Shown here piece by piece: positions 1 through 64,000 of a stretch of 64,000 nucleotides of DNA. Numbering within the stretch: position 1 is the stretch's first letter; the number at the start of each line of letters is the position of its first letter. Made by a program: the position numbers and the translations under genes. The notes under the pieces were generated by a model. It worked only from the letters and a program-made list of their open reading frames with translations, was not told the origin of the DNA and did no database searches. Origin of the DNA: Streptomyces sp. WZ-12 (GTDB taxonomy: Bacteria; Actinomycetota; Actinomycetes; Streptomycetales; Streptomycetaceae); the NCBI RefSeq assembly GCF_028898845.1, contig NZ_CP118574.1, positions 1,550,001 to 1,614,000 of the forward strand. The letters run 5' to 3'.

Positions 1-303
1 GTCTCCTCGTACGACTGGCTCGGCTCCCTGGCGATGGTCCCCGTCGCCACCTCCCTGGCCGGCCCGACCCAGGACCTGATCGGCCGCCCCGCCGCCCTGT
101 GGTCCTGCGCCGCCCTGATCGTCCTCCTCACGGCCGCCGTCCTCTTCATCCCCGACGTCCGCCATCTCACCCGCCGCCCGACCACCACCCCCGAAGCCCC
201 CGCCCCTCCCAACTCCCCACCCCGGCCCGAAAACCCCCAACACCGCACGAGCAACGCCCCCGCACAAGACCCGGGAACGCACCAACACAACGCGGGGAAC
301 TAA
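1..303 (+). CDS. C-terminal end of an MFS-type membrane transporter (partial)
   Basis: The reading frame is open from base 1, so the gene starts upstream of the window. The visible 100 residues hold a loop (SYDWLGSLAMVPVATSLAGP), then a strongly hydrophobic helix (ALWSCAALIVLLTAAVLFIP), then VRHLTRRP and a Pro-rich hydrophilic tail of about 50 residues. A final membrane helix followed by a charged cytoplasmic tail is typical of major facilitator superfamily exporters, and the PTQDLIGRPAALW loop resembles the last inter-helix turn of that family. Substrate cannot be told from this fragment. It ends with TAA, and the next gene is on the other strand. Confidence 0.6.
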   Translation, partial: VSSYDWLGSLAMVPVATSLAGPTQDLIGRPAALWSCAALIVLLTAAVLFIPDVRHLTRRPTTTPEAPAPPNSPPRPENPQHRTSNAPAQDPGTHQHNAGN

Positions 304-711
304 TCACTCTCCGTAATCGTTGCCGAGAAAGAGGAAGGGAGGCAAGGGGAGGCGCCACGGAGGCAAGACCGCGGAGGTGAATCGAGAGGCGAAACCCGAG
401 AGCCGGAAACTGGGAACCGAGACCGAGACCGAGAGTCGAAACCGGAGGTCGATCGGTCAATCCCGGAGAGACAAGACCGGAGGAGAGACAAGGCCGGGAC
501 AAGCAAGCAACCGCGCCCCCATGCCCGGTGCGGCCCGACCCAAGCCCCGCGCCCAGGCCGCGCCAACTACCCGTCGGCACCCAGGCCCGGCTCAGCCACG
601 GCACGCCGGGGAGCGCGACGGGAGCTCCGCAGTCAGCACAGAGAGCACCGGGGGCGGTGGCCGATGCCTTGCATCCGCCAAGCGGTCGTCGCTCCGCCAA
701 CTGCCAACCAC
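304..711. other. Gene-free stretch, purine-rich on the + strand
   Basis: No convincing gene is seen. Bases about 325-510 are strongly purine-biased on the + strand, with many GAG, GGA and ACCGAG repeats such as GACCGAGACCGAGAG, and this part has lower GC than its surroundings. Frames crossing it have no Streptomyces third-position bias. It lies between the 3' ends of two convergent genes. I see no clear hairpin terminator. Confidence 0.5.
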
Positions 712-1725
712 TCAGCCGACGCTGAACGTGCCCTCCGGCGGTACCGGGGACGGCAGCGCTTCGGCATCAGGCACCGTGCGGGCGCCGGCGATCAAGCGCC
801 GCAGCGCCGCCCCGTGCTCAACCCGCGCGGGAAAGGCATCGGCCGCCGCCCGTCGAGCCAACCCCGCGACGGGCAACTCGGCCTGGGAGGCGAGCAGTAC
901 GGCGTTGCCGAAGCGACGGCCGCGCAGCACCGACGGCTCGGCGATCAGTGCGAGGTGCGCGAACGCCGCCGCGAAGTTGGCGAGTTGGCGACGCAGGAAG
1001 TCGAACGGCGCACTGTCCGCGAGGTTCGCGGCGTAGCAACCGTGGGGGCGCAAGGCGCGGGCGGCGACCTTCGCATACTCGACGGAGGTCAACTGGGCGG
1101 GCACGCGTGAACCGCTGAAGACGTCCGCGACGATCACGTCGACGCCGCCCTCCGGCGCCGCCTCCAGCGCCTCCCGGGCGTCCTTAGCGTGCAGTTGGAT
1201 CCCGGAGTCGTCCGGCAGCGGAAGGTGCTCCGCCACCAGGGCGAGCAGGCCGCGGTCCGCGTCGACCACGTCCTGACGGGAGTGCGGGCGGGTCACGGCG
1301 AGGTAGCGGGGCAGGGTCAGCGCGCCGCCACCCAGGTGCAGCACGTCCAGCGGCTCACCCGGAGGCGCGGCCTCGTCCAGGACGTGCGCGAGCCTGCGGA
1401 CGTACTCGAACTCCAGGTGGGTGGGTGCGTCGAGGTCCACGTACGACTGCGGTGCGCCGTCCACCGTGAGCAGCCAAGCGCGGGGGCGGTCGACGTCGGG
1501 GAGGAGTTTGGCGGTGCCGTGGTCGACGGTGCGGATGACGGGGATCGGATCCTCGACGGTGTTCGGGTCCTCGACGGGGATCGGATCCTCGGCTGACGCG
1601 GTCGTGGGGGGCGAGACGGTCGAGGATGTCGAGGCGGCCTCCGCCCCCGGGGCGGCCCGGTGCGCTGCCGGGATGTCGGACTCCTGGACATCGGGCGCGT
1701 CAGCGGCCGTTGGTTCGTTGTGCAC
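712..1725 (-). CDS. Spermidine-synthase-like protein (SAM-dependent, Rossmann fold)
   Basis: A 337-residue protein of the spermidine synthase / polyamine aminopropyltransferase superfamily. The nucleotide-binding core is clear: VLHLGGGALTLPRYL is the Gly-rich SAM or decarboxylated-SAM loop, VDADRGLLAL the acidic residue after beta 2, HAKDAREAL and DVIVADVFSGSRVP the following motifs. It lacks the long N-terminal membrane domain of fused MFS versions. I chose the GTG at 1725 rather than the upstream ATG at 1914: the extra 63 codons are Pro/His-rich and unlike coding sequence, and a CACAAT box lies exactly 6 bases upstream of this GTG, the spacing of a leaderless start. Whether it makes a polyamine or has another alkyl-transfer role cannot be told. 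Confidence 0.8.
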   Translation of the reverse strand: MHNEPTAADAPDVQESDIPAAHRAAPGAEAASTSSTVSPPTTASAEDPIPVEDPNTVEDPIPVIRTVDHGTAKLLPDVDRPRAWLLTVDGAPQSYVDLDAPTHLEFEYVRRLAHVLDEAAPPGEPLDVLHLGGGALTLPRYLAVTRPHSRQDVVDADRGLLALVAEHLPLPDDSGIQLHAKDAREALEAAPEGGVDVIVADVFSGSRVPAQLTSVEYAKVAARALRPHGCYAANLADSAPFDFLRRQLANFAAAFAHLALIAEPSVLRGRRFGNAVLLASQAELPVAGLARRAAADAFPARVEHGAALRRLIAGARTVPDAEALPSPVPPEGTFSVG

Positions 1726-1731
1726 CCTGCC

Positions 1732-1737
1732 ATTGTG
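1732..1737 (-). promoter_or_regulatory. Candidate -10 box of a leaderless promoter (CACAAT)
   Basis: CACAAT on the minus strand sits 6 bases before the GTG at 1725. There is no Shine-Dalgarno sequence between them. Confidence 0.45.
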
Positions 1738-2019
1738 ACGGGCGGGTGGGACCGGACGGCCGGGGCACCTGAGCACGGTCGAAGCAGGTGGGTGGCTGGG
1801 TGGGTGGAGTGGGATGACGTGGAGTGGGATGGCGTGAGTCGGCCGAGGCAGGTGGGGACAGCGAGGTGGGAGGCAACGGGGAGGAAAGGAGGCGCAGTAG
1901 AACGCGGGCGGCACCAGAGGGAGCCGTGGATCAGAGCACTGGAGGGAGTCGTGGAGGGAGTCGCGGATCAGAGGAGGTCAGGGGCCAGGATGGGGCGCAG
2001 GGGGACAACGAGTCAGGTG
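1738..2019. other. G-rich gene-free stretch with short direct repeats
   Basis: This gap lies between the patatin gene's 3' end and the spermidine-synthase-like start. It holds a G-run cluster at 1788-1808 (GGTGGGTGGCTGGGTGGGTG), which could form a G-quadruplex. It also holds two short direct repeats near 1930-1975, GGAGGGAGTCG and GATCAGAG, each twice. No gene is supported. Confidence 0.45.
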
Positions 2020-2871
2020 TCAGGTGGTGGTCCAGAGGGCTCGGACCTCCTCGATGTGGAGGGTTGACTGGCGGCGGCCCGCGCGGGCGGCGTCGGGGCG
2101 TTTGGCCGGGTCCAGTACGTTGCGCCCGAAGGCCGCTCTGGAGGTGCGGTCCGGGGTGATCACGCAGACCTGGGCACCACGTCCGGCCAACCGGGAGCCC
2201 TGGGCGCGGGGCGCGGCGACCGGTCCGCCACCGACAGCGATCGGGGCGATGACCACGACCCGGTCGTAGCCCGCGGCCAGGTCCGCGTTGGCGCTGGAGT
2301 GCACGCCGCCGTCCACCCACCGCCTCCCGCCGATCGTGACCGGCGGATAGACGCCCGGCACCGCGCAGCTTGCGCTCACCGCGTCGAGGAGCGGGACCCC
2401 ACCCGTACCGTCGAACGCGGCCCGCTCCCCCGTTGACGAGTCCACCGCCGTGACCCACAGCCGTCCGTCAGGCCAGCCGTCCACACCCAGGGTGCGGGCG
2501 ATGGCCGCGCGGTGGTCCGCCTCGGGAACGGTGCGCGCCGCCAGCGCGAGCTGCCCCATCCGGGCGCCGAACGACACCGCGTCACGGGAGCGCAGCGCGA
2601 TGGCCGCGAACCGCGCGAACGCCGTCGGGCCCATACGGGCGGCGACCGACCGCCCGTTGGGAGCGGTCAGTTGGCGCCGGTACAGCTCCTCCAGCGGGTA
2701 ACGACCGGAGGTGAGTTGCGCCCCGACGATCGACCCGGCGGAGGTGCCGATGACGACGTCGGCGTCGGAGAGGTCGGCCCCGGCCTCGGCGAGACCGGCC
2801 AACATGCCGACCTCCCAACCGATGCCGGTGAGCCCTCCGCCGCCGAGGACCAGCGCCGTTCGCCGCGACAT
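2020..2871 (-). CDS. Patatin-like phospholipase (serine lipid hydrolase)
   Basis: A 283-residue patatin-family hydrolase. The Gly-rich oxyanion loop is LGGGGLTG (residues 9-16), the nucleophile elbow is GTSAG with Ser44, and the catalytic aspartate is Asp187 in WVDGG, giving the Ser-Asp dyad of the family. No signal peptide or membrane helix is seen, so it is probably cytoplasmic, acting on phospholipid or other acyl esters. The ATG at 2871 starts right at the conserved N-terminus (MSRRTALVLGGGG) behind GAAGGG; the frame stays open upstream but is not conserved-looking. Two 30-bp tandem repeats lie immediately upstream at 2881-2940, a probable operator. Confidence 0.85.
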   Translation of the reverse strand: MSRRTALVLGGGGLTGIGWEVGMLAGLAEAGADLSDADVVIGTSAGSIVGAQLTSGRYPLEELYRRQLTAPNGRSVAARMGPTAFARFAAIALRSRDAVSFGARMGQLALAARTVPEADHRAAIARTLGVDGWPDGRLWVTAVDSSTGERAAFDGTGGVPLLDAVSASCAVPGVYPPVTIGGRRWVDGGVHSSANADLAAGYDRVVVIAPIAVGGGPVAAPRAQGSRLAGRGAQVCVITPDRTSRAAFGRNVLDPAKRPDAARAGRRQSTLHIEEVRALWTTT

Positions 2872-2880
2872 GGGTTGCCC

Positions 2881-2940
2881 TTCCGTCGTTGTACAGGGTC
2901 TTTGTGCAGCTTCCGCCGTTGTGCAACCTCTTTGTGCCAC
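2881..2940 (-). repeat. Two 30-bp tandem direct repeats, candidate operator of the patatin gene
   Basis: The + strand reads TTCCGTCGTTGTACAGGGTC... and then TTCCGCCGTTGTGCAACCTC..., two copies in exact 30-bp register, identical at about 22 of 30 positions. Each copy carries GTTGTRCA followed by CTTTGTGC. They begin 10 bases upstream of the patatin ATG. Tandem copies this close to a start usually mean a repressor or activator binding array. Confidence 0.5.
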
Positions 2941-3041
2941 TTGCGGGCAGCGCCCGGCGGAAGCGCAGGGCGCAGGGGCGCGCACCGTGTGCGGGCGTGC
3001 ACACCGGCGGGATCGTAGAGGCGCGCCCTCGATGTGAACAG

Positions 3042-3076
3042 GGGTCCTGCTCGGCCAAGTTGGCCGAGCAGGACCC
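3042..3076 (-). terminator. Transcription terminator hairpin after tuf3
   Basis: A perfect 16-bp stem (GGGTCCTGCTCGGCCA and its complement) with a 3-base loop AGT, 32 bases downstream of the tuf3 stop codon on the minus strand. Confidence 0.8.
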
Positions 3077-3107
3077 GTTCCTGACAGGCTCCAGTGGAGC
3101 CGCGCGC

Positions 3108-4283
3108 CTACTCCTCGACCGTGCGCACCGTGCCCGCCCCGATGGTGCGGCCGCCCTCCCGGATGGCGAAGCCGAGGCCGGGCTCCAGGGGGACGGCGCG
3201 GCCGAGTTCGATCGTTGCGGTCACCGTCTCACCGGGCCGGGCGACGGCGCGTTCGCCGAGGTCGACGACGCCGGGCAGGTCCGCGGTGCGGAGGTAGAAC
3301 TGCGGCCGGTAGCCAGTGGACAGCGGTGTGCGGCGGCCGCCCTCCTCGGTGGAGAGGACGTACACCTCGGCCGTGAAACGGCGTCGAGGGGTGACGCTGC
3401 CCGGGGCGGCGATCACGTTTCCGCGGCGCACCTGCGTGCGGTGCAGCCCGCGCAGCAGCAGCGCGACGTTGTCCCCGGCCTGGGCGGACTCCATGGGCTT
3501 GCCGAAGGTCTCCACCCCGGTGACGACGGTGTGCAGCGTCTCGTCGCCCAGGACGGCGACCTGGTCGCCGCAGCGCACCGTACCGCGCTCGACGGCCCCG
3601 GTGACGACGGTGCCGCGCCCGGTGATGGTGAGCACGTTCTCCGCGGAGAGGAGGAACGGGGCGTCTACGTAGCGGTCGGGCACCGGGACGAAGGTGTCCA
3701 CGGCGTCCAGGAGGGCGCCGATGGCGTCCGTCCAGCGCGGGTCGCCCTCCAGGGCGCGGAGGCCGGAGACCCGGACGACGGGGAGGTGTTCGCCGTCGTA
3801 GCCGTGCGCGGTGAGGAGTTCGCGCGCCTCCAACTCCACCAGGTCGGTGAGTTCGGGGTCGCCCGCGTCTGCCTTGTTGAGCGCGACGACGAGGTGCCGT
3901 ACGCCAACTTGCTTGGCGAGCAGGACGTGTTCGGCGGTCTGCGGCATGATCCCGTCGAGCGCGGAGACGACGAGGATCGCGCCGTCCAGTTGGGTCGCGC
4001 CGGTGACCATGTTCTTGATGAAGTCGGCGTGGCCGGGCATGTCGACGTGGGCGTAGTGCCGGGTGTCGGTCTCGTACTCGACGTGCGAGATGTTGATGGT
4101 GATGCCGCGGGCGGCCTCCTCCGGGGCCCGGTCGATACGGTCGAACGGCACGAACGTGCCAGTGCCCCGGTCGCTGAGGACCTTGGTGATGGCGGCGGTG
4201 AGGGTGGTCTTGCCGTGGTCGACGTGGCCCATGGTGCCGATGTTGAGGTGCGGCTTGGTCCGGATGTATGCCGTCTTGGGCAT
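3108..4283 (-). CDS. tuf3: Elongation factor EF-Tu3, the divergent second EF-Tu of Streptomyces
   Basis: A 391-residue translational GTPase. G-domain motifs are complete: GHVDHGKT (19-26), RGITINISH (switch I), DMPGHAD (81-87) and NKAD (136-139), followed by domains 2 and 3 ([36 protein letters not shown]). Domain 3 and the switch regions depart from housekeeping EF-Tu: the catalytic-loop sequence is DMPGHA rather than DCPGHA, and HPY/FRP segments are changed. This fits the tuf3 class known from S. coelicolor. The ATG at 4283 is preceded by GAGGAA at good spacing. It stands alone, not in the str operon with rpsL, rpsG and fusA, which agrees with tuf3. The frame stays open for 179 codons upstream but shows no conserved sequence there. 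Confidence 0.92.
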
Positions 4284-4842
4284 GGGATTTCCTCGCAAGG
4301 ATGCGGTGTTGACGGCGACTTGGCGCCGTGGGGACCCCTGGCCCGCTCCGACCCTCCCCTTGCGGGGTCCGCCGGACGATCCGGAGAGGGTCAGCTTCGC
4401 GTGCCGTGCGCCGGGGCGGCAGCGGACAGGGCTGCGGCGGCGGGAACGGGTGCGGGGACGGGTGCGGCGGCGAGCGCGACGGCTGCCGTACTGGTGAAGA
4501 CGGCGGTGGATGCGGTGCCGTCGATAGCCGGGGCCGCGGCGAGGAATCCGGTGGCAGCCTCCGGCGCGTCCGCGGCGGCGATGGCCACCGCGGACGACAT
4601 CGGGAGGACGGCGTACCGGAGCATGCGTCCTATGGTGCCGAGGCGCGGGACCGGCGTCGAACGATTTACGGTGCGCGCGGATCTGAGCCCCCGGTACCGG
4701 GACACGGCCCGTGACCAGGGGAACGAGGCACGAGGCACCAGGGCCTGCTCCCGATTCCCTACCCCAGGGCCGGATCGCCCAGTTCACTGCCCTGCGGCCC
4801 GGAATCCGGCCCCGCGTCACTCTCGTCGGTTACGCTCCCGGG
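4284..4842. other. Divergent intergenic region upstream of tuf3 and the VTT-domain gene
   Basis: About 560 bases that hold the tuf3 promoter region. A minus-strand frame at 4391-4624 could encode a 77-residue Ala/Pro-rich hydrophobic peptide ([20 protein letters not shown] at its start), but it has low complexity and no good ribosome site, so I do not call it a gene. No clear -35/-10 for tuf3 could be fixed by eye. Confidence 0.4.
4831..4836 (+). promoter_or_regulatory. Candidate -10 box of a leaderless promoter (TACGCT)
   Basis: TACGCT ends 6 bases before the ATG at 4843 and matches TAnnnT. No ribosome binding site is visible. Confidence 0.5.
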
Positions 4843-5544
4843 ATGCCTGCCCCCGCCGCACCGCCCGACGGGCTCGCCGCGCGCTGCACGCGCGTGCTGC
4901 TCTCCCCCTGGTCACGCCTGGCCCTGCTGCTGGCCCTCCTGGCCGCCGCCGCGTCCACGATGCTGCTGTTGCATCCGCAGCGCCTCTTGGCCGGCGGCTG
5001 GTCGGCACAACTGTCGGGCCCGGCGGCCCTGGTGGCCTTCACGCTGGCCTACGGGGTGTGCACCACCGCGTTCGTCCCACGGCCGGTCCTCAACCTGGCC
5101 GCGGGGGCGCTCTTCGGCAGTCAAGCGGGGCTGGTGACCGCGTTGGCCGGTACGGTGCTGGGCGCCGGGCTGGCGTTCGGGCTCGGGCGGCTGCTCGGGC
5201 AGGAGGCGCTGCGGCCGCTGCTACGACACCGCTGGCTGGCCGCCGCCGACCGGCAGTTGAGCGAGCACGCCTTCCGATCGATCCTGGCGATCCGGCTCAT
5301 GCCCGGGCTGCCGTTCGCGGCCATGAACTACTCGGCGGCCGTCTCCCGGATGCGCTGGGGTCCGTACCTCCTGGCCACGGCGGTGGGCAGCGTCCCCAAT
5401 ACGGCGGCCTACGCGGTCGCGGGCGCCCGGGCGTCGACACCCACGTCGCCGGCGTTCCTCCTGGCCATGGGCTTCATCGCGGTCAGCGGCCTGGCCGCGC
5501 TCATCGTCGCCTGGTACAAGCGCAAGGCGCTGCGGGAGAACTGA
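4843..5544 (+). CDS. TVP38/TMEM64 (VTT domain) family integral membrane protein
   Basis: A 233-residue membrane protein with about five hydrophobic helices. The family signature is present: FVPRPVLNLAAGALFG, GAGLAFGLGRLLG, then RLMPGLPFAAMNYSAAVSRM and VGSVPNTAAYAVAG, the re-entrant-loop motifs of VTT/DedA-like proteins. These proteins are thought to move lipids or ions across the cytoplasmic membrane; no specific substrate can be inferred here. The ATG at 4843 has no Shine-Dalgarno but a TACGCT box 6 bases upstream, so the mRNA is probably leaderless. It is divergent from tuf3 and convergent with the next gene. Confidence 0.85.
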   Translation: MPAPAAPPDGLAARCTRVLLSPWSRLALLLALLAAAASTMLLLHPQRLLAGGWSAQLSGPAALVAFTLAYGVCTTAFVPRPVLNLAAGALFGSQAGLVTALAGTVLGAGLAFGLGRLLGQEALRPLLRHRWLAAADRQLSEHAFRSILAIRLMPGLPFAAMNYSAAVSRMRWGPYLLATAVGSVPNTAAYAVAGARASTPTSPAFLLAMGFIAVSGLAALIVAWYKRKALREN

Positions 5545-5756
5545 CCGGCGGGCGCGGTCCGTTACGCCCCCGCATACCTGCCTGATCACGGCTCCACATG
5601 CCCTGGCTGGTGCACACCCCGAGCGGCGCACGTCCTGGTCGAGTCGCGGCTCCGCGGCTCGTCACCGGTCGTGGGGCCGCCACGTGCCGTCGTCCCCGGT
5701 GACCGCCGCCGCCCGGAGCCGGCCCTATAGGCAGCCATCGCGCCGCACCACCGTCC

Positions 5757-6443
5757 CTACGGCGCAGCCGTACCCGCCCGTACGGCGATGTGCGGGGGCA
5801 CGGCGATCCCCGGCCCCAGGGCGGGATCCGGTTGGGGTGCCTCCCAGGTGGTGCGGAGCGGAAGGACGCCCGCCCACAGGCCCAGTTGGGCGTCGGGGCC
5901 GTCGCCGTCGTCGGGGGCACCGGTCCGGATCTTGACCGATGCCTCGTCGAGCGGGAGGGCGAGCAGGGCCGTGGCGGCGAGTTCCTTGCGGTTGGGGCGG
6001 CGGGCGTACTGCCACTGGCCGGGCGCCGACTGCTCGGTGAGGCAGCGCAGGCCGGCCAGCTTCTCCTCGTCGTCGGTGATCAGCCGGGGCGCTCCGTAGA
6101 GCATCGCGCTGCGGTAGTTGACGCCGTGCTCGAAGACCGAACGAGCCAGCACCAGGCCGTCGACATGGGTGACGGTCACGCAGACCTCCGCCCCTGGGGA
6201 GGCCACCAGGCTGCGACTGGCGACCGAGCCGTGGAAGTAGAGGGTGGTGCCGTCCGAGCCGTAGACGGTGGGGACCACCCGCACGCTGCCGTCGATGCTC
6301 ACCCCGAGGTGGCAGACGAAGCCGGCGGCCAGGATGGCGTCGAGTTCGGCGCGGTCGAGGCTGCCCTGCTCGCGGAGCCGGCGGTGCCGGGTGCGCTCGG
6401 TTTCGGTCAGGGTGCGGCCCGGGGCGGGTACGGACGAGGTCAT
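5757..6443 (-). CDS. Pyridoxamine 5'-phosphate oxidase-family FMN-binding protein
   Basis: A 228-residue split-barrel flavin protein. The pattern GFVCHLGVSIDGSVRVVPTVYG, then LYFHGSVASRS and EVCVTVTHVDGLVLARS, is typical of the PNPOx-like family that binds FMN or F420. The FEHGVNYRSAMLYG stretch is conserved in the Streptomyces members. The segment EEKLAGLRCLTEQSAPGQW corresponds to the C-terminal half. Real PNPOx (pyridoxal phosphate synthesis) is shorter and has a different C-terminus, so this is more likely a flavin-dependent reductase or cofactor-binding protein of unknown substrate. No signal peptide is seen. It is monocistronic between two oppositely arranged genes. Confidence 0.8.
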   Translation of the reverse strand: MTSSVPAPGRTLTETERTRHRRLREQGSLDRAELDAILAAGFVCHLGVSIDGSVRVVPTVYGSDGTTLYFHGSVASRSLVASPGAEVCVTVTHVDGLVLARSVFEHGVNYRSAMLYGAPRLITDDEEKLAGLRCLTEQSAPGQWQYARRPNRKELAATALLALPLDEASVKIRTGAPDDGDGPDAQLGLWAGVLPLRTTWEAPQPDPALGPGIAVPPHIAVRAGTAAP

Positions 6444-6603
6444 GGCGGTCTGCGCTCTCTGCCGGTCTGCTCGGGGCTGCGCGCACGACCGGGCAGCCCA
6501 GCGGGACTGCCCGTCAGAGTAACGACTTCACAATATTCAGGCTAGGTATCTAACGAAATTCGTCATTGATAGGTCATTCGGCAACTGATTTCGTGTTCGC
6601 GCG

Positions 6604-7473
6604 CTAGGAGCTGAGGTGGTACTGGGCCCAGGGCTGGTATGCGGGCGCGGGCTCCTCGTGAGCGGCGGGGGTGAGGGTCCCCCAGGGGGCGAGGGCGCTG
6701 TCCCATTCGGAGGCGAGGGCGGTGACGTCGGCAACAGGGTCGGTGTAGGGCATCGCGCCCGTCTGCCAGGCGGCGGACGTCATGTGGTGGGCGGCGGACG
6801 CCGGGTTCCAGGACGTCGTCTGCTGGGCGGGGATGGTGTATTCGCCGTCCTGCACCTCGCCGGGGCCGCGGCGGTGGCGCCCCGCATGGGTCTCGGTGGG
6901 CCCGGGGTAGAAGCGACCCTGGGCGGAGAGTTGCTGGGCGCGCGCCATCAGGCGGGACAGGTCCAGGCCGAATTCGGCGGCCAGTTCGCGCAGGTCCACT
7001 CCGGTCTGCCAACTGCCGATCAGGACCGCGTCCATGGCGGGTGACCAGTTCTGGTCCGTCGCGAAACCGGGGGGCGCAGTGGCCTGGCGGGTGCCGGCCG
7101 GCTGTGCCGGTGCGGCGTACGCCTGCTGGGCGGAGGCCGCGGCCGCGTAGTCGGCGGTGCAGTCGGGCGCCGGGACGGGCTCGTCCGGTTCCTTGGGCGG
7201 TGTACGGACGGTGGACAGCAGTTCCTCGGCGACGGCCCGGGCGTCGTCCTTGCCCACCGTGCGCCGGGCGACCCGGACTTCCCGTTCGTTGAGCCCGAAC
7301 AGCCCGGCCACCGCGCCCGTGCTGCCCACCGTGACCGCGAATGCCGCCAGCACGCGAGAGCGGTCGGCCTGCGCCTCGTCAAGTCTGGCCTGCGCTTCCC
7401 GGACACGTTCGTCTCCAAGACAGAACGCTTCTGCCAGTACGGCGTTGCGGTCCCACAATTCTCTCGGATCCAT
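6604..7473 (-). CDS. Conserved hypothetical protein, possible DNA-binding
   Basis: A 289-residue protein I do not recognise. Residues 1-90 form a charged helical region (LDEAQADRSRVLAAF) followed by VGSTGAVAGLFGLNEREVRVARRTVG, which looks like a compact helix-turn-helix. The middle is Ala/Pro-rich and disordered. Residues about 165-210 (WSPAMDAVLIGSWQTGVDLRE, then LAAEFGLDLSRLMARAQQLS) again look like a three-helix DNA-binding unit. This suggests a regulator or chromosome-associated protein, but that is inference. I chose MDPRELWDRN as the start because upstream codons look non-coding. A set of GACAATC direct repeats lies upstream at 7555-7631. Confidence 0.65.
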   Translation of the reverse strand: MDPRELWDRNAVLAEAFCLGDERVREAQARLDEAQADRSRVLAAFAVTVGSTGAVAGLFGLNEREVRVARRTVGKDDARAVAEELLSTVRTPPKEPDEPVPAPDCTADYAAAASAQQAYAAPAQPAGTRQATAPPGFATDQNWSPAMDAVLIGSWQTGVDLRELAAEFGLDLSRLMARAQQLSAQGRFYPGPTETHAGRHRRGPGEVQDGEYTIPAQQTTSWNPASAAHHMTSAAWQTGAMPYTDPVADVTALASEWDSALAPWGTLTPAAHEEPAPAYQPWAQYHLSS

Positions 7474-7520
7474 ACTCAGACAACGTCGCTTCCGTCGGAG
7501 GTGATCCGATCTGTTGCTGC

Positions 7521-7631
7521 AAAGCACCCCAAAGCACCCATCGAACCACCAAATGACAATCACGTCGTAGCCGAGCCGACAATCACCTCGTCGTCCGGCA
7601 GGGGCCGCAGCGGTGCCGGAAGTCGATTGTC
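7521..7631. repeat. Clustered short direct and inverted repeats upstream of the 6.6-kb gene
   Basis: GCAAAGCACC and CCAAAGCACC follow each other directly near 7520-7540. GACAATCACGTCGT (7555-7568) and GACAATCACCTCGT (7578-7591) are 23 bp apart, and GATTGTC, the inverse of GACAATC, occurs at 7625-7631. The spacing and position suggest regulatory sites for the minus-strand gene starting at 7473. Confidence 0.4.
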
Positions 7632-7771
7632 AGTGCGGGGAGTTACCTTCGAAATCAGTCGGATCGTGCGAGGTCGGCGGCTCGAAGCGGTCGTGCCGAC
7701 GAGCGGAAGGGGGTACCGGATGTTGCGGTGGCGAGCGGCAGTGCGCGGCGGTGACGCGGGGCGGGGCGACG

Positions 7772-8641
7772 CTATGGCGTGTCCGGGCGCGGCAGGCCGA
7801 TGGGGTTGGGGAACGGCAGCAGGTCCGCGGCGAGGACGCGGCGGGCGAGGGGGGTCAGCAGTTCCAGGAGGTGATCGCTCTCCGCGGGCGGGAGGGGGCG
7901 GAGCAAGCGGGCGGCCAGGCGGTCGGTGTCCTCCTCGATGCGGGTGCGTGCGCTTCGGCCGAGGGCGGTGGCGGCACCATGGGCATCGACGAGGTTCCGG
8001 GCGCGCAGGCGGTCCGTGGCGGCGGCCCATTCCTCTTCGGTCCAGCCGCGGTCCACCCGCATCGTGTCCCGTGGCACGCGCCCGGTGGCGGCGGCGAGCA
8101 CCAGCGCCTCACAGGCGTCCAACTCCCGGTCGGCGAGCACGGCCAGGTGGACATCGCCCCGGAACTCCCGCAGTGTGGTGGCCAGTTGCCACAGCCGCTC
8201 CACGGGGTCGGCCTGGTCGCGTAGCGCGCGGTTGGCGGCGAAGAGCGGGCGGGCGGTGTCGGGAGCGTTGTCAACGAGCGCCTGGAGGCGGGGCAGGAGC
8301 GCGGTGGCGGACCGGTCCAGGCCCGGGTGGATGGCGCGGAGCGCGCGGGCGGCGCGGGTGCCGCGTTCGCCGAGGACACGGTCGGGGCTGACGATGTTCC
8401 AGGCAGCGGGCAGCGCACGGGCCACCATGCAGGGGGCGAACACGCCGAGCACGGAAGTGGCGAGGGCGGGGGCGACTGCGCCGAGGGGCGCGATACGGGT
8501 GGCGAAGTAGCCCATCCAGAAGCCCTTGAGGCCGAGGTCCTTGCCCAGCGCCCGGCAGTCGTCGTCGAAGTAGCAGACGGCGTGCAGCGGTTCGGTTGCC
8601 AGCCAGAGCGATCGTGCGCGCTGTGCGGTGCGCGGTTCCAT
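7772..8641 (-). CDS. SCO6745/SalK-type helix-turn-helix family protein
   Basis: A 289-residue protein of the actinobacterial family often annotated SCO6745-like. The N-terminal signature LATEPLHAVCYFDDDC, KGFWMGYFATRIAPLG and NIVSPDRVLGERG is conserved in that family. It is followed by WTEEEWAAATDRLRARNLVDA and TALGRSARTRIEEDTDRLA, which read as a winged-helix unit. The molecular role is not established. The ATG at 8641 was chosen because it opens the conserved region (MEPRTAQRARSLWLATEPLH); GAGGAG lies 13 bases upstream, slightly far. Codons upstream of it are low-complexity. It is divergent from the S41 protease gene. Confidence 0.75.
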   Translation of the reverse strand: MEPRTAQRARSLWLATEPLHAVCYFDDDCRALGKDLGLKGFWMGYFATRIAPLGAVAPALATSVLGVFAPCMVARALPAAWNIVSPDRVLGERGTRAARALRAIHPGLDRSATALLPRLQALVDNAPDTARPLFAANRALRDQADPVERLWQLATTLREFRGDVHLAVLADRELDACEALVLAAATGRVPRDTMRVDRGWTEEEWAAATDRLRARNLVDAHGAATALGRSARTRIEEDTDRLAARLLRPLPPAESDHLLELLTPLARRVLAADLLPFPNPIGLPRPDTP

Positions 8642-9006
8642 GGACGGCTGAACTCCTCGGGAAGGATGGGAGACGGGATACGAGGCGAGAGGCGAGGGAG
8701 GGGCGGGCGATCGCGGTGCGGGTGGGAGCAGGGAGGCGAGCAATTCTGGCTGGTGGTCAAAATGCACACCACAAGGCGGATTGAGCGCCGCAAGGGGCTG
8801 TTCGTTCCTCACGTGAGCGTCGTGAGTATCGCGCCTGTCGCGTATGCCGTGTGCACGCTAGCGCCGTACGGGCGGGGCCGCAGGGAAAGGCAGGAAAGGG
8901 GAGAGAGGGGCGGGGCGAGGCGGGGGCAGTGTGCGGCGTGGCCGGCGCCCTGGTTCACCGGCCGGGTCCGGCTCACTCCGGGGCCGACGGAGAGGGGAAC
9001 GGATCG
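8642..9006. other. Divergent intergenic region
   Basis: About 365 bases between the divergent SCO6745-like and S41 protease genes. A CTCACGTGAG palindrome is seen near 8810, followed by CGTCGTGAG, a possible operator. Otherwise the stretch is GC-rich and purine-skewed and no gene is supported. Confidence 0.4.
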
Positions 9007-10056
9007 ATGACCGTGCGACGAGACACGGGGGCGGGTGCGAAGGTGACGGAGGAGAACGAGAAGGAGGAGGAGCAGGAGGAGTGGGCGGAGGGACGAAGGA
9101 AGAAGGGGCCAGTGGGGGCACCGGGTCCCGGGGTGGTGGACGCCCGGCGGAATGCGCGGATCGTCGGGGCGGCGCTCGACCGGATCGTGGCCGGGTATGT
9201 GTTCCCGGAGCGGGCGGCGACGATCGAGGCGGCCATACGGGGTCGGCTGGCGGCGGGCGAATGCGTAGCGCTGGACGGGCCGGGGCTGTGTACGGCGGTG
9301 ACGGCCCACCTCCAGGAGGTCTGCCCGGACCGGCACCTCAGGCTGCTGTGGCGGGACGAGCCGCAGTCCGTGGCGTCGGAGGACGACGACGCGGGGCGGG
9401 CCGCCTTCCTCGCGTTGCTGCGGGCCGAGAACCAGGGCATCCGCGCCGTGGAACAACTCGACGGGAACGTAGGACGGATGGACATCCGGCGGATCGCGGA
9501 CGGCGGCGAGGGCATCCGGGCGATCGGTGCGGCGATGGAGTTGGGCGCCCCCACCCGCGCGCTCCTGCTCGACCTGCGGGAGTGCCGCGGGGGCGCACCC
9601 GAGGGCGCGGCCCTGTGGTGCAGCTACTTCTTCCCCGACGACCAGGTGCACCTGAACGACACCTACTCGCGGGCCACCGATTCCACCCGGCAGTACTGGA
9701 CGGCGTCGCATCTGCCGGCGCCCCGCTACCTCGACCGCCCGGTGTACGCGCTGACCAGCGCGACGACGTTCTCCGGTGGTGAGGACGTGGCGTACGCCCT
9801 TCAGGCGCACGGGCGGGCGGTGGTCGTCGGGGAGACCACCCGGGGCGACGCGCACCCGACCGATCGGCATCCGGTGACCGAGCACATCACGGTCACGGTG
9901 CCGACCGCGCGGACGGTGAGCGCGGTGACGGGGACCAACTGGGAGGGGGTGGGAGTGCGACCGGATCGCACCGTTCCGGCGGAGCGGGCGTTGGGGGCGA
10001 CTCACGAGGAGGCACGGCGGGGCGCCGACTGGCTCCGGGGAAGCCCAGCGTCCTGA
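9007..10056 (+). CDS. S41 family peptidase, IRBP/tail-specific-protease type
   Basis: A 349-residue protein with the C-terminal S41 fold. The N-terminal helical part (YVFPERAATIEAAIRGRL, then DRHLRLLWRD) is that of IRBP-like members. Next come RALLLDLRECRGGAPEGAAL (the LRxNxGG-like substrate strand) and VYALTSATTFSGGEDVAYAL with the nucleophile serine region. GRAVVVGETTRGDAHPT completes the active site. No signal peptide is present; instead residues 15-40 are extremely charged (EENEKEEEQEEWAEGRRKKG), which is odd for this usually exported family. The ATG at 9007 follows GGAGAGGGG. Substrate is unknown. Confidence 0.8.
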   Translation: MTVRRDTGAGAKVTEENEKEEEQEEWAEGRRKKGPVGAPGPGVVDARRNARIVGAALDRIVAGYVFPERAATIEAAIRGRLAAGECVALDGPGLCTAVTAHLQEVCPDRHLRLLWRDEPQSVASEDDDAGRAAFLALLRAENQGIRAVEQLDGNVGRMDIRRIADGGEGIRAIGAAMELGAPTRALLLDLRECRGGAPEGAALWCSYFFPDDQVHLNDTYSRATDSTRQYWTASHLPAPRYLDRPVYALTSATTFSGGEDVAYALQAHGRAVVVGETTRGDAHPTDRHPVTEHITVTVPTARTVSAVTGTNWEGVGVRPDRTVPAERALGATHEEARRGADWLRGSPAS

Positions 10057-10087
10057 TCAGCGGCGAGCCCCTGATCGGGGATGCGCG

Positions 10088-10312
10088 TCAGGTGCGGGTA
10101 CCGGAGCCGAAGCCGGAGTCCCAGGCCCAGAGGTGGGCGCAGTTGGGGCACTGGAGGTGCAGCAGGCTGCCCTTGTTGGCCAGCAGGTAGCGCCAGTGGT
10201 CGCCGCAGGTGCGCCCGTCGTTACAGGTCCGGCAGCCCTGGTGGTCCTGGCAGCGGGGGCAGGGGACCCAGGCGCGGCGGCCGATGTCGGCGGTGGGGTC
10301 GAGCGGCAGCAT
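10088..10312 (-). CDS. Small zinc-ribbon protein
   Basis: A 74-residue cytoplasmic protein with several Cys pairs: CPRCQDHQGCRTC near residue 18 and CPNCAHLW near residue 55, plus TCGDHW. This spacing suggests one or two zinc-binding knuckles. No assigned function. It is the second gene of a two-gene minus-strand unit, starting only two bases after the stop codon of the 95-residue gene upstream, so they are probably co-transcribed and translationally coupled. It is convergent with the S41 protease. Confidence 0.65.
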   Translation of the reverse strand: MLPLDPTADIGRRAWVPCPRCQDHQGCRTCNDGRTCGDHWRYLLANKGSLLHLQCPNCAHLWAWDSGFGSGTRT

Positions 10313-10314
10313 GC

Positions 10315-10602
10315 TCAGTCCCGGCCGGCGGCCGGCAGCACTCCGGCGGCGACGAGCATGGTGTAGGTGGCCTGTTGGTCGGCGTCGAGGCCGGAGTAGA
10401 GGAGCCGCTGGGCCGCCGTCTCGTCGGCCAGCGCCGCCGCGGGGTCCCAGGTGTCCCCGAGGGCGGCAAAGACCTCGGCCCGCCGCCGGGCCTCGTGGCC
10501 GGCGAGGTCGAACTCGAAGGTTCCGCTGGTGCCACCGGCGGAGATCCCGGTGACGCGGGATATGTCAGCTTCGGGGCCGGTGGGACTGATGGGGTCGGTC
10601 AT
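10315..10602 (-). CDS. Small conserved Streptomyces protein (DUF6400-like)
   Basis: A 95-residue acidic, soluble protein. The core FEFDLAGHEARRRAEVFAAL, DTWDPAAALADE, LLYSGLDADQQATYTMLVAAG and a GVLP ending resembles a conserved Streptomyces small-protein family that I recall as DUF6400; I cannot confirm the number without a search. The ATG at 10602 is preceded by AGGAAG at suitable spacing. It lies directly upstream of the zinc-ribbon gene. The shared operon suggests they act together, but nothing in the sequence shows how. Confidence 0.65.
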   Translation of the reverse strand: MTDPISPTGPEADISRVTGISAGGTSGTFEFDLAGHEARRRAEVFAALGDTWDPAAALADETAAQRLLYSGLDADQQATYTMLVAAGVLPAAGRD

Positions 10603-11076
10603 GCTGCGCTTCCTGTGTCACTTGCGGACGATTCGGGCGAGAAACCCCGATCGGATGTGTTTAGCAAGTGGGATGGGCTTGAGGAAGCGTCAGCCGGATG
10701 AAGCCTCCGGATACAGCTCCGAAGCGGCGCCGAAAGCCCGGTATATCGGGGCGGAGCGGCACATCAGCCCCCTCGGGCGTGACGCACTTCATGCCCAGGG
10801 ACAGGGCCGCGCGCCGCGCCCGGAGTGGCCGCGCGGCGATCGCCGCCCCGCCCCGGCCGCCCCACCCGCCTGCCCCGGGCCTGCGCGCCCGCCGGGTTCC
10901 GACCAGCGCGCTCACCGGGTCTCGACGAACGTGGCCGCGACCATCGGTCCGGAGATGCACACGGCCCCGCGCGCCGGACCGAGCCGGCCCCGCCGACGAG
11001 CGGCAGAACACCCACCCGCTCCCCCGAAAGCCCCACCCCCGCCCCGTGTCTCATCCCCCTTCCCCACGCCCCCCGA
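10603..11076. other. Gene-free GC-rich stretch
   Basis: About 470 bases between the start of the DUF6400-like gene and the end of the SpoIIE phosphatase gene. Long open frames exist on both strands, but their amino-acid content is Arg/Pro/Ala-rich without recognisable motifs, as expected for shadow frames at this GC. I support no gene, hairpin or repeat here. Confidence 0.4.
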
Positions 11077-12423
11077 CTACGTGTCGCCGTCCCTCGCGCC
11101 CGGACGACGGCGACGACGGGGAGCACGCCCCGAACCACTCGGCAGGCGACGGACCGCGACCGCCGCCGCATCGTCGGCCAGCCGACCACCGGTGTGCGCG
11201 AACAACTCCTCGCGCAGCCGCCGGAGCACATGGTGGGGGCTACTCCGGCACCAGGCACCGGCGCGCTCGGTCAACGGGTAGAAATCGCCGTCGGCGTTCC
11301 GCGCCTCGGTGACCCCGTCCGTATAGAGGAGCAGCAGATCGCCAGGGCGGAGGGGAAAGGTCTCGACCTCGTAGTCCGGCGGCCCGGCGAGGGGCCCGAG
11401 GCCGATGGGGAGAGCGGAGCACCGGGGATCAAGGACGTGGGCCCGCCCCTCGCGCAGCAGGAGGGCCGGCGGGTGGCCGCAGCTCACGACGTTCAGTTCG
11501 GGGCGCCGGTCGGGAATGTCGAAGAGGGCGACGGTGGCGAAGGTCTCGTCGATGGGGCCGGCATCGGAGGCGGGGTCCGCGTCGGGCTCAACGTCCGGGC
11601 GGGGCGCGACAGGAGACCCATCAGAGACACCTCCAACGCCCCCACCCCGGCCCGCCCCACTGACATCGACATCAACTCCGACACCGGCACCGGCACCGGC
11701 ACCGCTACCAGAGTCAACATCGGCATCTCCCAACGAGGTGGCGGCAGTTCGCCACTGGCTGCTGTCCCAGCGCACCGCGCCGTCGAGGTGGCGGGCGAGG
11801 CGGGGCAGGGTGGCCTGACGGTGCGCGGCCGCGCGGAACGCACCGAGGATCAGGGCCGCGTGGCTGTACGCCGGGAGACCCTTGCCGCGGACGTCGCCGA
11901 TGATCAACCGGGTGCTCGCGGAGGTGCGGGCCGCGGCGAACAGGTCGCCACCCATCTCCGCCTCCTCCTCGGCCGGGAGGTAGAGCGAGGCGATCTCCAG
12001 GTCGCCGCTGCGCGCCGGCAGCGGCCGGAGCAGGACCTGTTGCGCCACGCCGGCCACCGAGCGGCTCCGGGAGAGCCGCCGTTCGTTGCGTTCCCGTACG
12101 ACGGTGAAGAGGAAGACCAGCGCCGAGACCACGATCAGGGCGCTGGTTTGCGCAACGAGGTTCTCGGTGAACAGGACGTCACGAGCGAGGCCGATGCCCA
12201 CCTGGGCGGCGATCGCCAGCACGCCGATCGCGGCGGTGGGACCGGGGCCGGCGAAGGCGGCGGTGAGGGCGGGAGCGGCGACCAGGAGCGGGCCCAGGTG
12301 GATGGACGGCGGAGCGACGACATCGGCCACGCAGACCCCGACGATGAGCCCGACCGGGATCAGCATCAGGAGGTGGCGCGGTTCCGGTCGTTGGCGCAGG
12401 CGCGTCGGCCGTCGAGAGGGCAT
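11077..12423 (-). CDS. Membrane-anchored SpoIIE/RsbU-type PP2C phosphatase
   Basis: A 448-residue phosphatase. Three to four membrane helices occupy residues 18-110. The PP2C-SpoIIE domain follows: AEMGGDLFAA (155-164), IIGDVRGKG (174-182), VVSCGHPPALLL (312-323), LLLLYTDGVTEARN and LADDAAAVAVRR carry the metal-binding aspartates. Such proteins dephosphorylate anti-anti-sigma factors and so control alternative sigma factors. Residues about 222-290 are an unusual Gly/Ala/Asp/Val-rich insert (GSGAGAGAGVGVDVDV) in the middle of the catalytic domain. The ATG at 12423 is chosen because the frame above it is low-complexity. It is monocistronic. Confidence 0.85.
   Translation of the reverse strand: MPSRRPTRLRQRPEPRHLLMLIPVGLIVGVCVADVVAPPSIHLGPLLVAAPALTAAFAGPGPTAAIGVLAIAAQVGIGLARDVLFTENLVAQTSALIVVSALVFLFTVVRERNERRLSRSRSVAGVAQQVLLRPLPARSGDLEIASLYLPAEEEAEMGGDLFAAARTSASTRLIIGDVRGKGLPAYSHAALILGAFRAAAHRQATLPRLARHLDGAVRWDSSQWRTAATSLGDADVDSGSGAGAGAGVGVDVDVSGAGRGGGVGGVSDGSPVAPRPDVEPDADPASDAGPIDETFATVALFDIPDRRPELNVVSCGHPPALLLREGRAHVLDPRCSALPIGLGPLAGPPDYEVETFPLRPGDLLLLYTDGVTEARNADGDFYPLTERAGAWCRSSPHHVLRRLREELFAHTGGRLADDAAAVAVRRLPSGSGRAPRRRRRPGARDGDT
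11554..11760 (-). repeat. Low-complexity in-frame insert within the SpoIIE phosphatase gene
   Basis: This part encodes about 69 residues rich in Gly, Ala, Asp, Val and Pro. It contains a short hexamer-type repeat, GGCACC on the + strand (four copies near 11684-11710). It splits the domain between the LDGAV helix and the FATVALFDI strand. Confidence 0.55.
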
Positions 12424-12550
12424 GCACCATGGTTGCACTGAGATGAGGCAAATGTCCGGATGATTCGATTGACCGGATCGCTCCCGATCTCGACCCCGAC
12501 CTGGGCGCCGAGCACCCCGCCCGCCCCGGCCGCCGCTCCCCCGCGACCCG

Positions 12551-12961
12551 TTACTCGACGACCAGCTCAACCTCGATGTTCCCGCGGGTGGCCTTCGAGT
12601 AGGGGCAGAACTGGTGCGTCGCCTCGACGAGCTGCCGGCCGGTCTCGCCGGCCAGCGCGTCCGGGAGCTCGACCCGCATGACGACGGCGAGGCCGAAGCC
12701 GGTGGCGTCCTTGCCGAGGGAGACCTCGGCGGTGACCGAGACGTCCTTGGTGTCCAGCTTCATCTGACGGCCGACGTTGGCCATCGCGCTGGCGAAGCAG
12801 GCCGCGTAGCCGGCGGCGAAGAGCTGTTCCGGGTTGGTGCCGGCGCCGTCGCCACCGAGGGCCGGCGGCATGGCCAGGGCGAGGTCGAGCTGACCGTCGG
12901 AGCTGACGGCCCGACCCTCGCGCCCGTTGGCGGTGGCGACGGCGGTGTAGAGCGCGTCCAT
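12551..12961 (-). CDS. ohr: Organic hydroperoxide resistance protein (Ohr/OsmC family)
   Basis: A 136-residue Ohr peroxidase. It reduces organic hydroperoxides with a Cys pair: Cys55 in AAGYAACFASAM and Cys119 in THQFCPYSKATRGN, both at the positions of the peroxidatic and resolving residues. The N-terminal LYTAVATANGREGRAVSSDG is the Ohr subtype signature (OsmC proper differs there). The ATG at 12961 is preceded by GAAGGGAC. It is divergent from the MarR/OhrR gene across a short region with two palindromes, which predicts peroxide-inducible expression through that regulator. Confidence 0.93.
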   Translation of the reverse strand: MDALYTAVATANGREGRAVSSDGQLDLALAMPPALGGDGAGTNPEQLFAAGYAACFASAMANVGRQMKLDTKDVSVTAEVSLGKDATGFGLAVVMRVELPDALAGETGRQLVEATHQFCPYSKATRGNIEVELVVE

Positions 12962-13133
12962 GAGGGGTCCCTTCAGGAGGAGGTGGAGAAAGACAGCGGA
13001 AGCATCGAAACGAATCCGAATGGAACGGAACGCAACGAAAGGGAGCGAGGAGGGGTGCCACGGTGCAGGCCGCCCTGAGTGAGCGACCCGGACATCCCGC
13101 CCCGGGCACCACCCAACAGTGACACGTAATTGA

Positions 13134-13164
13134 GTTGTGTGCAACTAGGTTGGATACAATCCAA
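13134..13164. promoter_or_regulatory. Double palindromic operator between ohr and ohrR
   Basis: Two inverted repeats lie in the divergent region: GTTG-TGTG-CAAC at 13134-13145 and TTGGAT-ACA-ATCCAA at 13150-13164. The second also contains the TACAAT-like core common in OhrR sites. The position, 28 bases before the ohrR start, fits binding by the adjacent MarR protein to control both genes. Confidence 0.65.
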
Positions 13165-13178
13165 TCGGCCGCAGGGCT

Positions 13179-13184
13179 TACTCT
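13179..13184 (+). promoter_or_regulatory. Candidate -10 box (TACTCT) of the ohrR gene
   Basis: TACTCT ends 7 bases before the ATG at 13192, the geometry of a leaderless promoter. GGAG within the gap could instead act as a short ribosome site. Confidence 0.45.
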
Positions 13185-13191
13185 GGAGACC

Positions 13192-13704
13192 ATGACCAAG
13201 CCCGCGCCCACGCCCTCCGCCACGCCCACCCCCGAACCCGCCACCCCCGGCATCCCCGACTCCGAGCTGCTCCGCCTGGACCACCAGGTCTGTTTCTCCC
13301 TGCACGCCGCCTCGCGCGCGTTCGGGAGCGTCTACCGGGACGCCCTGAAGGGGTTGGGTCTGACCTACCCCCAATACCTGGTGATGCTGGTCCTGTGGGA
13401 GCACGGGCCGGAGCCGGTGAAGCGCATCGGCGAGCGGCTCCGGCTGGATTCCGGGACGCTCTCCCCGCTGCTCAAGCGCCTGGAGGCGGCGGGCCTGGTG
13501 GAACGGGAGCGCAGCCCCGAGGACGAGCGGTCGGTGATCATCCGGCTGACCCACGCCGGCACGGAGCTGCGCGCGCGGGCACTGCCGGTGCCGCGCCGGA
13601 TGCTGGCCGCCACCGGCCTCACCGTCGAGGAACTCCGCACGCTGCGCGGCCTGTTGGGGCGGGTCACCAGCGCGCTGGACGAGGCGTCGCACGGCGAATC
13701 CTGA
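13192..13704 (+). CDS. ohrR: MarR-family peroxide-sensing repressor OhrR
   Basis: A 170-residue MarR-family regulator. After a Pro/Thr-rich N-terminal 20 residues comes LRLDHQVCFSLHAASRAFG, where Cys34 is in the position of the reactive cysteine of OhrR. The winged helix follows: YPQYLVMLVLWEHGPEPVKR, LRLDSGTLSPLLKRLEAAGLVERERSPEDERSVIIRLT. Oxidation of that Cys by organic hydroperoxides releases OhrR from DNA in known homologues. It is divergent from ohr with palindromes between. I chose the ATG at 13192; the in-frame start at 13135 lies inside the operator. Confidence 0.9.
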   Translation: MTKPAPTPSATPTPEPATPGIPDSELLRLDHQVCFSLHAASRAFGSVYRDALKGLGLTYPQYLVMLVLWEHGPEPVKRIGERLRLDSGTLSPLLKRLEAAGLVERERSPEDERSVIIRLTHAGTELRARALPVPRRMLAATGLTVEELRTLRGLLGRVTSALDEASHGES

Positions 13705-14005
13705 CGAAACCTGAGGAACCCGGCGTCGGCGGGCGCCCGCGGACGGCGACCCGCACCGATCTGCGTACAGCCCGTGCCCCGCGGGCGGTTGCGGCGTTAG
13801 ACAGCGGGCCGCCCCACGGTGTGCGCGACCCGGGAAGGGGCCCCTCCCTCACTTCGGTGCGCCCATCACCCCATCGAGTTACCACGGTTGGGGAGCGCCT
13901 AGAACAAAGGCGTATAAAGGGTGGCCAAACCAGCCGGAGCCACCGGCGAATTCCCGCCCAGGACACGGTTGGCAGCAACGCCTACGAGCAGCGGAGGAGC
14001 GCCAC
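13705..14005. other. Intergenic region with a candidate promoter for the ACP operon
   Basis: About 300 bases. TTGGGG (13888-13893) and TATAAA (13913-13918) are 19 bases apart and could be the -35 and -10 of the operon that starts at 14006. A small imperfect hairpin CGCCT/AGGCG sits between them at about 13896-13912. AGCGGAGGAG just before 14006 is the ribosome site. No gene is seen. Confidence 0.4.
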
Positions 14006-14239
14006 GTGAACGCGGCAGAAGTCGTCAACACCTTGCTGGAGGAGCGGTTTGGGGTCGCGCCCGCCGAGCTCACCGCGGACACCGCGCTGCGCAGCCTGCG
14101 GCTGGACTCCCTCGCTCTGGAGGAGCTCCGGGTACTCATCGAGGAGCGGCTCGACATCGACCTCGAAGAGGTGTCGCTGACCTCCCGCGACACCGTGGGG
14201 CAGTTGGTGGCGGCAGTCGACGGCGAAGTCGCGGCGTGA
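14006..14239 (+). CDS. Acyl carrier protein
   Basis: A 77-residue acyl carrier protein. The phosphopantetheine attachment site is Ser35 in SLRLDSLALEEL, a DSL motif as in type II fatty acid and polyketide carriers. The flanking helices LLEERFGV and LIEERLDIDLEEV are typical. It starts with GTG at 14006 behind GGAGGAG. Its stop overlaps the start of the ketosynthase gene by 4 bases (GTGA), so the two are translationally coupled. It is not in a fab cluster, since no fabD, fabH or primary fabF is nearby. It therefore belongs to a specialised acyl pathway. Confidence 0.92.
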   Translation: MNAAEVVNTLLEERFGVAPAELTADTALRSLRLDSLALEELRVLIEERLDIDLEEVSLTSRDTVGQLVAAVDGEVAA

Positions 14240-15477
14240 CGGCCCGTCAGAAGCCGTTCGCCGCGGCCGTGACCGGACTGGGCCTGGTCACCGCGGCGGG
14301 CGTGGGGACGAAGGCCACCTGGCACTCGGTCACCCATGACGTGGTGCCCAGCAATGTGACGCACCAGGCCGAACTGGCCGATCTGCCCTGCGACTTCATG
14401 TACACAGCAGCCGATCTGGACCCCACCGCGCTGCTCGGGGTGGCCACCCAGAGGTTGATGGACCGCTTCTCCCAACTCGCCGTGATCGCCGCCCGGGAGG
14501 CGGTCCAGGACGCCGGGCTGGACCCGGAGACCTGGGACAGCGGCCGGGTCGCGGTGGTGATCGGCTCCGCCCACGGCGGATTGCCGTTCTACGACCAGCA
14601 GTCCGCGACGATGGCCGGGCGCGGTGCCCGTCGGGTCTCCCCCAAGCTGGCCCCGCTGTCCGTCGTCAACAGCGCGGCCAGCAGCGTCTGCATGGATCTT
14701 GGGGCGCACGGCCCCAGCCTGGGAGTGGCGACGGCCTGTTCGTCCGGGACCGTCGCGGTGGGCACCGCGCACCAGTTGTTGCGCGCCGGGGCCTGCGACA
14801 TCGCCATCGCGGGCGGTGCAGAGTCGGTGCTCTCCCGGTTGCTGATCGCCAGCGCCTGCCAGATGAGGGCGGTCTCCACCCGGCGGGACGATCCCACCGC
14901 GGCCTGCCGCCCCTTCGACGTGGACCGGGACGGCTTCGTCGTCGGCGAGGGCGCGGGGCTGCTGGTGCTGGAGCGGCCGGAGCACGCGCAGGCCCGGCGG
15001 GCGCCGATCCGCGCGCGGATCGCCGGCTACGGAGCGTCCAGCGACGCGTACGCGGCGGTGGCGCCGGACCCGGAGGGGCAGGGCATCGAGCGGGCGTTGC
15101 GCAGCGCGCTCACGGACGCGGACGTCATGCCCGGCGAGGTGGGGCACGTGAACGCGCACGGCACGTCGACGGTGTTGAACGACCGGATCGAGGCGGCGAT
15201 GTTGCGCCGGGTGCTCGGCGAGCAGCCGTCGGTGACGTCGACGAAGGCGATGACCGGGCACACGCTCGGCGCCGCGGGCGGGATCGAGACCGCCCTGACC
15301 GTGCTGGCGCTGGAGCAGCAGTTGGTGCCGCCGACCGCCAACCTCACGGTGCCCGACCCCAGGATCCCGGTCGATGTGGTGCATGCCGAGGCCCGTCAGG
15401 CGGCGTTCGACTGCGCGGTCAAGACGTCCCTGGGGTTCGGCGGCCACAACGCGGCGCTCGTCCTGACCCGCGGCTAG
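14236..15477 (+). CDS. Beta-ketoacyl-ACP synthase (FabF/KAS II type), specialised
   Basis: A 413-residue condensing enzyme of the KAS I/II family. The full catalytic set is present: Cys168 in VATACSSGT, His308 in NAHGTST, Lys337 in TSTKAMTGH and His342 in TGHTLGAAGG. The C-terminal SLGFGGHNAALVL is also conserved, so it should catalyse decarboxylative condensation rather than act as a chain-length factor. Its N-terminus (ARQKPFAAAVTGLGLVTAAG) is unlike housekeeping FabF, and the region HAGGLPFYD and EVAC-type motifs are divergent. The GTG at 14236 overlaps the ACP stop. The alpha/beta hydrolase gene follows after 50 bases. The product is unknown. Confidence 0.88.
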   Translation: MTARQKPFAAAVTGLGLVTAAGVGTKATWHSVTHDVVPSNVTHQAELADLPCDFMYTAADLDPTALLGVATQRLMDRFSQLAVIAAREAVQDAGLDPETWDSGRVAVVIGSAHGGLPFYDQQSATMAGRGARRVSPKLAPLSVVNSAASSVCMDLGAHGPSLGVATACSSGTVAVGTAHQLLRAGACDIAIAGGAESVLSRLLIASACQMRAVSTRRDDPTAACRPFDVDRDGFVVGEGAGLLVLERPEHAQARRAPIRARIAGYGASSDAYAAVAPDPEGQGIERALRSALTDADVMPGEVGHVNAHGTSTVLNDRIEAAMLRRVLGEQPSVTSTKAMTGHTLGAAGGIETALTVLALEQQLVPPTANLTVPDPRIPVDVVHAEARQAAFDCAVKTSLGFGGHNAALVLTRG

Positions 15478-15527
15478 CCGGTCCGGGCGCGCCCGTTCGT
15501 ATCGAGCCTCTCCAAGAAGGAAGCAGC

Positions 15528-16421
15528 ATGTCCGAGGAAGTGATCCGCTCCTTGTCGGTGGGCGGGGTGTCGTACGCGTACCGGGTGCTGCGGCGGCCGG
15601 AGCGGTGCACCGAGCCCGTGCTGGTGCTCGGCGGTGCGTTGCAGGGGATGTTCGGCTGGCCGCAGATGGACGACAAGCTGGGGCCGGTGACGGAGGTGGT
15701 GACCGCGGATCTGCCCGGGATGGGCGGTGCGGAGCCGCTGCCGCCGGGGCCGAGCGTAGCGGTGCTGTGCGCGGCGATCCTGGGGATCATCGACGATCTC
15801 GGCGCCCCCCGGGTCAACCTCTTCGGCTTCTCCTACGGGGCGGGGCTGGCCTTCGAGTGCGCCCGACGGTTTCCGGGGCGGATCGCCCGGCTCGCGCTGG
15901 GCGGGGTGCCGGCGCACATCAGCAAGGCGCAGGTGGCGCACTGGCGGCGGGCCACGGCGCGACTGACGGAGGGGGACGCCGACGCCTTCGCGACGATGGC
16001 GGCCGAGGGGCTGCTCTGCCGGGACGAGGGCCGGACGGTCGTCCGGCGGGAGCTGGCGTTCCGCTATGTGCGGCGGTCGATGCTCCAGGCGGCGCTGCGC
16101 TCCCCGCACGCGGTGGACTCGCTGCGCCGGGCGCTGACCGACCGCCCGGACTTCTCGGGGGGCCTGTCCGGCATCCCCACCCTCGTCTTCAGCGGTGAGC
16201 ACGACACGGTGACCTCGCCGGCCCGGCAGCGCGATTTCGCGGCGACGATCGCGGGCAGCCGCTTTCTGACCATTCCGGACGCGGACCACTGGGTGGTGCT
16301 GGAACGCCCGGACGAGGTGGCGGAGTTGGCGGCTCGCTTCTTCACGGACCGCCCGTTGGAGACGACGGGCCGGGCGGGCACGCAGAGTGCGGGGACGCGC
16401 GCGGACGCGACCTGTGCATGA
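15528..16421 (+). CDS. Alpha/beta-fold hydrolase, third gene of the ACP-ketosynthase operon
   Basis: A 297-residue alpha/beta hydrolase with a complete triad: Ser102 in FGFSYGAGLA, Asp226 in FSGEHDTV and His254 in DADHWVV. The oxyanion region is LGGALQGMFGW. It has no signal peptide. The ATG at 15528 follows AAGGAAG. Being 50 bases downstream of the ketosynthase on the same strand, it could release or cleave the product from the carrier protein as a type II thioesterase, or form a lactone or ester. That role is inference. The C-terminal 25 residues are Thr/Ala-rich and probably disordered. Confidence 0.85.
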   Translation: MSEEVIRSLSVGGVSYAYRVLRRPERCTEPVLVLGGALQGMFGWPQMDDKLGPVTEVVTADLPGMGGAEPLPPGPSVAVLCAAILGIIDDLGAPRVNLFGFSYGAGLAFECARRFPGRIARLALGGVPAHISKAQVAHWRRATARLTEGDADAFATMAAEGLLCRDEGRTVVRRELAFRYVRRSMLQAALRSPHAVDSLRRALTDRPDFSGGLSGIPTLVFSGEHDTVTSPARQRDFAATIAGSRFLTIPDADHWVVLERPDEVAELAARFFTDRPLETTGRAGTQSAGTRADATCA

Positions 16422-16862
16422 GGAGCGGGCCCGGCGCGACGGATCGTAGCCGGGTGACCGCGTAGCGGCGGGGTCGGTGTCGCCCGGGAGGGGCGGACCG
16501 GCCCCGTCGGGCTGTGAGCCAGGCAACAAACTGCCCTGTTCCGAGGGGCCTTTGAGGGGCCCCGGCGGTGATGCCGGGCACGCGACGTACGTCACGTACG
16601 ACCCGGGCTAGTCGAGTGCGCGGCGGCGCGGCGCCGGAATTTCCGGCCCCATAGCGGACATCTCGCCCGAACACACGAAGATGGGTAGTACACGGCATCA
16701 TTGCCTCCATCCCGGGCCGGCGCTAACCATGTTTCCGGAAGCACCGAGAACGAGCCTGCGGACTCCGCCAGAGCGGCGAGCGCGGGACTGACCCTCGGCC
16801 CCCGAGAAGCCACCGATGGCCATCTCCCCCCGCCACCAAGCCCTGGAAGAGGTCACCTCCGC
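16422..16862 (+). promoter_or_regulatory. Conserved promoter and leader of the first transglycosylase-like gene
   Basis: This 440-base gap has no gene but matches the region upstream of the paralog at 18458. Shared blocks are GGGCACGCGACG.ACGTCACGTACGA near 16573-16605, the pattern GGACAT..CGCC....C.CACGA.GA.GGGTAGTACA at 16656-16692, CATTGCC near 16700, TAACCATG at 16726-16733, and GGAAGAGGTCACC before the ATG. GTAGTAC is 178 bases from the ATG here and 177 in the paralog. This may be a promoter with a long structured 5' leader. Confidence 0.6.
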
Positions 16863-17561
16863 ATGCCGATGCCCAATTTCTCCCTGCCCAGTACCGTCCG
16901 CCTCAGCCGCACGCACAAGATCTCCGCGGCGTTGGTGGCCTCCGCGAGCTGCGCTGCTGCGCTGGCCATGACGGCGGCCCCGAGCCACGCGGACGCCCCC
17001 GCCGCGCGGGCCTCATCCGTCGTGAAGCCGGTCGGCGCCGACGGCCTGCCGGTCGCCGCGAAGGACAACGCCGGTCAGGACAAGGCCCAGGACCACGCGA
17101 TCACCGCGTCGGTCTCGGACGGCCTGAAGGTGACCTCGCTCGACCAGCAGGGTCACGCCGCGCAGCAGGCCGCCAACCGCTCCACGGAGCGCAAGGAGAT
17201 CACCAAGCAGGCGCCGAAGGCCGCCGCGCCGAAGCAGTACACCAACAACCTCGACGGCTGGATCCGCGAGGCCCTGGACATCATGAAGTCCAAGGGCATC
17301 CCCGGCAGCTACCACGGCCTGCACCGCAACATCATGCGGGAGTCCAGCGGCAACCCGTACGCGATCAACAACTGGGACATCAACGCCCGCAACGGCATAC
17401 CCTCCAAGGGTCTGCTGCAGGTGATCCAGCCCACGTTCAACACGTACCACGTCAAGGGCACGCCGCACGACCTGTACGACCCGGTGGCCAACATCACCGC
17501 CGCCGCCAACTACGCGGCCCACCGCTACGGCTCCATCGACAACGTCAACTCCGCCTACTGA
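16863..17561 (+). CDS. Secreted transglycosylase SLT-domain protein (paralog 1)
   Basis: A 232-residue exported protein. Residues 1-44 are a signal peptide (Arg/His n-region, hydrophobic SAALVASASCAAALAMTAA, cleavage near SHA-DA). A linker of about 80 residues rich in Ala/Lys/Gln follows. The C-terminal domain has the soluble lytic transglycosylase signature: NIMRESSGNPYA with catalytic Glu160, then SKGLLQVIQPTFNTYH and ITAAANYAAHRYGSID. It should cleave the MurNAc-GlcNAc bond of peptidoglycan outside the membrane. It is about 75% identical over the catalytic domain to the gene at 18458, with which it shares upstream sequence. GGAAGAGG lies about 10 bases before the ATG. Confidence 0.88.
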   Translation: MPMPNFSLPSTVRLSRTHKISAALVASASCAAALAMTAAPSHADAPAARASSVVKPVGADGLPVAAKDNAGQDKAQDHAITASVSDGLKVTSLDQQGHAAQQAANRSTERKEITKQAPKAAAPKQYTNNLDGWIREALDIMKSKGIPGSYHGLHRNIMRESSGNPYAINNWDINARNGIPSKGLLQVIQPTFNTYHVKGTPHDLYDPVANITAAANYAAHRYGSIDNVNSAY

Positions 17562-17633
17562 GGCACCAGTCCGCGCCGGGACGCCCCCAGGCGACTCCCG
17601 GCCGGCACCCGCGCCGCATCGGCGCGCGCACCC

Positions 17634-17682
17634 CAACGGCAATGGCCCTGCCCGCACTTCGCGGGCAGGGCCATTGCCGTTG
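17634..17682. terminator. Bidirectional terminator, 22-bp perfect stem
   Basis: Perfect 22-bp inverted repeat (CAACGGCAATGGCCCTGCCC and on) with the 5-base loop ACTTC. It lies between the 3' ends of the transglycosylase gene (+) and the His-rich peptide gene (-). Confidence 0.9.
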
Positions 17683-17689
17683 TCGCGTG

Positions 17690-17902
17690 TCAGTACATGT
17701 GGTCATGGCGCGACGGGCCTCCGAAGAGGACGTCGAGCACGTGCCCGGCGATGCGGAGCCCCTCGCGCTCCCGGGGCGTGAGGCGGTGCTGGTGGTGGCC
17801 GTGTTCGCGGTGGTGGTCGACGGGGGCCGCGGCGGCGGCGCCGGTGGCGAGGAATCCGGTGGCGACGAGGCCGGCGAGCACGACGGCGATGCGACGGAAC
17901 AT
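17690..17902 (-). CDS. Small secreted His-rich protein
   Basis: A 70-residue precursor. Residues 1-26 form a signal peptide (MFRRIAVVLAGLVATGFLAT, then GAAAAAP). The mature part of about 44 residues is His-rich (VDHHREHGHHQHRLTPRERE, end SRHDHMY), suggesting metal binding, although no family is recognised. The ATG at 17902 is preceded by AAGGGAG at good spacing. The frame stays open upstream but without coding character. It is a single gene, convergent with the first transglycosylase. Confidence 0.65.
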   Translation of the reverse strand: MFRRIAVVLAGLVATGFLATGAAAAAPVDHHREHGHHQHRLTPREREGLRIAGHVLDVLFGGPSRHDHMY

Positions 17903-18457
17903 GAGCACTCCCTTACGGTGAGTGGTGGTTGTGGGTGGTCTCACTCTCAGGGACCCGCCGTCCCGCCGCCTTTCGACAGCCCGGACGCTGCTACGAACGG
18001 ACGAGCGGCGCCGCCGTATCGATGGACCCGGGGAATCCGACCCCCTTCCGACGCTTCGCGGGGGTGCGAAGTAGGGGGCCGCGGACGGCAATTCGCGATG
18101 TGACCCAGGTAACTCGCAAGGGGTTCAAGGGGGGTCCGCGAGGGCCCCGGGAGGTGACCCCGGGCACGCGACGCACGTCACGTACGAGGCCCACTAGTCG
18201 ACGCCGAGGCGATCCAGGCCCACAAACAAGGGCCCAAAACTATCCCATTCCGGACATTGCGCCTCATCTCACGATGAGGGGTAGTACAGGGGGTCATTGC
18301 CACCCGTCGGGTTGGCCGTTAACCATGGATCTCGTCGCACCGAGAGCGCGCCGCACCTCCCGCCCCCAAGGGCAATCCGCGGCCGAGAACCTCCGGTCCG
18401 AACGCGCCAACGATGGCCGCCTCCCCGTTCCCCGTACCTGGAAGAGGTCACCCCCGC
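17903..18457 (+). promoter_or_regulatory. Conserved promoter and leader of the second transglycosylase-like gene
   Basis: From about 18096 this region repeats the blocks seen before 16863: TGTGACCCAGGTAAC, GGGCACGCGACGCACGTCAC (near 18160-18185), GGACATTGCGCC..CACGATGAGGGGTAGTACA up to about 18289, GTTAACCATGG near 18317, CGATGGCC near 18412, and GGAAGAGGTCACC at 18440. The first 190 bases (17903-18095) hold the promoter side of the His-rich gene and nothing else I can name. Confidence 0.6.
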
Positions 18458-19114
18458 ATGCCTAGTTTCACCCTGCCCCGCGCTGCCCGAATCACCCGCA
18501 TCACCCGTACCCACAAGGTCGCCGTGGCCGTTCTGGCCGCCGCCGGCGCCACCACGGGCCTGGCCGTCACCGCGGCCCCGGGCAACGCCACGAGCACGGC
18601 CGCGCACGCCCCCGCCGCGGTCAAGCCGGTGAACGCCAACGGAATGCCCGCCACGGCCGACAGCGCGACCCAGCGCCCGATCCGCGCCTCCGTCGCGGAC
18701 AACGCGAAGGTCACCGCCGTCGCCCAGCAGGACCGCGCCGCCCAGCAGGCCGCCAGCCGCTCCGCCGACCGCGCGTCCGCCCCGAACAAGTACACCGACA
18801 ACCTCGACGGCTGGATCCGCCAGTCCCTGGACATCATGAAGTCCAAGGGCATCCCCGGCAGCTACGACGGCCTGCACCGCAACATCATGCGGGAGTCCAG
18901 CGGCAACCCCAACGCCCAGAACGACTGGGACATCAACGCCAAGAACGGCATACCCTCCAAGGGCCTGCTCCAGGTGATCCAGCCCACGTTCGACACCTAC
19001 CACGTGTCCGGCACCGCCGATAAGCTCACCGACCCGGTGGCCAACATCACCGCCGCCGCCAACTACGCGGCCCACCGCTACGGCTCCATCGACAACGTCA
19101 ACTCGGCGTACTGA
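18458..19114 (+). CDS. Secreted transglycosylase SLT-domain protein (paralog 2)
   Basis: A 218-residue paralog of the protein at 16863, with the same architecture: signal peptide to about residue 43 (KVAVAVLAAAGATTGLAVTA), a shorter Ala/Gln linker, then the lytic transglycosylase domain. NIMRESSGNPNA carries catalytic Glu146, followed by SKGLLQVIQPTFDTYH and the identical C-terminus RYGSIDNVNSAY. The conserved end and shared upstream region point to a tandem-type duplication with the His-rich gene caught between. The linker and signal peptide have diverged much more than the enzyme domain. It probably remodels peptidoglycan during growth or spore germination. Confidence 0.88.
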   Translation: MPSFTLPRAARITRITRTHKVAVAVLAAAGATTGLAVTAAPGNATSTAAHAPAAVKPVNANGMPATADSATQRPIRASVADNAKVTAVAQQDRAAQQAASRSADRASAPNKYTDNLDGWIRQSLDIMKSKGIPGSYDGLHRNIMRESSGNPNAQNDWDINAKNGIPSKGLLQVIQPTFDTYHVSGTADKLTDPVANITAAANYAAHRYGSIDNVNSAY

Positions 19115-19226
19115 GCCACCGTCGATGACGGACGTGACGCACCACGCGCACGACAACACGACCCGGCGGGGTCGATAGAGAGAACCGGCGAAGCGGCGAC
19201 ATGGCGCGTTCGCCGCTGAGCGGACG

Positions 19227-19257
19227 AGGGTCCCGGCAGTGCAACTGCCGGGACCCT
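19227..19257 (+). terminator. Terminator after the second transglycosylase gene
   Basis: Perfect 14-bp stem AGGGTCCCGGCAGT with its complement and a 3-base loop, about 110 bases after the stop codon. Confidence 0.75.
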
Positions 19258-19452
19258 TCGTCATGTGCCACAGCGCCCACAGCGAGGGCCCGTGGAGGCA
19301 GCCCAGACGGGTGAGATGGCCCGGCCGGACGGCGGACCGCGAGCCTGTTGAGCCATGGAACCTGCCAATTCAGCGTATAAGTCATTTCATCGGCAGATTC
19401 CTGCTCAAAAGCTGCCGGCACTGACTCGACCGAAGTCCTTCGGAGGCACGCG
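19258..19452. other. Remainder of the gap before the GH25 gene
   Basis: Together with the terminator this completes a 338-base stretch without genes (19115-19452). GTATAAG at about 19374-19380 is an AT-rich spot that could be a -10 element for the lysozyme gene, but no matching -35 is convincing. GGAGG precedes the ATG. Confidence 0.3.
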
Positions 19453-20337
19453 ATGCCCTTGCGCAGATCCGCACCGGCCCGGCGCACGGTCCGCCTGGCG
19501 GCCGGCTCTCTCGTCTCACTCGTCACCGTGCTCGCACTGCCCCTCACGCTGCCCGACACCGCGACCGCCACGCCGGAGGCCGGGAAGACCCCCGCCCACC
19601 CCGAGCAGGACTGGATGGGCTCGACCATCACCGAGCACGAGGGCGTCGAACGCTCCGGCGGTTCGGAACCGCGCGGGGCCTGGTCGCACAAGACCGTGGC
19701 CGGCGTCGACGTCTCCAGTCACAACCGCAACGTCGGCTGGGGGAAGCTGCGGCGGATGGGCGTGCGGTTCGCCTACGTCAAGGCCACCGAGGGGACCAGC
19801 TACAAGAACCCCTACTTCAACCAGCAGTACCGCGGCTCGTACCACGCCGGCATGATCCACGGCGCATACCACTTCGCACTGCCCGACCACTCCGGCGGCG
19901 CCTCGCAGGCGCGGTTCTTCGCGCACGAGGGCGGTGGTTGGTCAGCGGACGGCCGGACCCTGCCGGGCGCGCTCGACATGGAGTACAACCCCTATGGCGC
20001 GACCTGCTACGGCAAGTCCCATGGGGAGATGGTCCGTTGGATCGCCGACTTCGTGCGCGCCTACCGGGCGGAGACCGGGCGGGACGCGGTGATCTACACC
20101 TCGACGAACTGGTGGAAGCGGTGCACCGGCAACTCCGGCCGGTTCGGGCGGACCAACCCGCTGTGGATCCCGCGCTACGGCCCGTCCGTGGGGAGCCTGC
20201 CGGCCGGGTGGCGGTTCCACAGCATCTGGCAGCACACCTCCTCGGGGCACACCGTCGGCGACCACAACCGGTTCAACGGCCCGCTCAGCAGGCTGAAGGT
20301 GCTGGCCAACGGCGCTACCGGCGAGGACGACGACTGA
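19453..20337 (+). CDS. Secreted GH25 lysozyme (1,4-beta-N-acetylmuramidase)
   Basis: A 294-residue exported muramidase. A twin-Arg-flavoured signal peptide (RRSAPARRTVRLAAGSLVSL, cleavage near TATA-TPEA) is followed by the GH25 barrel: VAGVDVSSHNRNV with Asp86, RFAYVKATEGTSYKNPYF, GAYHFALPDHSGGASQARFF, and the catalytic pair Asp175/Glu177 in ALDMEYNPYG. WIPRYG and IWQHTSSG close the barrel. It hydrolyses peptidoglycan glycan strands, as in the cellosyl-type muramidases of Streptomyces. Size and domain content match single-domain members. The ATG at 19453 follows GGAGG. It continues the run of cell-wall enzymes from 16.8 kb. Confidence 0.92.
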   Translation: MPLRRSAPARRTVRLAAGSLVSLVTVLALPLTLPDTATATPEAGKTPAHPEQDWMGSTITEHEGVERSGGSEPRGAWSHKTVAGVDVSSHNRNVGWGKLRRMGVRFAYVKATEGTSYKNPYFNQQYRGSYHAGMIHGAYHFALPDHSGGASQARFFAHEGGGWSADGRTLPGALDMEYNPYGATCYGKSHGEMVRWIADFVRAYRAETGRDAVIYTSTNWWKRCTGNSGRFGRTNPLWIPRYGPSVGSLPAGWRFHSIWQHTSSGHTVGDHNRFNGPLSRLKVLANGATGEDDD

Positions 20338-20465
20338 GCCGAAAAGGCACATCTGTACTGGCGGAAGGCGCGTACAACCATCCCCGTCCGGCCGGTGTCC
20401 AACACGGTGCATCCATCACAGCGGTGCATGACCACGCGACGGACACCACCTGACGGGGGTTTTCC

Positions 20466-20915
20466 ATGCAGCGTTCTTCTCTCATCGCCGGTTCCGCGGC
20501 CCTGGCTCTGGCGGGCGTCGCCACCATGGGCCTGGCCACCACCGCCTCGGCCGCACCGGCACCCGGCGCGTACAACGGGGCGTGCGGCAGCGGGTACGGC
20601 GTGGTGAATTCCGTACCGGTCGCCGGGAAGGGGACCGTCTATCTCACGTACAGCGCGAAAACCGGAAAGAACTGTGTGGTGACGGTCCGGAAGGCGCCCG
20701 GGAAGCCGGTGTTGGTGCGCGCCGCCCTCGGGCCGTCGGACCACAGTTCGCGACCGGTGGTCGACAGCGGGCAGTACACCACGTACGCCGGGCCGGTCTA
20801 TCTCGCGGCGAAGGGGCGGTGCGTGGACTGGGGCGGGACCATCGAGAAGGTGAGCGCGAGCGTCGCCGACTCGAACTGCGGGCGGCTGGCGCCCGGGATC
20901 GTGGCCAGCCACTGA
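20466..20915 (+). CDS. Spore-associated protein A-like secreted protein
   Basis: A 149-residue exported protein resembling SapA, a coat protein of Streptomyces spores. The signal peptide is MQRSSLIAGSAALALAGVAT to about residue 30 (TASA-AP). The mature part has the SapA pattern: YNGACGSGYGVVNSVPV, GTVYLTYSAKTGKNCVVTVR, YTTYAGPVYLAAKGRCVDWG and a last Cys in ADSNCGR, giving four cysteines likely to form two disulfides. GGGGGTTTTCC with a weak ribosome site precedes the ATG. Assignment rests on the overall pattern recalled for SapA; the molecular function of that family is unknown. Confidence 0.75.
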   Translation: MQRSSLIAGSAALALAGVATMGLATTASAAPAPGAYNGACGSGYGVVNSVPVAGKGTVYLTYSAKTGKNCVVTVRKAPGKPVLVRAALGPSDHSSRPVVDSGQYTTYAGPVYLAAKGRCVDWGGTIEKVSASVADSNCGRLAPGIVASH

Positions 20916-20930
20916 ACTTGTCTTATTGGT

Positions 20931-21142
20931 AAGGGAGTTCACTAGCCAACCGGTGGGTCGCACCCGTGCGGTTTCGTCGGTGAAGGCGGCGGCCTGGGTA
21001 CGGCCCCGCAGTCCCGGCTTGACGCAGGTGCGGCCCACGTCGGCATGCGTGGCCCCTGTGGTCGCCAATGGCGCCACGACCTCCCGTCCCTCAGACCGAC
21101 CATCCGGCCCTTGGACGGGAGTCGGCTTGCGTGAACTCCCTT
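20931..21142. mobile_element. Candidate MITE-like remnant with 12-bp terminal inverted repeats
   Basis: AAGGGAGTTCAC at 20931-20942 is exactly inverted as GTGAACTCCCTT at 21131-21142. The 212 bases they enclose contain no intact gene. A minus-strand frame inside reads as protein-like (ADVGRTCVKPGLRGRTQAAA), perhaps a transposase or other remnant. No clear target-site duplication is visible, so it could also be a chance inverted repeat. Confidence 0.35.
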
Positions 21143-21208
21143 TAACTTCCGGCGCTTTGTATGGGGTTTTTTACAACTCCAGGCACATGAACATGTCTTG
21201 ATGTTCGA

Positions 21209-22294
21209 TCAGTTGGACTCTGGTGCTGGCCCGGTGCTCTCGCGGGTTTCCAGGTGCGGGAGTTCGCCCTCGGTCGTGCGGGGTGGGCCGCCGTCGAGGA
21301 GGGTGAGGAGTTCGGTGGCCGCGAGTCGGCCGAAGCCCGCGGTGTCGCGGACCAGCGCGGTGAGCGGGGGGTGGGCGACGCGGCACAGCGGGGAGTCGTC
21401 CCAGGCGACGAGGGAGAGGCGGCCCGGGACGGGGATGCCGCGGCGGGCGGCGACCGCGGCGCCGGCGAACGCCATCACGTCGTTGTCGTAGACGATCGCG
21501 GTGGGGGGCGCGGCCTCGTCGAGCAGGCGGCGGGTCGCCTCGGCGCCCTCCGCGTCGGAGTAGTCGGTGGTGATCGAGCGGACCTGTGTCGCGTCGAGGC
21601 CGCGGCGGGTGGCCTCGGTGCGCAGGGAGTGGATCCGACGGGCGGTGTGGGCGAGTTCGGGAAGGCCGGCGACGTGCACGATGCGGCGGTGGCCGAGGCC
21701 GTGCAGATGGTCCAGGATCCGGGCCATGGCCGCGGCGTCGTCGGCCCAGACGGTGGAGAGCAGCGGGGCGGCGGTCGGCTCGGGCGGGTCCGGGGCGGGG
21801 CCACCGACGGCGACGGCGGGTAGGCCGAGGGCGGCCAGCAGTGCGGGGCGGGGGTCGTCGGTGCGGGGGTCGACGACGAGCACGCCGTCCACCCGGTGTT
21901 CGGCCCACCAGCGGCGGTAGAGCGCGCACTCGGTGTCGAGGTCCTCGACGACCTGGAAGAGCAGCGCGGTCCGTCGGGCGGAGAGCACTTCCTGGATGCC
22001 GGAGACGAGTTGGAGGAAGAAGGACTCCACGCCGAGGGTGCGGGCCGGGCGGGCCAGTACCAGGCCCAGGCAGCCGGCGCGTTCACCGGAGAGGGCACGG
22101 GCGGCGCTGTTGGCCTGCCAGCCCAGTTCGTCGGCGACCCGGCGGATCCGGGCGCGGGTGTCGTCGGAGACGCCCGGCCGGTCGTTGAGGGCGAAGGAGA
22201 CCGCGCTTTCGGAGACGCCGGCGCGCCGGGCGATGTCCTTGATCGTCGGGCGGCGGGCCGGCTTGCGGCGGGCCGCCTCACCGGGCGCTGTCAT
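21209..22294 (-). CDS. LacI-family transcriptional repressor of the adjacent sugar operon
   Basis: A 361-residue LacI/GalR regulator. The DNA-binding headpiece is RRPTIKDIARRAGVSESAVS then FALNDRPGVSDDTRARIRRV with the hinge NSAARALSGERAGCLGLVLA. The periplasmic-binding-like effector domain follows, including TAIVYDNDVMAFAGAAVAAR and SLVAWDDSPLCRVAHPPLTA. The ATG at 22294 is behind GAGGAG. It is divergent from a sugar ABC operon, with a perfect 7-bp arm palindrome overlapping the promoter at 22423-22442. It therefore probably represses that operon until a sugar, likely a mannoside or manno-oligosaccharide given the enzymes, binds. Confidence 0.92.
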   Translation of the reverse strand: MTAPGEAARRKPARRPTIKDIARRAGVSESAVSFALNDRPGVSDDTRARIRRVADELGWQANSAARALSGERAGCLGLVLARPARTLGVESFFLQLVSGIQEVLSARRTALLFQVVEDLDTECALYRRWWAEHRVDGVLVVDPRTDDPRPALLAALGLPAVAVGGPAPDPPEPTAAPLLSTVWADDAAAMARILDHLHGLGHRRIVHVAGLPELAHTARRIHSLRTEATRRGLDATQVRSITTDYSDAEGAEATRRLLDEAAPPTAIVYDNDVMAFAGAAVAARRGIPVPGRLSLVAWDDSPLCRVAHPPLTALVRDTAGFGRLAATELLTLLDGGPPRTTEGELPHLETRESTGPAPESN

Positions 22295-22415
22295 CGCGGG
22301 CTCCTCGGGGCCGAACCGCAGGGGTGTCGACAGTCTGATCAGGGCGGCCGGGACTGTCAAACAATGCCCGGCGCTCCGGGGCAGTGCTCCTCAAAATCCT
22401 TGCGGTACCGGGGTG

Positions 22416-22442
22416 TTGACACCTACTAAATCGCATTAGTAG
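22416..22442 (+). promoter_or_regulatory. Promoter of the sugar operon overlapped by a LacI-type operator
   Basis: TTGACA at 22416-22421 is a perfect -35. CTACTAAATCGCATTAGTAG at 22423-22442 is a 20-bp palindrome with 7-bp perfect arms that fills the spacer and the expected -10. A repressor bound there would block RNA polymerase. It lies between the divergent LacI gene and the binding-protein gene. Confidence 0.75.
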
Positions 22443-22567
22443 CGTCGGCCGCGGCGCGATCCGGAGCCGTGGAAACCGTGACGGGGAACCGGATCCGGGC
22501 GCCGCGATGACCTGCGACAGATATCTGGTCCGAGCACTTCCGAGCACTTGTAGCCAAGGAGCCGGCC

Positions 22568-23863
22568 ATGCATCGTCATTCCCGTCGGACACCCGCCGCC
22601 ACTGCGGTTCTCGCCGCCTCGGTGCTCCTGCTGTCCGGGTGCGGCGGTGCGGACGGCGGCGGGGACATCGACAGCGCGACGGGGAAGGTGGCGGGTCAGG
22701 TCACCTTCCAGACGTGGAATCTCAAGGCGCGTTTTGAGAAGTATTTCGACGGGGTCATCGCGGAGTTCGAGAAGAAGTACCCGGGCACCACGGTGAAGTG
22801 GATCGATCAGCCGGCCGAGGGGTATCCGCAGAAGTTGAGCGCGGACGCGGCCGCCGGCACGCTGCCGGACGTGGTCAATGTGTCACCGGACCTGGCCTAT
22901 CCGCTGGCGAAGGCCGGGCTGGCGCTCAATGTCGGTAAGGCGGCCGGGAAATACCGGGGCGAGTATCTGGACGGCGCCTGGAAGAGCAATGAGATGCCGG
23001 GGTTGTCGGGCGTCTACGCCTTCCCGTGGTATCTCAACACCGGCCCGATGTTCTACAACAAGGGCCTGTTCCGGAAGGCCGGGTTGGATCCGGAGAAACC
23101 GCCGACCACCTATGACCGGCTGTTCGCGGACGCCCTCGCCATGGCCCGTAACAGCGACCGGAAGATCGCCATGCTGGCCAGCACGCCGTCGATCGAGGAC
23201 TTCGGCCGCTACGGCGTCCACCTGATGAACGCGCAGGGCACCGCGTTCACCTTCAACGAGCCCAAGGGCGTCCAACTCCTCACCCGTTACAATGAGTTGT
23301 ACGCGGCCGGCGCGCTGGACTCGCAGGCGCTCACGGCCGTCGCCGAGTCGGCGGGGCGGAAGTTCGAGCAGCAGTCGGTGGCGATGAATCCGGGCAGCGC
23401 GCTGGACCTGGCGAATTTCAAACGGGACGCGCCGGGCCTCTACAAGAACATCGGGATCACCGATGCCGTCAACAACACCGGAAAGGCCAATATGTATGTG
23501 CAGGGCCTGATGGTGAGCGCGCGGAGCAAGGTGAAGCCGGCGGCGGTGGCGCTCGCGCACTTCGTGACCGACCGGCGGCACCAGATGGCGTTCGCGCAAC
23601 AGGTCGCGGTCTTCCCCAGCAGCGCGGGGGCGTTGGACGATCCGTACTTCACCAAAGAGGACGGTACGGACGCCACCCGGGTGCGGGTGGCGGCGGCGAA
23701 ATCCCTGAAGAGCGCGGTGAATTACACCCCGGTGCTGCTCAGCGACCAGATGAAGACGGTGCTGCGCAATGCGGTCGCCCGCGCGCTGCAGGGCAAGCAG
23801 TCGCCGCAGCAGGCGCTGGACTCCGCGGCCAGTGAATGCAATCGCCTGCTGAAGACCGGCTGA
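22568..23863 (+). CDS. Sugar ABC transporter substrate-binding lipoprotein
   Basis: A 431-residue extracellular solute-binding protein of family 1 (carbohydrates). The signal peptide ends in the lipobox LLLSGCGG, so Cys is lipidated and the protein is tethered outside the membrane. QVTFQTWNLKARFEKYFDGV, TTVKWIDQPAEGYPQKLSAD and GLSGVYAFPWYLNTGPMFYN are typical of this class. It starts the operon, with two permeases 8 bases downstream and beyond. No ATPase gene is present in the cluster, as usual in Streptomyces where the shared ATPase MsiK serves many sugar transporters. The glycosidases downstream suggest manno-oligosaccharide uptake. Confidence 0.92.
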   Translation: MHRHSRRTPAATAVLAASVLLLSGCGGADGGGDIDSATGKVAGQVTFQTWNLKARFEKYFDGVIAEFEKKYPGTTVKWIDQPAEGYPQKLSADAAAGTLPDVVNVSPDLAYPLAKAGLALNVGKAAGKYRGEYLDGAWKSNEMPGLSGVYAFPWYLNTGPMFYNKGLFRKAGLDPEKPPTTYDRLFADALAMARNSDRKIAMLASTPSIEDFGRYGVHLMNAQGTAFTFNEPKGVQLLTRYNELYAAGALDSQALTAVAESAGRKFEQQSVAMNPGSALDLANFKRDAPGLYKNIGITDAVNNTGKANMYVQGLMVSARSKVKPAAVALAHFVTDRRHQMAFAQQVAVFPSSAGALDDPYFTKEDGTDATRVRVAAAKSLKSAVNYTPVLLSDQMKTVLRNAVARALQGKQSPQQALDSAASECNRLLKTG

Positions 23864-23871
23864 GGCCGGGG

Positions 23872-24801
23872 ATGGACATACGGAAGGCCGCGGCGGGTGA
23901 CGGGGCACCACATTCCGGCCGCGGTCGGGTAGTTCGCACGCAATTGCCGTCCAGCCCTTGGCTCTTCCTGGCTCCCGGGTTGCTGGTCGTGGGCGGATTC
24001 AGCCTCTATCCGTTCGTCAGCACGGTGGTCAACTCCTTCACCGACGCCCGGACGTTGACGGCCGGACGGTTCACCGGGGGCGCCAATTACCGGGAGATGG
24101 TCCAGGACCCGATGTTCTGGACGGGATTGCGCAACAGCGTGCTCTACGTCCTGGGCGTGGTGCCGCCGTTGGTGGTGCTGCCGCTGCTGCTGGCCCTGCT
24201 CGTACGGCGGAGCATCCCGGGAATCACCTTCTTCCGGGCCGCGTTCTACCTTCCGGTGGTCGCGTCGGTCGTGGTGGTCGGGCTGATCTGGGTGTGGCTG
24301 CTGGACGATCGGGGGCTGATCAACGCCCTTTTGGATGCCCTGGGGTTCGGGCGGGCCGGCTTCCTCAGCGATCCCTGGCTGTTGCTGCTCAGCGCGATGG
24401 CGGTGACGGTCTGGAAGGGCCTCGGCTACTACATGATCATTTATCTGGCGGCGCTGACGCAGGTGCCGCGGGAGCTCCACGAGGCGTGCGCGGTCGACGG
24501 GGCCGGGCCGGTGCGGCGCTTCCTGACCGTCACGGTGCCGGCGGTGCGCTCGACGATGGTGCTGGTGGCCGCGCTGTCCGCGGTCAGTGCGTTCAAGGTG
24601 TTCTCCGAGGTCTATCTGCTGGCCGGGGCGACCGGCGGCCCGGGCGGGGAGGACACCACGCTGGTGATGCTGGTCCAACAGACCGGCACCGGGCTCAGCG
24701 GCCGCATCGGCTATGCCTCGGCCCTGTCGGTGGTGGTCTTCGTGCTCACGCTGGGGCTGATGTTGTTGGTGTTGCGCGCCAATCGCCGGGAGGACCGATG
24801 A
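23872..24801 (+). CDS. Sugar ABC transporter permease (MalF type)
   Basis: A 309-residue integral membrane permease with about six helices. The ATPase-contacting EAA loop is LHEACAVDGAGPVRRFLTVTVP. LFLAPGLLVVGGFSLYPFVS is the usual first helix. The start MDIRKAAAGDG at 23872 is chosen over the upstream ATG at 23836, which overlaps the binding-protein gene; GAGG precedes it. Its stop codon overlaps the start of the next permease (ATGA), so the two inner-membrane subunits are translationally coupled. Partner ATPase is presumably encoded elsewhere. Confidence 0.92.
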   Translation: MDIRKAAAGDGAPHSGRGRVVRTQLPSSPWLFLAPGLLVVGGFSLYPFVSTVVNSFTDARTLTAGRFTGGANYREMVQDPMFWTGLRNSVLYVLGVVPPLVVLPLLLALLVRRSIPGITFFRAAFYLPVVASVVVVGLIWVWLLDDRGLINALLDALGFGRAGFLSDPWLLLLSAMAVTVWKGLGYYMIIYLAALTQVPRELHEACAVDGAGPVRRFLTVTVPAVRSTMVLVAALSAVSAFKVFSEVYLLAGATGGPGGEDTTLVMLVQQTGTGLSGRIGYASALSVVVFVLTLGLMLLVLRANRREDR

Positions 24802-25652
24802 CCGCCGGGATCGACCGGAACCGGCGGCGCGGCCGCGGCTGGTCGCTGGCGGTCCGCTATCTGCTGCTGCTCGCCGTGCTGGCCCTGACGGTCGGGCCGT
24901 TCCTGTGGCAGTTGTCGACGTCGCTCAAGGGCCCGGGCGAGGACATCTACCGCTATCCGCCGAGCCTGGTTCCGCACCACCCCACGCTCGCCAACTACGC
25001 CGCGGTGGCGCGGACCATCCCGGTCTGGGACTTCGCGCTGAACTCGCTCAAGGTCGCCGCAGCCAATGTGTTGACCAACTGTGTGGGCGCGGCGCTGGCG
25101 GGCTACGCGCTGGCCCGGTTGCGGTTCCGGGGCCGACGGGTGGCCGCGGTGGTGTTCATCGCGGCGATGCTGGTGCCGGTCGAAAGCATCATGGTCGCCC
25201 AGTTCTTGACGATGCGTCAGTTGCAGTTGAACAACACCCTGCTCGCAGTGGTGCTGCCCGGCTGCATCGGCGCGATGAACGTGCTGCTGATGCGGAACGC
25301 CTTCGCCGCCCTGCCGTACGAGGTTGAGGAGGCGGCGTTCGTGGACGGCGCCCATGCCTGGCAGCGCTTCGTGCGGATCGCGCTGCCCTCGGTCCGGGGC
25401 ACCCTCGCGGTGGTCGCGGTCTTCGCGTTCATCGGCGCCTGGGACGACTTCCTGTGGCCGTTGATCGTGCTCAGCGACCAGTCGAAGTTCACCCTGACCG
25501 TGGGGCTGAACTATCTGCACGGCACCTTCGCGGACAACCAGCGGCTGGTGGCGGCCGGTTCGGTGATCGCCGTCCTCCCGTTGATCGTGCTGTTCGCCTG
25601 CCTCCAGCGTTACTTCTTCCGCGGCGTCGGCGAGGGCGCCGTCAAGGGCTGA
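24798..25652 (+). CDS. Sugar ABC transporter permease (MalG type)
   Basis: A 284-residue permease with six helices. The EAA loop is EVEEAAFVDGAHAWQRFVRI followed by ALPSVRG. The N-terminal YLLLLAVLALTVGPFLWQLS and STSLKGPGEDIYRYPPSLVP fit the MalG class. It starts with ATG at 24798, overlapping the stop of the first permease. The glycoside hydrolase gene follows after 32 bases. The membrane part of the transporter is thus complete. Confidence 0.92.
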   Translation: MTAGIDRNRRRGRGWSLAVRYLLLLAVLALTVGPFLWQLSTSLKGPGEDIYRYPPSLVPHHPTLANYAAVARTIPVWDFALNSLKVAAANVLTNCVGAALAGYALARLRFRGRRVAAVVFIAAMLVPVESIMVAQFLTMRQLQLNNTLLAVVLPGCIGAMNVLLMRNAFAALPYEVEEAAFVDGAHAWQRFVRIALPSVRGTLAVVAVFAFIGAWDDFLWPLIVLSDQSKFTLTVGLNYLHGTFADNQRLVAAGSVIAVLPLIVLFACLQRYFFRGVGEGAVKG

Positions 25653-25684
25653 CGCCACACCCACCCGGAGGGACTGGACCACTC

Positions 25685-26962
25685 ATGCCCGTACCCCACG
25701 AGCCCGGCCGAATCCGATTCGGCGTCAACTACACGCCCAGTCAAGGGTGGTTCCACCACTGGCTGGACTTCGATCTGGACGCGGTGCGCGCCGATCTGGA
25801 CGCCCTCGCCGCCCTCGGCCTGGACCACGTCCGGGTCTTCCCGCTGTGGCCGCTGTTCCAGCCCAACCGCACCCTGATCCGGCCGCGCGCCGTGGAGGAC
25901 CTGGTGCGGTTGGCGGACGCGGCGGCCGAGCGGGGGCTGGACGTCGCGGTGGACGGCCTCCAGGGCCATCTCTCCAGCTTCGACTTCCTGCCGGCCTGGA
26001 CGCGGACCTGGCACCGCCGCAACCTCTTCACCGACCCGGAGGTGCTCTCGGGCCAGGAGGAGTACCTGCGGACGCTGGCCGCCGCGCTCGCCGACCGGCC
26101 GGGCTTCCTCGGGATGACCCTCGGGAACGAGATCAACCAGTTCTCGGACGGCCCGCATCCGGACCCGGACCGCATCACCCGCGCGCAGGCGACGGCCTGG
26201 TTGGAGCGGATGCTGGCCGCCTGCGAGCGCGGCGCGCCGGGCCGCCCACACCTGCACGCCGCGTACGACGCCGCCTGGTACCGCGACGGCCATCCCTTCA
26301 CCCCCGCGCACGCCGCCCGGCTCGGCGCAATGACCGCGGTGCACTCCTGGGTGTTCAACGGGACCGCACAGCGCCACGGCCCGACCGGGGTGGCGACCGA
26401 GCAGCACGCGGCCTATCTCATCGAGCTCTCCAAGGCATGGGCGCGGGACCCACGCCGCCCGGTCTGGCTCCAGGAGGTGGGCGCCCCGGCTCCGCACATC
26501 CCCACGGCGGACGCGCCTCACTTCACCACCGCGACGGTCGCCAACGCCCTTGACTGCCAGGACCTTTGGGGCATCACGTGGTGGTGCTCCTACGACGTCC
26601 CGCGGTCCCTGGCCGACTTCCCGGAGCTGGAGTACGGGCTCGGCCTGCTCACCGAGGACCGCGCGGTCAAGCCGGTGGGGCGGGCTCTCGCGGAGTCGGC
26701 GGCGCACTGGCGGGGCCGCGCGCACCGGCCGCCGGCGCGCACCACCGCACTGGTCGTCGACGCCGGGGACCCCGAGGCGGCGCCGCACCGGTCGGTGTGT
26801 GCGCCCGGCGGGCCGGTCTTCGAAGCCTGGGCCGAGCTGGCCGGACAGGGCGCCCGCCCCGCCGTGGTTCTGGCCGAACTGGCCACGGATATCGACTATT
26901 TGACGTCACGTGGGATCACCGAGGTGTGCACCCCCGAGGAGGTGGGGCACCCCTCGCGCTAG
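25685..26962 (+). CDS. Glycoside hydrolase of the GH5/cellulase superfamily (probable beta-mannanase-like)
   Basis: A 425-residue (beta/alpha)8 glycosidase without signal peptide, so it acts in the cytoplasm on imported oligosaccharides. GVNYTPSQGWFHHWLDFDLD opens the barrel, LGLDHVRVFPLW is the Arg strand, FLGMTLGNEINQFS carries the acid/base Glu after Asn, and RPVWLQEVGAPAPH carries the nucleophile Glu. The arrangement Asn-Glu ... Glu is that of clan GH-A. The substrate is inferred from the adjacent alpha-mannosidase and transporter. The ATG at 25685 follows GGAGGGACTGG. It may trim beta-linked manno- or gluco-oligosaccharides. Confidence 0.8.
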   Translation: MPVPHEPGRIRFGVNYTPSQGWFHHWLDFDLDAVRADLDALAALGLDHVRVFPLWPLFQPNRTLIRPRAVEDLVRLADAAAERGLDVAVDGLQGHLSSFDFLPAWTRTWHRRNLFTDPEVLSGQEEYLRTLAAALADRPGFLGMTLGNEINQFSDGPHPDPDRITRAQATAWLERMLAACERGAPGRPHLHAAYDAAWYRDGHPFTPAHAARLGAMTAVHSWVFNGTAQRHGPTGVATEQHAAYLIELSKAWARDPRRPVWLQEVGAPAPHIPTADAPHFTTATVANALDCQDLWGITWWCSYDVPRSLADFPELEYGLGLLTEDRAVKPVGRALAESAAHWRGRAHRPPARTTALVVDAGDPEAAPHRSVCAPGGPVFEAWAELAGQGARPAVVLAELATDIDYLTSRGITEVCTPEEVGHPSR

Positions 26963-27009
26963 GGCCTGCCCGCACCACCGCCCCACCCCGACCTCTGGAG
27001 TCGTAAGCC

Positions 27010-30000
27010 ATGCATGACGATCGCGCACTGGTCGAAGCCCGCCTCAAGCGGGTGCTCAACGAACGCATCCGGCCCGCCGTGTACCCGGAGTCGGTGCCGC
27101 TGGAGGTGGCGGCCTGGGTGGCGCCGGAGAGTGGGGGCTCCCCTGGTCGAGCGGCGTCGAGACCCCGGGGAGCGGCTTCCGTGGCCGAGGGGTTGGGGGC
27201 CGCGCACACCCCCGTGGCGGTGGGGGATGCCTGGGGCGCGCCGTGGGCGACGACGTGGTTCCGGGTGCGGGGCACGGTGCCCCAGGCGTGGGCGGGGCGG
27301 ACCGTGGAGGCGGTGCTGGACCTGGGGTTCGACGAGCGCATGCCGGGCTTCCAGTGCGAGGCGCTGGTGTACCTGCCGGACGGGACGCCGGTGAAGGGGC
27401 TCAATCCGCGCAACCAGTGGGTGCGGGTGGGCGAGCCGGTGCTCGGCGGTGAGCGCGTCGAATGGCATCTGGAGGCCGCGTCCAACCCCGTCATCCTCGA
27501 CGTCCCCCCGTTCCAACCGACGGCGTTGGGCGATCCGGAGACCGCCGGGACCGCGCCGCTGTACCGGCTGGCGCGCATGGACCTGGCGGTGTTCGACGCC
27601 GAGGTGTGGGAACTCGCCCTGGACCTTGAGGTGTTGGGTGAGTTGATGGCGGAGCTGCCGGTGGACGCGCCGCGGCGCTGGGAGGTGCTGCGGGCGGTGA
27701 GCCGGGCGCTGGACGCGGTGGACCTCCAGGACGTGGGGGCGACGGCCCCGGCGGCGCGCAGGCATCTGCGGGAGGTGTTGGCGGCGCCGGCGCAGACGTC
27801 CGCGCACCGGATCAGCGCGGTGGGGCATGCGCACATCGACTCGGCGTGGCTGTGGCCGTTGCGCGAGACGGTCCGGAAGGTGGCCCGGACGACGGCGAAC
27901 ATGACGGCGCTGCTGGCGGACGAGCCGGAGTTCATCTACACCATGTCGCAGGCACAGCAGTACGCCTGGATCAAGGAGCACCGGCCGGAGGTCTACGCCA
28001 AGGTCAAGCGGGCGGTGGCGGAGGGCCGGTTCGTTCCGGCGGGCGGGATGTGGGTGGAGTCGGACACCAACATGCCTGGCTCCGAGGCGATGGCCCGTCA
28101 ATTCGTTTACGGGAAGCGGTTCTTCCTGGAGGAGTTCGGGGTCGAGAACGACGAGGCGTGGCTGCCGGACACCTTCGGTTTCGCGGCGGGGCTGCCGCAG
28201 ATCATCAAGGCGGCCGGGGCGAAGTGGCTGCTGACGCAGAAGATCTCCTGGAGCCAGGTGAACTCCTTCCCGCACCACACGTTCCGTTGGGAGGGCATCG
28301 ACGGCACCCGGATCTTCACCCACTTCCCGCCGGTGGACACCTACAACTGCCAGCTTTCGGGCGCCGAACTCGCCCATGCGGCACGGAACTTCAAGGAAAA
28401 GGGCACCGCCCGTCACTCGCTGGCGCCGACGGGTTGGGGCGACGGCGGCGGGGGCACCACCCGCGAGATGGTCGCCAAGGCCCGCCGGCTGCGGAGCCTG
28501 GAGGGCTCGCCGGTGGTGCGGTGGGAGAAGCCGGCCGACTTCTTCGCGCGGGCGGAGGCCGAGCACCCCGACGCCCCGGTGTGGGTGGGCGAGCTCTATC
28601 TCGAACTGCACCGCGGGACGCTCACCAGTCAGGCCCGCACCAAGCGCGGCAACCGCCGTAGCGAACACCTGTTGCGGGAGGCCGAACTGTGGTCGGCGAC
28701 CGCCGCCGTCACCACCGGACTCCCCTACCCCCACGAGGAGTTGGACCGGCTCTGGAAGACGGTGCTGCTGCACCAGTTCCACGACATCCTGCCCGGCTCG
28801 TCCATCGCCTGGGTGCACCGCGAGGCCGAACGGACCTACGCCGCCGTCGCCGCCGAGTTGGAGGGGCTGATCGGCACGGCGCTGGCGGCCCTCGCCGGCG
28901 GCGGCGACCGTCGGCTGGTGGCCAACTCCGCGCCGCACGCCCGCGGCGGGGTGCCGGCGGGCGGGGTGGCCCCCGCGGTCGTCGAGGGCGCCCCGGTGAC
29001 CGCCGGACCGCGCCCGGGCGGCGGGTTCGTCCTCCGGCACGACCTGCTGCGGATCGAGATCGACGGTCGCGGCCTGGTGGTCTCCGCGTACGACGAGGCC
29101 GCGGGCCGGGAGGCCATCGCACCGGGCGCGGCCGCGAACCTGCTCCAACTCCACCCGGATTTCCCCAACATGTGGGATGCCTGGGACGTGGACGCGTTCT
29201 ACCGCGAGGTGGTCACCGATCTGACCGACGCGGACGAAGTCGCGCTCGCCGAGGCGTCCCCGGACGCCGCGACGGTCCGCGTCGTCCGGCGCTTCGGCTC
29301 GTCGCGGGTGGTGCAGACGCTGACGTTGGCGCGCGGGCAGCGGCGGCTGGACATCGACACCGAGGTGGACTGGCACGAGACCGAGAAGTTCCTCAAGGCC
29401 GCCTTCCCACTGGACCTGCACGCCGAGCGGTACGCGGCGGAGACCCAGTTCGGGCACGTGTACCGGCCGACGCACACCAACACCAGTTGGGAGGCGGCCA
29501 AGTTCGAGGCGTGCGCGCACCGGTTCGTGCACGCGGCGGAACCGGACTGGGGCGTGGCGCTGGTCAACGACGCCACGTACGGGCACGACGTGACCCGCAC
29601 CGTGCGGGACGGCGGCGAGCGGGGCACCACCACGACCGTCCGGCTGTCCCTGCTGCGCGCCCCGCGCTTCCCGGACCCGGAGACGGACCAGGGCAGCCAC
29701 CGTTTCCGTTACGCGCTGGTGCCGGGCGCGACCCTGGGCGACGCGGTCCGCGAGGGACACCGGATCAATCTGCCGGAGCGGGCGGTGATCGGGTCCGGTG
29801 CGGTGCCGCCGCTGGTGACGGTGGACGACGACGCGGTGGTGGTCACCGCGGTCAAGCTGGCCGACGACCGCAGCGGCGATGTGGTGGTGCGCCTTCACGA
29901 GTCCCGCGGCGGTCGGGCCCGAGCGGCTCTGACCACCGGTTTTGTGCTGGCCGGGGCGGTCACCACCGACCTCCTGGAACGCCCAACGGAGGACGGCCCG

Positions 30001-30102
30001 GCCCTGGAGCGGGAGGGCGACACGGTCCGGATGGCGCTGCGGCCGTGCCAGCTCGTCACGCTGCGGCTGCGCCGCGCGGCGGACGGCCACCCGGCCGGCT
30101 GA
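27010..30102 (+). CDS. Alpha-mannosidase, GH38
   Basis: A 1030-residue GH38 alpha-mannosidase without signal peptide. The metal-binding motif is GHAHIDSAWLWP (His275, Asp277), the nucleophile is Asp387 in AWLPDTFGFAAG, and LLHQFHDILPGSS carries further zinc ligands. The long C-terminal beta-sandwich domains are present. It removes terminal alpha-mannose in the cytoplasm, matching the transporter operon upstream. Residues about 41-57 (SGGSPGRAASRPRGAAS) interrupt the N-terminal domain and correspond to an imperfect hairpin in the DNA at 27137-27173, an apparent in-frame insertion. The ATG at 27010 is 47 bases after the GH5-like gene. Confidence 0.92.
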   Translation: MHDDRALVEARLKRVLNERIRPAVYPESVPLEVAAWVAPESGGSPGRAASRPRGAASVAEGLGAAHTPVAVGDAWGAPWATTWFRVRGTVPQAWAGRTVEAVLDLGFDERMPGFQCEALVYLPDGTPVKGLNPRNQWVRVGEPVLGGERVEWHLEAASNPVILDVPPFQPTALGDPETAGTAPLYRLARMDLAVFDAEVWELALDLEVLGELMAELPVDAPRRWEVLRAVSRALDAVDLQDVGATAPAARRHLREVLAAPAQTSAHRISAVGHAHIDSAWLWPLRETVRKVARTTANMTALLADEPEFIYTMSQAQQYAWIKEHRPEVYAKVKRAVAEGRFVPAGGMWVESDTNMPGSEAMARQFVYGKRFFLEEFGVENDEAWLPDTFGFAAGLPQIIKAAGAKWLLTQKISWSQVNSFPHHTFRWEGIDGTRIFTHFPPVDTYNCQLSGAELAHAARNFKEKGTARHSLAPTGWGDGGGGTTREMVAKARRLRSLEGSPVVRWEKPADFFARAEAEHPDAPVWVGELYLELHRGTLTSQARTKRGNRRSEHLLREAELWSATAAVTTGLPYPHEELDRLWKTVLLHQFHDILPGSSIAWVHREAERTYAAVAAELEGLIGTALAALAGGGDRRLVANSAPHARGGVPAGGVAPAVVEGAPVTAGPRPGGGFVLRHDLLRIEIDGRGLVVSAYDEAAGREAIAPGAAANLLQLHPDFPNMWDAWDVDAFYREVVTDLTDADEVALAEASPDAATVRVVRRFGSSRVVQTLTLARGQRRLDIDTEVDWHETEKFLKAAFPLDLHAERYAAETQFGHVYRPTHTNTSWEAAKFEACAHRFVHAAEPDWGVALVNDATYGHDVTRTVRDGGERGTTTTVRLSLLRAPRFPDPETDQGSHRFRYALVPGATLGDAVREGHRINLPERAVIGSGAVPPLVTVDDDAVVVTAVKLADDRSGDVVVRLHESRGGRARAALTTGFVLAGAVTTDLLERPTEDGPALEREGDTVRMALRPCQLVTLRLRRAADGHPAG
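27131..27180 (+). repeat. In-frame hairpin element inside the alpha-mannosidase gene
   Basis: GCTCCCC at 27137-27143 pairs with GGGGAGC at 27167-27173, with further partial pairing inside (GGTC...GACC-like). It encodes the odd Gly/Ser/Arg-rich segment at residues 41-57, absent from the family core. Confidence 0.45.
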
Positions 30103-30118
30103 CCGGGCGCGGGGTTCT

Positions 30119-30412
30119 TCAGCCGGGGTCGGCGGAGGGGGTGCGGGCGTCGCGGCAGGTGTCCCGGCGGGCGCCGTGCCGCCGGTCCCGGCCGGTGGCA
30201 CGCCCTCGGCCGCCGCGCCGCGGACCGGGGCCGGGCGCCGCCTTCCGGCCCGGGTCCCGCCCGGGGTCCAGCCCGAGCATGTCCATCAGCAACGACAGAT
30301 CCGCCGCGTCCCGCGCGCGGCCGGCCAGCGCCTTCCTGGCGAGCCGTCGCTCCTCATCGCCCGGTACCGCGCGGGGGGCGGTGTCATCGGCACCGCGGTG
30401 TTCATCGCTCAC
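30119..30412 (-). CDS. Small conserved hypothetical protein
   Basis: A 97-residue soluble protein. The N-terminal half is conserved-looking and helical (GDEERRLARKALAGRARDAA and DLSLLMDMLGLDP), as seen in many Streptomyces hypotheticals, while the C-terminal half is a Gly/Arg/Pro-rich disordered tail. It starts with GTG at 30412. No function is recognised. It is convergent with the alpha-mannosidase and divergent from the lipoprotein esterase. Confidence 0.55.
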   Translation of the reverse strand: MSDEHRGADDTAPRAVPGDEERRLARKALAGRARDAADLSLLMDMLGLDPGRDPGRKAAPGPGPRRGGRGRATGRDRRHGARRDTCRDARTPSADPG

Positions 30413-30503
30413 CGCTGCATTCTCGGCCGGACCGGGGCGCGCTGCCCGTCGAGCGGGCCGTTGGGCGCACCACGGAACCAGCGGCGCCCTAATTACCTCT
30501 TTA

Positions 30504-30549
30504 TGGTTACTTGCACTTGATCGTCATGGTCACTCGCACGTGATCACCA
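30504..30549 (+). repeat. Two 23-bp tandem direct repeats upstream of the esterase gene
   Basis: TGGTTACTTGCACTTGATCG... (30504-30526) and TGGTCACTCGCACGTGATCA... (30527-30549) are in exact 23-bp register and agree at 18 of 23 positions. They end 15 bases before the start codon at 30565, so a bound protein would overlap the transcription or translation start. Candidate operator. Confidence 0.5.
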
Positions 30550-30564
30550 GTAGCGGAGCCACCG

Positions 30565-31590
30565 TTGAAACACCCCTATGCCCGCGCGCTCACGGCCGTC
30601 CTCGTCGCGTCCTGCGCCCTCCTCGCCGGCTGTTCGGAGAACGGCAACCCGGTCGACTTCAACGCGGGCGCCCCGGGCAGCGCGGCCGCCCCGGACAAGC
30701 CCGTCGACCGGGACACCCGCATGCCCACCGGGCCCAAGAGCGAGTTCCGGATCACCCGCACCCTCGATGACGACACGCACATAGCCAGGACCACACTCAA
30801 GGGCGCGAAGTCCGGGGTCACCGGCAGCGTCTGGGTGTGGGCCCCCAAGGAATACCAGGACCCCAAATACGCCAAGAGCGGTTTTCCCGTGCTGATAGCC
30901 CTGCCGGGCGGCCTGGGCAGCCCGCAGGACAAGAGCGGCGTCACCAATTACTGGGTCGGTGGCGACATCAAGTTGCAGGAGAACCTCACCAAGTGGACCG
31001 AGGAGGGAAAGAGCCTGCCGTTCCTCGTGGTGATGCCGATGCTGAATCCGGACACCCGCTACCACGACGGCAGTGACATTCCCGGCCAGGCGAAGATGGG
31101 GACCTGGCTGACCGATGACGTCGTCAACCTGGTCAAGAACAATTTCCGCACCTTCAACTCCCGGGACGGTTGGGCCTTCATGGGCTCGTCCTCCGGTGGT
31201 TTCGCGAGCCTGAAGTCCGTGCTGAAGTACCCGGAGAAGTTCAAGGCGGCGATAGCCAGCGGCCCGGACATCGTCCCGGACTCCCCGATGTGGGCCGGCC
31301 ACCAGAAGGAGAAGGACGCCAACAACCCGGAGAAGCTGGCGGCGCAACTCCTCAAGAAGGGCGGGCCCGACGTCTATCTGGCATTCCAGGCCGGCACCAA
31401 GGAAGGCGCCTCGGTCATCAACCCCGTGAAGCGTTTCCGGGAGAAGTACGGAAAGGGCCCGATCCACACCGCGCTCCAGATGATTCCCGGCGGCCGGCAC
31501 AATGCCTGGGATTATCAAAAGGGCATGGACGCCAGTTCCATCAAATTCATCAGTGACCAGTTGAAGGCGCCGATTCCCAGCTCTTCCTGA
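30565..31590 (+). CDS. Secreted lipoprotein esterase (esterase D / antigen 85-like fold)
   Basis: A 341-residue alpha/beta hydrolase exported as a lipoprotein: the signal peptide ends in LLAGCSEN. GSVWVWAPKEY and FPVLIALPGGLGSP lead into the nucleophile elbow AFMGSSSGGFAS. The catalytic His is in IPGGRHNAWDYQKGM. The fold is that of the esterase D / mycolyltransferase-like family found in many actinomycete surface esterases. The start codon is TTG at 30565 behind GGAGCC, unusual but supported by the adjacent signal peptide. Substrate is unknown. Tandem 23-bp repeats lie immediately upstream. Confidence 0.8.
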   Translation: MKHPYARALTAVLVASCALLAGCSENGNPVDFNAGAPGSAAAPDKPVDRDTRMPTGPKSEFRITRTLDDDTHIARTTLKGAKSGVTGSVWVWAPKEYQDPKYAKSGFPVLIALPGGLGSPQDKSGVTNYWVGGDIKLQENLTKWTEEGKSLPFLVVMPMLNPDTRYHDGSDIPGQAKMGTWLTDDVVNLVKNNFRTFNSRDGWAFMGSSSGGFASLKSVLKYPEKFKAAIASGPDIVPDSPMWAGHQKEKDANNPEKLAAQLLKKGGPDVYLAFQAGTKEGASVINPVKRFREKYGKGPIHTALQMIPGGRHNAWDYQKGMDASSIKFISDQLKAPIPSSS

Positions 31591-31654
31591 TGCAGATCGC
31601 CCGTTCGGGGGCGATGCTGGTGTCGAGGGGGGTCCCTGCTGAGGAGGGCGTTCC

Positions 31655-31849
31655 ATGTCCGTTCTGGACAAGCTGAAGCAGATGCTCAAGGGCCACGAGG
31701 ACCAGGCCGGCAAGGGCATCGACAAGGCCGGCGACTACGCCGACGAGAAGACCCAGGGCAAGTACTCGGGCCAGATCGACACCGCCCAGGACAAGCTCAA
31801 GGAGCAGCTCGGCGGAACGGACCGGGACACGGACCAACCGCCGCAGTGA
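31655..31849 (+). CDS. Small Rv0909-family (MT0933-like) antitoxin-type protein
   Basis: A 64-residue very hydrophilic helical protein (KLKQMLKGHEDQAGKGIDKA, GDYADEKTQGKYSGQIDTAQ, DKLKEQL). The pattern fits the MT0933-like antitoxin family common in actinobacteria, whose members often occur without a toxin partner. No toxin gene is adjacent here: the neighbours are an esterase and an acetyltransferase. The ATG is preceded by GGAGGGCGTTCC. It might instead be a CsbD-like stress protein. Confidence 0.7.
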   Translation: MSVLDKLKQMLKGHEDQAGKGIDKAGDYADEKTQGKYSGQIDTAQDKLKEQLGGTDRDTDQPPQ

Positions 31850-31898
31850 CGCCTCGGTGATTCCCGGCTCGGCCGGGGACAGGGGCACGCTTCGGGAT

Positions 31899-31904
31899 TA
31901 GTCT
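31899..31904 (+). promoter_or_regulatory. Candidate -10 box of a leaderless promoter (TAGTCT)
   Basis: TAGTCT ends 6 bases before the ATG at 31911. There is no ribosome site in the gap. Confidence 0.55.
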
Positions 31905-31910
31905 GAACGG

Positions 31911-32486
31911 ATGATCACCACGTCCGCCCGGCTCGCCCCGGATGTCCTGATGCGCCCCGCCGAGCTCGCCGACGCCGTCGGGTTCTCCCGGGCCTACCAG
32001 CGCAGCCGCGAGCACCTCCGGCGGACCGAACCGGACCGCGGCGAGGCGTTCTACACCCCGACCGGCCAGGCGGAGCGGCTCCGCACCCAGCTCGCCGAGC
32101 AGGCGGCCGGGCGGCTGGCGCTCTGGGTCCTGGTCCGCACGTCGGACGACGGCTCAGGGGAACCGGACGTGGCGGGCGCGATCACCCTGTCGGGGATCAC
32201 CTACGGCCCGCTGCGCAGCGCCAACGTCGGCTACTGGATAGACGCAGGTCAGGTGCGCCGCGGGCTGGCCTCCGCGGCACTGCGCGCGGTCTGCGCGGCG
32301 GCCGACGAGGAGCTGGGCCTGCACCGGGTGGAGGCCGGCGCCCTGGTGGAGAACGTCGCCTCGCAGCGGGTGCTGACCGGCTGCGGCTTCACCCTCTACG
32401 GCACGGCGGAGAACTACCTGCACATCAACGGCGCCTGGCGGGACCACCGGCTGTTCCAGAAGATCCTCAACGACCGCCGCCCGTAG
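31911..32486 (+). CDS. GNAT acetyltransferase (RimJ/RimL type)
   Basis: A 191-residue acetyltransferase. AGAITLSGITYGPLRSANVG and YWIDAGQVRRGLASAALRAV contain motif A (acetyl-CoA binding, QVRRGLA matching Q-x-x-G-x-G/A). LHRVEAGALVENVASQRVLT and GCGFTLYGTAENYLHINGAW are typical of the RimJ/RimL ribosomal-protein N-terminal acetyltransferase branch. The substrate is not predictable. An xAnnnT box sits 6 bases upstream of the ATG, so the mRNA is probably leaderless. It is convergent with the cold-shock gene across a strong hairpin. Confidence 0.87.
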   Translation: MITTSARLAPDVLMRPAELADAVGFSRAYQRSREHLRRTEPDRGEAFYTPTGQAERLRTQLAEQAAGRLALWVLVRTSDDGSGEPDVAGAITLSGITYGPLRSANVGYWIDAGQVRRGLASAALRAVCAAADEELGLHRVEAGALVENVASQRVLTGCGFTLYGTAENYLHINGAWRDHRLFQKILNDRRP

Positions 32487-32502
32487 GCGTGTGGTCGTGC
32501 GG

Positions 32503-32536
32503 CGGCGCCCGCCCCCGTGCGCGGGGGCGGGCGCCG
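32503..32536. terminator. Bidirectional terminator between the GNAT and cold-shock genes
   Basis: Perfect 15-bp GC stem (CGGCGCCCGCCCCCG and complement) with loop TGCG, 16 bases after the acetyltransferase stop and 21 bases after the cold-shock stop on the other strand. Confidence 0.85.
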
Positions 32537-32557
32537 TCGGGTGCGGCGGGGCCGCGA

Positions 32558-32770
32558 TCACGGGGTGGCCAGCACCCGGATCTTCTCCGCCTGCGGGCCC
32601 TTCTGGCCCTGGGTGACCTCGAAGGTGACCTTCTGGCCCTCCAGCAGCTCGCGGTAGCCGGTGGCGTCGATGTTGGAGTAGTGCGCGAAGACGTCGGCGC
32701 CGCCGTCGTCCTGCGCGATGAAGCCGAAGCCCTTTTCCGAGTTGAACCATTTCACCGTGCCCGAAGCCAT
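32558..32770 (-). CDS. Cold-shock domain protein (CspA family)
   Basis: A 70-residue single cold-shock domain protein. RNP1 (KGFGFIAQD) and RNP2 (DVFAHYSNI) give single-stranded RNA/DNA binding; [14 protein letters not shown] and [10 protein letters not shown] complete the family pattern. It likely acts as an RNA chaperone. The ATG at 32770 is behind GAAGGAG. The upstream region carries two hairpins (32842-32860 and 32869-32891) that could lie in a long 5' leader, as in many csp mRNAs, although the transcription start is not known. Confidence 0.93.
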
Positions 32771-32841
32771 GTTGCGTCTCCTTCGCTCTATGGGCCCGAA
32801 TCGGCTCCCGCACCCCGCGGAACCCGGAGGTGATCGCCCTG

Positions 32842-32891
32842 GTCCGGAGACGTACCGGACAGCAAGAACGCCCGTGAATGCTCCACGGGCG
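32842..32891 (-). promoter_or_regulatory. Two hairpins in the probable 5' leader of the cold-shock gene
   Basis: GTCCGG/CCGGAC (32842-32860) and CGCCCGTG/CACGGGCG (32869-32891, 8-bp perfect stem with 7-base loop) lie 70-120 bases upstream of the ATG. They may shape a cold-responsive leader or end an upstream transcript. Confidence 0.35.
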
Positions 32892-33054
32892 CCCGGCACT
32901 TCGGAACCACGACAGCTGATCAGGACGCTACACCGACCGAGCCCGCCAGTCATCACAAACCATGGCAAACGCGTCGCGCTTCACCGGGCAAGGCCACACC
33001 GGGCCCTCCGCATCCCCGACCGATCAGACATCTGTGCGAGGTCCAGATGGCCCG

Positions 33055-34275
33055 TCAGTTCTCCGGTCCGGCGCCGTCGGGGCCAGACGGCTGCCGACGC
33101 CACCACAGCGCGGTGCCCAGCACGGTCAGTGCCACCACCCCGGCGGCCGAGAAGGACAAGAGGATGACGTCGTCCTGGTGGCCGGCCGACCGGGCCGTCG
33201 ACGCCTGGTGCAGTGCGGTGCCCGGTGCCTGGTGTGCGGCCCGCTCGGTGCCGGCCTCGCGCCGGTCAGGGGTCGGGGCGGGCAGCACGCCGACCGCGGC
33301 GGCACGGGGCGCGGCGGCGAATCCCCAGTCCAGCAGGGCGCGGGCCTCCTCGTAGACCGCGTTCTCGGCGCCGGACTGCGGGTTCATGACGGTGACCAGC
33401 AGCGTCCGGCCGCCGCGCCGGGCGGCGGCGACCAGGGTGTTGCCGGCGTGCGTGGTGTAGCCGTTCTTCACGCCGATGAGGCCGTCGTAGGGGGTCACCC
33501 CGTGCGAGCCGACCAGCAGCCGGTTGGTGTTCTGGATGCCGTACGCGTCCGGGCCGGCGTCCTCCGGGAGGTGCGCGGTCTTGGTGGCGGCGAAGCGGGC
33601 GAAGTCCCGGTTGGTGAGCCCGGCCTGGCCGAAGAGGGAGAGGTCGTAGGCGGAGGAGAACTGGCCGGGCGTGTCGAAGCCGTCGGCGGACTCGACGGTG
33701 GTGTCGCGGGCGCCCAGCCGCTCCGCGGTCGCCTGCATGTCGTTGATGGTCTTCGTCCAGCCGCCGTTCATTGCCGCGAGGGCGTGCACCGCGTCGCTGC
33801 CGGAGCTGAGGAAGACGCCGTGCCACAGGTCCGCGACGCGGTACGGCATGTCCTCCTTGATGCCGGCGAGCGCGCTGCCGGCCTCGATGCCGGCCAGGTC
33901 GGCACTGGAGACGGTGCGCACCGCGCCCTGGGAGAACTTCGGCAGCAGCGTCAACGCGAAGAGGGTCTTGAGGGTGCTGGCCGGCGGCAACTGCCGGTGG
34001 GCGTCCTTGGCCGCGAGGATCCGGTGACTCCTCAGGTCCGTGACGGCCCAGGACAGGGCCGACACCCGGGGCGGCTCGGGGACGCCGCGCCTGGGCAGGA
34101 ACTGCGCGCCGTGCTCGTCCAGCAGGTTCTCGGTCGGGGCCGGCGGTGCGCCGCGCAGGTCGTCGATGCCGTACGGACCATCGGCGACCACCGGGCCGCA
34201 CAGGGCCAGCAGGCTCGCGGCGCAGACGGCCGCTGCGGTCAAGGCTCTGACGGGGGGCCAACTCGCTCTCGACAT
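33055..34275 (-). CDS. D-alanyl-D-alanine carboxypeptidase (DacA/PBP5-like) with altered active-site motifs
   Basis: A 406-residue exported penicillin-binding protein: signal peptide (ALTAAAVCAASLLALCGPVV), catalytic domain and a C-terminal membrane helix (LLSFSAAGVVALTVLGTALW) before a short tail. The SxxK motif is S100-T-L-K103 in PPASTLKTLF. The SxN motif reads S158-G-S160 (SSGSDAV), with Ser instead of Asn. The KTG motif reads K270-N-G272 (GVKNGYTTHAG). The KNG form occurs in other Streptomyces members, while loss of Asn in SxN is less usual. It should trim the terminal D-Ala of peptidoglycan stem peptides outside the membrane. The start is likely leaderless. Confidence 0.87.
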   Translation of the reverse strand: MSRASWPPVRALTAAAVCAASLLALCGPVVADGPYGIDDLRGAPPAPTENLLDEHGAQFLPRRGVPEPPRVSALSWAVTDLRSHRILAAKDAHRQLPPASTLKTLFALTLLPKFSQGAVRTVSSADLAGIEAGSALAGIKEDMPYRVADLWHGVFLSSGSDAVHALAAMNGGWTKTINDMQATAERLGARDTTVESADGFDTPGQFSSAYDLSLFGQAGLTNRDFARFAATKTAHLPEDAGPDAYGIQNTNRLLVGSHGVTPYDGLIGVKNGYTTHAGNTLVAAARRGGRTLLVTVMNPQSGAENAVYEEARALLDWGFAAAPRAAAVGVLPAPTPDRREAGTERAAHQAPGTALHQASTARSAGHQDDVILLSFSAAGVVALTVLGTALWWRRQPSGPDGAGPEN

Positions 34276-34281
34276 GTGGCC

Positions 34282-34287
34282 ACGCTA
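34282..34287 (-). promoter_or_regulatory. Candidate -10 box of a leaderless promoter (TAGCGT)
   Basis: On the minus strand TAGCGT ends 6 bases before the carboxypeptidase ATG at 34275. Confidence 0.55.
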
Positions 34288-34721
34288 AGAACGCCGCGGG
34301 CAGCGCGCCGGTTGGCCTACTCCATACGGTTCCGGGCCGCCCCACGCCGCTGACCACTGTCCCACGCACCGTCAGTACCGGACCGGGCACGCCTCCCCGG
34401 TCGGCCGTGACGCCTCGTCGGCCACGGTCCGGCCACCCGGTTCCCGGCGCGCACCACGGACGAGGTCAGGCAACAGGGTGAACGGCCCGAGGGCGGTACA
34501 CACGTCCGGCAAGTGCCAATGGAGCTGGGAACAGGGGGAGTTGGCGGCCAGTCCGCCTGGCGGGGAGTCCGCGTCGACCCGAGGGCGATGGAGGAGGAGT
34601 GCGCGACGTCGACCAACTGGCCCGCGCCGGCTGCGCGTTGCCGCCCGCCGTCTGACGAGACCTCAGTACGGCGACGGCGAGGAGCGGCCCGCCGGTCGCC
34701 TTCGTCGCCGCGGTGGCGGCT
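34288..34721. other. Gene-poor stretch between the carboxypeptidase and LigD genes
   Basis: About 430 bases. No credible gene is seen. A tiny frame at 34599-34655 (18 codons, GTG start behind GGAGGA, peptide VRDVDQLARAGCALPPAV) could be a leader or a remnant, but I would not call it. There is no strong hairpin for the LigD gene end. Confidence 0.4.
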
Positions 34722-35633
34722 CTACGCGGAGCGTCGGCGTCGGGCCCCGCGTGGTACCGGGCGGGCCCGGGACGGATCGAGCAGCGGTGCGTGCAGATCG
34801 CCGTAGCGCTCGCGGCGGGCGGCGATCTCGCCGAAGAGGAAGGTGAGTTGGTTCGGCGCGGTGCAGTCGGTCACCTCGTCCCAGGTGACCGGGGTGGAGA
34901 CGGTCGGGAGGGGGCGGGCGCGCAGGGTGTAGGCGACCGCGGTGGTCTTGGCGGCGGCGTTCTGCGAGAAGTCGATGAAGACCCTGCCGGGCCGCAGCGC
35001 CCGGTCCATCTTGTGCGTGACCAGCTCCCCCAGGGCCGCGCCGGCCTCGACGGCGAGCGTCCGGGCGTAGGCGGTGGTGTGGTCGGCGGGGGTGGGCTCG
35101 ACCGGCACGACGAGGTGCAGTCCCTTGGAGCCGCTGGTCTTGGCGTAGGCGTCGAGGCCGTCGGCGGCCAGCCGGTCGCGCAGCCAGCGGGCGGCGGCGC
35201 AGCACTCGACGACGGTGGCGGGCGCGCCCGGGTCCAGGTCGAAGACGAGCCGGTCGGCCAGGCCCGGGGCGTCGCAGGTCCACTGCGGGGCGTGCAGCTC
35301 GACGACGAGGTTGGCCGCCCAGACCAGCGAGGCGAGGTCCTGGAGCACCACCTGTCGGGCGGGCCCCGACCTCGAATGGGGGACCTCGCAGCTCGCCACC
35401 CAAGGGGGCGCGCCGGGCGGCACGTTCTTGGTGAAGAAGCGTTGGCCGTCGGGTCCGTCGGGATAGCGGAGGAAGGACACCGGTCGGCCGTGGAGGTGTG
35501 GCAGCAGCGCGTCCGCGGTGGTGGTGCAGTAGTGCAGCACCTCACCCTTGGTGGTGCCGGTCTCGGGATAGAGGACCTTGTCGAGGTGGGTCAGCGTCAG
35601 GCGCCGCCCCTCCACGACGGTGATCGGCGACAT
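34722..35633 (-). CDS. ligD: LigD polymerase-domain protein for non-homologous end joining
   Basis: A 303-residue stand-alone PolDom/primase of the archaeo-eukaryotic primase superfamily, as found in bacterial NHEJ. DLVFDLDPG-like LVFDLDPGAPATVVECCAAA holds the metal-binding aspartates, KTSGSKGLHLVVP the next motif, VFIDFSQNAAAKTTAVAYTL the last. There is no ligase or nuclease domain, so a separate ligase is needed. It fills gaps at broken ends bridged by Ku. The start MSPITVVEGRRL at 35633 faces the ku gene across only 31 bases. At 35364-35388 the sequence holds a short palindrome-like insert (encoding PHSRSG). Confidence 0.9.
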   Translation of the reverse strand: MSPITVVEGRRLTLTHLDKVLYPETGTTKGEVLHYCTTTADALLPHLHGRPVSFLRYPDGPDGQRFFTKNVPPGAPPWVASCEVPHSRSGPARQVVLQDLASLVWAANLVVELHAPQWTCDAPGLADRLVFDLDPGAPATVVECCAAARWLRDRLAADGLDAYAKTSGSKGLHLVVPVEPTPADHTTAYARTLAVEAGAALGELVTHKMDRALRPGRVFIDFSQNAAAKTTAVAYTLRARPLPTVSTPVTWDEVTDCTAPNQLTFLFGEIAARRERYGDLHAPLLDPSRARPVPRGARRRRSA

Positions 35634-35664
35634 ACCATTGAGAATCCCACACAAGGGACGAACC

Positions 35665-36687
35665 ATGCGATCCATCTGGAACGGGTCCATCTCGTTTGGC
35701 CTGGTCACGATCCCGGTGAAGACCTACAGCGCCACCGACCGCACCTCGTCGGTCTCCTTCGTCCGCATCCACGAGGCGGACGGCGCGCCGATCCAGTACC
35801 GCAAGGTCTGCGAACTGGACGGCGAGGAGGTGCCGAACGAGGAGGTGGGCAAGGGGTATCAGCCGCCCGGCGACGACACCGTCGTGCCGATCACCGACGA
35901 GGACCTCTCCCGGCTGCCGGTGCCGACCGCCAAGACGCTGTCGATCCTCGCGTTCGTGGACCCCGCCGAGATCGACCCGCTCCAGTTGGACAAGGCGTAC
36001 TACCTCGGGCCCAACGGGGCCTCCGCCGTCAAGCCGTACGCCCTGCTGCGGGAGGCGCTGGAGCACCACGCGAAGGTCGCGATCGGCAGGGTGGCGCTGC
36101 GCGGGCGGGAGACGCTGGCCATGCTGCGGGCGCACGACGGGGCGCTGGTGATGCACGCGCTGCTCTGGCCGGACCAGGTGCGCCCCGCGGAGGGGATCGC
36201 ACCGGAGGACGTCAGGATCCGCGAGAACGAGATGAAGCTGGCCGAGATGCTGATGGATTCGCTGGGCGCGCTCGACCCGGCCGAACTCCACGACGACTAC
36301 CGGGAGGCGGTGGAGGAGCTCGTCGCCGCCAAGCTGGCGGGCGGCGCCCCGGTCGCCCCCGACACCGCGGCGCCCGGCGCCCGGGTCATCGATCTGACGG
36401 CGGCCCTGGAGAAGAGCGTGCGGGCCGCCCGCGGTGCCGGCGCGGACGGGGAGGCCGCCTCGGTCACCCCGATCCGGGGCCGCGGCACGGCCACCAAGAA
36501 GGCCGCGGCGAAGAAGTCGGCGCCCAAGGGGGAGCCGCGCCGCACGGCCGCGGGCGGGAAGGGCGCGACGAGCAAGACCGGAAAGGCCAACACCGGTGAG
36601 GCGGGCGGCACTTCGGCCACCACCGGGCAGAGCGCGGCGAAGAAGTCGGCGGGGGCGAAGCGGACGTCGAAGACCACCGCGACCTGA
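35665..36687 (+). CDS. ku: Ku protein, DNA double-strand-break end binding
   Basis: A 340-residue bacterial Ku homodimer subunit. The core (IWNGSISFGLVTIPVKTYSA, VSFVRIHEADGAPIQYRKVC, LDKAYYLGPNGASAVKPYAL, MHALLWPDQVRP) forms the DNA-encircling beta-barrel. Beyond residue 260 is a long Lys/Ala/Thr-rich tail (TKKAAAKKSAPKGEPRR) typical of actinobacterial Ku and thought to bind DNA. It binds broken ends and recruits the polymerase and ligase. The ATG at 35665 follows AAGGGA. It is divergently paired with the LigD-polymerase gene, sharing a 31-base promoter region. Confidence 0.95.
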   Translation: MRSIWNGSISFGLVTIPVKTYSATDRTSSVSFVRIHEADGAPIQYRKVCELDGEEVPNEEVGKGYQPPGDDTVVPITDEDLSRLPVPTAKTLSILAFVDPAEIDPLQLDKAYYLGPNGASAVKPYALLREALEHHAKVAIGRVALRGRETLAMLRAHDGALVMHALLWPDQVRPAEGIAPEDVRIRENEMKLAEMLMDSLGALDPAELHDDYREAVEELVAAKLAGGAPVAPDTAAPGARVIDLTAALEKSVRAARGAGADGEAASVTPIRGRGTATKKAAAKKSAPKGEPRRTAAGGKGATSKTGKANTGEAGGTSATTGQSAAKKSAGAKRTSKTTAT

Positions 36688-36738
36688 TCCGTGCCGCCCG
36701 GCCGCGGCTCTCCCGACCGGCCGGGCCCGCCGTTCCTC

Positions 36739-36744
36739 TAGAGT
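36739..36744 (+). promoter_or_regulatory. Candidate -10 box of a leaderless promoter (TAGAGT)
   Basis: TAGAGT ends 6 bases before the ATG at 36751, very close to the vegetative TAGRRT consensus. Confidence 0.6.
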
Positions 36745-36750
36745 CACGGC

Positions 36751-37161
36751 ATGGCTTCAGACGAGGGGATGACCACCGCCCGGGTCGACAGTTGGATCTG
36801 GTCGGTGCGGCTCACCAAGACGCGCTCCGCGGCCGCGACGGCCTGCCGGGCCGGGCACGTGCGCGTCAACGGTGAGCGGGTCAAGCCCGCCCACGCCCTG
36901 CGGCCCGGCGACGAGGTGCGGCTGCGGCACGCCGGCCGGGAGCGCATCGTGGTGGTGACCCGGCTGGTGCGCAAGCGGGTCGGTGCGCCGGTCGCCGTCG
37001 AGTGCTACGTCGACAACAGCCCGCCGGCGCCGCCGCGCGAGGCGGTCGCGGTCACCGCCGTACGGGACCGCGGCGCGGGCCGGCCCACCAAGCGCGACCG
37101 CCGGGAGCTGGACCAGTTGCGCGGTCGGCTCGGCACGGGGCCGGAGAGCGACCGGCCCTGA
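36751..37161 (+). CDS. S4-domain RNA-binding protein (Hsp15/HslR-like)
   Basis: A 136-residue protein. The S4 domain is residues 8-70: ARVDSWIWSVRLTKTRSAAA, CRAGHVRVNGERVKPAHALR and PGDEVRLRHAGRERIVVVTR. In Hsp15-type proteins it binds the 50S subunit with trapped nascent chains and frees the tRNA. The C-terminal 40 residues are basic (AGRPTKRDRRELDQLRGR), as in the family. It is convergent with YchJ, with only 4 bases between stops. TAGAGT 6 bases upstream suggests a leaderless mRNA. Confidence 0.87.
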   Translation: MASDEGMTTARVDSWIWSVRLTKTRSAAATACRAGHVRVNGERVKPAHALRPGDEVRLRHAGRERIVVVTRLVRKRVGAPVAVECYVDNSPPAPPREAVAVTAVRDRGAGRPTKRDRRELDQLRGRLGTGPESDRP

Positions 37162-37165
37162 GCGG

Positions 37166-37627
37166 TCAGGCGTCGGGCAGCGCGTCCACGTAGACCCAGC
37201 GGCCGTCCTCGCGGGCGAAGCGGCTGTTCTCGTACTGGTCGCCGGCCCGGCCGCGCACCTCGTAGTGGGCGCGGAAGGCGACCGTGCCCTCCTGGTGGAA
37301 GGCGCTGCCGCCGGTGGTGGCGAGGATCGTGAGGCCCGTCCAGCGCTGCGCGGGGTCGAGTTCGAGGGACGCGGGGCGGGTCGCCGGGTGCCAACTGCGC
37401 AGCAGGTAGGCGGTGTCGCCGACGGCGAAGGCGCTGTAGCGGGAGCGCATCAGGCGCTCGGCCGTCGGGGCGTTGGCCCGGCCCTGGTGGAACGGGGCGC
37501 AGCACTCCCCGTAGCTCGCCTCGCGGCCGCACGGGCAGGGTGCGTCCTCGGTGACGGGGGCCGGCGCGGGCGGCGTGCGCCGGCCGCGCTGCGGGACGGT
37601 TCTCGACGGCTTCCTGGGCTTTGACAC
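37166..37627 (-). CDS. YchJ-family (UPF0225) protein with SEC-C motif
   Basis: A 153-residue protein. The N-terminal zinc-binding SEC-C motif is CPCGREASYGECCAPFHQG (C-x-C-x8-C-C type). The NTF2-like domain follows: PTAERLMRSRYSAFAVGDTA, YLLRSWHPATRP, FRAHYEVRGRAGDQYENSRF and VYVDALP. The function of this widespread family is unknown. The start is GTG at 37627. CACAAT lies exactly 6 bases upstream, as for the gene at 712-1725, so a leaderless transcript is likely. Confidence 0.88.
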   Translation of the reverse strand: MSKPRKPSRTVPQRGRRTPPAPAPVTEDAPCPCGREASYGECCAPFHQGRANAPTAERLMRSRYSAFAVGDTAYLLRSWHPATRPASLELDPAQRWTGLTILATTGGSAFHQEGTVAFRAHYEVRGRAGDQYENSRFAREDGRWVYVDALPDA

Positions 37628-37633
37628 GTCACG

Positions 37634-37639
37634 ATTGTG
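37634..37639 (-). promoter_or_regulatory. Candidate -10 box of a leaderless promoter (CACAAT)
   Basis: CACAAT on the minus strand, 6 bases before the GTG at 37627. The arrangement is the same as at 1732-1737. Confidence 0.45.
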
Positions 37640-37823
37640 CCGGGTCCGGCGGGCGGCGAGCGCGGCGGGCCGGGGTCTTGGGGCGGAGGAGGTTCACACG
37701 ACCGCTGGACCGTTTGGGGGATTTCCCCGATAAATCCGCCATTTGCAGCTTTTCTTGGCTTGATACCGGCGGCGAGGCTGGAAGAACTCACGGTGACCGT
37801 CCCCACACCCAGGAGAGAACCTC

Positions 37824-38018
37824 ATGATTCTGTCCATTTCCGGCGTCGTCCTGCTCGGTGTCATCGTCTTCCTCTTCTTCCGCAAGGACGGCCTGAAGTT
37901 GTCCCACGCGCTGATCTGCGCACTCTTCGGCTTCTATCTCGCGGGCTCGGCCATCGCGCCCAGCATCAAGGCCGGCGGCGCGAGCCTGGCCAGCCTGCTC
38001 GGCGGGATCAAGCTCTAG
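37824..38018 (+). CDS. Small membrane protein upstream of the translocase-like gene
   Basis: A 64-residue protein with two hydrophobic helices (ILSISGVVLLGVIVFLFF and LSHALICALFGFYLAGSAIA) separated by RKDGLK, and a short soluble end (AGGASLASLLGGIKL). It has the size and topology of a tiny membrane subunit. The ATG is preceded by AGGAGAGAACCTC. The translocase-like gene follows on the same strand after 184 bases that include a 13-bp tandem repeat. I know similar small proteins next to this translocase family in Streptomyces and infer a working pair, but the role is unknown. Confidence 0.7.
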   Translation: MILSISGVVLLGVIVFLFFRKDGLKLSHALICALFGFYLAGSAIAPSIKAGGASLASLLGGIKL

Positions 38019-38034
38019 CCGCTCCGCCAGCAGT

Positions 38035-38099
38035 GCGGCGCCCGCACGCGGCGCCCGCGCGCGGCGCCCGCACGCGGCGCCCGCACGCGGCGCCCGCAC
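38035..38099 (+). repeat. Five tandem copies of a 13-bp GC repeat
   Basis: GCGGCGCCCGCAC is repeated five times in register (second copy ends GC). It lies between the small membrane protein and the translocase-like gene, starting 17 bases after the stop codon. It could vary in copy number by slippage. Confidence 0.85.
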
Positions 38100-38202
38100 G
38101 GGCCGCCCCGCCCCGTCCCGTCCGGGCGGCGCCGCGCGAGACCCCGGCTCGTCGCCCCCACCGAGCCGGCCCGCCGTCCCTACGAGCACCAGGAGAGCAG
38201 CC

Positions 38203-39843
38203 GTGGCCCGGCGCCCCCTCCCCCGCATCCTCACCGGCAACGCCCTGACCAGCAGCGCCCCGATCGCCCGCGGCCGCGAACTGGCGCGGACCGCGGCCGA
38301 CGGCGCGACCGACGTGCTCCACCCGCTGATCACCATCAGCCGGGGCCTGCGCCGCCTGGTGGCCGCCGGCCGGGGACGCTGGGCCGCGACCCCCAGGGAG
38401 CGGCGCGGCCCGCTGTGCTTCCTCCTCGGCGCCGGGGTGCTGATCGTGGCGCTGGTGCCGTACGGTCCGCTGCTCGCGGTGATCGCGGTGACGGGGGTGG
38501 CGGCCTGGGTGGGCCGGGACCGGACGCCGGCCGTGGCGGGCAGCGGCCCGAGCGAGGCGGAGACCGAGCGCCTCCAGGCACTCTACGAGGCGCTGGTGCC
38601 CCACTTCTCCGCCGACGCCGACCCCAGCCCGCTCTACGCCCACGACGGGGACTGGCAGCGGGCGTTCACCGCGTACGCCTTCGACGACGGCGGGCGGCCG
38701 ACCCGGCTGCGGCTGACGTACCCGGCGTACTTCCCCGACGGCGAGGACCTGTCCCGGGTCCGCGTCGAGCAGTTGCTGCAGGCCAAGTCCGGCCGCGGCC
38801 GGGAGTACCGCTTCGACTGGGACGAGGCGGCCAACCAGTTGGCGATGGCGGCGCTCGGGCCGCTGCCGACGGACCTGGCGGCGCAGCGCTTCGTGACCGC
38901 GCCGGGCGAGACGGTTCTCGGGTTCACCGACCCCGAGTCGGTGCAGCGGACGCTGCCGGTGATCTGCGGGGGCGAGGTCCGGGACGAGCCGCCGGTGGTC
39001 TGGCGCACCGGCCGGCGGTCCGCCGAACCGCATCTGTTGGCCCTGGGCCAGCCGGGCGCCGGCGGGACGACGCTGCTCCGCTCGCTCGCGATCCAGGCAC
39101 TGCGCCACGGCGACGTGGTCGTCATCGACGGTGGTGGGACCGGGGAGTTCGGGTGCCTGGCCGGGCGGCACGGGGTGCTGGCCGTGGAGAGCGGGCTGGC
39201 CGGTGCGCTGGCGACGCTGGAGTGGGCGACGCACGAGACCGAGCGCCGACTGATCGTCACGAATCGGGCGCAGCAGGCCGGGCAGCCGGCGCCGGCGGAC
39301 GCCCGTCGACCGCTGTGGATCATCGCGGACCGGCTGACGGCGCTGTCCCATCTGGCGGCGGTGGAAGGGCAGGACGATCCTCAGCGGCTGCTCCAGGTCC
39401 CCTTGCGGCACGGGCGGGCGGCCCAGGTGACGGTGGTGGTGGCCGACCAGTTCGAGACCGCGGAGTTGCTGGCCGACCCGGTGCGGGCGCACACCAAGGC
39501 GCGGGTCGTGCTCGGCCCGGCGACCGCCGAGGAGGTGCAGGCGGTGCTCGGCGCGCCGCCGCACACCACGCCGCTGCCCCAGGTACCGCCGGGCCGCGGC
39601 TATGCGCGGATGGGCACCGGCCCGGTGCTGCGGCTCCAAGTGCCCGCCACTCCGGACCCGTTCGACGACGCCACCGGCGAGGCCCACCGCCGGGCCGTGC
39701 TGGCGCTCCTGCCGGAACGCGCGGTGCCGGCGGACGCCACCGAGCGGGCCGCCACCGCGCCCCGACCGGTGTCCTTCGCGAAGCCCGGCACGACGGCGAC
39801 GCCGGTGGGCGGTCGTAACGCGGAAGGCTCCGCTACGGAGTGA
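38203..39843 (+). CDS. FtsK/SpoIIIE-like membrane translocase homolog lacking the Walker A lysine
   Basis: A 546-residue protein. Two hydrophobic helices sit at residues 70-103. A nucleotide-binding-like domain begins near 276: PHLLALGQPGAGGTTLLRSL. The P-loop reads G282-Q-P-G-A-G-G288-T, with Gly where the essential Lys should be. The Walker B region is DVVVIDGGGTGEF. Later motifs RPLWIIADRLTALSHL and PLRHGRAAQVTVVVADQFET also match FtsK-type domains. This is a recognisable Streptomyces family in which the Lys is replaced, so ATP hydrolysis is doubtful. It likely acts at the membrane, perhaps as a regulatory or structural relative of plasmid Tra-type translocases. Confidence 0.75.
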   Translation: MARRPLPRILTGNALTSSAPIARGRELARTAADGATDVLHPLITISRGLRRLVAAGRGRWAATPRERRGPLCFLLGAGVLIVALVPYGPLLAVIAVTGVAAWVGRDRTPAVAGSGPSEAETERLQALYEALVPHFSADADPSPLYAHDGDWQRAFTAYAFDDGGRPTRLRLTYPAYFPDGEDLSRVRVEQLLQAKSGRGREYRFDWDEAANQLAMAALGPLPTDLAAQRFVTAPGETVLGFTDPESVQRTLPVICGGEVRDEPPVVWRTGRRSAEPHLLALGQPGAGGTTLLRSLAIQALRHGDVVVIDGGGTGEFGCLAGRHGVLAVESGLAGALATLEWATHETERRLIVTNRAQQAGQPAPADARRPLWIIADRLTALSHLAAVEGQDDPQRLLQVPLRHGRAAQVTVVVADQFETAELLADPVRAHTKARVVLGPATAEEVQAVLGAPPHTTPLPQVPPGRGYARMGTGPVLRLQVPATPDPFDDATGEAHRRAVLALLPERAVPADATERAATAPRPVSFAKPGTTATPVGGRNAEGSATE

Positions 39844-39930
39844 CGTCGCGTCAGCGGTTCGGGAGTTGCCATAACGTCAACTCGCCGCTAAGTAGCCGAA
39901 GTTGATCAGACCGCAAGTGGTCTGCGCCCC

Positions 39931-41436
39931 TCAGGCCACGAATGCCGGCAGCGGCTCGGCCTCGATCGGGGCTCCGGTGGCCACCAGCTCGGCGGCCCGC
40001 GCCAGTCGCACGATCGCCTCGTCGGCGACGGCGCCGCTGACCGTGAACGGCAGCCGCACGAAGCCCTCGAAGGCGCCGTCGACGCCGAACCGCGGGCCGG
40101 ACGGCACCCGTACCCCCAACCGCTCCCCCGCCTCCGCGATCCGGGAGCCGGAGAGGCCGCCGGTGCGGACCCAGAGCGTGAGGCCGCCGCGCGGGACGCT
40201 GAACTCCCAGTCGGGCAGGTGGCGGTGGAGCGCTTCGACGATCGCGGCGCGGTTCACCCGGGCCTGCTCGCGGCGGATCGCGACGGCCTCCTCCCAGCCG
40301 CCGCTCTCCAACAGGGAGGCGATGGCGAGCTGTTCGAGGACGGGCGAGCCGAGGTCGGAGTAGGCGCGGGCGGCGACCAGGCTGCGGATGATGTCGGGCG
40401 CGGCCCGCACCCAGCCGATCCGCATGCCGGCCCAGAACGCCTTGCTGGCCGACCCGACGGTGATCACCGAGCTGCCGGCGGGGTCGAACGCGCAGACCGG
40501 GCGGGGCAGTTCGGTGTCCGGGTCGAGCACGATCTCGGTCATGGTCTCGTCGACGACGAGCAGGGTGCCGGCCGAGCGGGCGGCGTCCACCAGGCGGCGG
40601 CGCTGGTCCTCGGTGGCGAGGGAGCCGGTGGGGTTGTGGAAGTCGGCGACGACGTAGGCCATCCGCGGCGCGGCGTCGCGCATCACCTGGCGCCAGACCG
40701 GGATGTCCCAGCCGGTCAGTTGCTCGCCGAGGGCGACCGGGACGAGCCGGGCGCCGGCGTCCCGCATCAGTTGGAGGATGTTGGCGTACGAGGGCGAGTC
40801 GACGGCCACCCGCTCGCCGGGGCCCGTACACAGCCGGCAGATCGCGGCGACGGCACCCATCGCGCCGGTGGTGACCATGATCTGCTCGGGCATCGTTGGT
40901 ATACCGCGGGCGGTGTAGCGGTCGGCGAGGGCCTGGCGCAGGGCCGGCAGGCCGGCCGGGTAGTCGCCGTGGGTGTGCGCGTACAGCGGCAGGTCGGTCA
41001 TGGCGGCCTGGACGGAGCGGGTGAGCCAGGGCTCGGGGGCCGGCAGGGCGGCGCAGCCGAGGTCGATCATCGAGCCGGCGGCCTCCGGCGGGAGCGGCTC
41101 CAGACCGCGGGTGGGCAGCGGGTTGCCGGCCGGGACGGCGGTCCAGCTACCGGAGCCGCGCCGGGACTCCAGGAATCCCTCGGCGCGCAGCGCCTCGTAC
41201 GCGGCGGCGACGGTGGTGCGGCTGACGGCGACGGCCGCGGCCAGCTCGCGCTCGGCGGGCAGTCGGGCGGCGACCGGGACCCGGCCTTCGAGGACGAGCC
41301 GGCGGACGCCGTCGGCGAGGCTGCGGTAGGCGGGCAACTTCCGCCCGTTTGTGGTGAGTTCGGCAGCCCGCGGGTCCTGCGAGCGAAGCAGGCGGGCGAG
41401 CTGGGGCGCCCCCACCGCGGAGGTCCACTGGGCCAT
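39931..41436 (-). CDS. MocR-family regulator (GntR winged helix fused to aminotransferase fold)
   Basis: A 501-residue regulator. Residues 30-100 are the GntR winged helix (YRSLADGVRRLVLEGRVPVA, ARLPAERELAAAVAVSRTTV and AAAYEALRAEGFLESRRGSG). Residues about 120-490 are a fold-type-I aminotransferase domain binding PLP, with DFHNPTGSLAT, VVDETMTEIVLD and the Lys in GSASKAFWAGMRIGW. MocR proteins sense PLP or amino-acid-related ligands. It is divergent from a YczE-family membrane gene, a pairing known across actinobacteria in which MocR controls YczE. Inverted ATTGG-containing sites lie between them. Confidence 0.9.
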   Translation of the reverse strand: MAQWTSAVGAPQLARLLRSQDPRAAELTTNGRKLPAYRSLADGVRRLVLEGRVPVAARLPAERELAAAVAVSRTTVAAAYEALRAEGFLESRRGSGSWTAVPAGNPLPTRGLEPLPPEAAGSMIDLGCAALPAPEPWLTRSVQAAMTDLPLYAHTHGDYPAGLPALRQALADRYTARGIPTMPEQIMVTTGAMGAVAAICRLCTGPGERVAVDSPSYANILQLMRDAGARLVPVALGEQLTGWDIPVWRQVMRDAAPRMAYVVADFHNPTGSLATEDQRRRLVDAARSAGTLLVVDETMTEIVLDPDTELPRPVCAFDPAGSSVITVGSASKAFWAGMRIGWVRAAPDIIRSLVAARAYSDLGSPVLEQLAIASLLESGGWEEAVAIRREQARVNRAAIVEALHRHLPDWEFSVPRGGLTLWVRTGGLSGSRIAEAGERLGVRVPSGPRFGVDGAFEGFVRLPFTVSGAVADEAIVRLARAAELVATGAPIEAEPLPAFVA

Positions 41437-41537
41437 GAAGATCAGTCCACCTTCCCCGAATTGGCTCTACATCCGGAGCCCTGACATGCCACATCGTGAC
41501 ACGCGCCAGTCCAATCCTGCCAGGAGGGGGAAGAGTA
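41437..41537. promoter_or_regulatory. Divergent MocR-YczE control region
   Basis: About 100 bases. ATTGGCTCTAC occurs on the + strand near 41459 and GGATTGGACTGG on the minus strand near 41508-41519, so ATTGG-type half-sites are inverted around the centre. MocR regulators bind such paired sites. This is a likely operator, but the consensus was not verified. Confidence 0.4.
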
Positions 41538-42221
41538 GTGTCCGTCACCCAGAGGTCCGCCGTCGGGCGGTCGCACCTACCGCGCCGGCTCGTGCAGCTC
41601 TACGTGGGGCTGGTGGCATACGGGGTCAGCATGGGCCTGATGGTCCGGGCCGGCCTGGGGCTGGAGCCGTGGAGTGTCTTCAACCAGGGCATCGCGCGGC
41701 ACACGGGACTGACGATCGGCACCGTCACGATCGTCACCGGGGCACTGATCCTGCTGCTGTGGATCCCGCTGCGCCAGCGGCCGGGCCTGGGCACGGTCTC
41801 CAACGTGGTGATCCTCGGGCTCGTCATGGACGCGACGCTGGAACTCGTGCCCGTGGTACGGCCGCTGGCCGTCCGCATCCCGCTGCTGGTGACCGCGGTG
41901 CTCCTCAACGGCACCGCGACCGGCCTCTACCTCTCGGCCCGCTTCGGCGCCGGCCCGCGCGACGGGCTGATGACCGGGCTGCACCTGCGCACCGGCCGCC
42001 CGCTCCGGCTGGTGCGGACCTGCATCGAGCTGACGGTCCTGGTCGCGGGCTTCGCGCTCGGCGGCTCCGTGGGCGTCGGTACGGTGGTGTACGCGCTGGC
42101 GATCGGGCCGCTGGCGCAGTTCTTCCTCCGCCGCTTCGCGATCGAGGGGCTGGCCGAACAACCGTCGCTCGTGGTGGCCCGCTCCCCCGAGCCGTCACCG
42201 AGGCGCGCCATACTGCCTTGA
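41538..42221 (+). CDS. YczE-family integral membrane protein
   Basis: A 227-residue membrane protein with about five helices (LVQLYVGLVAYGVSMGLMVR, TIVTGALILLLWIPLR, TVSNVVILGLVMDATLELV and RIPLLVTAVLLNGTATGLYL). GLGLEPWSVFNQGIARHTGL and RFGAGPRDGLMTGLHLRTG are the YczE family signatures. Function is unknown; a role in transport linked to vitamin B6 or amino acids is assumed from its MocR partners. The GTG at 41538 follows AGGAGGGGGAAGAG. Its stop is directly followed by the GTG of the phosphodiesterase gene, so these two are probably translationally coupled. Confidence 0.9.
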   Translation: MSVTQRSAVGRSHLPRRLVQLYVGLVAYGVSMGLMVRAGLGLEPWSVFNQGIARHTGLTIGTVTIVTGALILLLWIPLRQRPGLGTVSNVVILGLVMDATLELVPVVRPLAVRIPLLVTAVLLNGTATGLYLSARFGAGPRDGLMTGLHLRTGRPLRLVRTCIELTVLVAGFALGGSVGVGTVVYALAIGPLAQFFLRRFAIEGLAEQPSLVVARSPEPSPRRAILP

Positions 42222-43025
42222 GTGACCCCTGCGACGCGTCTGCGCCACCCCTACCTCGACCACCCCCGCCCACTGCCCTTCGCCCACCGGGGCGGCACCG
42301 CGGACGGCCTGGAGAACACCGCCGTCGCCTTCCGCCGCGCCGTGGACCTCGGCTACCGCTATCTGGAGACCGACCTCCACGCCACGTCCGACGGCGCCCT
42401 GGTCGCCTTCCACGACACGACCCTGGACCGGGTCACCGACGCCCGCGGCACCCTCGCGGACCTCCCCTGGCGGGCGGTCCGCCGGGCCCGGGTCGCCGGC
42501 CGGGAGTCGTTGCCGCTGTTCGAGGAGTTGCTGGAGGAGTTCCCGGAGGCGCGGTGGAACGTCGACCTCAAGGCGGAGGGCGCGCTGGAACCGCTGTTGG
42601 CCCTGCTGCGCCGCACCGGCGCCTGGGACCGGGTGTGCGTCGGCTCGTTCTCCGAGGCCCGGGTGGCGCGGGCGCAGCGACTGGCCGGCGGCCGGATGGC
42701 CAGCTCGCTGGGCACCCGCGGGGTGGCCGGGCTGCGCCTGCGCTCCTACGGGCGCGGGGCGCTGCCGCTGGACCGGCTGCTGGGCGCGGCGGTGCGGCGC
42801 AGCGCGGTCTGTGTCCAGGTCCCCGAGCGGCAGTCCGGCCTCCCTGTCGTCGACCCGCTCTTCCTCCGCGCCGCGCACGCGCTGGGCATGCAGGTCCACG
42901 TCTGGACGATCAACGACGCCGACCGGATGCGCGCACTACTGGAGCTGGGCGTGGACGGCATCATGACCGACGACCTCGAAACGCTGCGAACGGTGCTGAT
43001 GGAGCGGGGGTGTTGGCATCAGTGA
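42222..43025 (+). CDS. Glycerophosphodiester phosphodiesterase
   Basis: A 267-residue GDPD-family TIM-barrel enzyme, without signal peptide, so probably cytoplasmic. FAHRGGTADGLENTAVAF holds the catalytic HRG and EN, RYLETDLHATSDGALVAFHD the Glu-x-Asp and the His of VAFHDTTLDRVTD, and WNVDLKAEG and VHVWTINDADRMRALLELGV, DGIMTDD complete the family pattern. It hydrolyses glycerophosphodiesters to glycerol 3-phosphate and an alcohol. It starts with GTG right after the YczE stop codon with no gap, suggesting one operon. Confidence 0.92.
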   Translation: MTPATRLRHPYLDHPRPLPFAHRGGTADGLENTAVAFRRAVDLGYRYLETDLHATSDGALVAFHDTTLDRVTDARGTLADLPWRAVRRARVAGRESLPLFEELLEEFPEARWNVDLKAEGALEPLLALLRRTGAWDRVCVGSFSEARVARAQRLAGGRMASSLGTRGVAGLRLRSYGRGALPLDRLLGAAVRRSAVCVQVPERQSGLPVVDPLFLRAAHALGMQVHVWTINDADRMRALLELGVDGIMTDDLETLRTVLMERGCWHQ

Positions 43026-43240
43026 CGGCGGGGTCGCCCAACCCACTGCGGCACGGCACGGCGGGCACGTCCAGTTCCTCGCCGCCGCCGGCGACGTGCT
43101 CGACGCGGTCCGCCCAACCCACCACCGAGCGCCGGCGGCCGCGTTGGTCCGCCATCGCGACGGTGATGACGTCGATCATCACAACCCTGCCGAGCAATTG
43201 CCAAGCAGTACGGGAAAGTTGAGAGCCCCCACCGGGACCC

Positions 43241-44347
43241 TCACCGGCCGACCGGCCGGCCGTCGCGCCGCGTGATGGCCAGGATCGCCATGTCGTCGTC
43301 GCGCGGGCCACCGGTCCACTGCTCGACGTCACAGACGAGCGCCTCGATCACCTCGTCCGGCTGCCGGAACGGGCCCCGGCCGCTCAGCCCGCGCGCCGGG
43401 TCGTAGAAGGCCCCGGTGCGGTCCCTGGCCTCCGTCACGCCGTCGGTCACCAACAGGAGAGTGCCGCCGGGCGGCAGGAGCCAGGTCTCGGCCTCGGCCT
43501 GCGGCACGCCGAGGCCGCTCATGCCCAGGGGCAGCCCCGGTTCGGCCGGCTCCAGTACGGACACGGCCGTGCCATCGAGGAGATACGGGGCGGGGTGGCC
43601 GCAGTTCAGCAGCCGCACCCGGTCCCGGCCCGGCGGGATCTCGCCGAGCAGCGCCGTGACGAAGCCCTCCATCCGGACCTCCTCCTCGCGCAGCGCGCCC
43701 TCCTTGAGCAACGCGCGCTCCAGCCGCCCGGCCAACGCCGCGAGGTCGGGCGCCTGGTCCACCTCCACCCGGAACGCGCCCAGCAGCGCGGCGACCGCCC
43801 CGATCGCGCCCATCCCCTTGCCCCGCACGTCCGCGATCAGCAGCCGGGTGCCGTACGGGGTGTCCTGCACCGCGTAGGCGTCGCCGCCGATCAACGCCTC
43901 GATCTGGGCGGCCTTGTAGACCGCGGCGACGGCCAACGGGCCGACCCGCGTCGGCGGCGGGGGCAGCACGGCCCGTTGGGCGGCCTCGGCGACGGAACGC
44001 ACCGTCGCCAGGCGACGTCCGTGGCGGGCGACGACCCGGTTGACCCCGATGGCGATGAGCGCGGTGAACGCCAGGTTGGCCAGCTCGATCGCCGACGCGA
44101 CGACGTTGCGGAGATGGCCGCCCACGAACAACAGCCCCGCCTCGACGAGGAGGATGGCCGCCCCGGCGGCGATCGTGTACCGCAGCGAGAGCAGGGCTCC
44201 GGCCACGGTCACGGCCGCGACCAGCAGGTAGTCGCCCCAGTATTCGCGGGGTGAGAAGAGGTTCCAGAGGGCTCCGACGACGATCATCGCGGCCGGCATG
44301 AACGGGACGTACCGGGGCCAGCGCGTGACGGAAGGACCCATCCGCAT
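43241..44347 (-). CDS. Second membrane-anchored SpoIIE-type PP2C phosphatase
   Basis: A 368-residue phosphatase with about five N-terminal membrane helices (FMPAAMIVVGALWNLF, GDYLLVAAVTVAGALLSL, TIAAGAAILLVEAGLLFV and LANLAFTALIAIGVNRVV) and a compact cytoplasmic PP2C domain: IGGDAYAVQ, LLIADVRGKGMGA, VRLLNCGHPAPYLL, LLLVTDGVTEARD and GPRDDDMAILAI carry the metal-binding aspartates. It has the same plan as the protein at 11077, but no Gly-rich insert. Such enzymes act on anti-anti-sigma factors. It has no adjacent partner-switching genes. Start is the first ATG (MRMGPSV); MGPSV two codons later is possible. Confidence 0.87.
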   Translation of the reverse strand: MRMGPSVTRWPRYVPFMPAAMIVVGALWNLFSPREYWGDYLLVAAVTVAGALLSLRYTIAAGAAILLVEAGLLFVGGHLRNVVASAIELANLAFTALIAIGVNRVVARHGRRLATVRSVAEAAQRAVLPPPPTRVGPLAVAAVYKAAQIEALIGGDAYAVQDTPYGTRLLIADVRGKGMGAIGAVAALLGAFRVEVDQAPDLAALAGRLERALLKEGALREEEVRMEGFVTALLGEIPPGRDRVRLLNCGHPAPYLLDGTAVSVLEPAEPGLPLGMSGLGVPQAEAETWLLPPGGTLLLVTDGVTEARDRTGAFYDPARGLSGRGPFRQPDEVIEALVCDVEQWTGGPRDDDMAILAITRRDGRPVGR

Positions 44348-44521
44348 CCCCGATCCCGAATCCAGACGCCTGCCAGCTCATTCCCGAGTGGCGATCGTAT
44401 GGGGCGAGACCGGGACACAGGGCGCGCATCGCCGGGGGAAGATCGCAGCGCGCCTCGTGAGCCCACGCGCGGCAACCGCCCGCCCCTGAAAGGACTTCAG
44501 CGACAACGACCGCGACGCGAG
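44348..44521. other. Upstream region of the second SpoIIE phosphatase gene
   Basis: Part of an 883-base gene-free stretch (44348-45230). No promoter could be fixed by eye. Short frames here on both strands look like shadows. Confidence 0.3.
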
Positions 44522-44551
44522 AAGGCCCCTCCCTGCAACGGAAGGGGCCTT
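44522..44551 (-). terminator. Terminator-like hairpin
   Basis: AAGGCCCCT pairs with AGGGGCCTT, a perfect 9-bp stem with a 12-base loop. On the minus strand it follows a tRNA-like sequence (44556-44634) within 4 bases, so it could end a small RNA transcribed leftward. Confidence 0.6.
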
Positions 44552-44555
44552 GCGT

Positions 44556-44634
44556 GGAGCGCCCGGCAGGCCTTGCACCTGCATCTCCCACCGGTTGGTG
44601 GACGTCTTGCCTTGGACCACAGACGCATCGCTCC
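44556..44634 (-). ncRNA. Possible degenerate tRNA-like or small structured RNA
   Basis: Read on the minus strand, this 79-base stretch begins GGAGCG and ends CGCTCC, which pair. Near its 3' end GCAGG-TGCAAGG-CCTGC forms a 5-bp stem with a 7-base loop, like a tRNA T-arm, and a CCACC/GGTGG hairpin lies in the anticodon-arm position. A D-arm-like CGTC/GACG pair encloses GTGG and AAGG. The acceptor and anticodon loop do not fit a functional tRNA. A strong terminator follows. It could be a tRNA pseudogene or another structured RNA. Confidence 0.3.
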
Positions 44635-45143
44635 CGCCCGCTGGCCGGAGCTGCGCCATGATCGTAACGGATGGGAGGAGGGGCCGATGACCAGGGCGGC
44701 GTCGACCTTCGCTTCCGGTCTCGGTTCCGACTTCGTTTCCGAGGAAGGGGGGAACTGGGGCCGGATCAGACCACGTTGGCCCCGCGGCGAGGGGCTCTCG
44801 TCGGGCGAGGGCGGGGCACTGCCTGGCTCTTGTTCCGCCATCCGCTCCCGCGCGGCGAGGAAGCGGAGTATTTTTCCGCGTGCAACGCGTCTGAGATGCC
44901 CCGCCGGCGAAGGCCCAGGCGCAACGGACGTGACGGACGGGAATCCGATACCTGACCGGATTTAGCCCTTGAGGGCGTGGGGCGGTAGTGTACGCCTTTG
45001 GCTCACCAGGCGGACCGTTACTGCGCGCTCAACTCCATGAGGCGCTGGGTGACATCTGCTGCCAGATGTGACAAACCGGGCGTTGGTGGGTACAACAAGG
45101 GGCGGCACGACGGGCGACGCAGGCGACGTATGTCCCGATGACG
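44635..45143. other. Long gap upstream of rbpA
   Basis: No gene is supported, although an ORF on the minus strand (44497-44841) is open. GGCGGTAGTGTACGCC near 44981 contains a TAGTGT box that could be a second, distal promoter for rbpA. A repeated GACGCAGGCGACGTATGTC motif lies near 45115. Confidence 0.3.
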
Positions 45144-45169
45144 GGAATCTTCACCGCCGACCGGACGTT
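45144..45169 (+). promoter_or_regulatory. SigR-type promoter of rbpA
   Basis: GGAAT at 45144-45148 and GTT at 45167-45169 are separated by 18 bases, exactly the thiol-stress sigma factor SigR consensus GGAAT-N18-GTT. It lies about 60 bases upstream of the rbpA ATG. In S. coelicolor rbpA is a known SigR target, so oxidative (disulfide) stress induction is expected here. Confidence 0.85.
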
Positions 45170-45230
45170 GACCGGATGACGACGACAGCGACACCTGTCC
45201 TGTGGGCGACAAGCCCGGGAGGCACGATTC

Positions 45231-45608
45231 ATGAGTGAGCGAGCTCTCCGCGGCACGCGCCTCGTGGTGACCAGCTACGAGACCGACCGCGGCATCGACC
45301 TGGCCCCGCGCCAGGCGGTGGAGTACGCATGCCAGAACGGACATCGTTTCGAGATGCCGTTCTCGGTTGAGGCCGAGATTCCGCCGGAGTGGGAGTGCAA
45401 GGTTTGCGGTGCACCCTCTCTTCTGGTGGATGGGGATGGCCCTGAGGAGAAGAAGGGCAAGCCCGCGCGTACGCACTGGGACATGCTCATGGAGCGGCGG
45501 ACCCGCGAGGAGTTGGAGGAGGTGCTGGCCGAGCGGCTGGCAGTCCTGCGCTCCGGCACCATGAACATCGCCGTGCATCCGCGCGACACCAACCGCAAGT
45601 CCGCCTGA
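45231..45608 (+). CDS. rbpA: RNA polymerase-binding protein RbpA
   Basis: A 125-residue actinobacterial RbpA. Zinc-type cysteines Cys34, Cys56 and Cys59 (YACQNGHRF, WECKVCG) sit at the positions known in the S. coelicolor protein. The C-terminal sigma-interaction domain is THWDMLMERRTREELEEVLA followed by ERLAVLRSG. RbpA binds RNA polymerase and principal sigma factor HrdB, stabilises the open complex and affects rifampicin response. GGGAGG precedes the ATG. It is controlled by the SigR-type promoter at 45144, and ends before two consecutive hairpins. Confidence 0.97.
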   Translation: MSERALRGTRLVVTSYETDRGIDLAPRQAVEYACQNGHRFEMPFSVEAEIPPEWECKVCGAPSLLVDGDGPEEKKGKPARTHWDMLMERRTREELEEVLAERLAVLRSGTMNIAVHPRDTNRKSA

Positions 45609-45632
45609 GAGCGGACCGAGCCTAACGGCACG

Positions 45633-45681
45633 CGGCAGGGGCCGGTGCCACCGCAACCGACGGTGGCACCGGCCCCTGCCG
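45633..45681. terminator. Strong terminator after rbpA
   Basis: Perfect 21-bp stem (CGGCAGGGGCCGGTGCCACC and on) with a 7-base loop CAACCGA, 25 bases after the rbpA stop codon. Confidence 0.92.
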
Positions 45682-45712
45682 TGCGTGCGCATGCCTTGGC
45701 AGGCATCAAAAC

Positions 45713-45746
45713 CCGTAGGGGGCACCGCTTCCGGTGCCCCCTACGG
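45713..45746. terminator. Terminator of fxsA on the other strand
   Basis: Perfect 15-bp stem (CCGTAGGGGGCACCG and complement) with loop CTTC, 6 bases beyond the fxsA stop codon on the minus strand. With the hairpin at 45633 it separates two convergent genes. Confidence 0.9.
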
Positions 45747-45751
45747 CCGTT

Positions 45752-46321
45752 TCAGCGGGTGAGCGGCGGATCCTGGCGGGGTGTGGGCGGCGGGTCGTCG
45801 GGGTGGATCACCTGGCCCTGGACGACCTTGCCGTCCGGGCGGTGCATCCGGGCCTGTTGGTAGGCATCGCCGAAGGACCCGGGGGTGAAGCCGGGGCGGC
45901 GGGCCAGCAGCTTGTCGGCGCGGCGCAGGATCAGGCGGCCGGTCGGCGGGAAGAGGCAGAGCAGCCCCAGCACGTCCGAGAGCAGGCCGGGAAGGATCAG
46001 CAGCAGCCCGCCGACCATCGGGAGGGTGTTGCCGGTGCCTGCGGGGCCGGTCTCCCGCGGGGCGTCGGGGGCGCCGGTGGTCTGGAGGGCGTCGGTGAGG
46101 TTCCGCCAGGCTCGGCGGCCGGCGCGTTTGATCACCGCGCCGCCGACGAGCACCCCGGCGACCAGCAGCAGGAACACCGTCAGGCCGTTGGTGGCGCCGG
46201 CGACCACCGTCAGCAGCCAGATCTCCAACACCATCCAGGCGGCGATGCCCAACGGGACGAACCGGCGGGCGCGCGAGCGGGGCGGGCGGGGATTCGGCGA
46301 TGGCGTGGCTCCGAACGTCAT
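45752..46321 (-). CDS. fxsA: FxsA-family membrane protein
   Basis: A 189-residue integral membrane protein with four helices (FVPLGIAAWMVLEIWLLTVV, NGLTVFLLLVAGVLVGGAVI, and GNTLPMVGGLLLILPGLLSD, VLGLLCLFPPTGRLIL). The GLLLILPGLLSDVLGLLCLF stretch is the FxsA signature. In E. coli overproduction of FxsA relieves T7 exclusion by F; cellular role in actinomycetes is unknown. The C-terminal 40 residues are Pro/Asp-rich. It lies between rbpA and ppm1, as in S. coelicolor. CACACT ends 6 bases before the ATG, so its mRNA is probably leaderless. Confidence 0.88.
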   Translation of the reverse strand: MTFGATPSPNPRPPRSRARRFVPLGIAAWMVLEIWLLTVVAGATNGLTVFLLLVAGVLVGGAVIKRAGRRAWRNLTDALQTTGAPDAPRETGPAGTGNTLPMVGGLLLILPGLLSDVLGLLCLFPPTGRLILRRADKLLARRPGFTPGSFGDAYQQARMHRPDGKVVQGQVIHPDDPPPTPRQDPPLTR

Positions 46322-46327
46322 GCCACC

Positions 46328-46333
46328 AGTGTG
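46328..46333 (-). promoter_or_regulatory. Candidate -10 box of a leaderless promoter (CACACT)
   Basis: CACACT on the minus strand ends 6 bases before the fxsA ATG at 46321. Confidence 0.4.
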
Positions 46334-46355
46334 CCTGGCCCGGCCGGCGAGGGGC

Positions 46356-47111
46356 TCAGCGGCCGCGGATCTTGCTCACCTTGGAGCCCACGCCCCAGGA
46401 GGTGATCCGCCAGAGCGCCTCCACGACGATGTCGCGGCTCATCTTGCTGTCGCCCAGCTCCCGTTCGACGAAGGTGATGGGCACCTCGACGACGTGGTAG
46501 CCGGCCTGGACGGCCCGGCGGGCCAGGTCGACCTGGAAGCAGTAGCCCTGGGACGCGACCTCGTCCAGGCCCAGGCCCTGGAGCGTCTCGGCCCGGAAGG
46601 CGCGGAAGCCGCCGGTGACGTCGCGGATCGGGACGTCCAGCATCAGCCGGGAGTAGGTGCTGCCGCCGCGGGAGAGGAACTCGCGGTGCTTGGGCCAGTT
46701 CACCACCCGGCCGCCGGGGACCCAGCGCGAGCCGAGTACCAGGTCGGCGCCCTTGAGGGCGGTGAGGAGCCGGGGCAGTTCTTCGGGCTGGTGGGAGCCG
46801 TCGGCGTCCATCTCGACCAGTACGCCGTGGCCGTTCTCGATGCCCCAGCGGAAGCCCGCGAGGTAGGCGGCGCCGAGGCCCTCCTTGCCCCTGCGGTGCA
46901 GGACGTGGACCTTGTCGTCCTCGGCGGCCAACTCGTCGGCCAGCTTGCCGGTGCCGTCGGGGCTGTTGTCGTCCGCGATCAGGACGTGCGCCTCGGGGAC
47001 GGAGGACCGCACCCGCGAGACGATCGGCTTGATGTTCTCCGCCTCGTTGTACGTCGGAATGATCACCAACGTGCTGCCGAGCGGACCGTACTGCCGCTGA
47101 CCGTCTGTCAC
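46356..47111 (-). CDS. ppm1: Polyprenol-phosphate mannosyltransferase (Ppm1, GT2)
   Basis: A 251-residue GT-A glycosyltransferase. IIPTYNEAENIKPIVSRV, DDNSPDGTGKLADELAAE, LVEMDADGSHQPEELPRLL (DxD-type metal site), VLGSRWVPGGRVVNWPKHRE and DVTGGFRAFRAETLQGL match dolichol/polyprenol-phosphate mannose synthases. It moves mannose from GDP-mannose to polyprenol phosphate at the cytoplasmic membrane, feeding protein O-mannosylation. It has no C-terminal membrane domain, so it acts with the separate Lnt protein: its GTG start at 47111 overlaps the lnt stop by 4 bases. In mycobacteria the two activities are fused in one Ppm1 polypeptide. Confidence 0.93.
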   Translation of the reverse strand: MTDGQRQYGPLGSTLVIIPTYNEAENIKPIVSRVRSSVPEAHVLIADDNSPDGTGKLADELAAEDDKVHVLHRRGKEGLGAAYLAGFRWGIENGHGVLVEMDADGSHQPEELPRLLTALKGADLVLGSRWVPGGRVVNWPKHREFLSRGGSTYSRLMLDVPIRDVTGGFRAFRAETLQGLGLDEVASQGYCFQVDLARRAVQAGYHVVEVPITFVERELGDSKMSRDIVVEALWRITSWGVGSKVSKIRGR

Positions 47112-48760
47112 TGCTGTCCCTTCTCGTCCTTCATTCGCCTGCGCCGGCCGACGGTGACGGCGGCCCCGCAGGACAGGAGGCCCACGATAGCGAGCGCCCA
47201 CTCGGGGGCCGCGCCAACGCGGTCGGCCAGCGTCGTTTCGTCGCGCAGCGGGATGCGGGCCGAGACCACACCCTGGGTGAATTCGGGAATCTGGTGCGTA
47301 ACGGTCCCGTCCGGGGCGACCACCGCGCTGATGCCACTCGTGGCCGCGGTGACCACCGCCCGGCCGTGCTCGACGGCCCGCAGCCTGGACATCGCCAACT
47401 GCTGCTCGGGCTGGCCGGTGCGCCCGTAGGTGGCGTTGTTGGTCTGGACGACCAGCGCCCGGGCGCCGGCGCCGACGGTGTCGTGGACGATCTCGTCGTA
47501 GGCGACCTCGAAGCAGATGACGTCGCCCAGTTTGGCCGGGCCGACCTTCAACAGGCCGGTGTGGTCGCCGGGGTAGAAGTCGCGCGGCACCCGCTGGAAG
47601 CGCGTGATGATCTTGCTGAGCTCGGCCCTGAAGGGCACGTACTCGCCGAACGGGACCGGGTGTTGCTTGGTGTACGAGGCGCCGGGCCCGGTCTTGGGGT
47701 CCCAGACGATGCCCTCGTTGAAGACGTAGCCGGGCTTGGTGGGGTGGTCGATGAGGGCGCCGACGAGGACCGGGACGCCGATCGCCTTGACTGCCTCGTC
47801 GATCCGGTCGTACGCCTGCGGGTACTGGAAGGGGTCCAGGTCGGAGGAGTTCTCCGGCCAGATGACCAGGTCCGGCTTGGGTACCCGGTGGTGCCGGACG
47901 TCGTCGGCCAGCTTCTCGGTGGCGCTGGCGTGGTTGTCGAGGATCTTCATCGGGCGGCCCAGGAAGTCCATACCGGCCCGCTGGACGTTGCCCTGGACGA
48001 CGGCGATCCGGACGGTGTCGTCGGCCTTGGTCGGGACCGGGACCACCAGGCCGGCGAGGGTGATCGCGGCGGCCAGCCCGAACGCCTCCAGCGCCCGGAC
48101 CAGCCCGCGCTGGCCCGCGCCCCGGCGCAGCCCCCACAGGCCGACCGCGGCGGCGGCCAGCAGGGTGCCGGCCAGCGCGACGGCGAAGGTCACCAGTGGG
48201 GCGCCGCCGAGCGCGGCGAGCGGGGTGAACGACGAGCCGGTGTTGGCGAAGGCCAGTCGGCCCCAGGGGAAGCCGCCGAACGGCAGCCGGTCCCGGGCCC
48301 ACTCCTGGGCCACCCACAGGCATGCGCCCCACAGCGGCCAGCCGGGCAGCCGGGAGGTGAGCGCCAGCCCGGCCCCCATCACCACGACGAAGAGCGCCTC
48401 GGCGACGGACAGGCCCACCACCGCGTCCCAGCCGACCACGTGCAGCCACTTCAGCAGGAGCAGGAAGAACGGCAGCCCGAACGCGAAGCCGGTCCAGGCA
48501 CCCTGGCGGGCCCGGCGGCCGCGGGTCAGCAGTGCCAGCGCGGCCACCGCCACCAGCGACAGCGGCCACAGGCCGTACGGCGGGAAGGCCAGGCCGAGGG
48601 CGAGGCCGGCGGCGGCCGCGAGGGCGGTGCGCGGGGCCTCGCGGCGGGCCAGGGCGGCCAGCCGGCGGGCGCGGCCGGGGCGGTGTCCGGCGTCGGTCAC
48701 GCCGGACGGCGCCGGGCCGGTGGACGCGGCGGCGTCGGTGGTCTCGGAACCCGATGGCAC
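47108..48760 (-). CDS. lnt: Apolipoprotein N-acyltransferase
   Basis: A 550-residue membrane enzyme. About eight N-terminal helices (TALAAAAGLALGLAFPPYGL, PLSLVAVAALALLTRG, FAFGLPFFLLLLKWLHVVGW and following) precede the carbon-nitrogen hydrolase domain. The catalytic Glu is in LVIWPENSSDLDP, the Lys lies near SYTKQHPVPFGEYVPF and the Cys is in LGDVICFEVAYDEI. It transfers an acyl chain to the N-terminal Cys of lipoproteins on the outer face of the membrane. GTG start at 48760, with AGGAAGG upstream. It is co-transcribed with ppm1, whose start it overlaps. Confidence 0.94.
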   Translation of the reverse strand: MPSGSETTDAAASTGPAPSGVTDAGHRPGRARRLAALARREAPRTALAAAAGLALGLAFPPYGLWPLSLVAVAALALLTRGRRARQGAWTGFAFGLPFFLLLLKWLHVVGWDAVVGLSVAEALFVVVMGAGLALTSRLPGWPLWGACLWVAQEWARDRLPFGGFPWGRLAFANTGSSFTPLAALGGAPLVTFAVALAGTLLAAAAVGLWGLRRGAGQRGLVRALEAFGLAAAITLAGLVVPVPTKADDTVRIAVVQGNVQRAGMDFLGRPMKILDNHASATEKLADDVRHHRVPKPDLVIWPENSSDLDPFQYPQAYDRIDEAVKAIGVPVLVGALIDHPTKPGYVFNEGIVWDPKTGPGASYTKQHPVPFGEYVPFRAELSKIITRFQRVPRDFYPGDHTGLLKVGPAKLGDVICFEVAYDEIVHDTVGAGARALVVQTNNATYGRTGQPEQQLAMSRLRAVEHGRAVVTAATSGISAVVAPDGTVTHQIPEFTQGVVSARIPLRDETTLADRVGAAPEWALAIVGLLSCGAAVTVGRRRRMKDEKGQQ

Positions 48761-49277
48761 GTCGCGGGCCTTCCTGCAGGTCGTCCGTTAGTCAGCCGAC
48801 CGTACATCGGAGGGTCCTGAGGGCGGGTACGGGGTGTGTGGACCGTGACGGGCGGGCGGCCTGCGGCGCCGTCCTCGTGGGGGGGGTGGGGTGCGGATCG
48901 GGCCCGGCGCCCTTCGGGCCGACCTGGGACCCGCTGGCTGCGGGTCGACCGAAAGCCGTTGTCTACTGAGCGCCGGGCCCCACCCGGGTCGCACCTGCCG
49001 ACCGACCTAGCCATCGCCCTGGCGCTGGACCTGGCTCCCAGTGGCGGTGTGCCGGTTGGCTCGCCGCCCCATGGCCCAGCTGCGTTCGACGACTGCGCGG
49101 AGGTCCCGGTCGGACGTCCTGTGGTGGACTCGGCCGAACCTACCGGCCCACCGGCGGCTGCTGTCAACAGTCGCTACTTCTGCGTCGGTTTCGCGTCGTC
49201 CCAGGTCAGTGCCGAGCATTCCCAGGTAGGGCAAGCAGGTGCGGCGCGGTGTCGGGGCGCCACCGGCTCCCGCGATG
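48761..49277. other. Intergenic region upstream of lnt
   Basis: About 520 bases between the end of the amidohydrolase gene and the start of lnt. It should hold the lnt-ppm1 promoter, which I could not place. A 70-residue minus-strand frame at 49007-49219 (MLGTDLGRRETDAEVATVDS at its start) looks protein-like but lacks strong codon bias and a ribosome site, so I leave it as a possibility only (about 0.15). Hairpin-like GGGCCCGGCGCCC sequence lies near 48900-48915. Confidence 0.35.
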
Positions 49278-50915
49278 TCACTCGTTCGGCCGGTCGAAGA
49301 CCAGCCGACCGCCGACGACGGTGCGCAGGCAGCGCGGGAGGTCGTTGCCGGGGGTGAGATCGGGCAGGCCGGGGGTGCCGGAGCGGGGGTCGGTGGACCA
49401 GCGCTCGACGCGCTCGTCGGGGGCCTGGACGAGCAGCTCGCCGGTCTGCCAGACCGCGTAGTCGGCGGGGGCGCCGGGCACCAGGACGCCGGCGTCGTCA
49501 CGGCCGATGGCGCGCCAGCCGCCGCGGGTGTGGGCGGTGAACGCGGCGCGGGCGGAGATGCCGTGGGCGCGGGTGCGGTGGAAGACGGCGGCGCGCACGG
49601 TGCCCCAGGGGTCGAGCGGGGTGACCGGGCTGTCGGAGCCGAGGGCGAGCGGGACACCGGCCTTGAGGAGGGCGGCGTAGGGGTTGAGGCCGGCGGCCCG
49701 GTCGGCGCCGAGGCGGGTGGCGTACATGCCGTCGGGGCCGCCCCAGGCCGCGTCGAAGGCGGGCTGCACGGAGGCGGTCAGGGCGAGGTCGGCGAAGGCG
49801 GCGATGGTCTTGTCGGTGAGCATCTCGGCGTGCTCGACGCGGTGCCGGGCGGCCCGGACGCGGGGCAGGCCGACGCGGTCGGCGGCGGTCCGGACGCCGT
49901 CGGTGACGGCGGTCAGGGCGGCGTCGCCGATGGCGTGGAAGCCGGCCTGGATGCCGGCCTCGGTGCAGGCGGCGACGTGGGCGGCGATGGCGTCGGCGTC
50001 GAGGTGGGCGGCGCCGGTGTGGTCGGCATCGGCGTAGGGGGCGTGCAGGTGGGCGGTGTGCGAGCCGAGCGAGCCGTCGGCGAAGAGGTCGCCGGCGGCG
50101 CCGTGGGCACCGAGCTCGCGGATCCGGTCGGCGCCCTTTGCGGATGCGATCAGTTCGGCCCAGTAGCCGATGACGCGCGGGCCGTTGCGCTCGGCGGCGC
50201 GGGCGAGCAGCGCGGTGAAGTCGTCCTCGCTGGAGATCTGCGGGCCGGCGCACTCGTGGACGGTGCCGATGCCGAGCGAGGCGGCCCGGGCCAGCGCGGC
50301 GGCCTGGGCCTCGGCGCGCTGGGCGGGGGTGACGGTGGCGTGCGCGGCGGCCCGCACGGCGTGGTGGGCGTCGCCGGTCAGCGGCCCGTCGGGGTGGAAG
50401 CCGGACTGCTCGCGGACGCCCGGGACCAGGTCGAGCAGGGCGGTGGTGACGACCGCGGAGTGCACGTCGACGCGGGTGAGGTAGAGCGGGCGGCCGCCGG
50501 CGGCGGCGTCCAGTTCGGTACGGGACGGCGGGCGGCCCTCGGGCCAGGCGCTGGCGTCCCAGCCGTGGCCGAGCAGGACGGTGCCGGCCGGACGGTCGGC
50601 GGCGAACCGGCGGATCCGGTCGAGGGCGTCGGTCAGGGTGGCGGCGCCGGCGAGGTCCAGGCCGGTGAGGGCCAGCCCGGTGGCGGTGGTGTGCACATGT
50701 GCGTCCGTGAACGCCGGAGTGACCAACGCGCCGTCGAGCCGCACCACTTCGTCGACGCCGTCGGCGAAGGAGTCGGCCGCTCCCTCCTCGCCGACCCAGG
50801 CGATCCGGTCGCCCTCGACGACCATCGCGGTGGCGAAGGGGTCGGCGGGGCTGTGCACCTCACCGCCCCGCAGGAGGACGGTGCGGGGGGCCTGCTCGGG
50901 GTTGCGCTCGCTCAT
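49278..50915 (-). CDS. Amidohydrolase-family protein (YtcJ-like metal hydrolase)
   Basis: A 545-residue amidohydrolase-3 type enzyme. The metal site begins with PAFTDAHVHTTATG (HxH). It continues with GYWAELI and AAGDLFADGSLGSHTAHLHA, FHAIGDAALTAV (second His), RHRVEHAEMLT and LALGSDSPVTPLDPWGTVRA with the catalytic Asp. The C-terminus returns to the beta-sandwich (VLVPGAPADYAVWQTGELLV). It hydrolyses an amide, urea or cyclic amide substrate of unknown identity in the cytoplasm; no signal peptide. A CAGACT box lies 7 bases before the ATG. The Lrp-type regulator gene follows upstream on the same strand. Confidence 0.88.
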   Translation of the reverse strand: MSERNPEQAPRTVLLRGGEVHSPADPFATAMVVEGDRIAWVGEEGAADSFADGVDEVVRLDGALVTPAFTDAHVHTTATGLALTGLDLAGAATLTDALDRIRRFAADRPAGTVLLGHGWDASAWPEGRPPSRTELDAAAGGRPLYLTRVDVHSAVVTTALLDLVPGVREQSGFHPDGPLTGDAHHAVRAAAHATVTPAQRAEAQAAALARAASLGIGTVHECAGPQISSEDDFTALLARAAERNGPRVIGYWAELIASAKGADRIRELGAHGAAGDLFADGSLGSHTAHLHAPYADADHTGAAHLDADAIAAHVAACTEAGIQAGFHAIGDAALTAVTDGVRTAADRVGLPRVRAARHRVEHAEMLTDKTIAAFADLALTASVQPAFDAAWGGPDGMYATRLGADRAAGLNPYAALLKAGVPLALGSDSPVTPLDPWGTVRAAVFHRTRAHGISARAAFTAHTRGGWRAIGRDDAGVLVPGAPADYAVWQTGELLVQAPDERVERWSTDPRSGTPGLPDLTPGNDLPRCLRTVVGGRLVFDRPNE

Positions 50916-50922
50916 ACCGGAC

Positions 50923-50928
50923 AGTCTG
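50923..50928 (-). promoter_or_regulatory. Candidate -10 box (CAGACT) of the amidohydrolase gene
   Basis: CAGACT on the minus strand ends 7 bases before the ATG at 50915. It gives the geometry of a leaderless promoter. Confidence 0.4.
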
Positions 50929-50976
50929 GCCCCTGGGTGGGGGCGCCGGGCGTCCGGGGGTCGGCTCCCGGCCGGG

Positions 50977-51417
50977 TCAGATCCGCGGCGGGCGGGATTC
51001 GTAGGGGGTGGAGAGCACCACCGTGGTGCGGGTCGAGACGCCGGCCAGGGTGCGGATGCGGGTGAGCAGGTGCTCCAGCTCCAGCGGGGTGGCGACCCGG
51101 ACCTTGAGGATGTAGTTCTCGTCGCCGGCGACGCTGTGGCACGCCTCCAACTCGGGGACCTCGGCGAGCCGGTCGGCGATGTCGTCCGGGGCGCTGGGGT
51201 CGAAGGGTTTGACCGAAATGAAGGCGGTGAGCGGCAGACCCACGGCCTCGGGGTCGACGATGGCGGCGTAGCCGCGGATCACCCCGCGCTGTTCCAGGCG
51301 GCGCACCCGTTGGTGCACCGCCGAGGTGGACAGGCCGGTGGCCTTGCCCAGGTCGGTGTAGCTCATCCGCCCGTCCTTGACGAGCAGATCCACGATTTGT
51401 CGGTCCAACTCCTCCAC
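50977..51417 (-). CDS. Lrp/AsnC-family transcriptional regulator
   Basis: A 146-residue Lrp-type regulator. The helix-turn-helix is LDRQIVDLLVKDGRMSYTDL, GKATGLSTSAVHQRVRRLEQ and RGVIRGYAAIVDPEAVG. The C-terminal RAM ligand domain follows: LTAFISVKPFDPSAPDDIAD and ACHSVAGDENYILKVRVATP, then TTVVLSTPYE. Lrp proteins bind amino acids as octameric complexes. It starts with GTG at 51417, with TAGGTT ending 6 bases upstream. It lies 61 bases upstream of the amidohydrolase on the same strand and may control it. Confidence 0.92.
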   Translation of the reverse strand: MEELDRQIVDLLVKDGRMSYTDLGKATGLSTSAVHQRVRRLEQRGVIRGYAAIVDPEAVGLPLTAFISVKPFDPSAPDDIADRLAEVPELEACHSVAGDENYILKVRVATPLELEHLLTRIRTLAGVSTRTTVVLSTPYESRPPRI

Positions 51418-51423
51418 CCGCTC

Positions 51424-51429
51424 AACCTA
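51424..51429 (-). promoter_or_regulatory. Candidate -10 box of a leaderless promoter (TAGGTT)
   Basis: TAGGTT on the minus strand ends 6 bases before the GTG at 51417. Confidence 0.55.
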
Positions 51430-51640
51430 CTGTGCGCGGGCGCGTGTGCGCACCGCGCGCCCGATCGTGGACACCCGGGCGCCGGTCCGTGTGAGCAATG
51501 CCACACCAGTGACGCGGGGTCCAGGGGGTGCCGGCGATTATGCGCCCGGCATGGAGGGCATTGCTGGTGTTGGCCGAGACCGCCGGTCACACGAACGAAC
51601 GTCAGCGGTCCGAGTGGCCCACCCGAGGGGGATGGACATC

Positions 51641-52057
51641 ATGCGACGCCTCAAGCAGGACTCCGCCGCGGCCGACGTCGGCGCCCAGGAGGGCGACAGT
51701 TTCGGCTTCCTCGCCGAGGACGGGGTGGACGATCCCTTCGACACCTACGAGATCTACCGCGTGAGCTGCCCGGACTGCGGGCAGCCGATCGCGCTGCTGG
51801 CGGACGAGGACACGCTCCCGGAGCACGCGCTGTGCCCCTCGCCGTGGAACCCGTTCGCGCTGACGGTGTGCCAGGGGTCGGGCCGGCCGGCGTCCGACGC
51901 CCCGGACACCGACGACATGATGGACGCTCAGGAGCGGGACGCCGCCATCCTGTTGACGCTTCCGGCGGGCCTGGACTGGCGTCGCCAGCCGTTCTCACAC
52001 CCCAGTGGTCCCGGCGAGCGGGCGGTCCGCGTGCCGCGCTCGCGCCGCCGGAGCTGA
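51641..52057 (+). CDS. Small conserved protein with paired cysteines
   Basis: A 138-residue soluble protein I do not recognise. It has YRVSCPDCGQPIALLADEDT, LPEHALCPSPWNPFALTVCQ, which could bind a metal through Cys-x2-Cys and later cysteines, and acidic stretches (DAPDTDDMMDAQERDAAILL). The C-terminus is basic (ERAVRVPRSRRRS). I prefer the ATG at 51641 because AGGGGG then sits 9 bases upstream; the in-frame ATG at 51632 lies almost directly behind it. It is divergent from the Lrp gene and convergent with the phosphotransferase gene. Confidence 0.6.
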   Translation: MRRLKQDSAAADVGAQEGDSFGFLAEDGVDDPFDTYEIYRVSCPDCGQPIALLADEDTLPEHALCPSPWNPFALTVCQGSGRPASDAPDTDDMMDAQERDAAILLTLPAGLDWRRQPFSHPSGPGERAVRVPRSRRRS

Positions 52058-52079
52058 TCCGTCCGCCGGCCGCGGCCGT

Positions 52080-53207
52080 TCACCAGTAGCGGCCGGCGAG
52101 CATCGCCTCCAGCGTGTCCCGGTGCAGGATCAGCCCGTCGGGGTCGTCCGGGACCGGGCACTCCCCGAAGTGGACGCGGCGGTAGGCCACCCTCAGCATG
52201 ACGACGGCGTGCCGCAGGGCCGCGTAGAGGGTGTGGAACTCCATTGCGCGGGGCCGGTGTCCGGTCAGTCGGGCGTACTGGTCCTCGACGTGGTCCCGGC
52301 GCAGGAAGTCGGGTAGTCCGCGCTGGCCGCTCGCCTCCGTGAGGTCCTGGAAGAAGCGGTGGAGGTAGATCATCCAGCCGAGGTCGAGCTCGCGGGGGCC
52401 GAGCGCGGCCAGTTCCCAGTCGAGGACCGCGGCCGGTGCGAAGCCGTCGTAGACGATGTTGCCGATCCGGGCGTCGCCCCAGCTCAGTACGGGGTCGTCG
52501 GGGTCGTCGGGCCAGTGGTCGGCGAGCCAGGCGAAGCCGCGCTCGATGAGCGGGGAGCGCGGGAGGCCGTCCACGACCCAGGCGTAGTAGGCGCGTTGGG
52601 ACGCGACGTGGCGGGCGAGGGTGCTGCCGGTACCGGGTGTGGTGAGGAACGCCGCCGATTCCGGCGGGACTTGGTCGTGCAGGCGGGCGAGGACGGCGAC
52701 GCTGGCGACCGCCAGCGCGTCGCGTTCGGCGTCGGTGGCGTCGTGCAGCCAACTCCCCTCATAGGTATAGGGCATGACGTCGGGTGGGACGCGGCCGGTG
52801 GCGCGGGTCATGACGAAGAAGGGCGCGCCGAGGTGTGCCGGGTCCTCCTCCAGCCAGAGGGTGCGGGGAACCGGCAGGTCGGTGTGGTCGGCGACCAGGC
52901 GCATGGTGCGGTACTGCCGCGGCATGTCGTAGCGCGGGAAGACGGTGTACGCGGCGGGGTCGGCGGCGAGCCGGAGAACGCAGCGCAGCGTCCCGTCCGG
53001 GCCGGTCGGGGCCGGGAGTTGGAGGGACGACGGGTCGGGGTGGTCGATGTCGAACAGCAGGGTCTCGCTGGACATGCCGTTGGAGGCGGGGACGGTGGTG
53101 TGGGTGGCGCGGGCGCCGGGCAGGCGGGTGCCGAGCCAGGCGGTGAGCCGGCCGGTGAGGGCGTCGGGGTCGCGGGTGGTGGTGCGCGGGCGCGGGGTGC
53201 CGGTCAT
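52080..53207 (-). CDS. Aminoglycoside-phosphotransferase-fold kinase (ACAD10-like APH family)
   Basis: A 375-residue protein-kinase-like phosphotransferase. The catalytic loop is VLSWGDARIGNIVYDG (WGD in place of HGD, as in the ACAD10/APH-like branch) and the metal motif is AAVLDWELAALGPRELDLGW. PTGPDGTLRCVLRLAADPAA and YRTMRLVADHTDLPVPRTLW fit the N-lobe. This subgroup phosphorylates hydroxy-acyl or similar small molecules rather than antibiotics. The ATG at 53207 overlaps the stop of the upstream gene by 4 bases, so the two proteins are coupled. It ends in the same strand direction, convergent with the small Cys protein. Confidence 0.82.
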   Translation of the reverse strand: MTGTPRPRTTTRDPDALTGRLTAWLGTRLPGARATHTTVPASNGMSSETLLFDIDHPDPSSLQLPAPTGPDGTLRCVLRLAADPAAYTVFPRYDMPRQYRTMRLVADHTDLPVPRTLWLEEDPAHLGAPFFVMTRATGRVPPDVMPYTYEGSWLHDATDAERDALAVASVAVLARLHDQVPPESAAFLTTPGTGSTLARHVASQRAYYAWVVDGLPRSPLIERGFAWLADHWPDDPDDPVLSWGDARIGNIVYDGFAPAAVLDWELAALGPRELDLGWMIYLHRFFQDLTEASGQRGLPDFLRRDHVEDQYARLTGHRPRAMEFHTLYAALRHAVVMLRVAYRRVHFGECPVPDDPDGLILHRDTLEAMLAGRYW

Positions 53208-54355
53208 CGGCCCGCCTCCGGACGGTCCTGCGGGGCGGCGGCGACGTCGTGGTAGCCGGTGAAGCCGCTGGGGTCGTGGCGGCCGAAGCTGCCGTGTTCG
53301 AAGATGCCGTAGCCGGTGCGGCCTTCGAGGGTGAAGCGGGCGGCGTGGTCGGTGACGCCGAAGGCGGCGCGGGGGTGGGCGCCGGGGTCGGAGAGGTCGT
53401 AGCTGCGGCGGTCGACCCAGTCGCGGCCCTGCCAGGTGCCGTGTTGCCAGTCGTCGGCGGGGGGATAGCCGGCGCCGAGGGCGAGGGGCGAGGAGGTGAG
53501 GATCTCGGCGGTGAGTGCGAGGGGGGTGCGGGCCGGGTCGGTGAGGTGGAGGACGGCGCGTTCGGGGTGCCTGGTGCCGGGGCGGTAGGTGATGTCGGCG
53601 TGTGGCCAGCCGAGTTGGCGGTCCGGGGTGCCGTTGCGGACCAGCAGTGCCTCGTTGAGGGTGCGGTGGCCGTCGGCGTCCTCTTGGATGATGACCATGA
53701 CGAACCGGTCGTCGAAGCGGACCGGGCACCAGATCCAGTGGAACCCCTCGGTCGGGGCCTCGGCGGCGGCCCGGCCGCCGTCCTCGCCGGGGATCGGGCG
53801 CACGCCCCAACTGCGGTCCCGGGTACCGGTCCACTCCCCCTCGGTGACGGTGAGTTCCTCGCCGGCCGCGCGGATGGTGCCGGTGCAGGTGCCGGCCTGG
53901 ACGAAGCGGCGGCCCTCCAATATCAGCCGGCCGGCGCGGTGTTGGGTGTGGTGCGGCTCCCAGACGGTCGGGAAGGAGCCGGTCCAGGTCAGGTCGCAGG
54001 ACAGGCCGTCCGGGTCGGCGGGGTCGGGGGCGCAGGTGAGGCGGATGCGGTGCAGCGGTTCCTCGACGGTGAGCGCGAGCGGGCCGACGGTCAGCGCCAG
54101 GCGGTCGTCGGTGAGCGCGTCGGAGGCCCGTACGGCGTGCAGTTGGTCGCCGAGGCGGAGGGTGGCGTAGGCGTCGATGACGCCGGTGTTGGGGTAGACG
54201 CCGAGGCCGGCGATGAGCAGGGCGCGGCCGGTGTGGTCCAGGACGTGGAAGATGCAGCGGTCGTAGGCGTTGCGGTCGCCGGTGGCGACCTGTCGCATGG
54301 AGAGCGGTGCCTGGTGGATCGGGTATTCGTCGAGCGCGATCGGGCGGTCGGTCAC
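53204..54355 (-). CDS. Lipocalin-like beta-sandwich protein coupled to the kinase-fold gene
   Basis: A 383-residue protein without signal peptide or membrane helix. Motifs such as GVYPNTGVIDAYATLRLGDQ, ALTVEEPLHRIRLTC, GTRDRSWGVRPIPGE, FHWIWCPVRFDDRFVMVIIQ and TGYGIFEHGSFGRHD recall the two-lipocalin-domain family (AttH/CrtC-like, including DUF7064/7065 types). That family binds hydrophobic small molecules, and it often sits beside APH-fold kinases in actinobacteria. The start is GTG at 54355 behind GGAGGGACC. Its stop overlaps the kinase start. A joint role in handling a lipid-like or steroid-like substrate is inference. Confidence 0.7.
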   Translation of the reverse strand: MTDRPIALDEYPIHQAPLSMRQVATGDRNAYDRCIFHVLDHTGRALLIAGLGVYPNTGVIDAYATLRLGDQLHAVRASDALTDDRLALTVGPLALTVEEPLHRIRLTCAPDPADPDGLSCDLTWTGSFPTVWEPHHTQHRAGRLILEGRRFVQAGTCTGTIRAAGEELTVTEGEWTGTRDRSWGVRPIPGEDGGRAAAEAPTEGFHWIWCPVRFDDRFVMVIIQEDADGHRTLNEALLVRNGTPDRQLGWPHADITYRPGTRHPERAVLHLTDPARTPLALTAEILTSSPLALGAGYPPADDWQHGTWQGRDWVDRRSYDLSDPGAHPRAAFGVTDHAARFTLEGRTGYGIFEHGSFGRHDPSGFTGYHDVAAAPQDRPEAGR

Positions 54356-54548
54356 GGTCCCTCCAGGGCGCGGTCGGACGGTGGATCACCGGGGAACGAA
54401 GAAGAGTTGACGGTACGTCAGATAGCCAGTGGCGGCCACACCCTGAGACCGATGACGGGACATGTAGGTGACGTAGTGCGGCTGCGCCTGTTACCGTCGC
54501 GCTCGTCCCGCGTGCCCCGGACCGACCCCGAACCCAGGAGCGACGACG

Positions 54549-55712
54549 ATGCCCCCACTCCCCCTGCACTGCCCGCGCTGCGGTGACGCCGCGGGCGATC
54601 TCGCCGGTTGCCGGCCCTGTGCCCGCGACGGCATCGGCGTCAACACCCCGCCCCCGCTGGCGGATCTGACCGGGCTGGACCTCGCGGCGTATCCGGGCGG
54701 CCCGTGGGGCTGGCCGGCGGCGCTGCCGGTGCCGGGCCCGCCGGTCACCCTCGGCGAGGGGAACACCCCCGTCGTCCGGCTGCGCGCCGAGACCCGCTCC
54801 GCTGACGGTTCATCACCGGCCAGCGGTGCGGGCGAGTTGTGGCTGAAATACGAGGGGGGAAATCCGACCGGGGCGCACAAGGACCGGGCGATGTCCGTCG
54901 GGGTGGCCGCGGCGCTGGCGGCCGGCGCGGACACCGTGGTCGCGGCGTCCTCGGGGAACGCGGGGGCGGCGGCCGCGGCCTACGCCGCGCGGGCCGGGCT
55001 GCGCTGCGTGGTGTTCACCACCGATGCGGTACCGGCCGGACTCCGGGCGCAGATCGATGCGTTGGGGGCGGAGCGGGTGGTCGTCCCCGGCGGCGGCGAG
55101 GCGCGGAACGCCGCGATGACCCGGGCCGTCACGGAGCACGGCTGGTATCCGCTGACCAGCTTCGCCGCGTCGCGGCCGGGCAGCAATCCGTACGGGAACG
55201 AGGGGTACAAGTCGGTCGCCTACGAGCTGGCCCGGGACTTCGCCGGGCGGCGGATCGACACGGTGGTGGTGCCGACCAGCCGCGGCGACCTGTTGGCCGG
55301 AATCGGCCGTGGATTCCGGGAGTTGGCGGCGGCCGGGATGGTCGAGGCGGCGCCGCGGCTGGTGGTCGCGGAGACCACGCCGTCGGCGCCGTTCACCGCG
55401 GCGCTGCGCCGGGCCGACCGGGCCGAGCAGGAGCGGACCCGGGTGACGCCGGGCCCGTCGGTGGCGTTCTCGCTGGGCGGGGACCGGCCGTGCTGGCAGG
55501 GGTTGGACGCCCTGTGGCGGACCGGCGGCACGGCCGTGGCGGTGGACGACGAGGTGGCCCGGGCCGAGCACCGGCGGCTGGCCGCGGAGGGGCTGCTGTT
55601 GGAGCCGTCGTCCGCGGTGCCGGTGGCGGTGGCCCGCGAACTGGCCGACGCGCCCGGCACGTTGGTGGTGGCGATCGGAACGGCCACCGGAATGAAGGGG
55701 CTCGGCGACTGA
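54549..55712 (+). CDS. Threonine synthase-type PLP enzyme
   Basis: A 387-residue fold-type II PLP protein. An N-terminal Cys-rich knot (LHCPRCGDAAG, GCRPCARDG) resembles the zinc-ribbon found in many threonine synthases. LGEGNTPVVRLR and YEGGNPTGAHKDRAMS, with Lys111 forming the Schiff base, are followed by AASSGNAGAAAAAYAARAGL and VVVPTSRGDLLAGIGRGFRE. The family converts O-phosphohomoserine to threonine. Since Streptomyces has a main thrC elsewhere, a specialised role is possible. AGGAGCGACG lies just upstream of the ATG. It is convergent with the acyl-CoA dehydrogenase, with a terminator between. Confidence 0.87.
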   Translation: MPPLPLHCPRCGDAAGDLAGCRPCARDGIGVNTPPPLADLTGLDLAAYPGGPWGWPAALPVPGPPVTLGEGNTPVVRLRAETRSADGSSPASGAGELWLKYEGGNPTGAHKDRAMSVGVAAALAAGADTVVAASSGNAGAAAAAYAARAGLRCVVFTTDAVPAGLRAQIDALGAERVVVPGGGEARNAAMTRAVTEHGWYPLTSFAASRPGSNPYGNEGYKSVAYELARDFAGRRIDTVVVPTSRGDLLAGIGRGFRELAAAGMVEAAPRLVVAETTPSAPFTAALRRADRAEQERTRVTPGPSVAFSLGGDRPCWQGLDALWRTGGTAVAVDDEVARAEHRRLAAEGLLLEPSSAVPVAVARELADAPGTLVVAIGTATGMKGLGD

Positions 55713-55713
55713 G

Positions 55714-55754
55714 CCCGCGGGGGCGGGGCGCCGGTCGGCCCCCGCCCCCGCGGG
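55714..55754. terminator. Bidirectional terminator between the threonine synthase and acyl-CoA dehydrogenase genes
   Basis: Perfect 15-bp GC stem (CCCGCGGGGGCGGGG and complement) with an 11-base loop. It starts 2 bases after the stop of one gene and ends 2 bases before the stop codon of the other. Confidence 0.85.
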
Positions 55755-55755
55755 T

Positions 55756-56928
55756 TCAGTGGGACTCCGGTCCCGCCAGGTGGCGGGCGATCACCATCCG
55801 CTGGATCTGGTTGGTGCCCTCGACGATCTGGAGCACCTTGGCCTCGCGCATATAGCGCTCGGCCGGGAAGTCGACGGTGTAGCCGTAACCGCCGAGCAGT
55901 TGGACGGCATCCGTGGTGACCCGCATCGCGGTGTCGGTGCAGAACAGCTTGGCCATCGCCGCCTCTTTGGAGAACGGCAGGCCGGCGTCGCGCAGCCGGG
56001 CGGCGCTGAGGTAGAGGGCGCGGCCCGCCTCCACCTGGGTCGCCATGTCCGCGAGCATGAAGCGCAGGCCCTGGAAGTCGACGATGGGGCGGCCGAATTG
56101 GCGGCGCCCGGCGGTGTAGGAGAGGGCCTCGTCCAGCGCGGCCTGGGCGACGCCGATCGCGCAGGCGGCGATGCCCAGGCGGCCGGAGTCCAGGGCGGAG
56201 AGCGCGATGGAGAAGCCCTGGCCCTCCTCGCCGATGCGGCGGGCGTCGGGCACCTGGACGCCGTCGAAGTGCAGTTGTGCGGTCGGCGAGCCCTTCATGC
56301 CCATCTTCCGCTCGGGCTTGGCCGCCGTAAGCCCCTCGGCGTCGCCGGGGACGAGGAAGGCGGTGATGCCGTGCGGGCCGCCCTCGCCGGTGCGGGCCAG
56401 GACGGTGTAGAAGTCGGCCATGCCGCCGTGGGTGATCCACGCCTTGGTGCCCTCGATGGTCCAGCGGTCGCCCTGCCGGGTGGCGCGGGTGGTCAGGGCG
56501 GCGGCGTCGGAGCCGGCGGCGGGCTCGGAGAGGCAGTAGGCGCCGAGCAGTCCGCCGCCGAGCATGGCGGGAAGGTGCTCGGCGCGCTGCTCCTTGGTGC
56601 CGTACCCGGCCAGCGCATGGCAGGCGAGGGTGTGCACGCTGACGCCGAGGCCCACGGTGAGCCGGGCGGCCGCGAGCTCCTCCAGGACCTGGAGGTAGAC
56701 CTCGTAGGGCTGCTCGCCGCCGCCGAACTCCTGGGCGTACGGCAGGGAGAGCAGGCCGGATTCGGAGAGCAGGGTGAACAGGGCACGCGGGAACCGGCCG
56801 GCCTCCTCTTCTTCCGCGGCGATTGGCCGGATTTCGCGCTCGGCGAGCTCGCGCACCAGGGCCATCAGGTCGCGGGCCTCCTCGGTGGGCAGCCTGCGGT
56901 CCACCGGCGGGGGAACGTACTCGGTCAT
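55756..56928 (-). CDS. Acyl-CoA dehydrogenase
   Basis: A 390-residue flavoprotein. LGAYCLSEPAAGSDAAALTT and WITHGGMADFYTVLART bind FAD and substrate, RRQFGRPIVDFQGLRFMLAD contacts the pyrophosphate, and the C-terminal VLQIVEGTNQIQRMVIARHL carries the catalytic Glu370. The reaction is alpha,beta-dehydrogenation of an acyl-CoA. The size and VLQIVEGTNQIQ pattern fit short-chain or branched-chain types. GGAGGAGAG lies upstream of the ATG. It is monocistronic and divergent from the chitinase gene. Confidence 0.92.
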   Translation of the reverse strand: MTEYVPPPVDRRLPTEEARDLMALVRELAEREIRPIAAEEEEAGRFPRALFTLLSESGLLSLPYAQEFGGGEQPYEVYLQVLEELAAARLTVGLGVSVHTLACHALAGYGTKEQRAEHLPAMLGGGLLGAYCLSEPAAGSDAAALTTRATRQGDRWTIEGTKAWITHGGMADFYTVLARTGEGGPHGITAFLVPGDAEGLTAAKPERKMGMKGSPTAQLHFDGVQVPDARRIGEEGQGFSIALSALDSGRLGIAACAIGVAQAALDEALSYTAGRRQFGRPIVDFQGLRFMLADMATQVEAGRALYLSAARLRDAGLPFSKEAAMAKLFCTDTAMRVTTDAVQLLGGYGYTVDFPAERYMREAKVLQIVEGTNQIQRMVIARHLAGPESH

Positions 56929-57292
56929 GGCGGCGCTCTCCTCCCTCTCGGGCGCTGCGGCGACGCGCGCAGGGGTAGGGCGGCGGCGCCGGATTCCGTC
57001 GTGCCTGGCCGATGATCGCCTTCCGGGTCGCGGAAGGCGATGACCTGCGGCTGTGGCGCTAGGAGTATGCCCGATCGGCGGCCCGGCGTCACGGGTTGAT
57101 GATCGATTGCCTGGCGGAATCCGGCGACTTGGGGCGCCGAGCGGGGCGGTGGGAAATTGGTCCGAACCATTGACTCACTGGTCTAGTCCTTCTACCTTCT
57201 CCCCCAACGTTCCGCGCGTTCATGCCAATTCGGCAGGCATGGGGTGCCGGACGTCGTCATGCTCCACCCTCGCCCCCCTCCGAGGAGACGAC
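56929..57292. other. Divergent region between the acyl-CoA dehydrogenase and chitinase genes
   Basis: About 360 bases holding the chitinase promoter. Two DasR-like palindromic sites are visible at 57157-57190. No other gene is present, and the frames here are short. Confidence 0.5.
57157..57190 (+). promoter_or_regulatory. Two DasR-like responsive elements (dre) upstream of the chitinase gene
   Basis: ACTGGTCTAGTCCT at 57177-57190 is close to the DasR consensus ACTGGTCTAGACCAGT. TTGGTCCGAACCA at 57157-57169 has the same TGGT...ACCA dyad 20 bp upstream. DasR, a GntR regulator, represses chitin genes until N-acetylglucosamine phosphates appear. Confidence 0.7.
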
Positions 57293-58582
<1,290 letters not shown>

Positions 58583-58644
58583 CCCCGTCCGCAGGGCCGT
58601 TGTGGCCGGATGAGCCATCAACTCGCCCTGGGAGAAGGGGTGGT

Positions 58645-58678
58645 GAGCGGGTGGGAGGCGCCGGCCTCCCACCCGCTC
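58645..58678. terminator. Terminator between the chitinase and TetR genes
   Basis: Perfect 15-bp stem (GAGCGGGTGGGAGGC and complement) with loop GCCG, 62 bases after the chitinase stop codon. It also serves the convergent TetR gene. Confidence 0.88.
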
Positions 58679-58722
58679 CGCCGTTGCCGGAGGCGGCCCG
58701 GCCCGGCAGGTGGGGCGTCGCG

Positions 58723-59379
58723 TCAGAGCGGCGGGCGGGGCGGCGCCGGGCAGCCGGGCTCGTACTCCTCGATCAGCCGGAGGGCGTCGCCCAGCCCGCG
58801 CACCAGCAGCAACACCACGGTCTCGCGCGGGAGTTCCTGCGTCTCGATCCAGTCGAGGGTGACGCCCTCCACGCTGGAGAGCCAACCCGCCAGCGTCGTC
58901 CGGGCGAACGGGGGAAGGTCCGGGCGGCCCCAGGCGCCGCGGGCGATGGTGGTCAGCAGCTTGGCCCGGACCTCGGAGCGCAGCGCCAGCACCTCGGCGT
59001 CGAAGCCGACCCCGCCGGTCACGATCGCGCGGTAGGCGGCCTGGTGGTGCTGGGCGTAGCGCAGATAGCCGTCTATGGTGCGCCGGACGCGTTCGACCGG
59101 CGGCAGGCCGCGGGCGCTGCCGGCCCGCTTGACCAGCTCGGCCACCGCGTCCTCGATGATCGCCAGGTAGTAGCCGCGCTTGTTGGTGAAGTAGTAGTAG
59201 ATCAGGCCCTTGGCGACCCCGGCCTGGCGTGCGATGTCGTCCATGGACAGCGCGTCGTAGGAGGTGTCGGCGAACAACTTCCGGCCGATGGATATCAGTT
59301 CGGCGCGACGTGCCTGGTACCGCTCGGTTGCGCGAGCGGCCCGCGAGGCTGTCCGTCCGTGCTGTTGACTCTTATTCAA
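58723..59379 (-). CDS. TetR-family regulator next to DUF6230/DUF6114
   Basis: A 218-residue TetR-type repressor. The N-terminal helix-turn-helix is RRAELISIGRKLFADTSYDA, LSMDDIARQAGVAKGLIYYY and FTNKRGYYLAIIEDAVAEL. The C-terminal ligand domain is divergent, as usual. The start is TTG at 59379, judged by the conserved N-terminus; AGGGCGG lies just upstream. It is divergent from the DUF6230 gene, so it may control it. The ligand is not predictable. The intergenic region is only 145 bases. Confidence 0.87.
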   Translation of the reverse strand: MNKSQQHGRTASRAARATERYQARRAELISIGRKLFADTSYDALSMDDIARQAGVAKGLIYYYFTNKRGYYLAIIEDAVAELVKRAGSARGLPPVERVRRTIDGYLRYAQHHQAAYRAIVTGGVGFDAEVLALRSEVRAKLLTTIARGAWGRPDLPPFARTTLAGWLSSVEGVTLDWIETQELPRETVVLLLVRGLGDALRLIEEYEPGCPAPPRPPL

Positions 59380-59524
59380 AATCCGCCCTAGTCTCCAACT
59401 ACCAAGAGTTCCGCGCAGTATGACAGAACGTCACGCGGACTCTTCCGGTCTGCGACGGACCACCGCAGACCGCGCCACGAAGCACTTCCCTCGCGCATTC
59501 GACCGCTGCCCCGGGGAGGACGCA

Positions 59525-60139
59525 GTGAGCAGATCGAACGGCACGGCGCCCCAAGGACGGACCTCGTGGAAGAAGGCCGCGGCAGTGGCGGCACCCGCCG
59601 TACTCGCCGTGGGCGCGCTGGCCACCGTGATGGCGCAGGGCGCACTGGCCGCGTCCTTCGCGGTGTCCGGCACCAACTTCCAGGTCGCCTCCGGCAAGTT
59701 GACCAGCAACGGACTCGCCTCGTACGTGCACACCGACCACGACACCGACGACCACGGCCACCCGGTCGCCCTGCTGGGCATCGGCCAGGCGCACCTCACC
59801 GACATCTGCCAGGCGGCCCGGGTGCAGACCCCGTTGGGAGCGGTGGTGTTCAAGCTGACCGCCGGGGGCGACGCCGGGGCGGTGCGCGCCGACAACCTCG
59901 TCATCGACGGGGAGGACCTGGTCGGCGACGCCCGGTTCGGCACCGCGCAGATCGGGCGGGACGCCGGCACCCTGGACGCGGTGCCGGGGGTCAAGGGCCC
60001 ACGCGGGAAGTTCGGGCTACAGGCCAGCAACATCGAGGTGGCCGGCGTCAAATCGCATGCCTGGTCCGCCACCGGCGGCAACTTCCGGCTCAAGGGCCTG
60101 CGGGTGAGCGTCAGCCTGGACGGCCGGGCGTGTTTCTGA
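59525..60139 (+). CDS. DUF6230-family membrane-associated protein
   Basis: A 204-residue actinobacterial protein. One N-terminal helix (AAAVAAPAVLAVGALATVMA) leads to an extracytoplasmic domain with FAVSGTNFQVASGKLTSNG, LASYVHTDHDTDDHGHPVAL, VQTPLGAVVFKLTAGGDAGA and RADNLVIDGEDLVGDARFGT. The two conserved cysteines are in TDICQAARV and DGRACF. This family has been mislabelled as cholesterol esterase in some databases; no catalytic serine motif is visible. It starts with GTG behind GGGGAGGAC. Its last 10 bases overlap the start of the DUF6114 gene, so they are produced together. Confidence 0.8.
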   Translation: MSRSNGTAPQGRTSWKKAAAVAAPAVLAVGALATVMAQGALAASFAVSGTNFQVASGKLTSNGLASYVHTDHDTDDHGHPVALLGIGQAHLTDICQAARVQTPLGAVVFKLTAGGDAGAVRADNLVIDGEDLVGDARFGTAQIGRDAGTLDAVPGVKGPRGKFGLQASNIEVAGVKSHAWSATGGNFRLKGLRVSVSLDGRACF

Positions 60140-61149
60140 GCGCGCGCCGCGCGCGGTGGGGCGCCCGACTGGAGCGGGCGCTGCCCTGGCCGGAACGGCG
60201 GGCGGCGCTGCGGCGGTGGCGGCGGTCCCGGCCGTTCTGGGCCGGACTGCTGCTCCTGCTCGGCGGCGCCGAACTGCTCCTGGTGCCGCTGTCGCCGCTG
60301 ACGGTCCTGGTGAGCCTGGGACTGGGCGGACTGGCCGCGCTGGGCATCGGGGTGGCGCTGATGGTGGCCGGGCTCTTCCTGTGGTGCACGCCGGCCGCGC
60401 ACCACTACGTGAGCATCAACGCGCTGATCCTGTCGGTGCTCTCGTTCGCCGCGACCAACCTCGGCGGATTCCTGGTCGGGATGGGACTGGGGATCGCGGG
60501 CAGCGCGATGGGGTTCGGCTGGACGCCGGTGCGGACGGCGGCCTCCCCCGACGGGGCGGAGCCCCCGGGGGCGGCTCGGGCGCAGGCCCGGGACCAGGAC
60601 CAGGCCGCGGTTCCCGCACCACCGCGCCGCGGCACCGGCAGCAAGGCGCTCGCCGTCGGACTGCCGGTCGCACTGCTCGCCATCCTCGGGGGTCCCGCAC
60701 CACGCGCCGGGGCGGCCGGGGCGACGCCCCCCGCGCCGCCGGTCCCGCCGACCGTGACCACCACGCGCTTCGCCCCGCAGGGCTTCACCCTGGCCGGCGT
60801 CTCCACCGTCCCCACCGCCCGCGGGCCGCTGAAGGTGATGGTGCTGCGGATGAAGGCCGCCTCGCTGACCGACTACCGACTCATCACCCACGATGCGCAG
60901 GGCGACCAACTCGCCCTGCGCGCGGACTCGTTGGACCTCAAGGGTGCGGTCACCCTCTACCTCACCAAGTTCACCGGCTGCATCGAGGGGGTGCTCTGCC
61001 TGACCTTCACCCCGGACACCCTGCCGGTCCCCCCGGTCGTCCCGCCGTTCGTCTACATGACGCGGGTGACCGCGGAACAGGCGCTGGTCACCTCGGATCT
61101 GATCGTGGCGGACGGGCTGCGGCTCCAGGCGGGCGGCGGGGCCTCCTGA
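60130..61149 (+). CDS. DUF6114-family membrane protein
   Basis: A 339-residue protein starting with GTG inside the end of the DUF6230 gene. It has about four helices (RPFWAGLLLLLGGAELLLVP, LVSLGLGGLAALGIGVALMV and AGLFLWCTPAAHHYVSINAL, FAATNLGGFLVGMGLGIAGS), a linker, and an extracytoplasmic beta-rich domain resembling the DUF6230 fold (PPTVTTTRFAPQGFTLAGVS, LKVMVLRMKAASLTDYRLIT, HDAQGDQLALRADSLDLKGA). The resemblance suggests the pair forms an envelope complex. The role is unknown. Conserved Cys residues are in FTGCIEGVLCLTF. Confidence 0.8.
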   Translation: MFLSARRARWGARLERALPWPERRAALRRWRRSRPFWAGLLLLLGGAELLLVPLSPLTVLVSLGLGGLAALGIGVALMVAGLFLWCTPAAHHYVSINALILSVLSFAATNLGGFLVGMGLGIAGSAMGFGWTPVRTAASPDGAEPPGAARAQARDQDQAAVPAPPRRGTGSKALAVGLPVALLAILGGPAPRAGAAGATPPAPPVPPTVTTTRFAPQGFTLAGVSTVPTARGPLKVMVLRMKAASLTDYRLITHDAQGDQLALRADSLDLKGAVTLYLTKFTGCIEGVLCLTFTPDTLPVPPVVPPFVYMTRVTAEQALVTSDLIVADGLRLQAGGGAS

Positions 61150-61237
61150 GCCGGGGCGCCCGCCCGGGGTTTACGCCCCCGGCCGGTGCGAGCACCATCC
61201 GCGTACGGGGCTTGGAGCCGTAACGGAGAGGTGACGC

Positions 61238-62524
61238 GTGGTCAACCCTTGGCTGGCGATGGAGGTGGGCGCCGATCCCGGCGAGCGCATCCGCACGGTG
61301 CGCAGGGCGCACGAGGCGTTCCTGGCGGACGGGACGGTGGCGCCGCCGGTCCGGCAGGTGGTCGCCGACTCCTGGCGCCGCTCGGCGCGGGCGTGCGCGG
61401 CGCCGGACGGGATCGCGCCCGTCGAGCTCGACGGGGCCGCGCTGCACAGCTACCGGGAGGCGCACCCGTTGGCCCGCGCGATGCCGGTCTTCCGGGAGTT
61501 GTTGGGCGGCATCGCCCAGGACGGGGCGCATCTGTTGGCGGTCTGCGATCCGCAGGGGCGGCTGCTGTGGGTGGAGGGACACCGCGGGGTGTTGCACCGC
61601 GCGGAGCGGATGAACTTCATGGTCGGGGCCCGTTGGGACGAGCGCCACGTCGGCACCAACGCGCCCGGCACCGCGCTCGCCGCCGACCACGCCGTCCAGA
61701 TCTTCGCCACCGAGCACTACAACCGGCGGGCGCAGCCCTGGACGTGCGCCGCCGCGCCCGTCCACGACCAGCGGACCGGCCGGCTGCTGGGCGCCGTGGA
61801 CATCACCGGCGGCGACCACCTGGCCACCCCGCACTGCCTGGCACTGGTACAGGCCACCGCCCGCGCCGCCGAGTCCCATCTCTCCGCCTCCGCAAGGGAG
61901 TTGGGTACCTTCCTCACCGCACTCGGCCGGGACGAGGCCCTGCTGGTGCGGGACGGCGAGCGGCTGCGCCTCGGGCGCCGGCACAGCGAGATCATGGTGT
62001 TGCTCGCCCACCACCCGGACGGCCTGACGGGCGATCAACTCTCGTTACTGCTGTACGGCGAACGGGAGATGCGCCCGGTGACCCTGCGGGCCGAACTCTG
62101 CCGGCTGCGCCAGCTCGTCGGACCGCTCCTGCGCTCCCGGCCGTACCGCCTCACCAGTCCGGTGGAGACCGATCTGGTCACCGTGGAACGGGATCTGACC
62201 AACCGCCATCTGGTCGCGGCGCTCGACGCCTACCGCGGTCCGCTCCTGCCCTCCTCGGAGGCGCCCGGCATCCGTCGGCTGCGGACCGCGTTGGAGGACC
62301 GGATGCGCCGGGCGCTGCTCACCACCGGCGACCCGGACCAACTGCGTGCCTGGGCGCACACACCGTGGGGCGAGCACGACCTGGAGATCCGGGAGGCCCT
62401 GGTGGCCGCCCTCCCCGAGCGCTCCCCGGCGCGCACCGCCTCCCTCGCCGCCGCCGGCCGACTGCGCCTGGAATACGGCCTGACCAGCGAATTCCCCGAT
62501 CCCAGGGAGGCCGCCAGGCACTGA
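61238..62524 (+). CDS. GAF-domain transcriptional regulator of the adjacent aldehyde dehydrogenase gene
   Basis: A 428-residue regulator. The N-terminal sensing domain contains [18 protein letters not shown] and [20 protein letters not shown], the AcoR/acetoin-type GAF signature (GTNAxGTAL), followed by [12 protein letters not shown]. There is no sigma-54 AAA+ domain, unlike enterobacterial AcoR. The C-terminal half carries [20 protein letters not shown] and [20 protein letters not shown], which looks like a winged-helix DNA-binding unit. It starts with GTG at 61238 after GGAGAGGTGACGC. Its position just before the aldehyde dehydrogenase suggests that it activates it. Confidence 0.85.
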
Positions 62525-62663
62525 AGGGCCGGCGCCGCCCCGCCAGACACCGGGGCCCGCCCGCGCGCAACGTTCGTGCAACCTCCGCCGCCCTAGCCTC
62601 CCCTCCACCGCCCGCCGCACGCGCGCGGCGGGGTGCACCGACGATCGATGGGGAGGCCGTCCC

Positions 62664-64000
62664 GTGGCGCGTTATGCGAACCCCGGTTCCGCCGATGCCG
62701 TGATGAGCTACCAGTCCCGCTATGACCACTGGATCGGCGGCGCGTACGTACCGCCCGCCCAGGGCCAGTACTTCGAGAACCCGACGCCGATCAACGGCCG
62801 CCCGTTCACCGAGGTCGCCCGCGGCACCGCCGAGGACGTCGAGCGCGCCCTGGACGCCGCGCACGCCGCGGCCCCCGGCTGGGCGCGCACGCCCGCCGCC
62901 GAACGCGCCGGCGTCCTCAACAAGATCGCCGACCGGATGGAACACCACCTGGAGGCGCTGGCGGTCGCCGAGAGCTGGGAGAACGGCAAGCCGGTCCGCG
63001 AGACGCTCGCCGCGGACATCCCGCTGGCCATCGACCACTTCCGCTACTTCGCGGGCGCGGTGCGGGCCCAGGAAGGCACCCTCTCGGAGATCGACGGGGA
63101 CACGGTCGCCTACCACTTCCACGAGCCGCTGGGCGTGGTCGGCCAGATCATCCCCTGGAACTTCCCGATCCTGATGGCGACTTGGAAGCTGGCCCCGGCA
63201 CTGGCCGCCGGCAACACGGTGGTCCTCAAGCCCGCCGAACAGACCCCCGCCTCGGTGCACTTCCTGATGAGCCTGATCGCGGACCTGCTGCCGCCCGGCG
63301 TGGTCAACATCGTCAACGGCTTCGGCGTCGAGGCGGGCAAGCCGCTGGCGTCCAGCCCCCGGGTCGCCAAGATCGCCTTCACCGGCGAGACCACCACCGG
63401 CCGCCTGATCATGCAGTACGCCTCCGAGCATCTGCGGCCGGTGACACTGGAGTTGGGCGGCAAGAGCCCCAACATCTTCTTCGACGACGTCTCCAGCGCA
63501 ACCGACGACTTCCACGACAAGGCCCTCGAAGGCTTCACCATGTTCGCCCTCAACCAGGGCGAGGTGTGCACCTGTCCGTCCCGCGCGCTGATCCAGCGCG
63601 GGCACTACGCGGACTTCCTGGCGGCCGGAGTGGCCCGCACCGAGAAGATCGTCCAGGGCCACCCCCTGGACACCGACACCATGATCGGTGCCCAGGCGTC
63701 CAACGACCAACTGGAGAAGATCCTCTCCTACTTCGACATCGGCCAGAAGGAGGGCGCCAAGGTCCTCACCGGCGGCGCCCGGGCCGAACTGGGCGGCGAG
63801 TTGGAGGGCGGCTACTACGTCCGCCCGACCATCTTCGAGGGCCGCAACGACATGCGGATCTTCCAGGAGGAGATCTTCGGCCCGGTCGTCGCGGTCACCC
63901 CGTTCAGCGACTTCGACGACGCGATCACCGTCGCCAACGACACCCTCTACGGCCTCGGCGCCGGCGTCTGGACCCGCGACGGCTCCACCGCCTACCGCGC
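62664..64000 (+). CDS. Aldehyde dehydrogenase (acetaldehyde/AcoD-ExaC type), cut by the window end
   Basis: The 445 visible residues of an NAD(P)-dependent aldehyde dehydrogenase whose last 60 or so codons lie beyond the window. [20 protein letters not shown] and [20 protein letters not shown] open the protein; [54 protein letters not shown] (Glu) and [20 protein letters not shown] (catalytic Cys) are the family motifs. The pattern matches bacterial AldB/AcoD-like acetaldehyde dehydrogenases. It starts with GTG at 62664 behind GGGGAGG, 139 bases after the GAF regulator. It likely oxidises acetaldehyde or similar aldehydes to acids. Confidence 0.93.

Follow-up and report, generated by a model that had tools for sequence, protein, structure and literature searches.

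Three adjacent genes of Streptomyces sp. WZ-12, coding for an acyl carrier protein (ACP), a FabF-like ketosynthase (KS) and an alpha/beta hydrolase, form a conserved unit, the parts and close linkage of which are observed across the genus. We lean towards reading this cassette as a dedicated acyl-extension-and-release unit that would make a small fatty-acid-like product with help from the host fatty acid synthase (FAS). The window, the whole stretch of DNA that was analyzed, covers 64 kb (C1:1550001-1614000 of a two-contig genome of 9.55 Mb). It contains the following features.

13907-13921, + strand: AAGGCGTATAAAGGG element of 15 bases, with its end 84 bp upstream of the ACP start; probably a promoter or operator specific to the operon.
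14006-14239, + strand: ACP of 77 aa; PF00550, 37.2 bits; phosphopantetheine Ser35 (codon at 14108); GGAGG ribosome site.
14236-15477, + strand: FabF-like KS of 413 aa; PF00109, 150 bits, and PF02801, 116 bits; Cys168, His308, His342 and Lys337.
15528-16421, + strand: alpha/beta hydrolase of 297 aa; PF00561, 75 bits; Ser102-Asp226-His254; predicted releasing enzyme.

The genes run in the order ACP, KS, hydrolase, and all three are intact and score above the Pfam cut-offs. The corrected start of the KS is the GTG at 14236, where GTGA makes a 4-base overlap with the end of the ACP gene. The hydrolase, which has AAGGAAG as its ribosome site, starts 50 bp past the KS stop. The first-pass annotation had described a carrier protein, a complete condensing enzyme and an alpha/beta hydrolase, and the Pfam matches together with the catalytic residues present bear this out. 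Against five relatives, the ACP has a dN/dS of 0.11-0.28, the KS one of 0.14-0.19 and the hydrolase, over its first 280 codons, one of 0.30-0.37, so that all three genes look to be under purifying selection. The description of the cassette as self-contained stands as well: the families searched gave no polyketide synthase (PKS) or fatty acid genes elsewhere in the window. In the profile search, the window holds a single KS-family match (PF00109) vs. 62 genome-wide, no PF00698 acyltransferase vs. 46 genome-wide, and no PF13561 reductase (the only reductase family searched) vs. 115 genome-wide. A type II minimal PKS was considered and set aside: no chain length factor was found beside the KS, the only PF00109 match in the window.

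In an even set of 199 genomes of the genus, with the KS called at E <= 1e-135, the cassette KS occurs at 42 loci in 39 genomes (about one in five of the sampled species). At 41 of the 42 loci the KS has an ACP upstream, and at 37 it is followed by an intact hydrolase; the full ACP-KS-hydrolase order, which the first-pass annotation had proposed looking for in other genomes, is present at 37. Hydrolases of at least 45% identity occur in 39 genomes, and 38 of 39 are shared with the KS genomes each way (Fisher p 1.5e-38, for genomes of one genus that are related and so not independent). The 45% line was set after viewing the list, and relatives of 32-41% identity (18 of 57 genomes) are left out of this count. 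These searches score the best 9-11 candidates per genome, and second copies may be missed. The two exceptions are a genome with the KS and no hydrolase (G121) and one in which the hydrolase occurs with a ketoacyl synthase (KAS) of type III and an ACP (G060, locus L125). Over the order, the hydrolase is found at E <= 1e-50 in 54 of 293 genomes, all within this genus (one of nine genera).

The nearest named KS loci, among the best 80 of 555 relatives, all belong to Streptomyces. At the top of these best 80, 17 named loci (L009-L025, KS identity 67-92%) include 15 with all three genes; L017 has no hydrolase and L024 (S. nigrescens) no ACP. When gene families were clustered over the cassette loci (with a custom ORF caller that is incomplete), the ACP, KS and hydrolase alone span most of them. 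Since the neighborhoods differ between loci, the cassette appears to stand alone.

Five of the 42 loci lack an intact hydrolase after the KS, and four of the genomes concerned have the hydrolase at a second ACP locus. The second locus is a full cassette in two of them (L128 in G194 and L129 in G019). In G090, one locus has ACP and KS (L150) and the other ACP and hydrolase with no KS (L130). In G082, only a remnant of the hydrolase is seen by eye at L152, and L127 has the hydrolase with a TGA inside the KS, which could be a sequencing error. The parts of the operon look split over two loci in G090 and G082, because one locus keeps the KS and the second keeps the hydrolase. The remaining genome (G121) has ACP and KS, with no hydrolase of the family at E 1e-40 among the matches listed (at most 11 candidates scored per genome). 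These losses mostly fit a working unit, with the five loci being few. The loss of most of the ACP gene in two lineages counts against that reading: at L024 (about 7930-8000) and at L149, the ACP gene is internally deleted and the KS is still open. In these lineages the KS may work with a different ACP, or the unit may be decaying. The ACP of the window scores under the cut-offs of all seven NCBIfam ACP models that it matches and is, for that reason, unlike a typical AcpP.

The Cys-His-His catalytic set of elongating ketosynthases (FabF fold family) is present in all 40 aligned cassette KS rows, that of the window included. The FabF gate pair is Asp265 and Asn404 in E. coli numbering, according to the part of the source available (PMC7138838). 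In the cassette KSs, the loop-2 Asp270 is kept in 39 of 40 rows and Asn405 in 38 of 40, and the KS of the window has both; at L113, where two paired KSs are taken to be a type II PKS, the first gate position of the KS is Asn. The conservation of the gate residues suggests that the cassette KS is of the elongating type and would hand its product back to the ACP at each round. All 40 cassette rows have A or S in place of the His of FabF loop 2, which is present in 26 of the 37 other rows. Its loss was dropped as a cassette signature, as the genome's own FabF is without that His too.

For the KS tree, 77 aligned rows were reduced to 51, with five distant rows dropped and the 40 cassette rows thinned to 19. 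The 19 cassette KSs form one clade (support 100/100), which sits within a 43-row branch (100/100) of ACP-paired discrete actinobacterial KSs. The genome's own FabF (L109) falls outside that branch, on a long branch that leaves its own placement unsure. The FabF-like KS at L109 adjoins a KASIII relative and a PF00698 match, and the three are taken as the host FabF, FabH and FabD. The separation of the cassette clade from the own FabF leads us to reject the identification of the cassette KS as the housekeeping FabF of type II FAS; the grouping with that enzyme, which the first-pass annotation had set down as speaking against its proposal, is not borne out. Score and context agree with the tree. 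The KS reaches 437.1 bits on the FabF equivalog TIGR03150, below the cut-off of 493.75, and its neighbors are Ohr, OhrR, SLT and GH25 genes instead of those of a fabD-fabH-acpP-fabF operon. It passes the cut-off of the NCBIfam subfamily PRK07314 (426.9 vs. 387 bits).

The hydrolase alignment has 36 rows, that of the window included, and all of them carry Ser102, Asp226 and His254. The AlphaFold2 model (pLDDT 88.4, pTM 0.88) has as fold neighbors generic esterases, enol-lactonases, XhpG, lactonases and an esterase turned perhydrolase; enol-lactonases also occur among the NCBIfam and PDB sequence relatives. The predicted likeness to generic esterases and enol-lactonases counts against the assignment as a releasing unit.

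As an acyl-extension-and-release unit, the cassette would work as follows. The host FAS would load malonyl on the cassette ACP and supply an acyl primer. The KS, judging from its intact catalytic and gating residues, would catalyze decarboxylative condensation once or a few times, with the acyl chain passing to and from its ACP. The hydrolase, from its family and residues, would then cut the ACP thioester and liberate a small free acid; this may be a beta-keto acid, from which decarboxylation could give a methyl ketone. The operon is without the large PKS and nonribosomal peptide synthetase (NRPS) genes that usually flag biosynthetic clusters; if a dedicated product is indeed made, it would be a very small thiotemplated pathway.

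Other readings differ in the role given to the hydrolase or in the need for a special product. The hydrolase could be an editing (type II) thioesterase clearing stalled acyl-ACP, with the KS product exiting via another, unlinked enzyme. The PF00975 Thioesterase score, slightly above its cut-off (28.6 vs. 26.4 bits), and the four of 42 loci with ACP and KS but without an intact adjoining hydrolase point in that direction; however, PF00561 is by far the best family at 75 bits and the hydrolase is retained somewhere in 38 of the 39 KS genomes, and we consider an editing role rather improbable. It is just as doubtful that the enzyme is an acyltransferase or a cyclase, with the acyl chain passed to a small alcohol or amine, or closed into a lactone, instead of going to water. 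No acceptor-making gene was seen traveling with the cassette among the clustered families (from the incomplete ORF caller), and the fold shared with lactonases and with the perhydrolase, although it would suit such chemistry as do the enol-lactonases among the sequence relatives, proves no function.

The cassette might also serve as a spare set for fatty acid elongation and change the chain length of membrane lipids, with no specialized product. A releasing hydrolase would be out of place in lipid elongation, the KS clade is separate from the own FabF with a score under the FabF equivalog cut-off, and a KS at E 1e-135 is present in just 39 of 199 genomes. Despite the PRK07314 score and the seven of 42 loci that adjoin the organic peroxide genes Ohr/OhrR, we give this reading little credence.

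The AAGGCGTATAAAGGG element is present in both main branches of the cassette clade although the flanks differ (alignment of the regions before the ACP). In its own genome, it has a single match at two mismatches or fewer vs. ten for the reversed control pattern. In the 199 genomes, all 25 exact matches to AAGGCGTATAAANRG are upstream of cassette KSs, whereas with one mismatch only four of 29 are so placed and 25 are elsewhere. These 25 exact and four one-mismatch sites lie 152-585 bp before a cassette KS, and 29 of the 42 KS loci have one. Of 47 cassette loci, a set in which the named and other genomes may include the same species twice, 35 are preceded by the form GGCGTATA; nine of the twelve loci without it are deep-branching. 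The reversed control pattern likewise matches in many genomes and the one-mismatch sites are mostly elsewhere, so that the stray sites look like chance; at four of them (L157-L160), inspected by eye, no link to KAS genes was seen. The pattern was itself picked out by eye from the cassette loci, so that independent evidence comes from its absence elsewhere and not from its presence there. A scan of positions 13600-16800 turned up neither a sigma-70 promoter nor a terminator, where shuffled sequence leads one to expect 0.1 and 0.6. The 13907-13921 element, almost private to the operon, is probably the core of an operon-specific promoter or an operator. Such a nearly private element offers a direct handle on when the operon is switched on.

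The same genome has a second gene run that combines a homologous hydrolase with an ACP and a KAS.

L116 8867-6586 (G000:C1 about 7,983,600-7,985,900), - strand: KASIII-ACP-hydrolase triad; the KAS matches PF08545/PF08541.

The triad hydrolase is a paralogue, 38% identical to that of the cassette. The two runs are alike in having ACP, KAS and homologous hydrolase together, but in the triad an initiating KAS replaces the elongating one and the gene order differs. Close relatives of the L116 paralogue occur at E 1e-70 in four of the 199 genomes, the own genome included, and all four have KASIII-ACP-hydrolase (L116, L120, L122 and L183). The triads of L120, L122 and L183 are divergent from a conserved ORF of ~420 aa (custom script) that has no Pfam match in the two tested. 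Those three loci are among nine examined with hydrolases of 32-41% identity. At L121, KASIII and ACP are about 4.6 kb from the hydrolase, and at the other five (L117, L118, L119, L123 and L124) no ACP or KAS was recognized in the stretch examined, which ends early at L117. On account of these five, the partnership of the hydrolase with ACP and KAS is not universal. Where it occurs, the hydrolase-KAS-ACP partnership defines a family open to mining. One may go further and propose a genus-specific three-gene pathway under its own promoter element, making a diffusible or volatile acyl molecule (a signal, for example) with the remaining chemistry drawn from FAS, and a single hydrolase family that was paired twice, with an elongating and with an initiating KAS. 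We put this forward tentatively, as a rather unlikely extension.

The closest published logic is that of the mkp cluster, which makes alpha-methyl-KAPA in S. virginiae and of which the S. lydicus version was also expressed (PMC13336041). As described in the accessible part of that report, a discrete ACP (MkpB) and a discrete KS (MkpC) are proposed to rely on the FabD that belongs to the host FAS, and deletion of mkpC abolishes the product (PMC13336041). The cluster has seven genes, including a KASIII, a BioF-like enzyme and a BioI-like P450, and a hydrolase is not named in that portion of the text (PMC13336041). Both systems, by this description, have a discrete ACP and a discrete KS, which in the cassette are adjacent (PMC13336041). 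In neocarazostatin biosynthesis, the part of the source available describes a free-standing ACP and KAS (NzsE and NzsF) acting with a FabG homologue of fatty acid synthesis (PMC7466098). There too the ACP and KAS are free-standing as in the cassette, but the KAS is a KASIII and not FabF-like, and the acyl group goes into a carbazole and not to a hydrolase (PMC7466098). As far as these partial sources go, the cassette differs from both in having a hydrolase instead of tailoring genes, in its three-gene size, in its wide conservation and in its upstream element. No BioF-like or P450 genes occur among the Pfam-assigned neighbors of the cassette (SpoIIE, Ohr, OhrR, two SLT, GH25 and S41).

The logic of an ACP-KS pair completed by FAS is already known from mkp, as described in the available text, and the cassette would be a variant of it (PMC13336041). 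By this parallel, the statement of the first-pass annotation that the cassette must borrow from primary metabolism would be a sound inference (PMC13336041). A literature search, with several result lists partial, found no paper on an ACP-KS-hydrolase operon of such form.

In the sister clade (21 actinobacterial loci among L026-L050; L110 and L111), the KS is 47-55% identical to the cassette KS and, in many loci, an ACP directly precedes the FabF-like KS, as in the cassette. The cassette hydrolase was found at none of the 21 loci (flanks of at most 8 kb per side). Several loci hold, by eye, a KASIII-like gene or a set with aminotransferase and aldehyde dehydrogenase as at L110. At L110 (G000:C1:4811000-4824000), the ACP-KS pair occurs with a class III aminotransferase, an acyl-CoA dehydrogenase-like protein and an aldehyde dehydrogenase; a similar set (ORF families C3-C8) recurs, by eye, in up to ten other loci.

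The cassette is preceded by Ohr and an OhrR-like MarR regulator and followed by two SLT transglycosylases and a GH25 lysozyme. Ohr and GH25 adjoin the cassette at only seven of the 42 loci, all with a KS at least 80% identical to that of the window; this adjacency therefore reflects a local neighborhood and not function, and a link to peroxide defense was rejected. The two SLT genes and the GH25 gene stand in a row at 16701-20337 of the window, an arrangement also present in several close relatives. Further along, at 34722-36687, divergent genes for a LigD primase-polymerase and for Ku form a bacterial end-joining pair.
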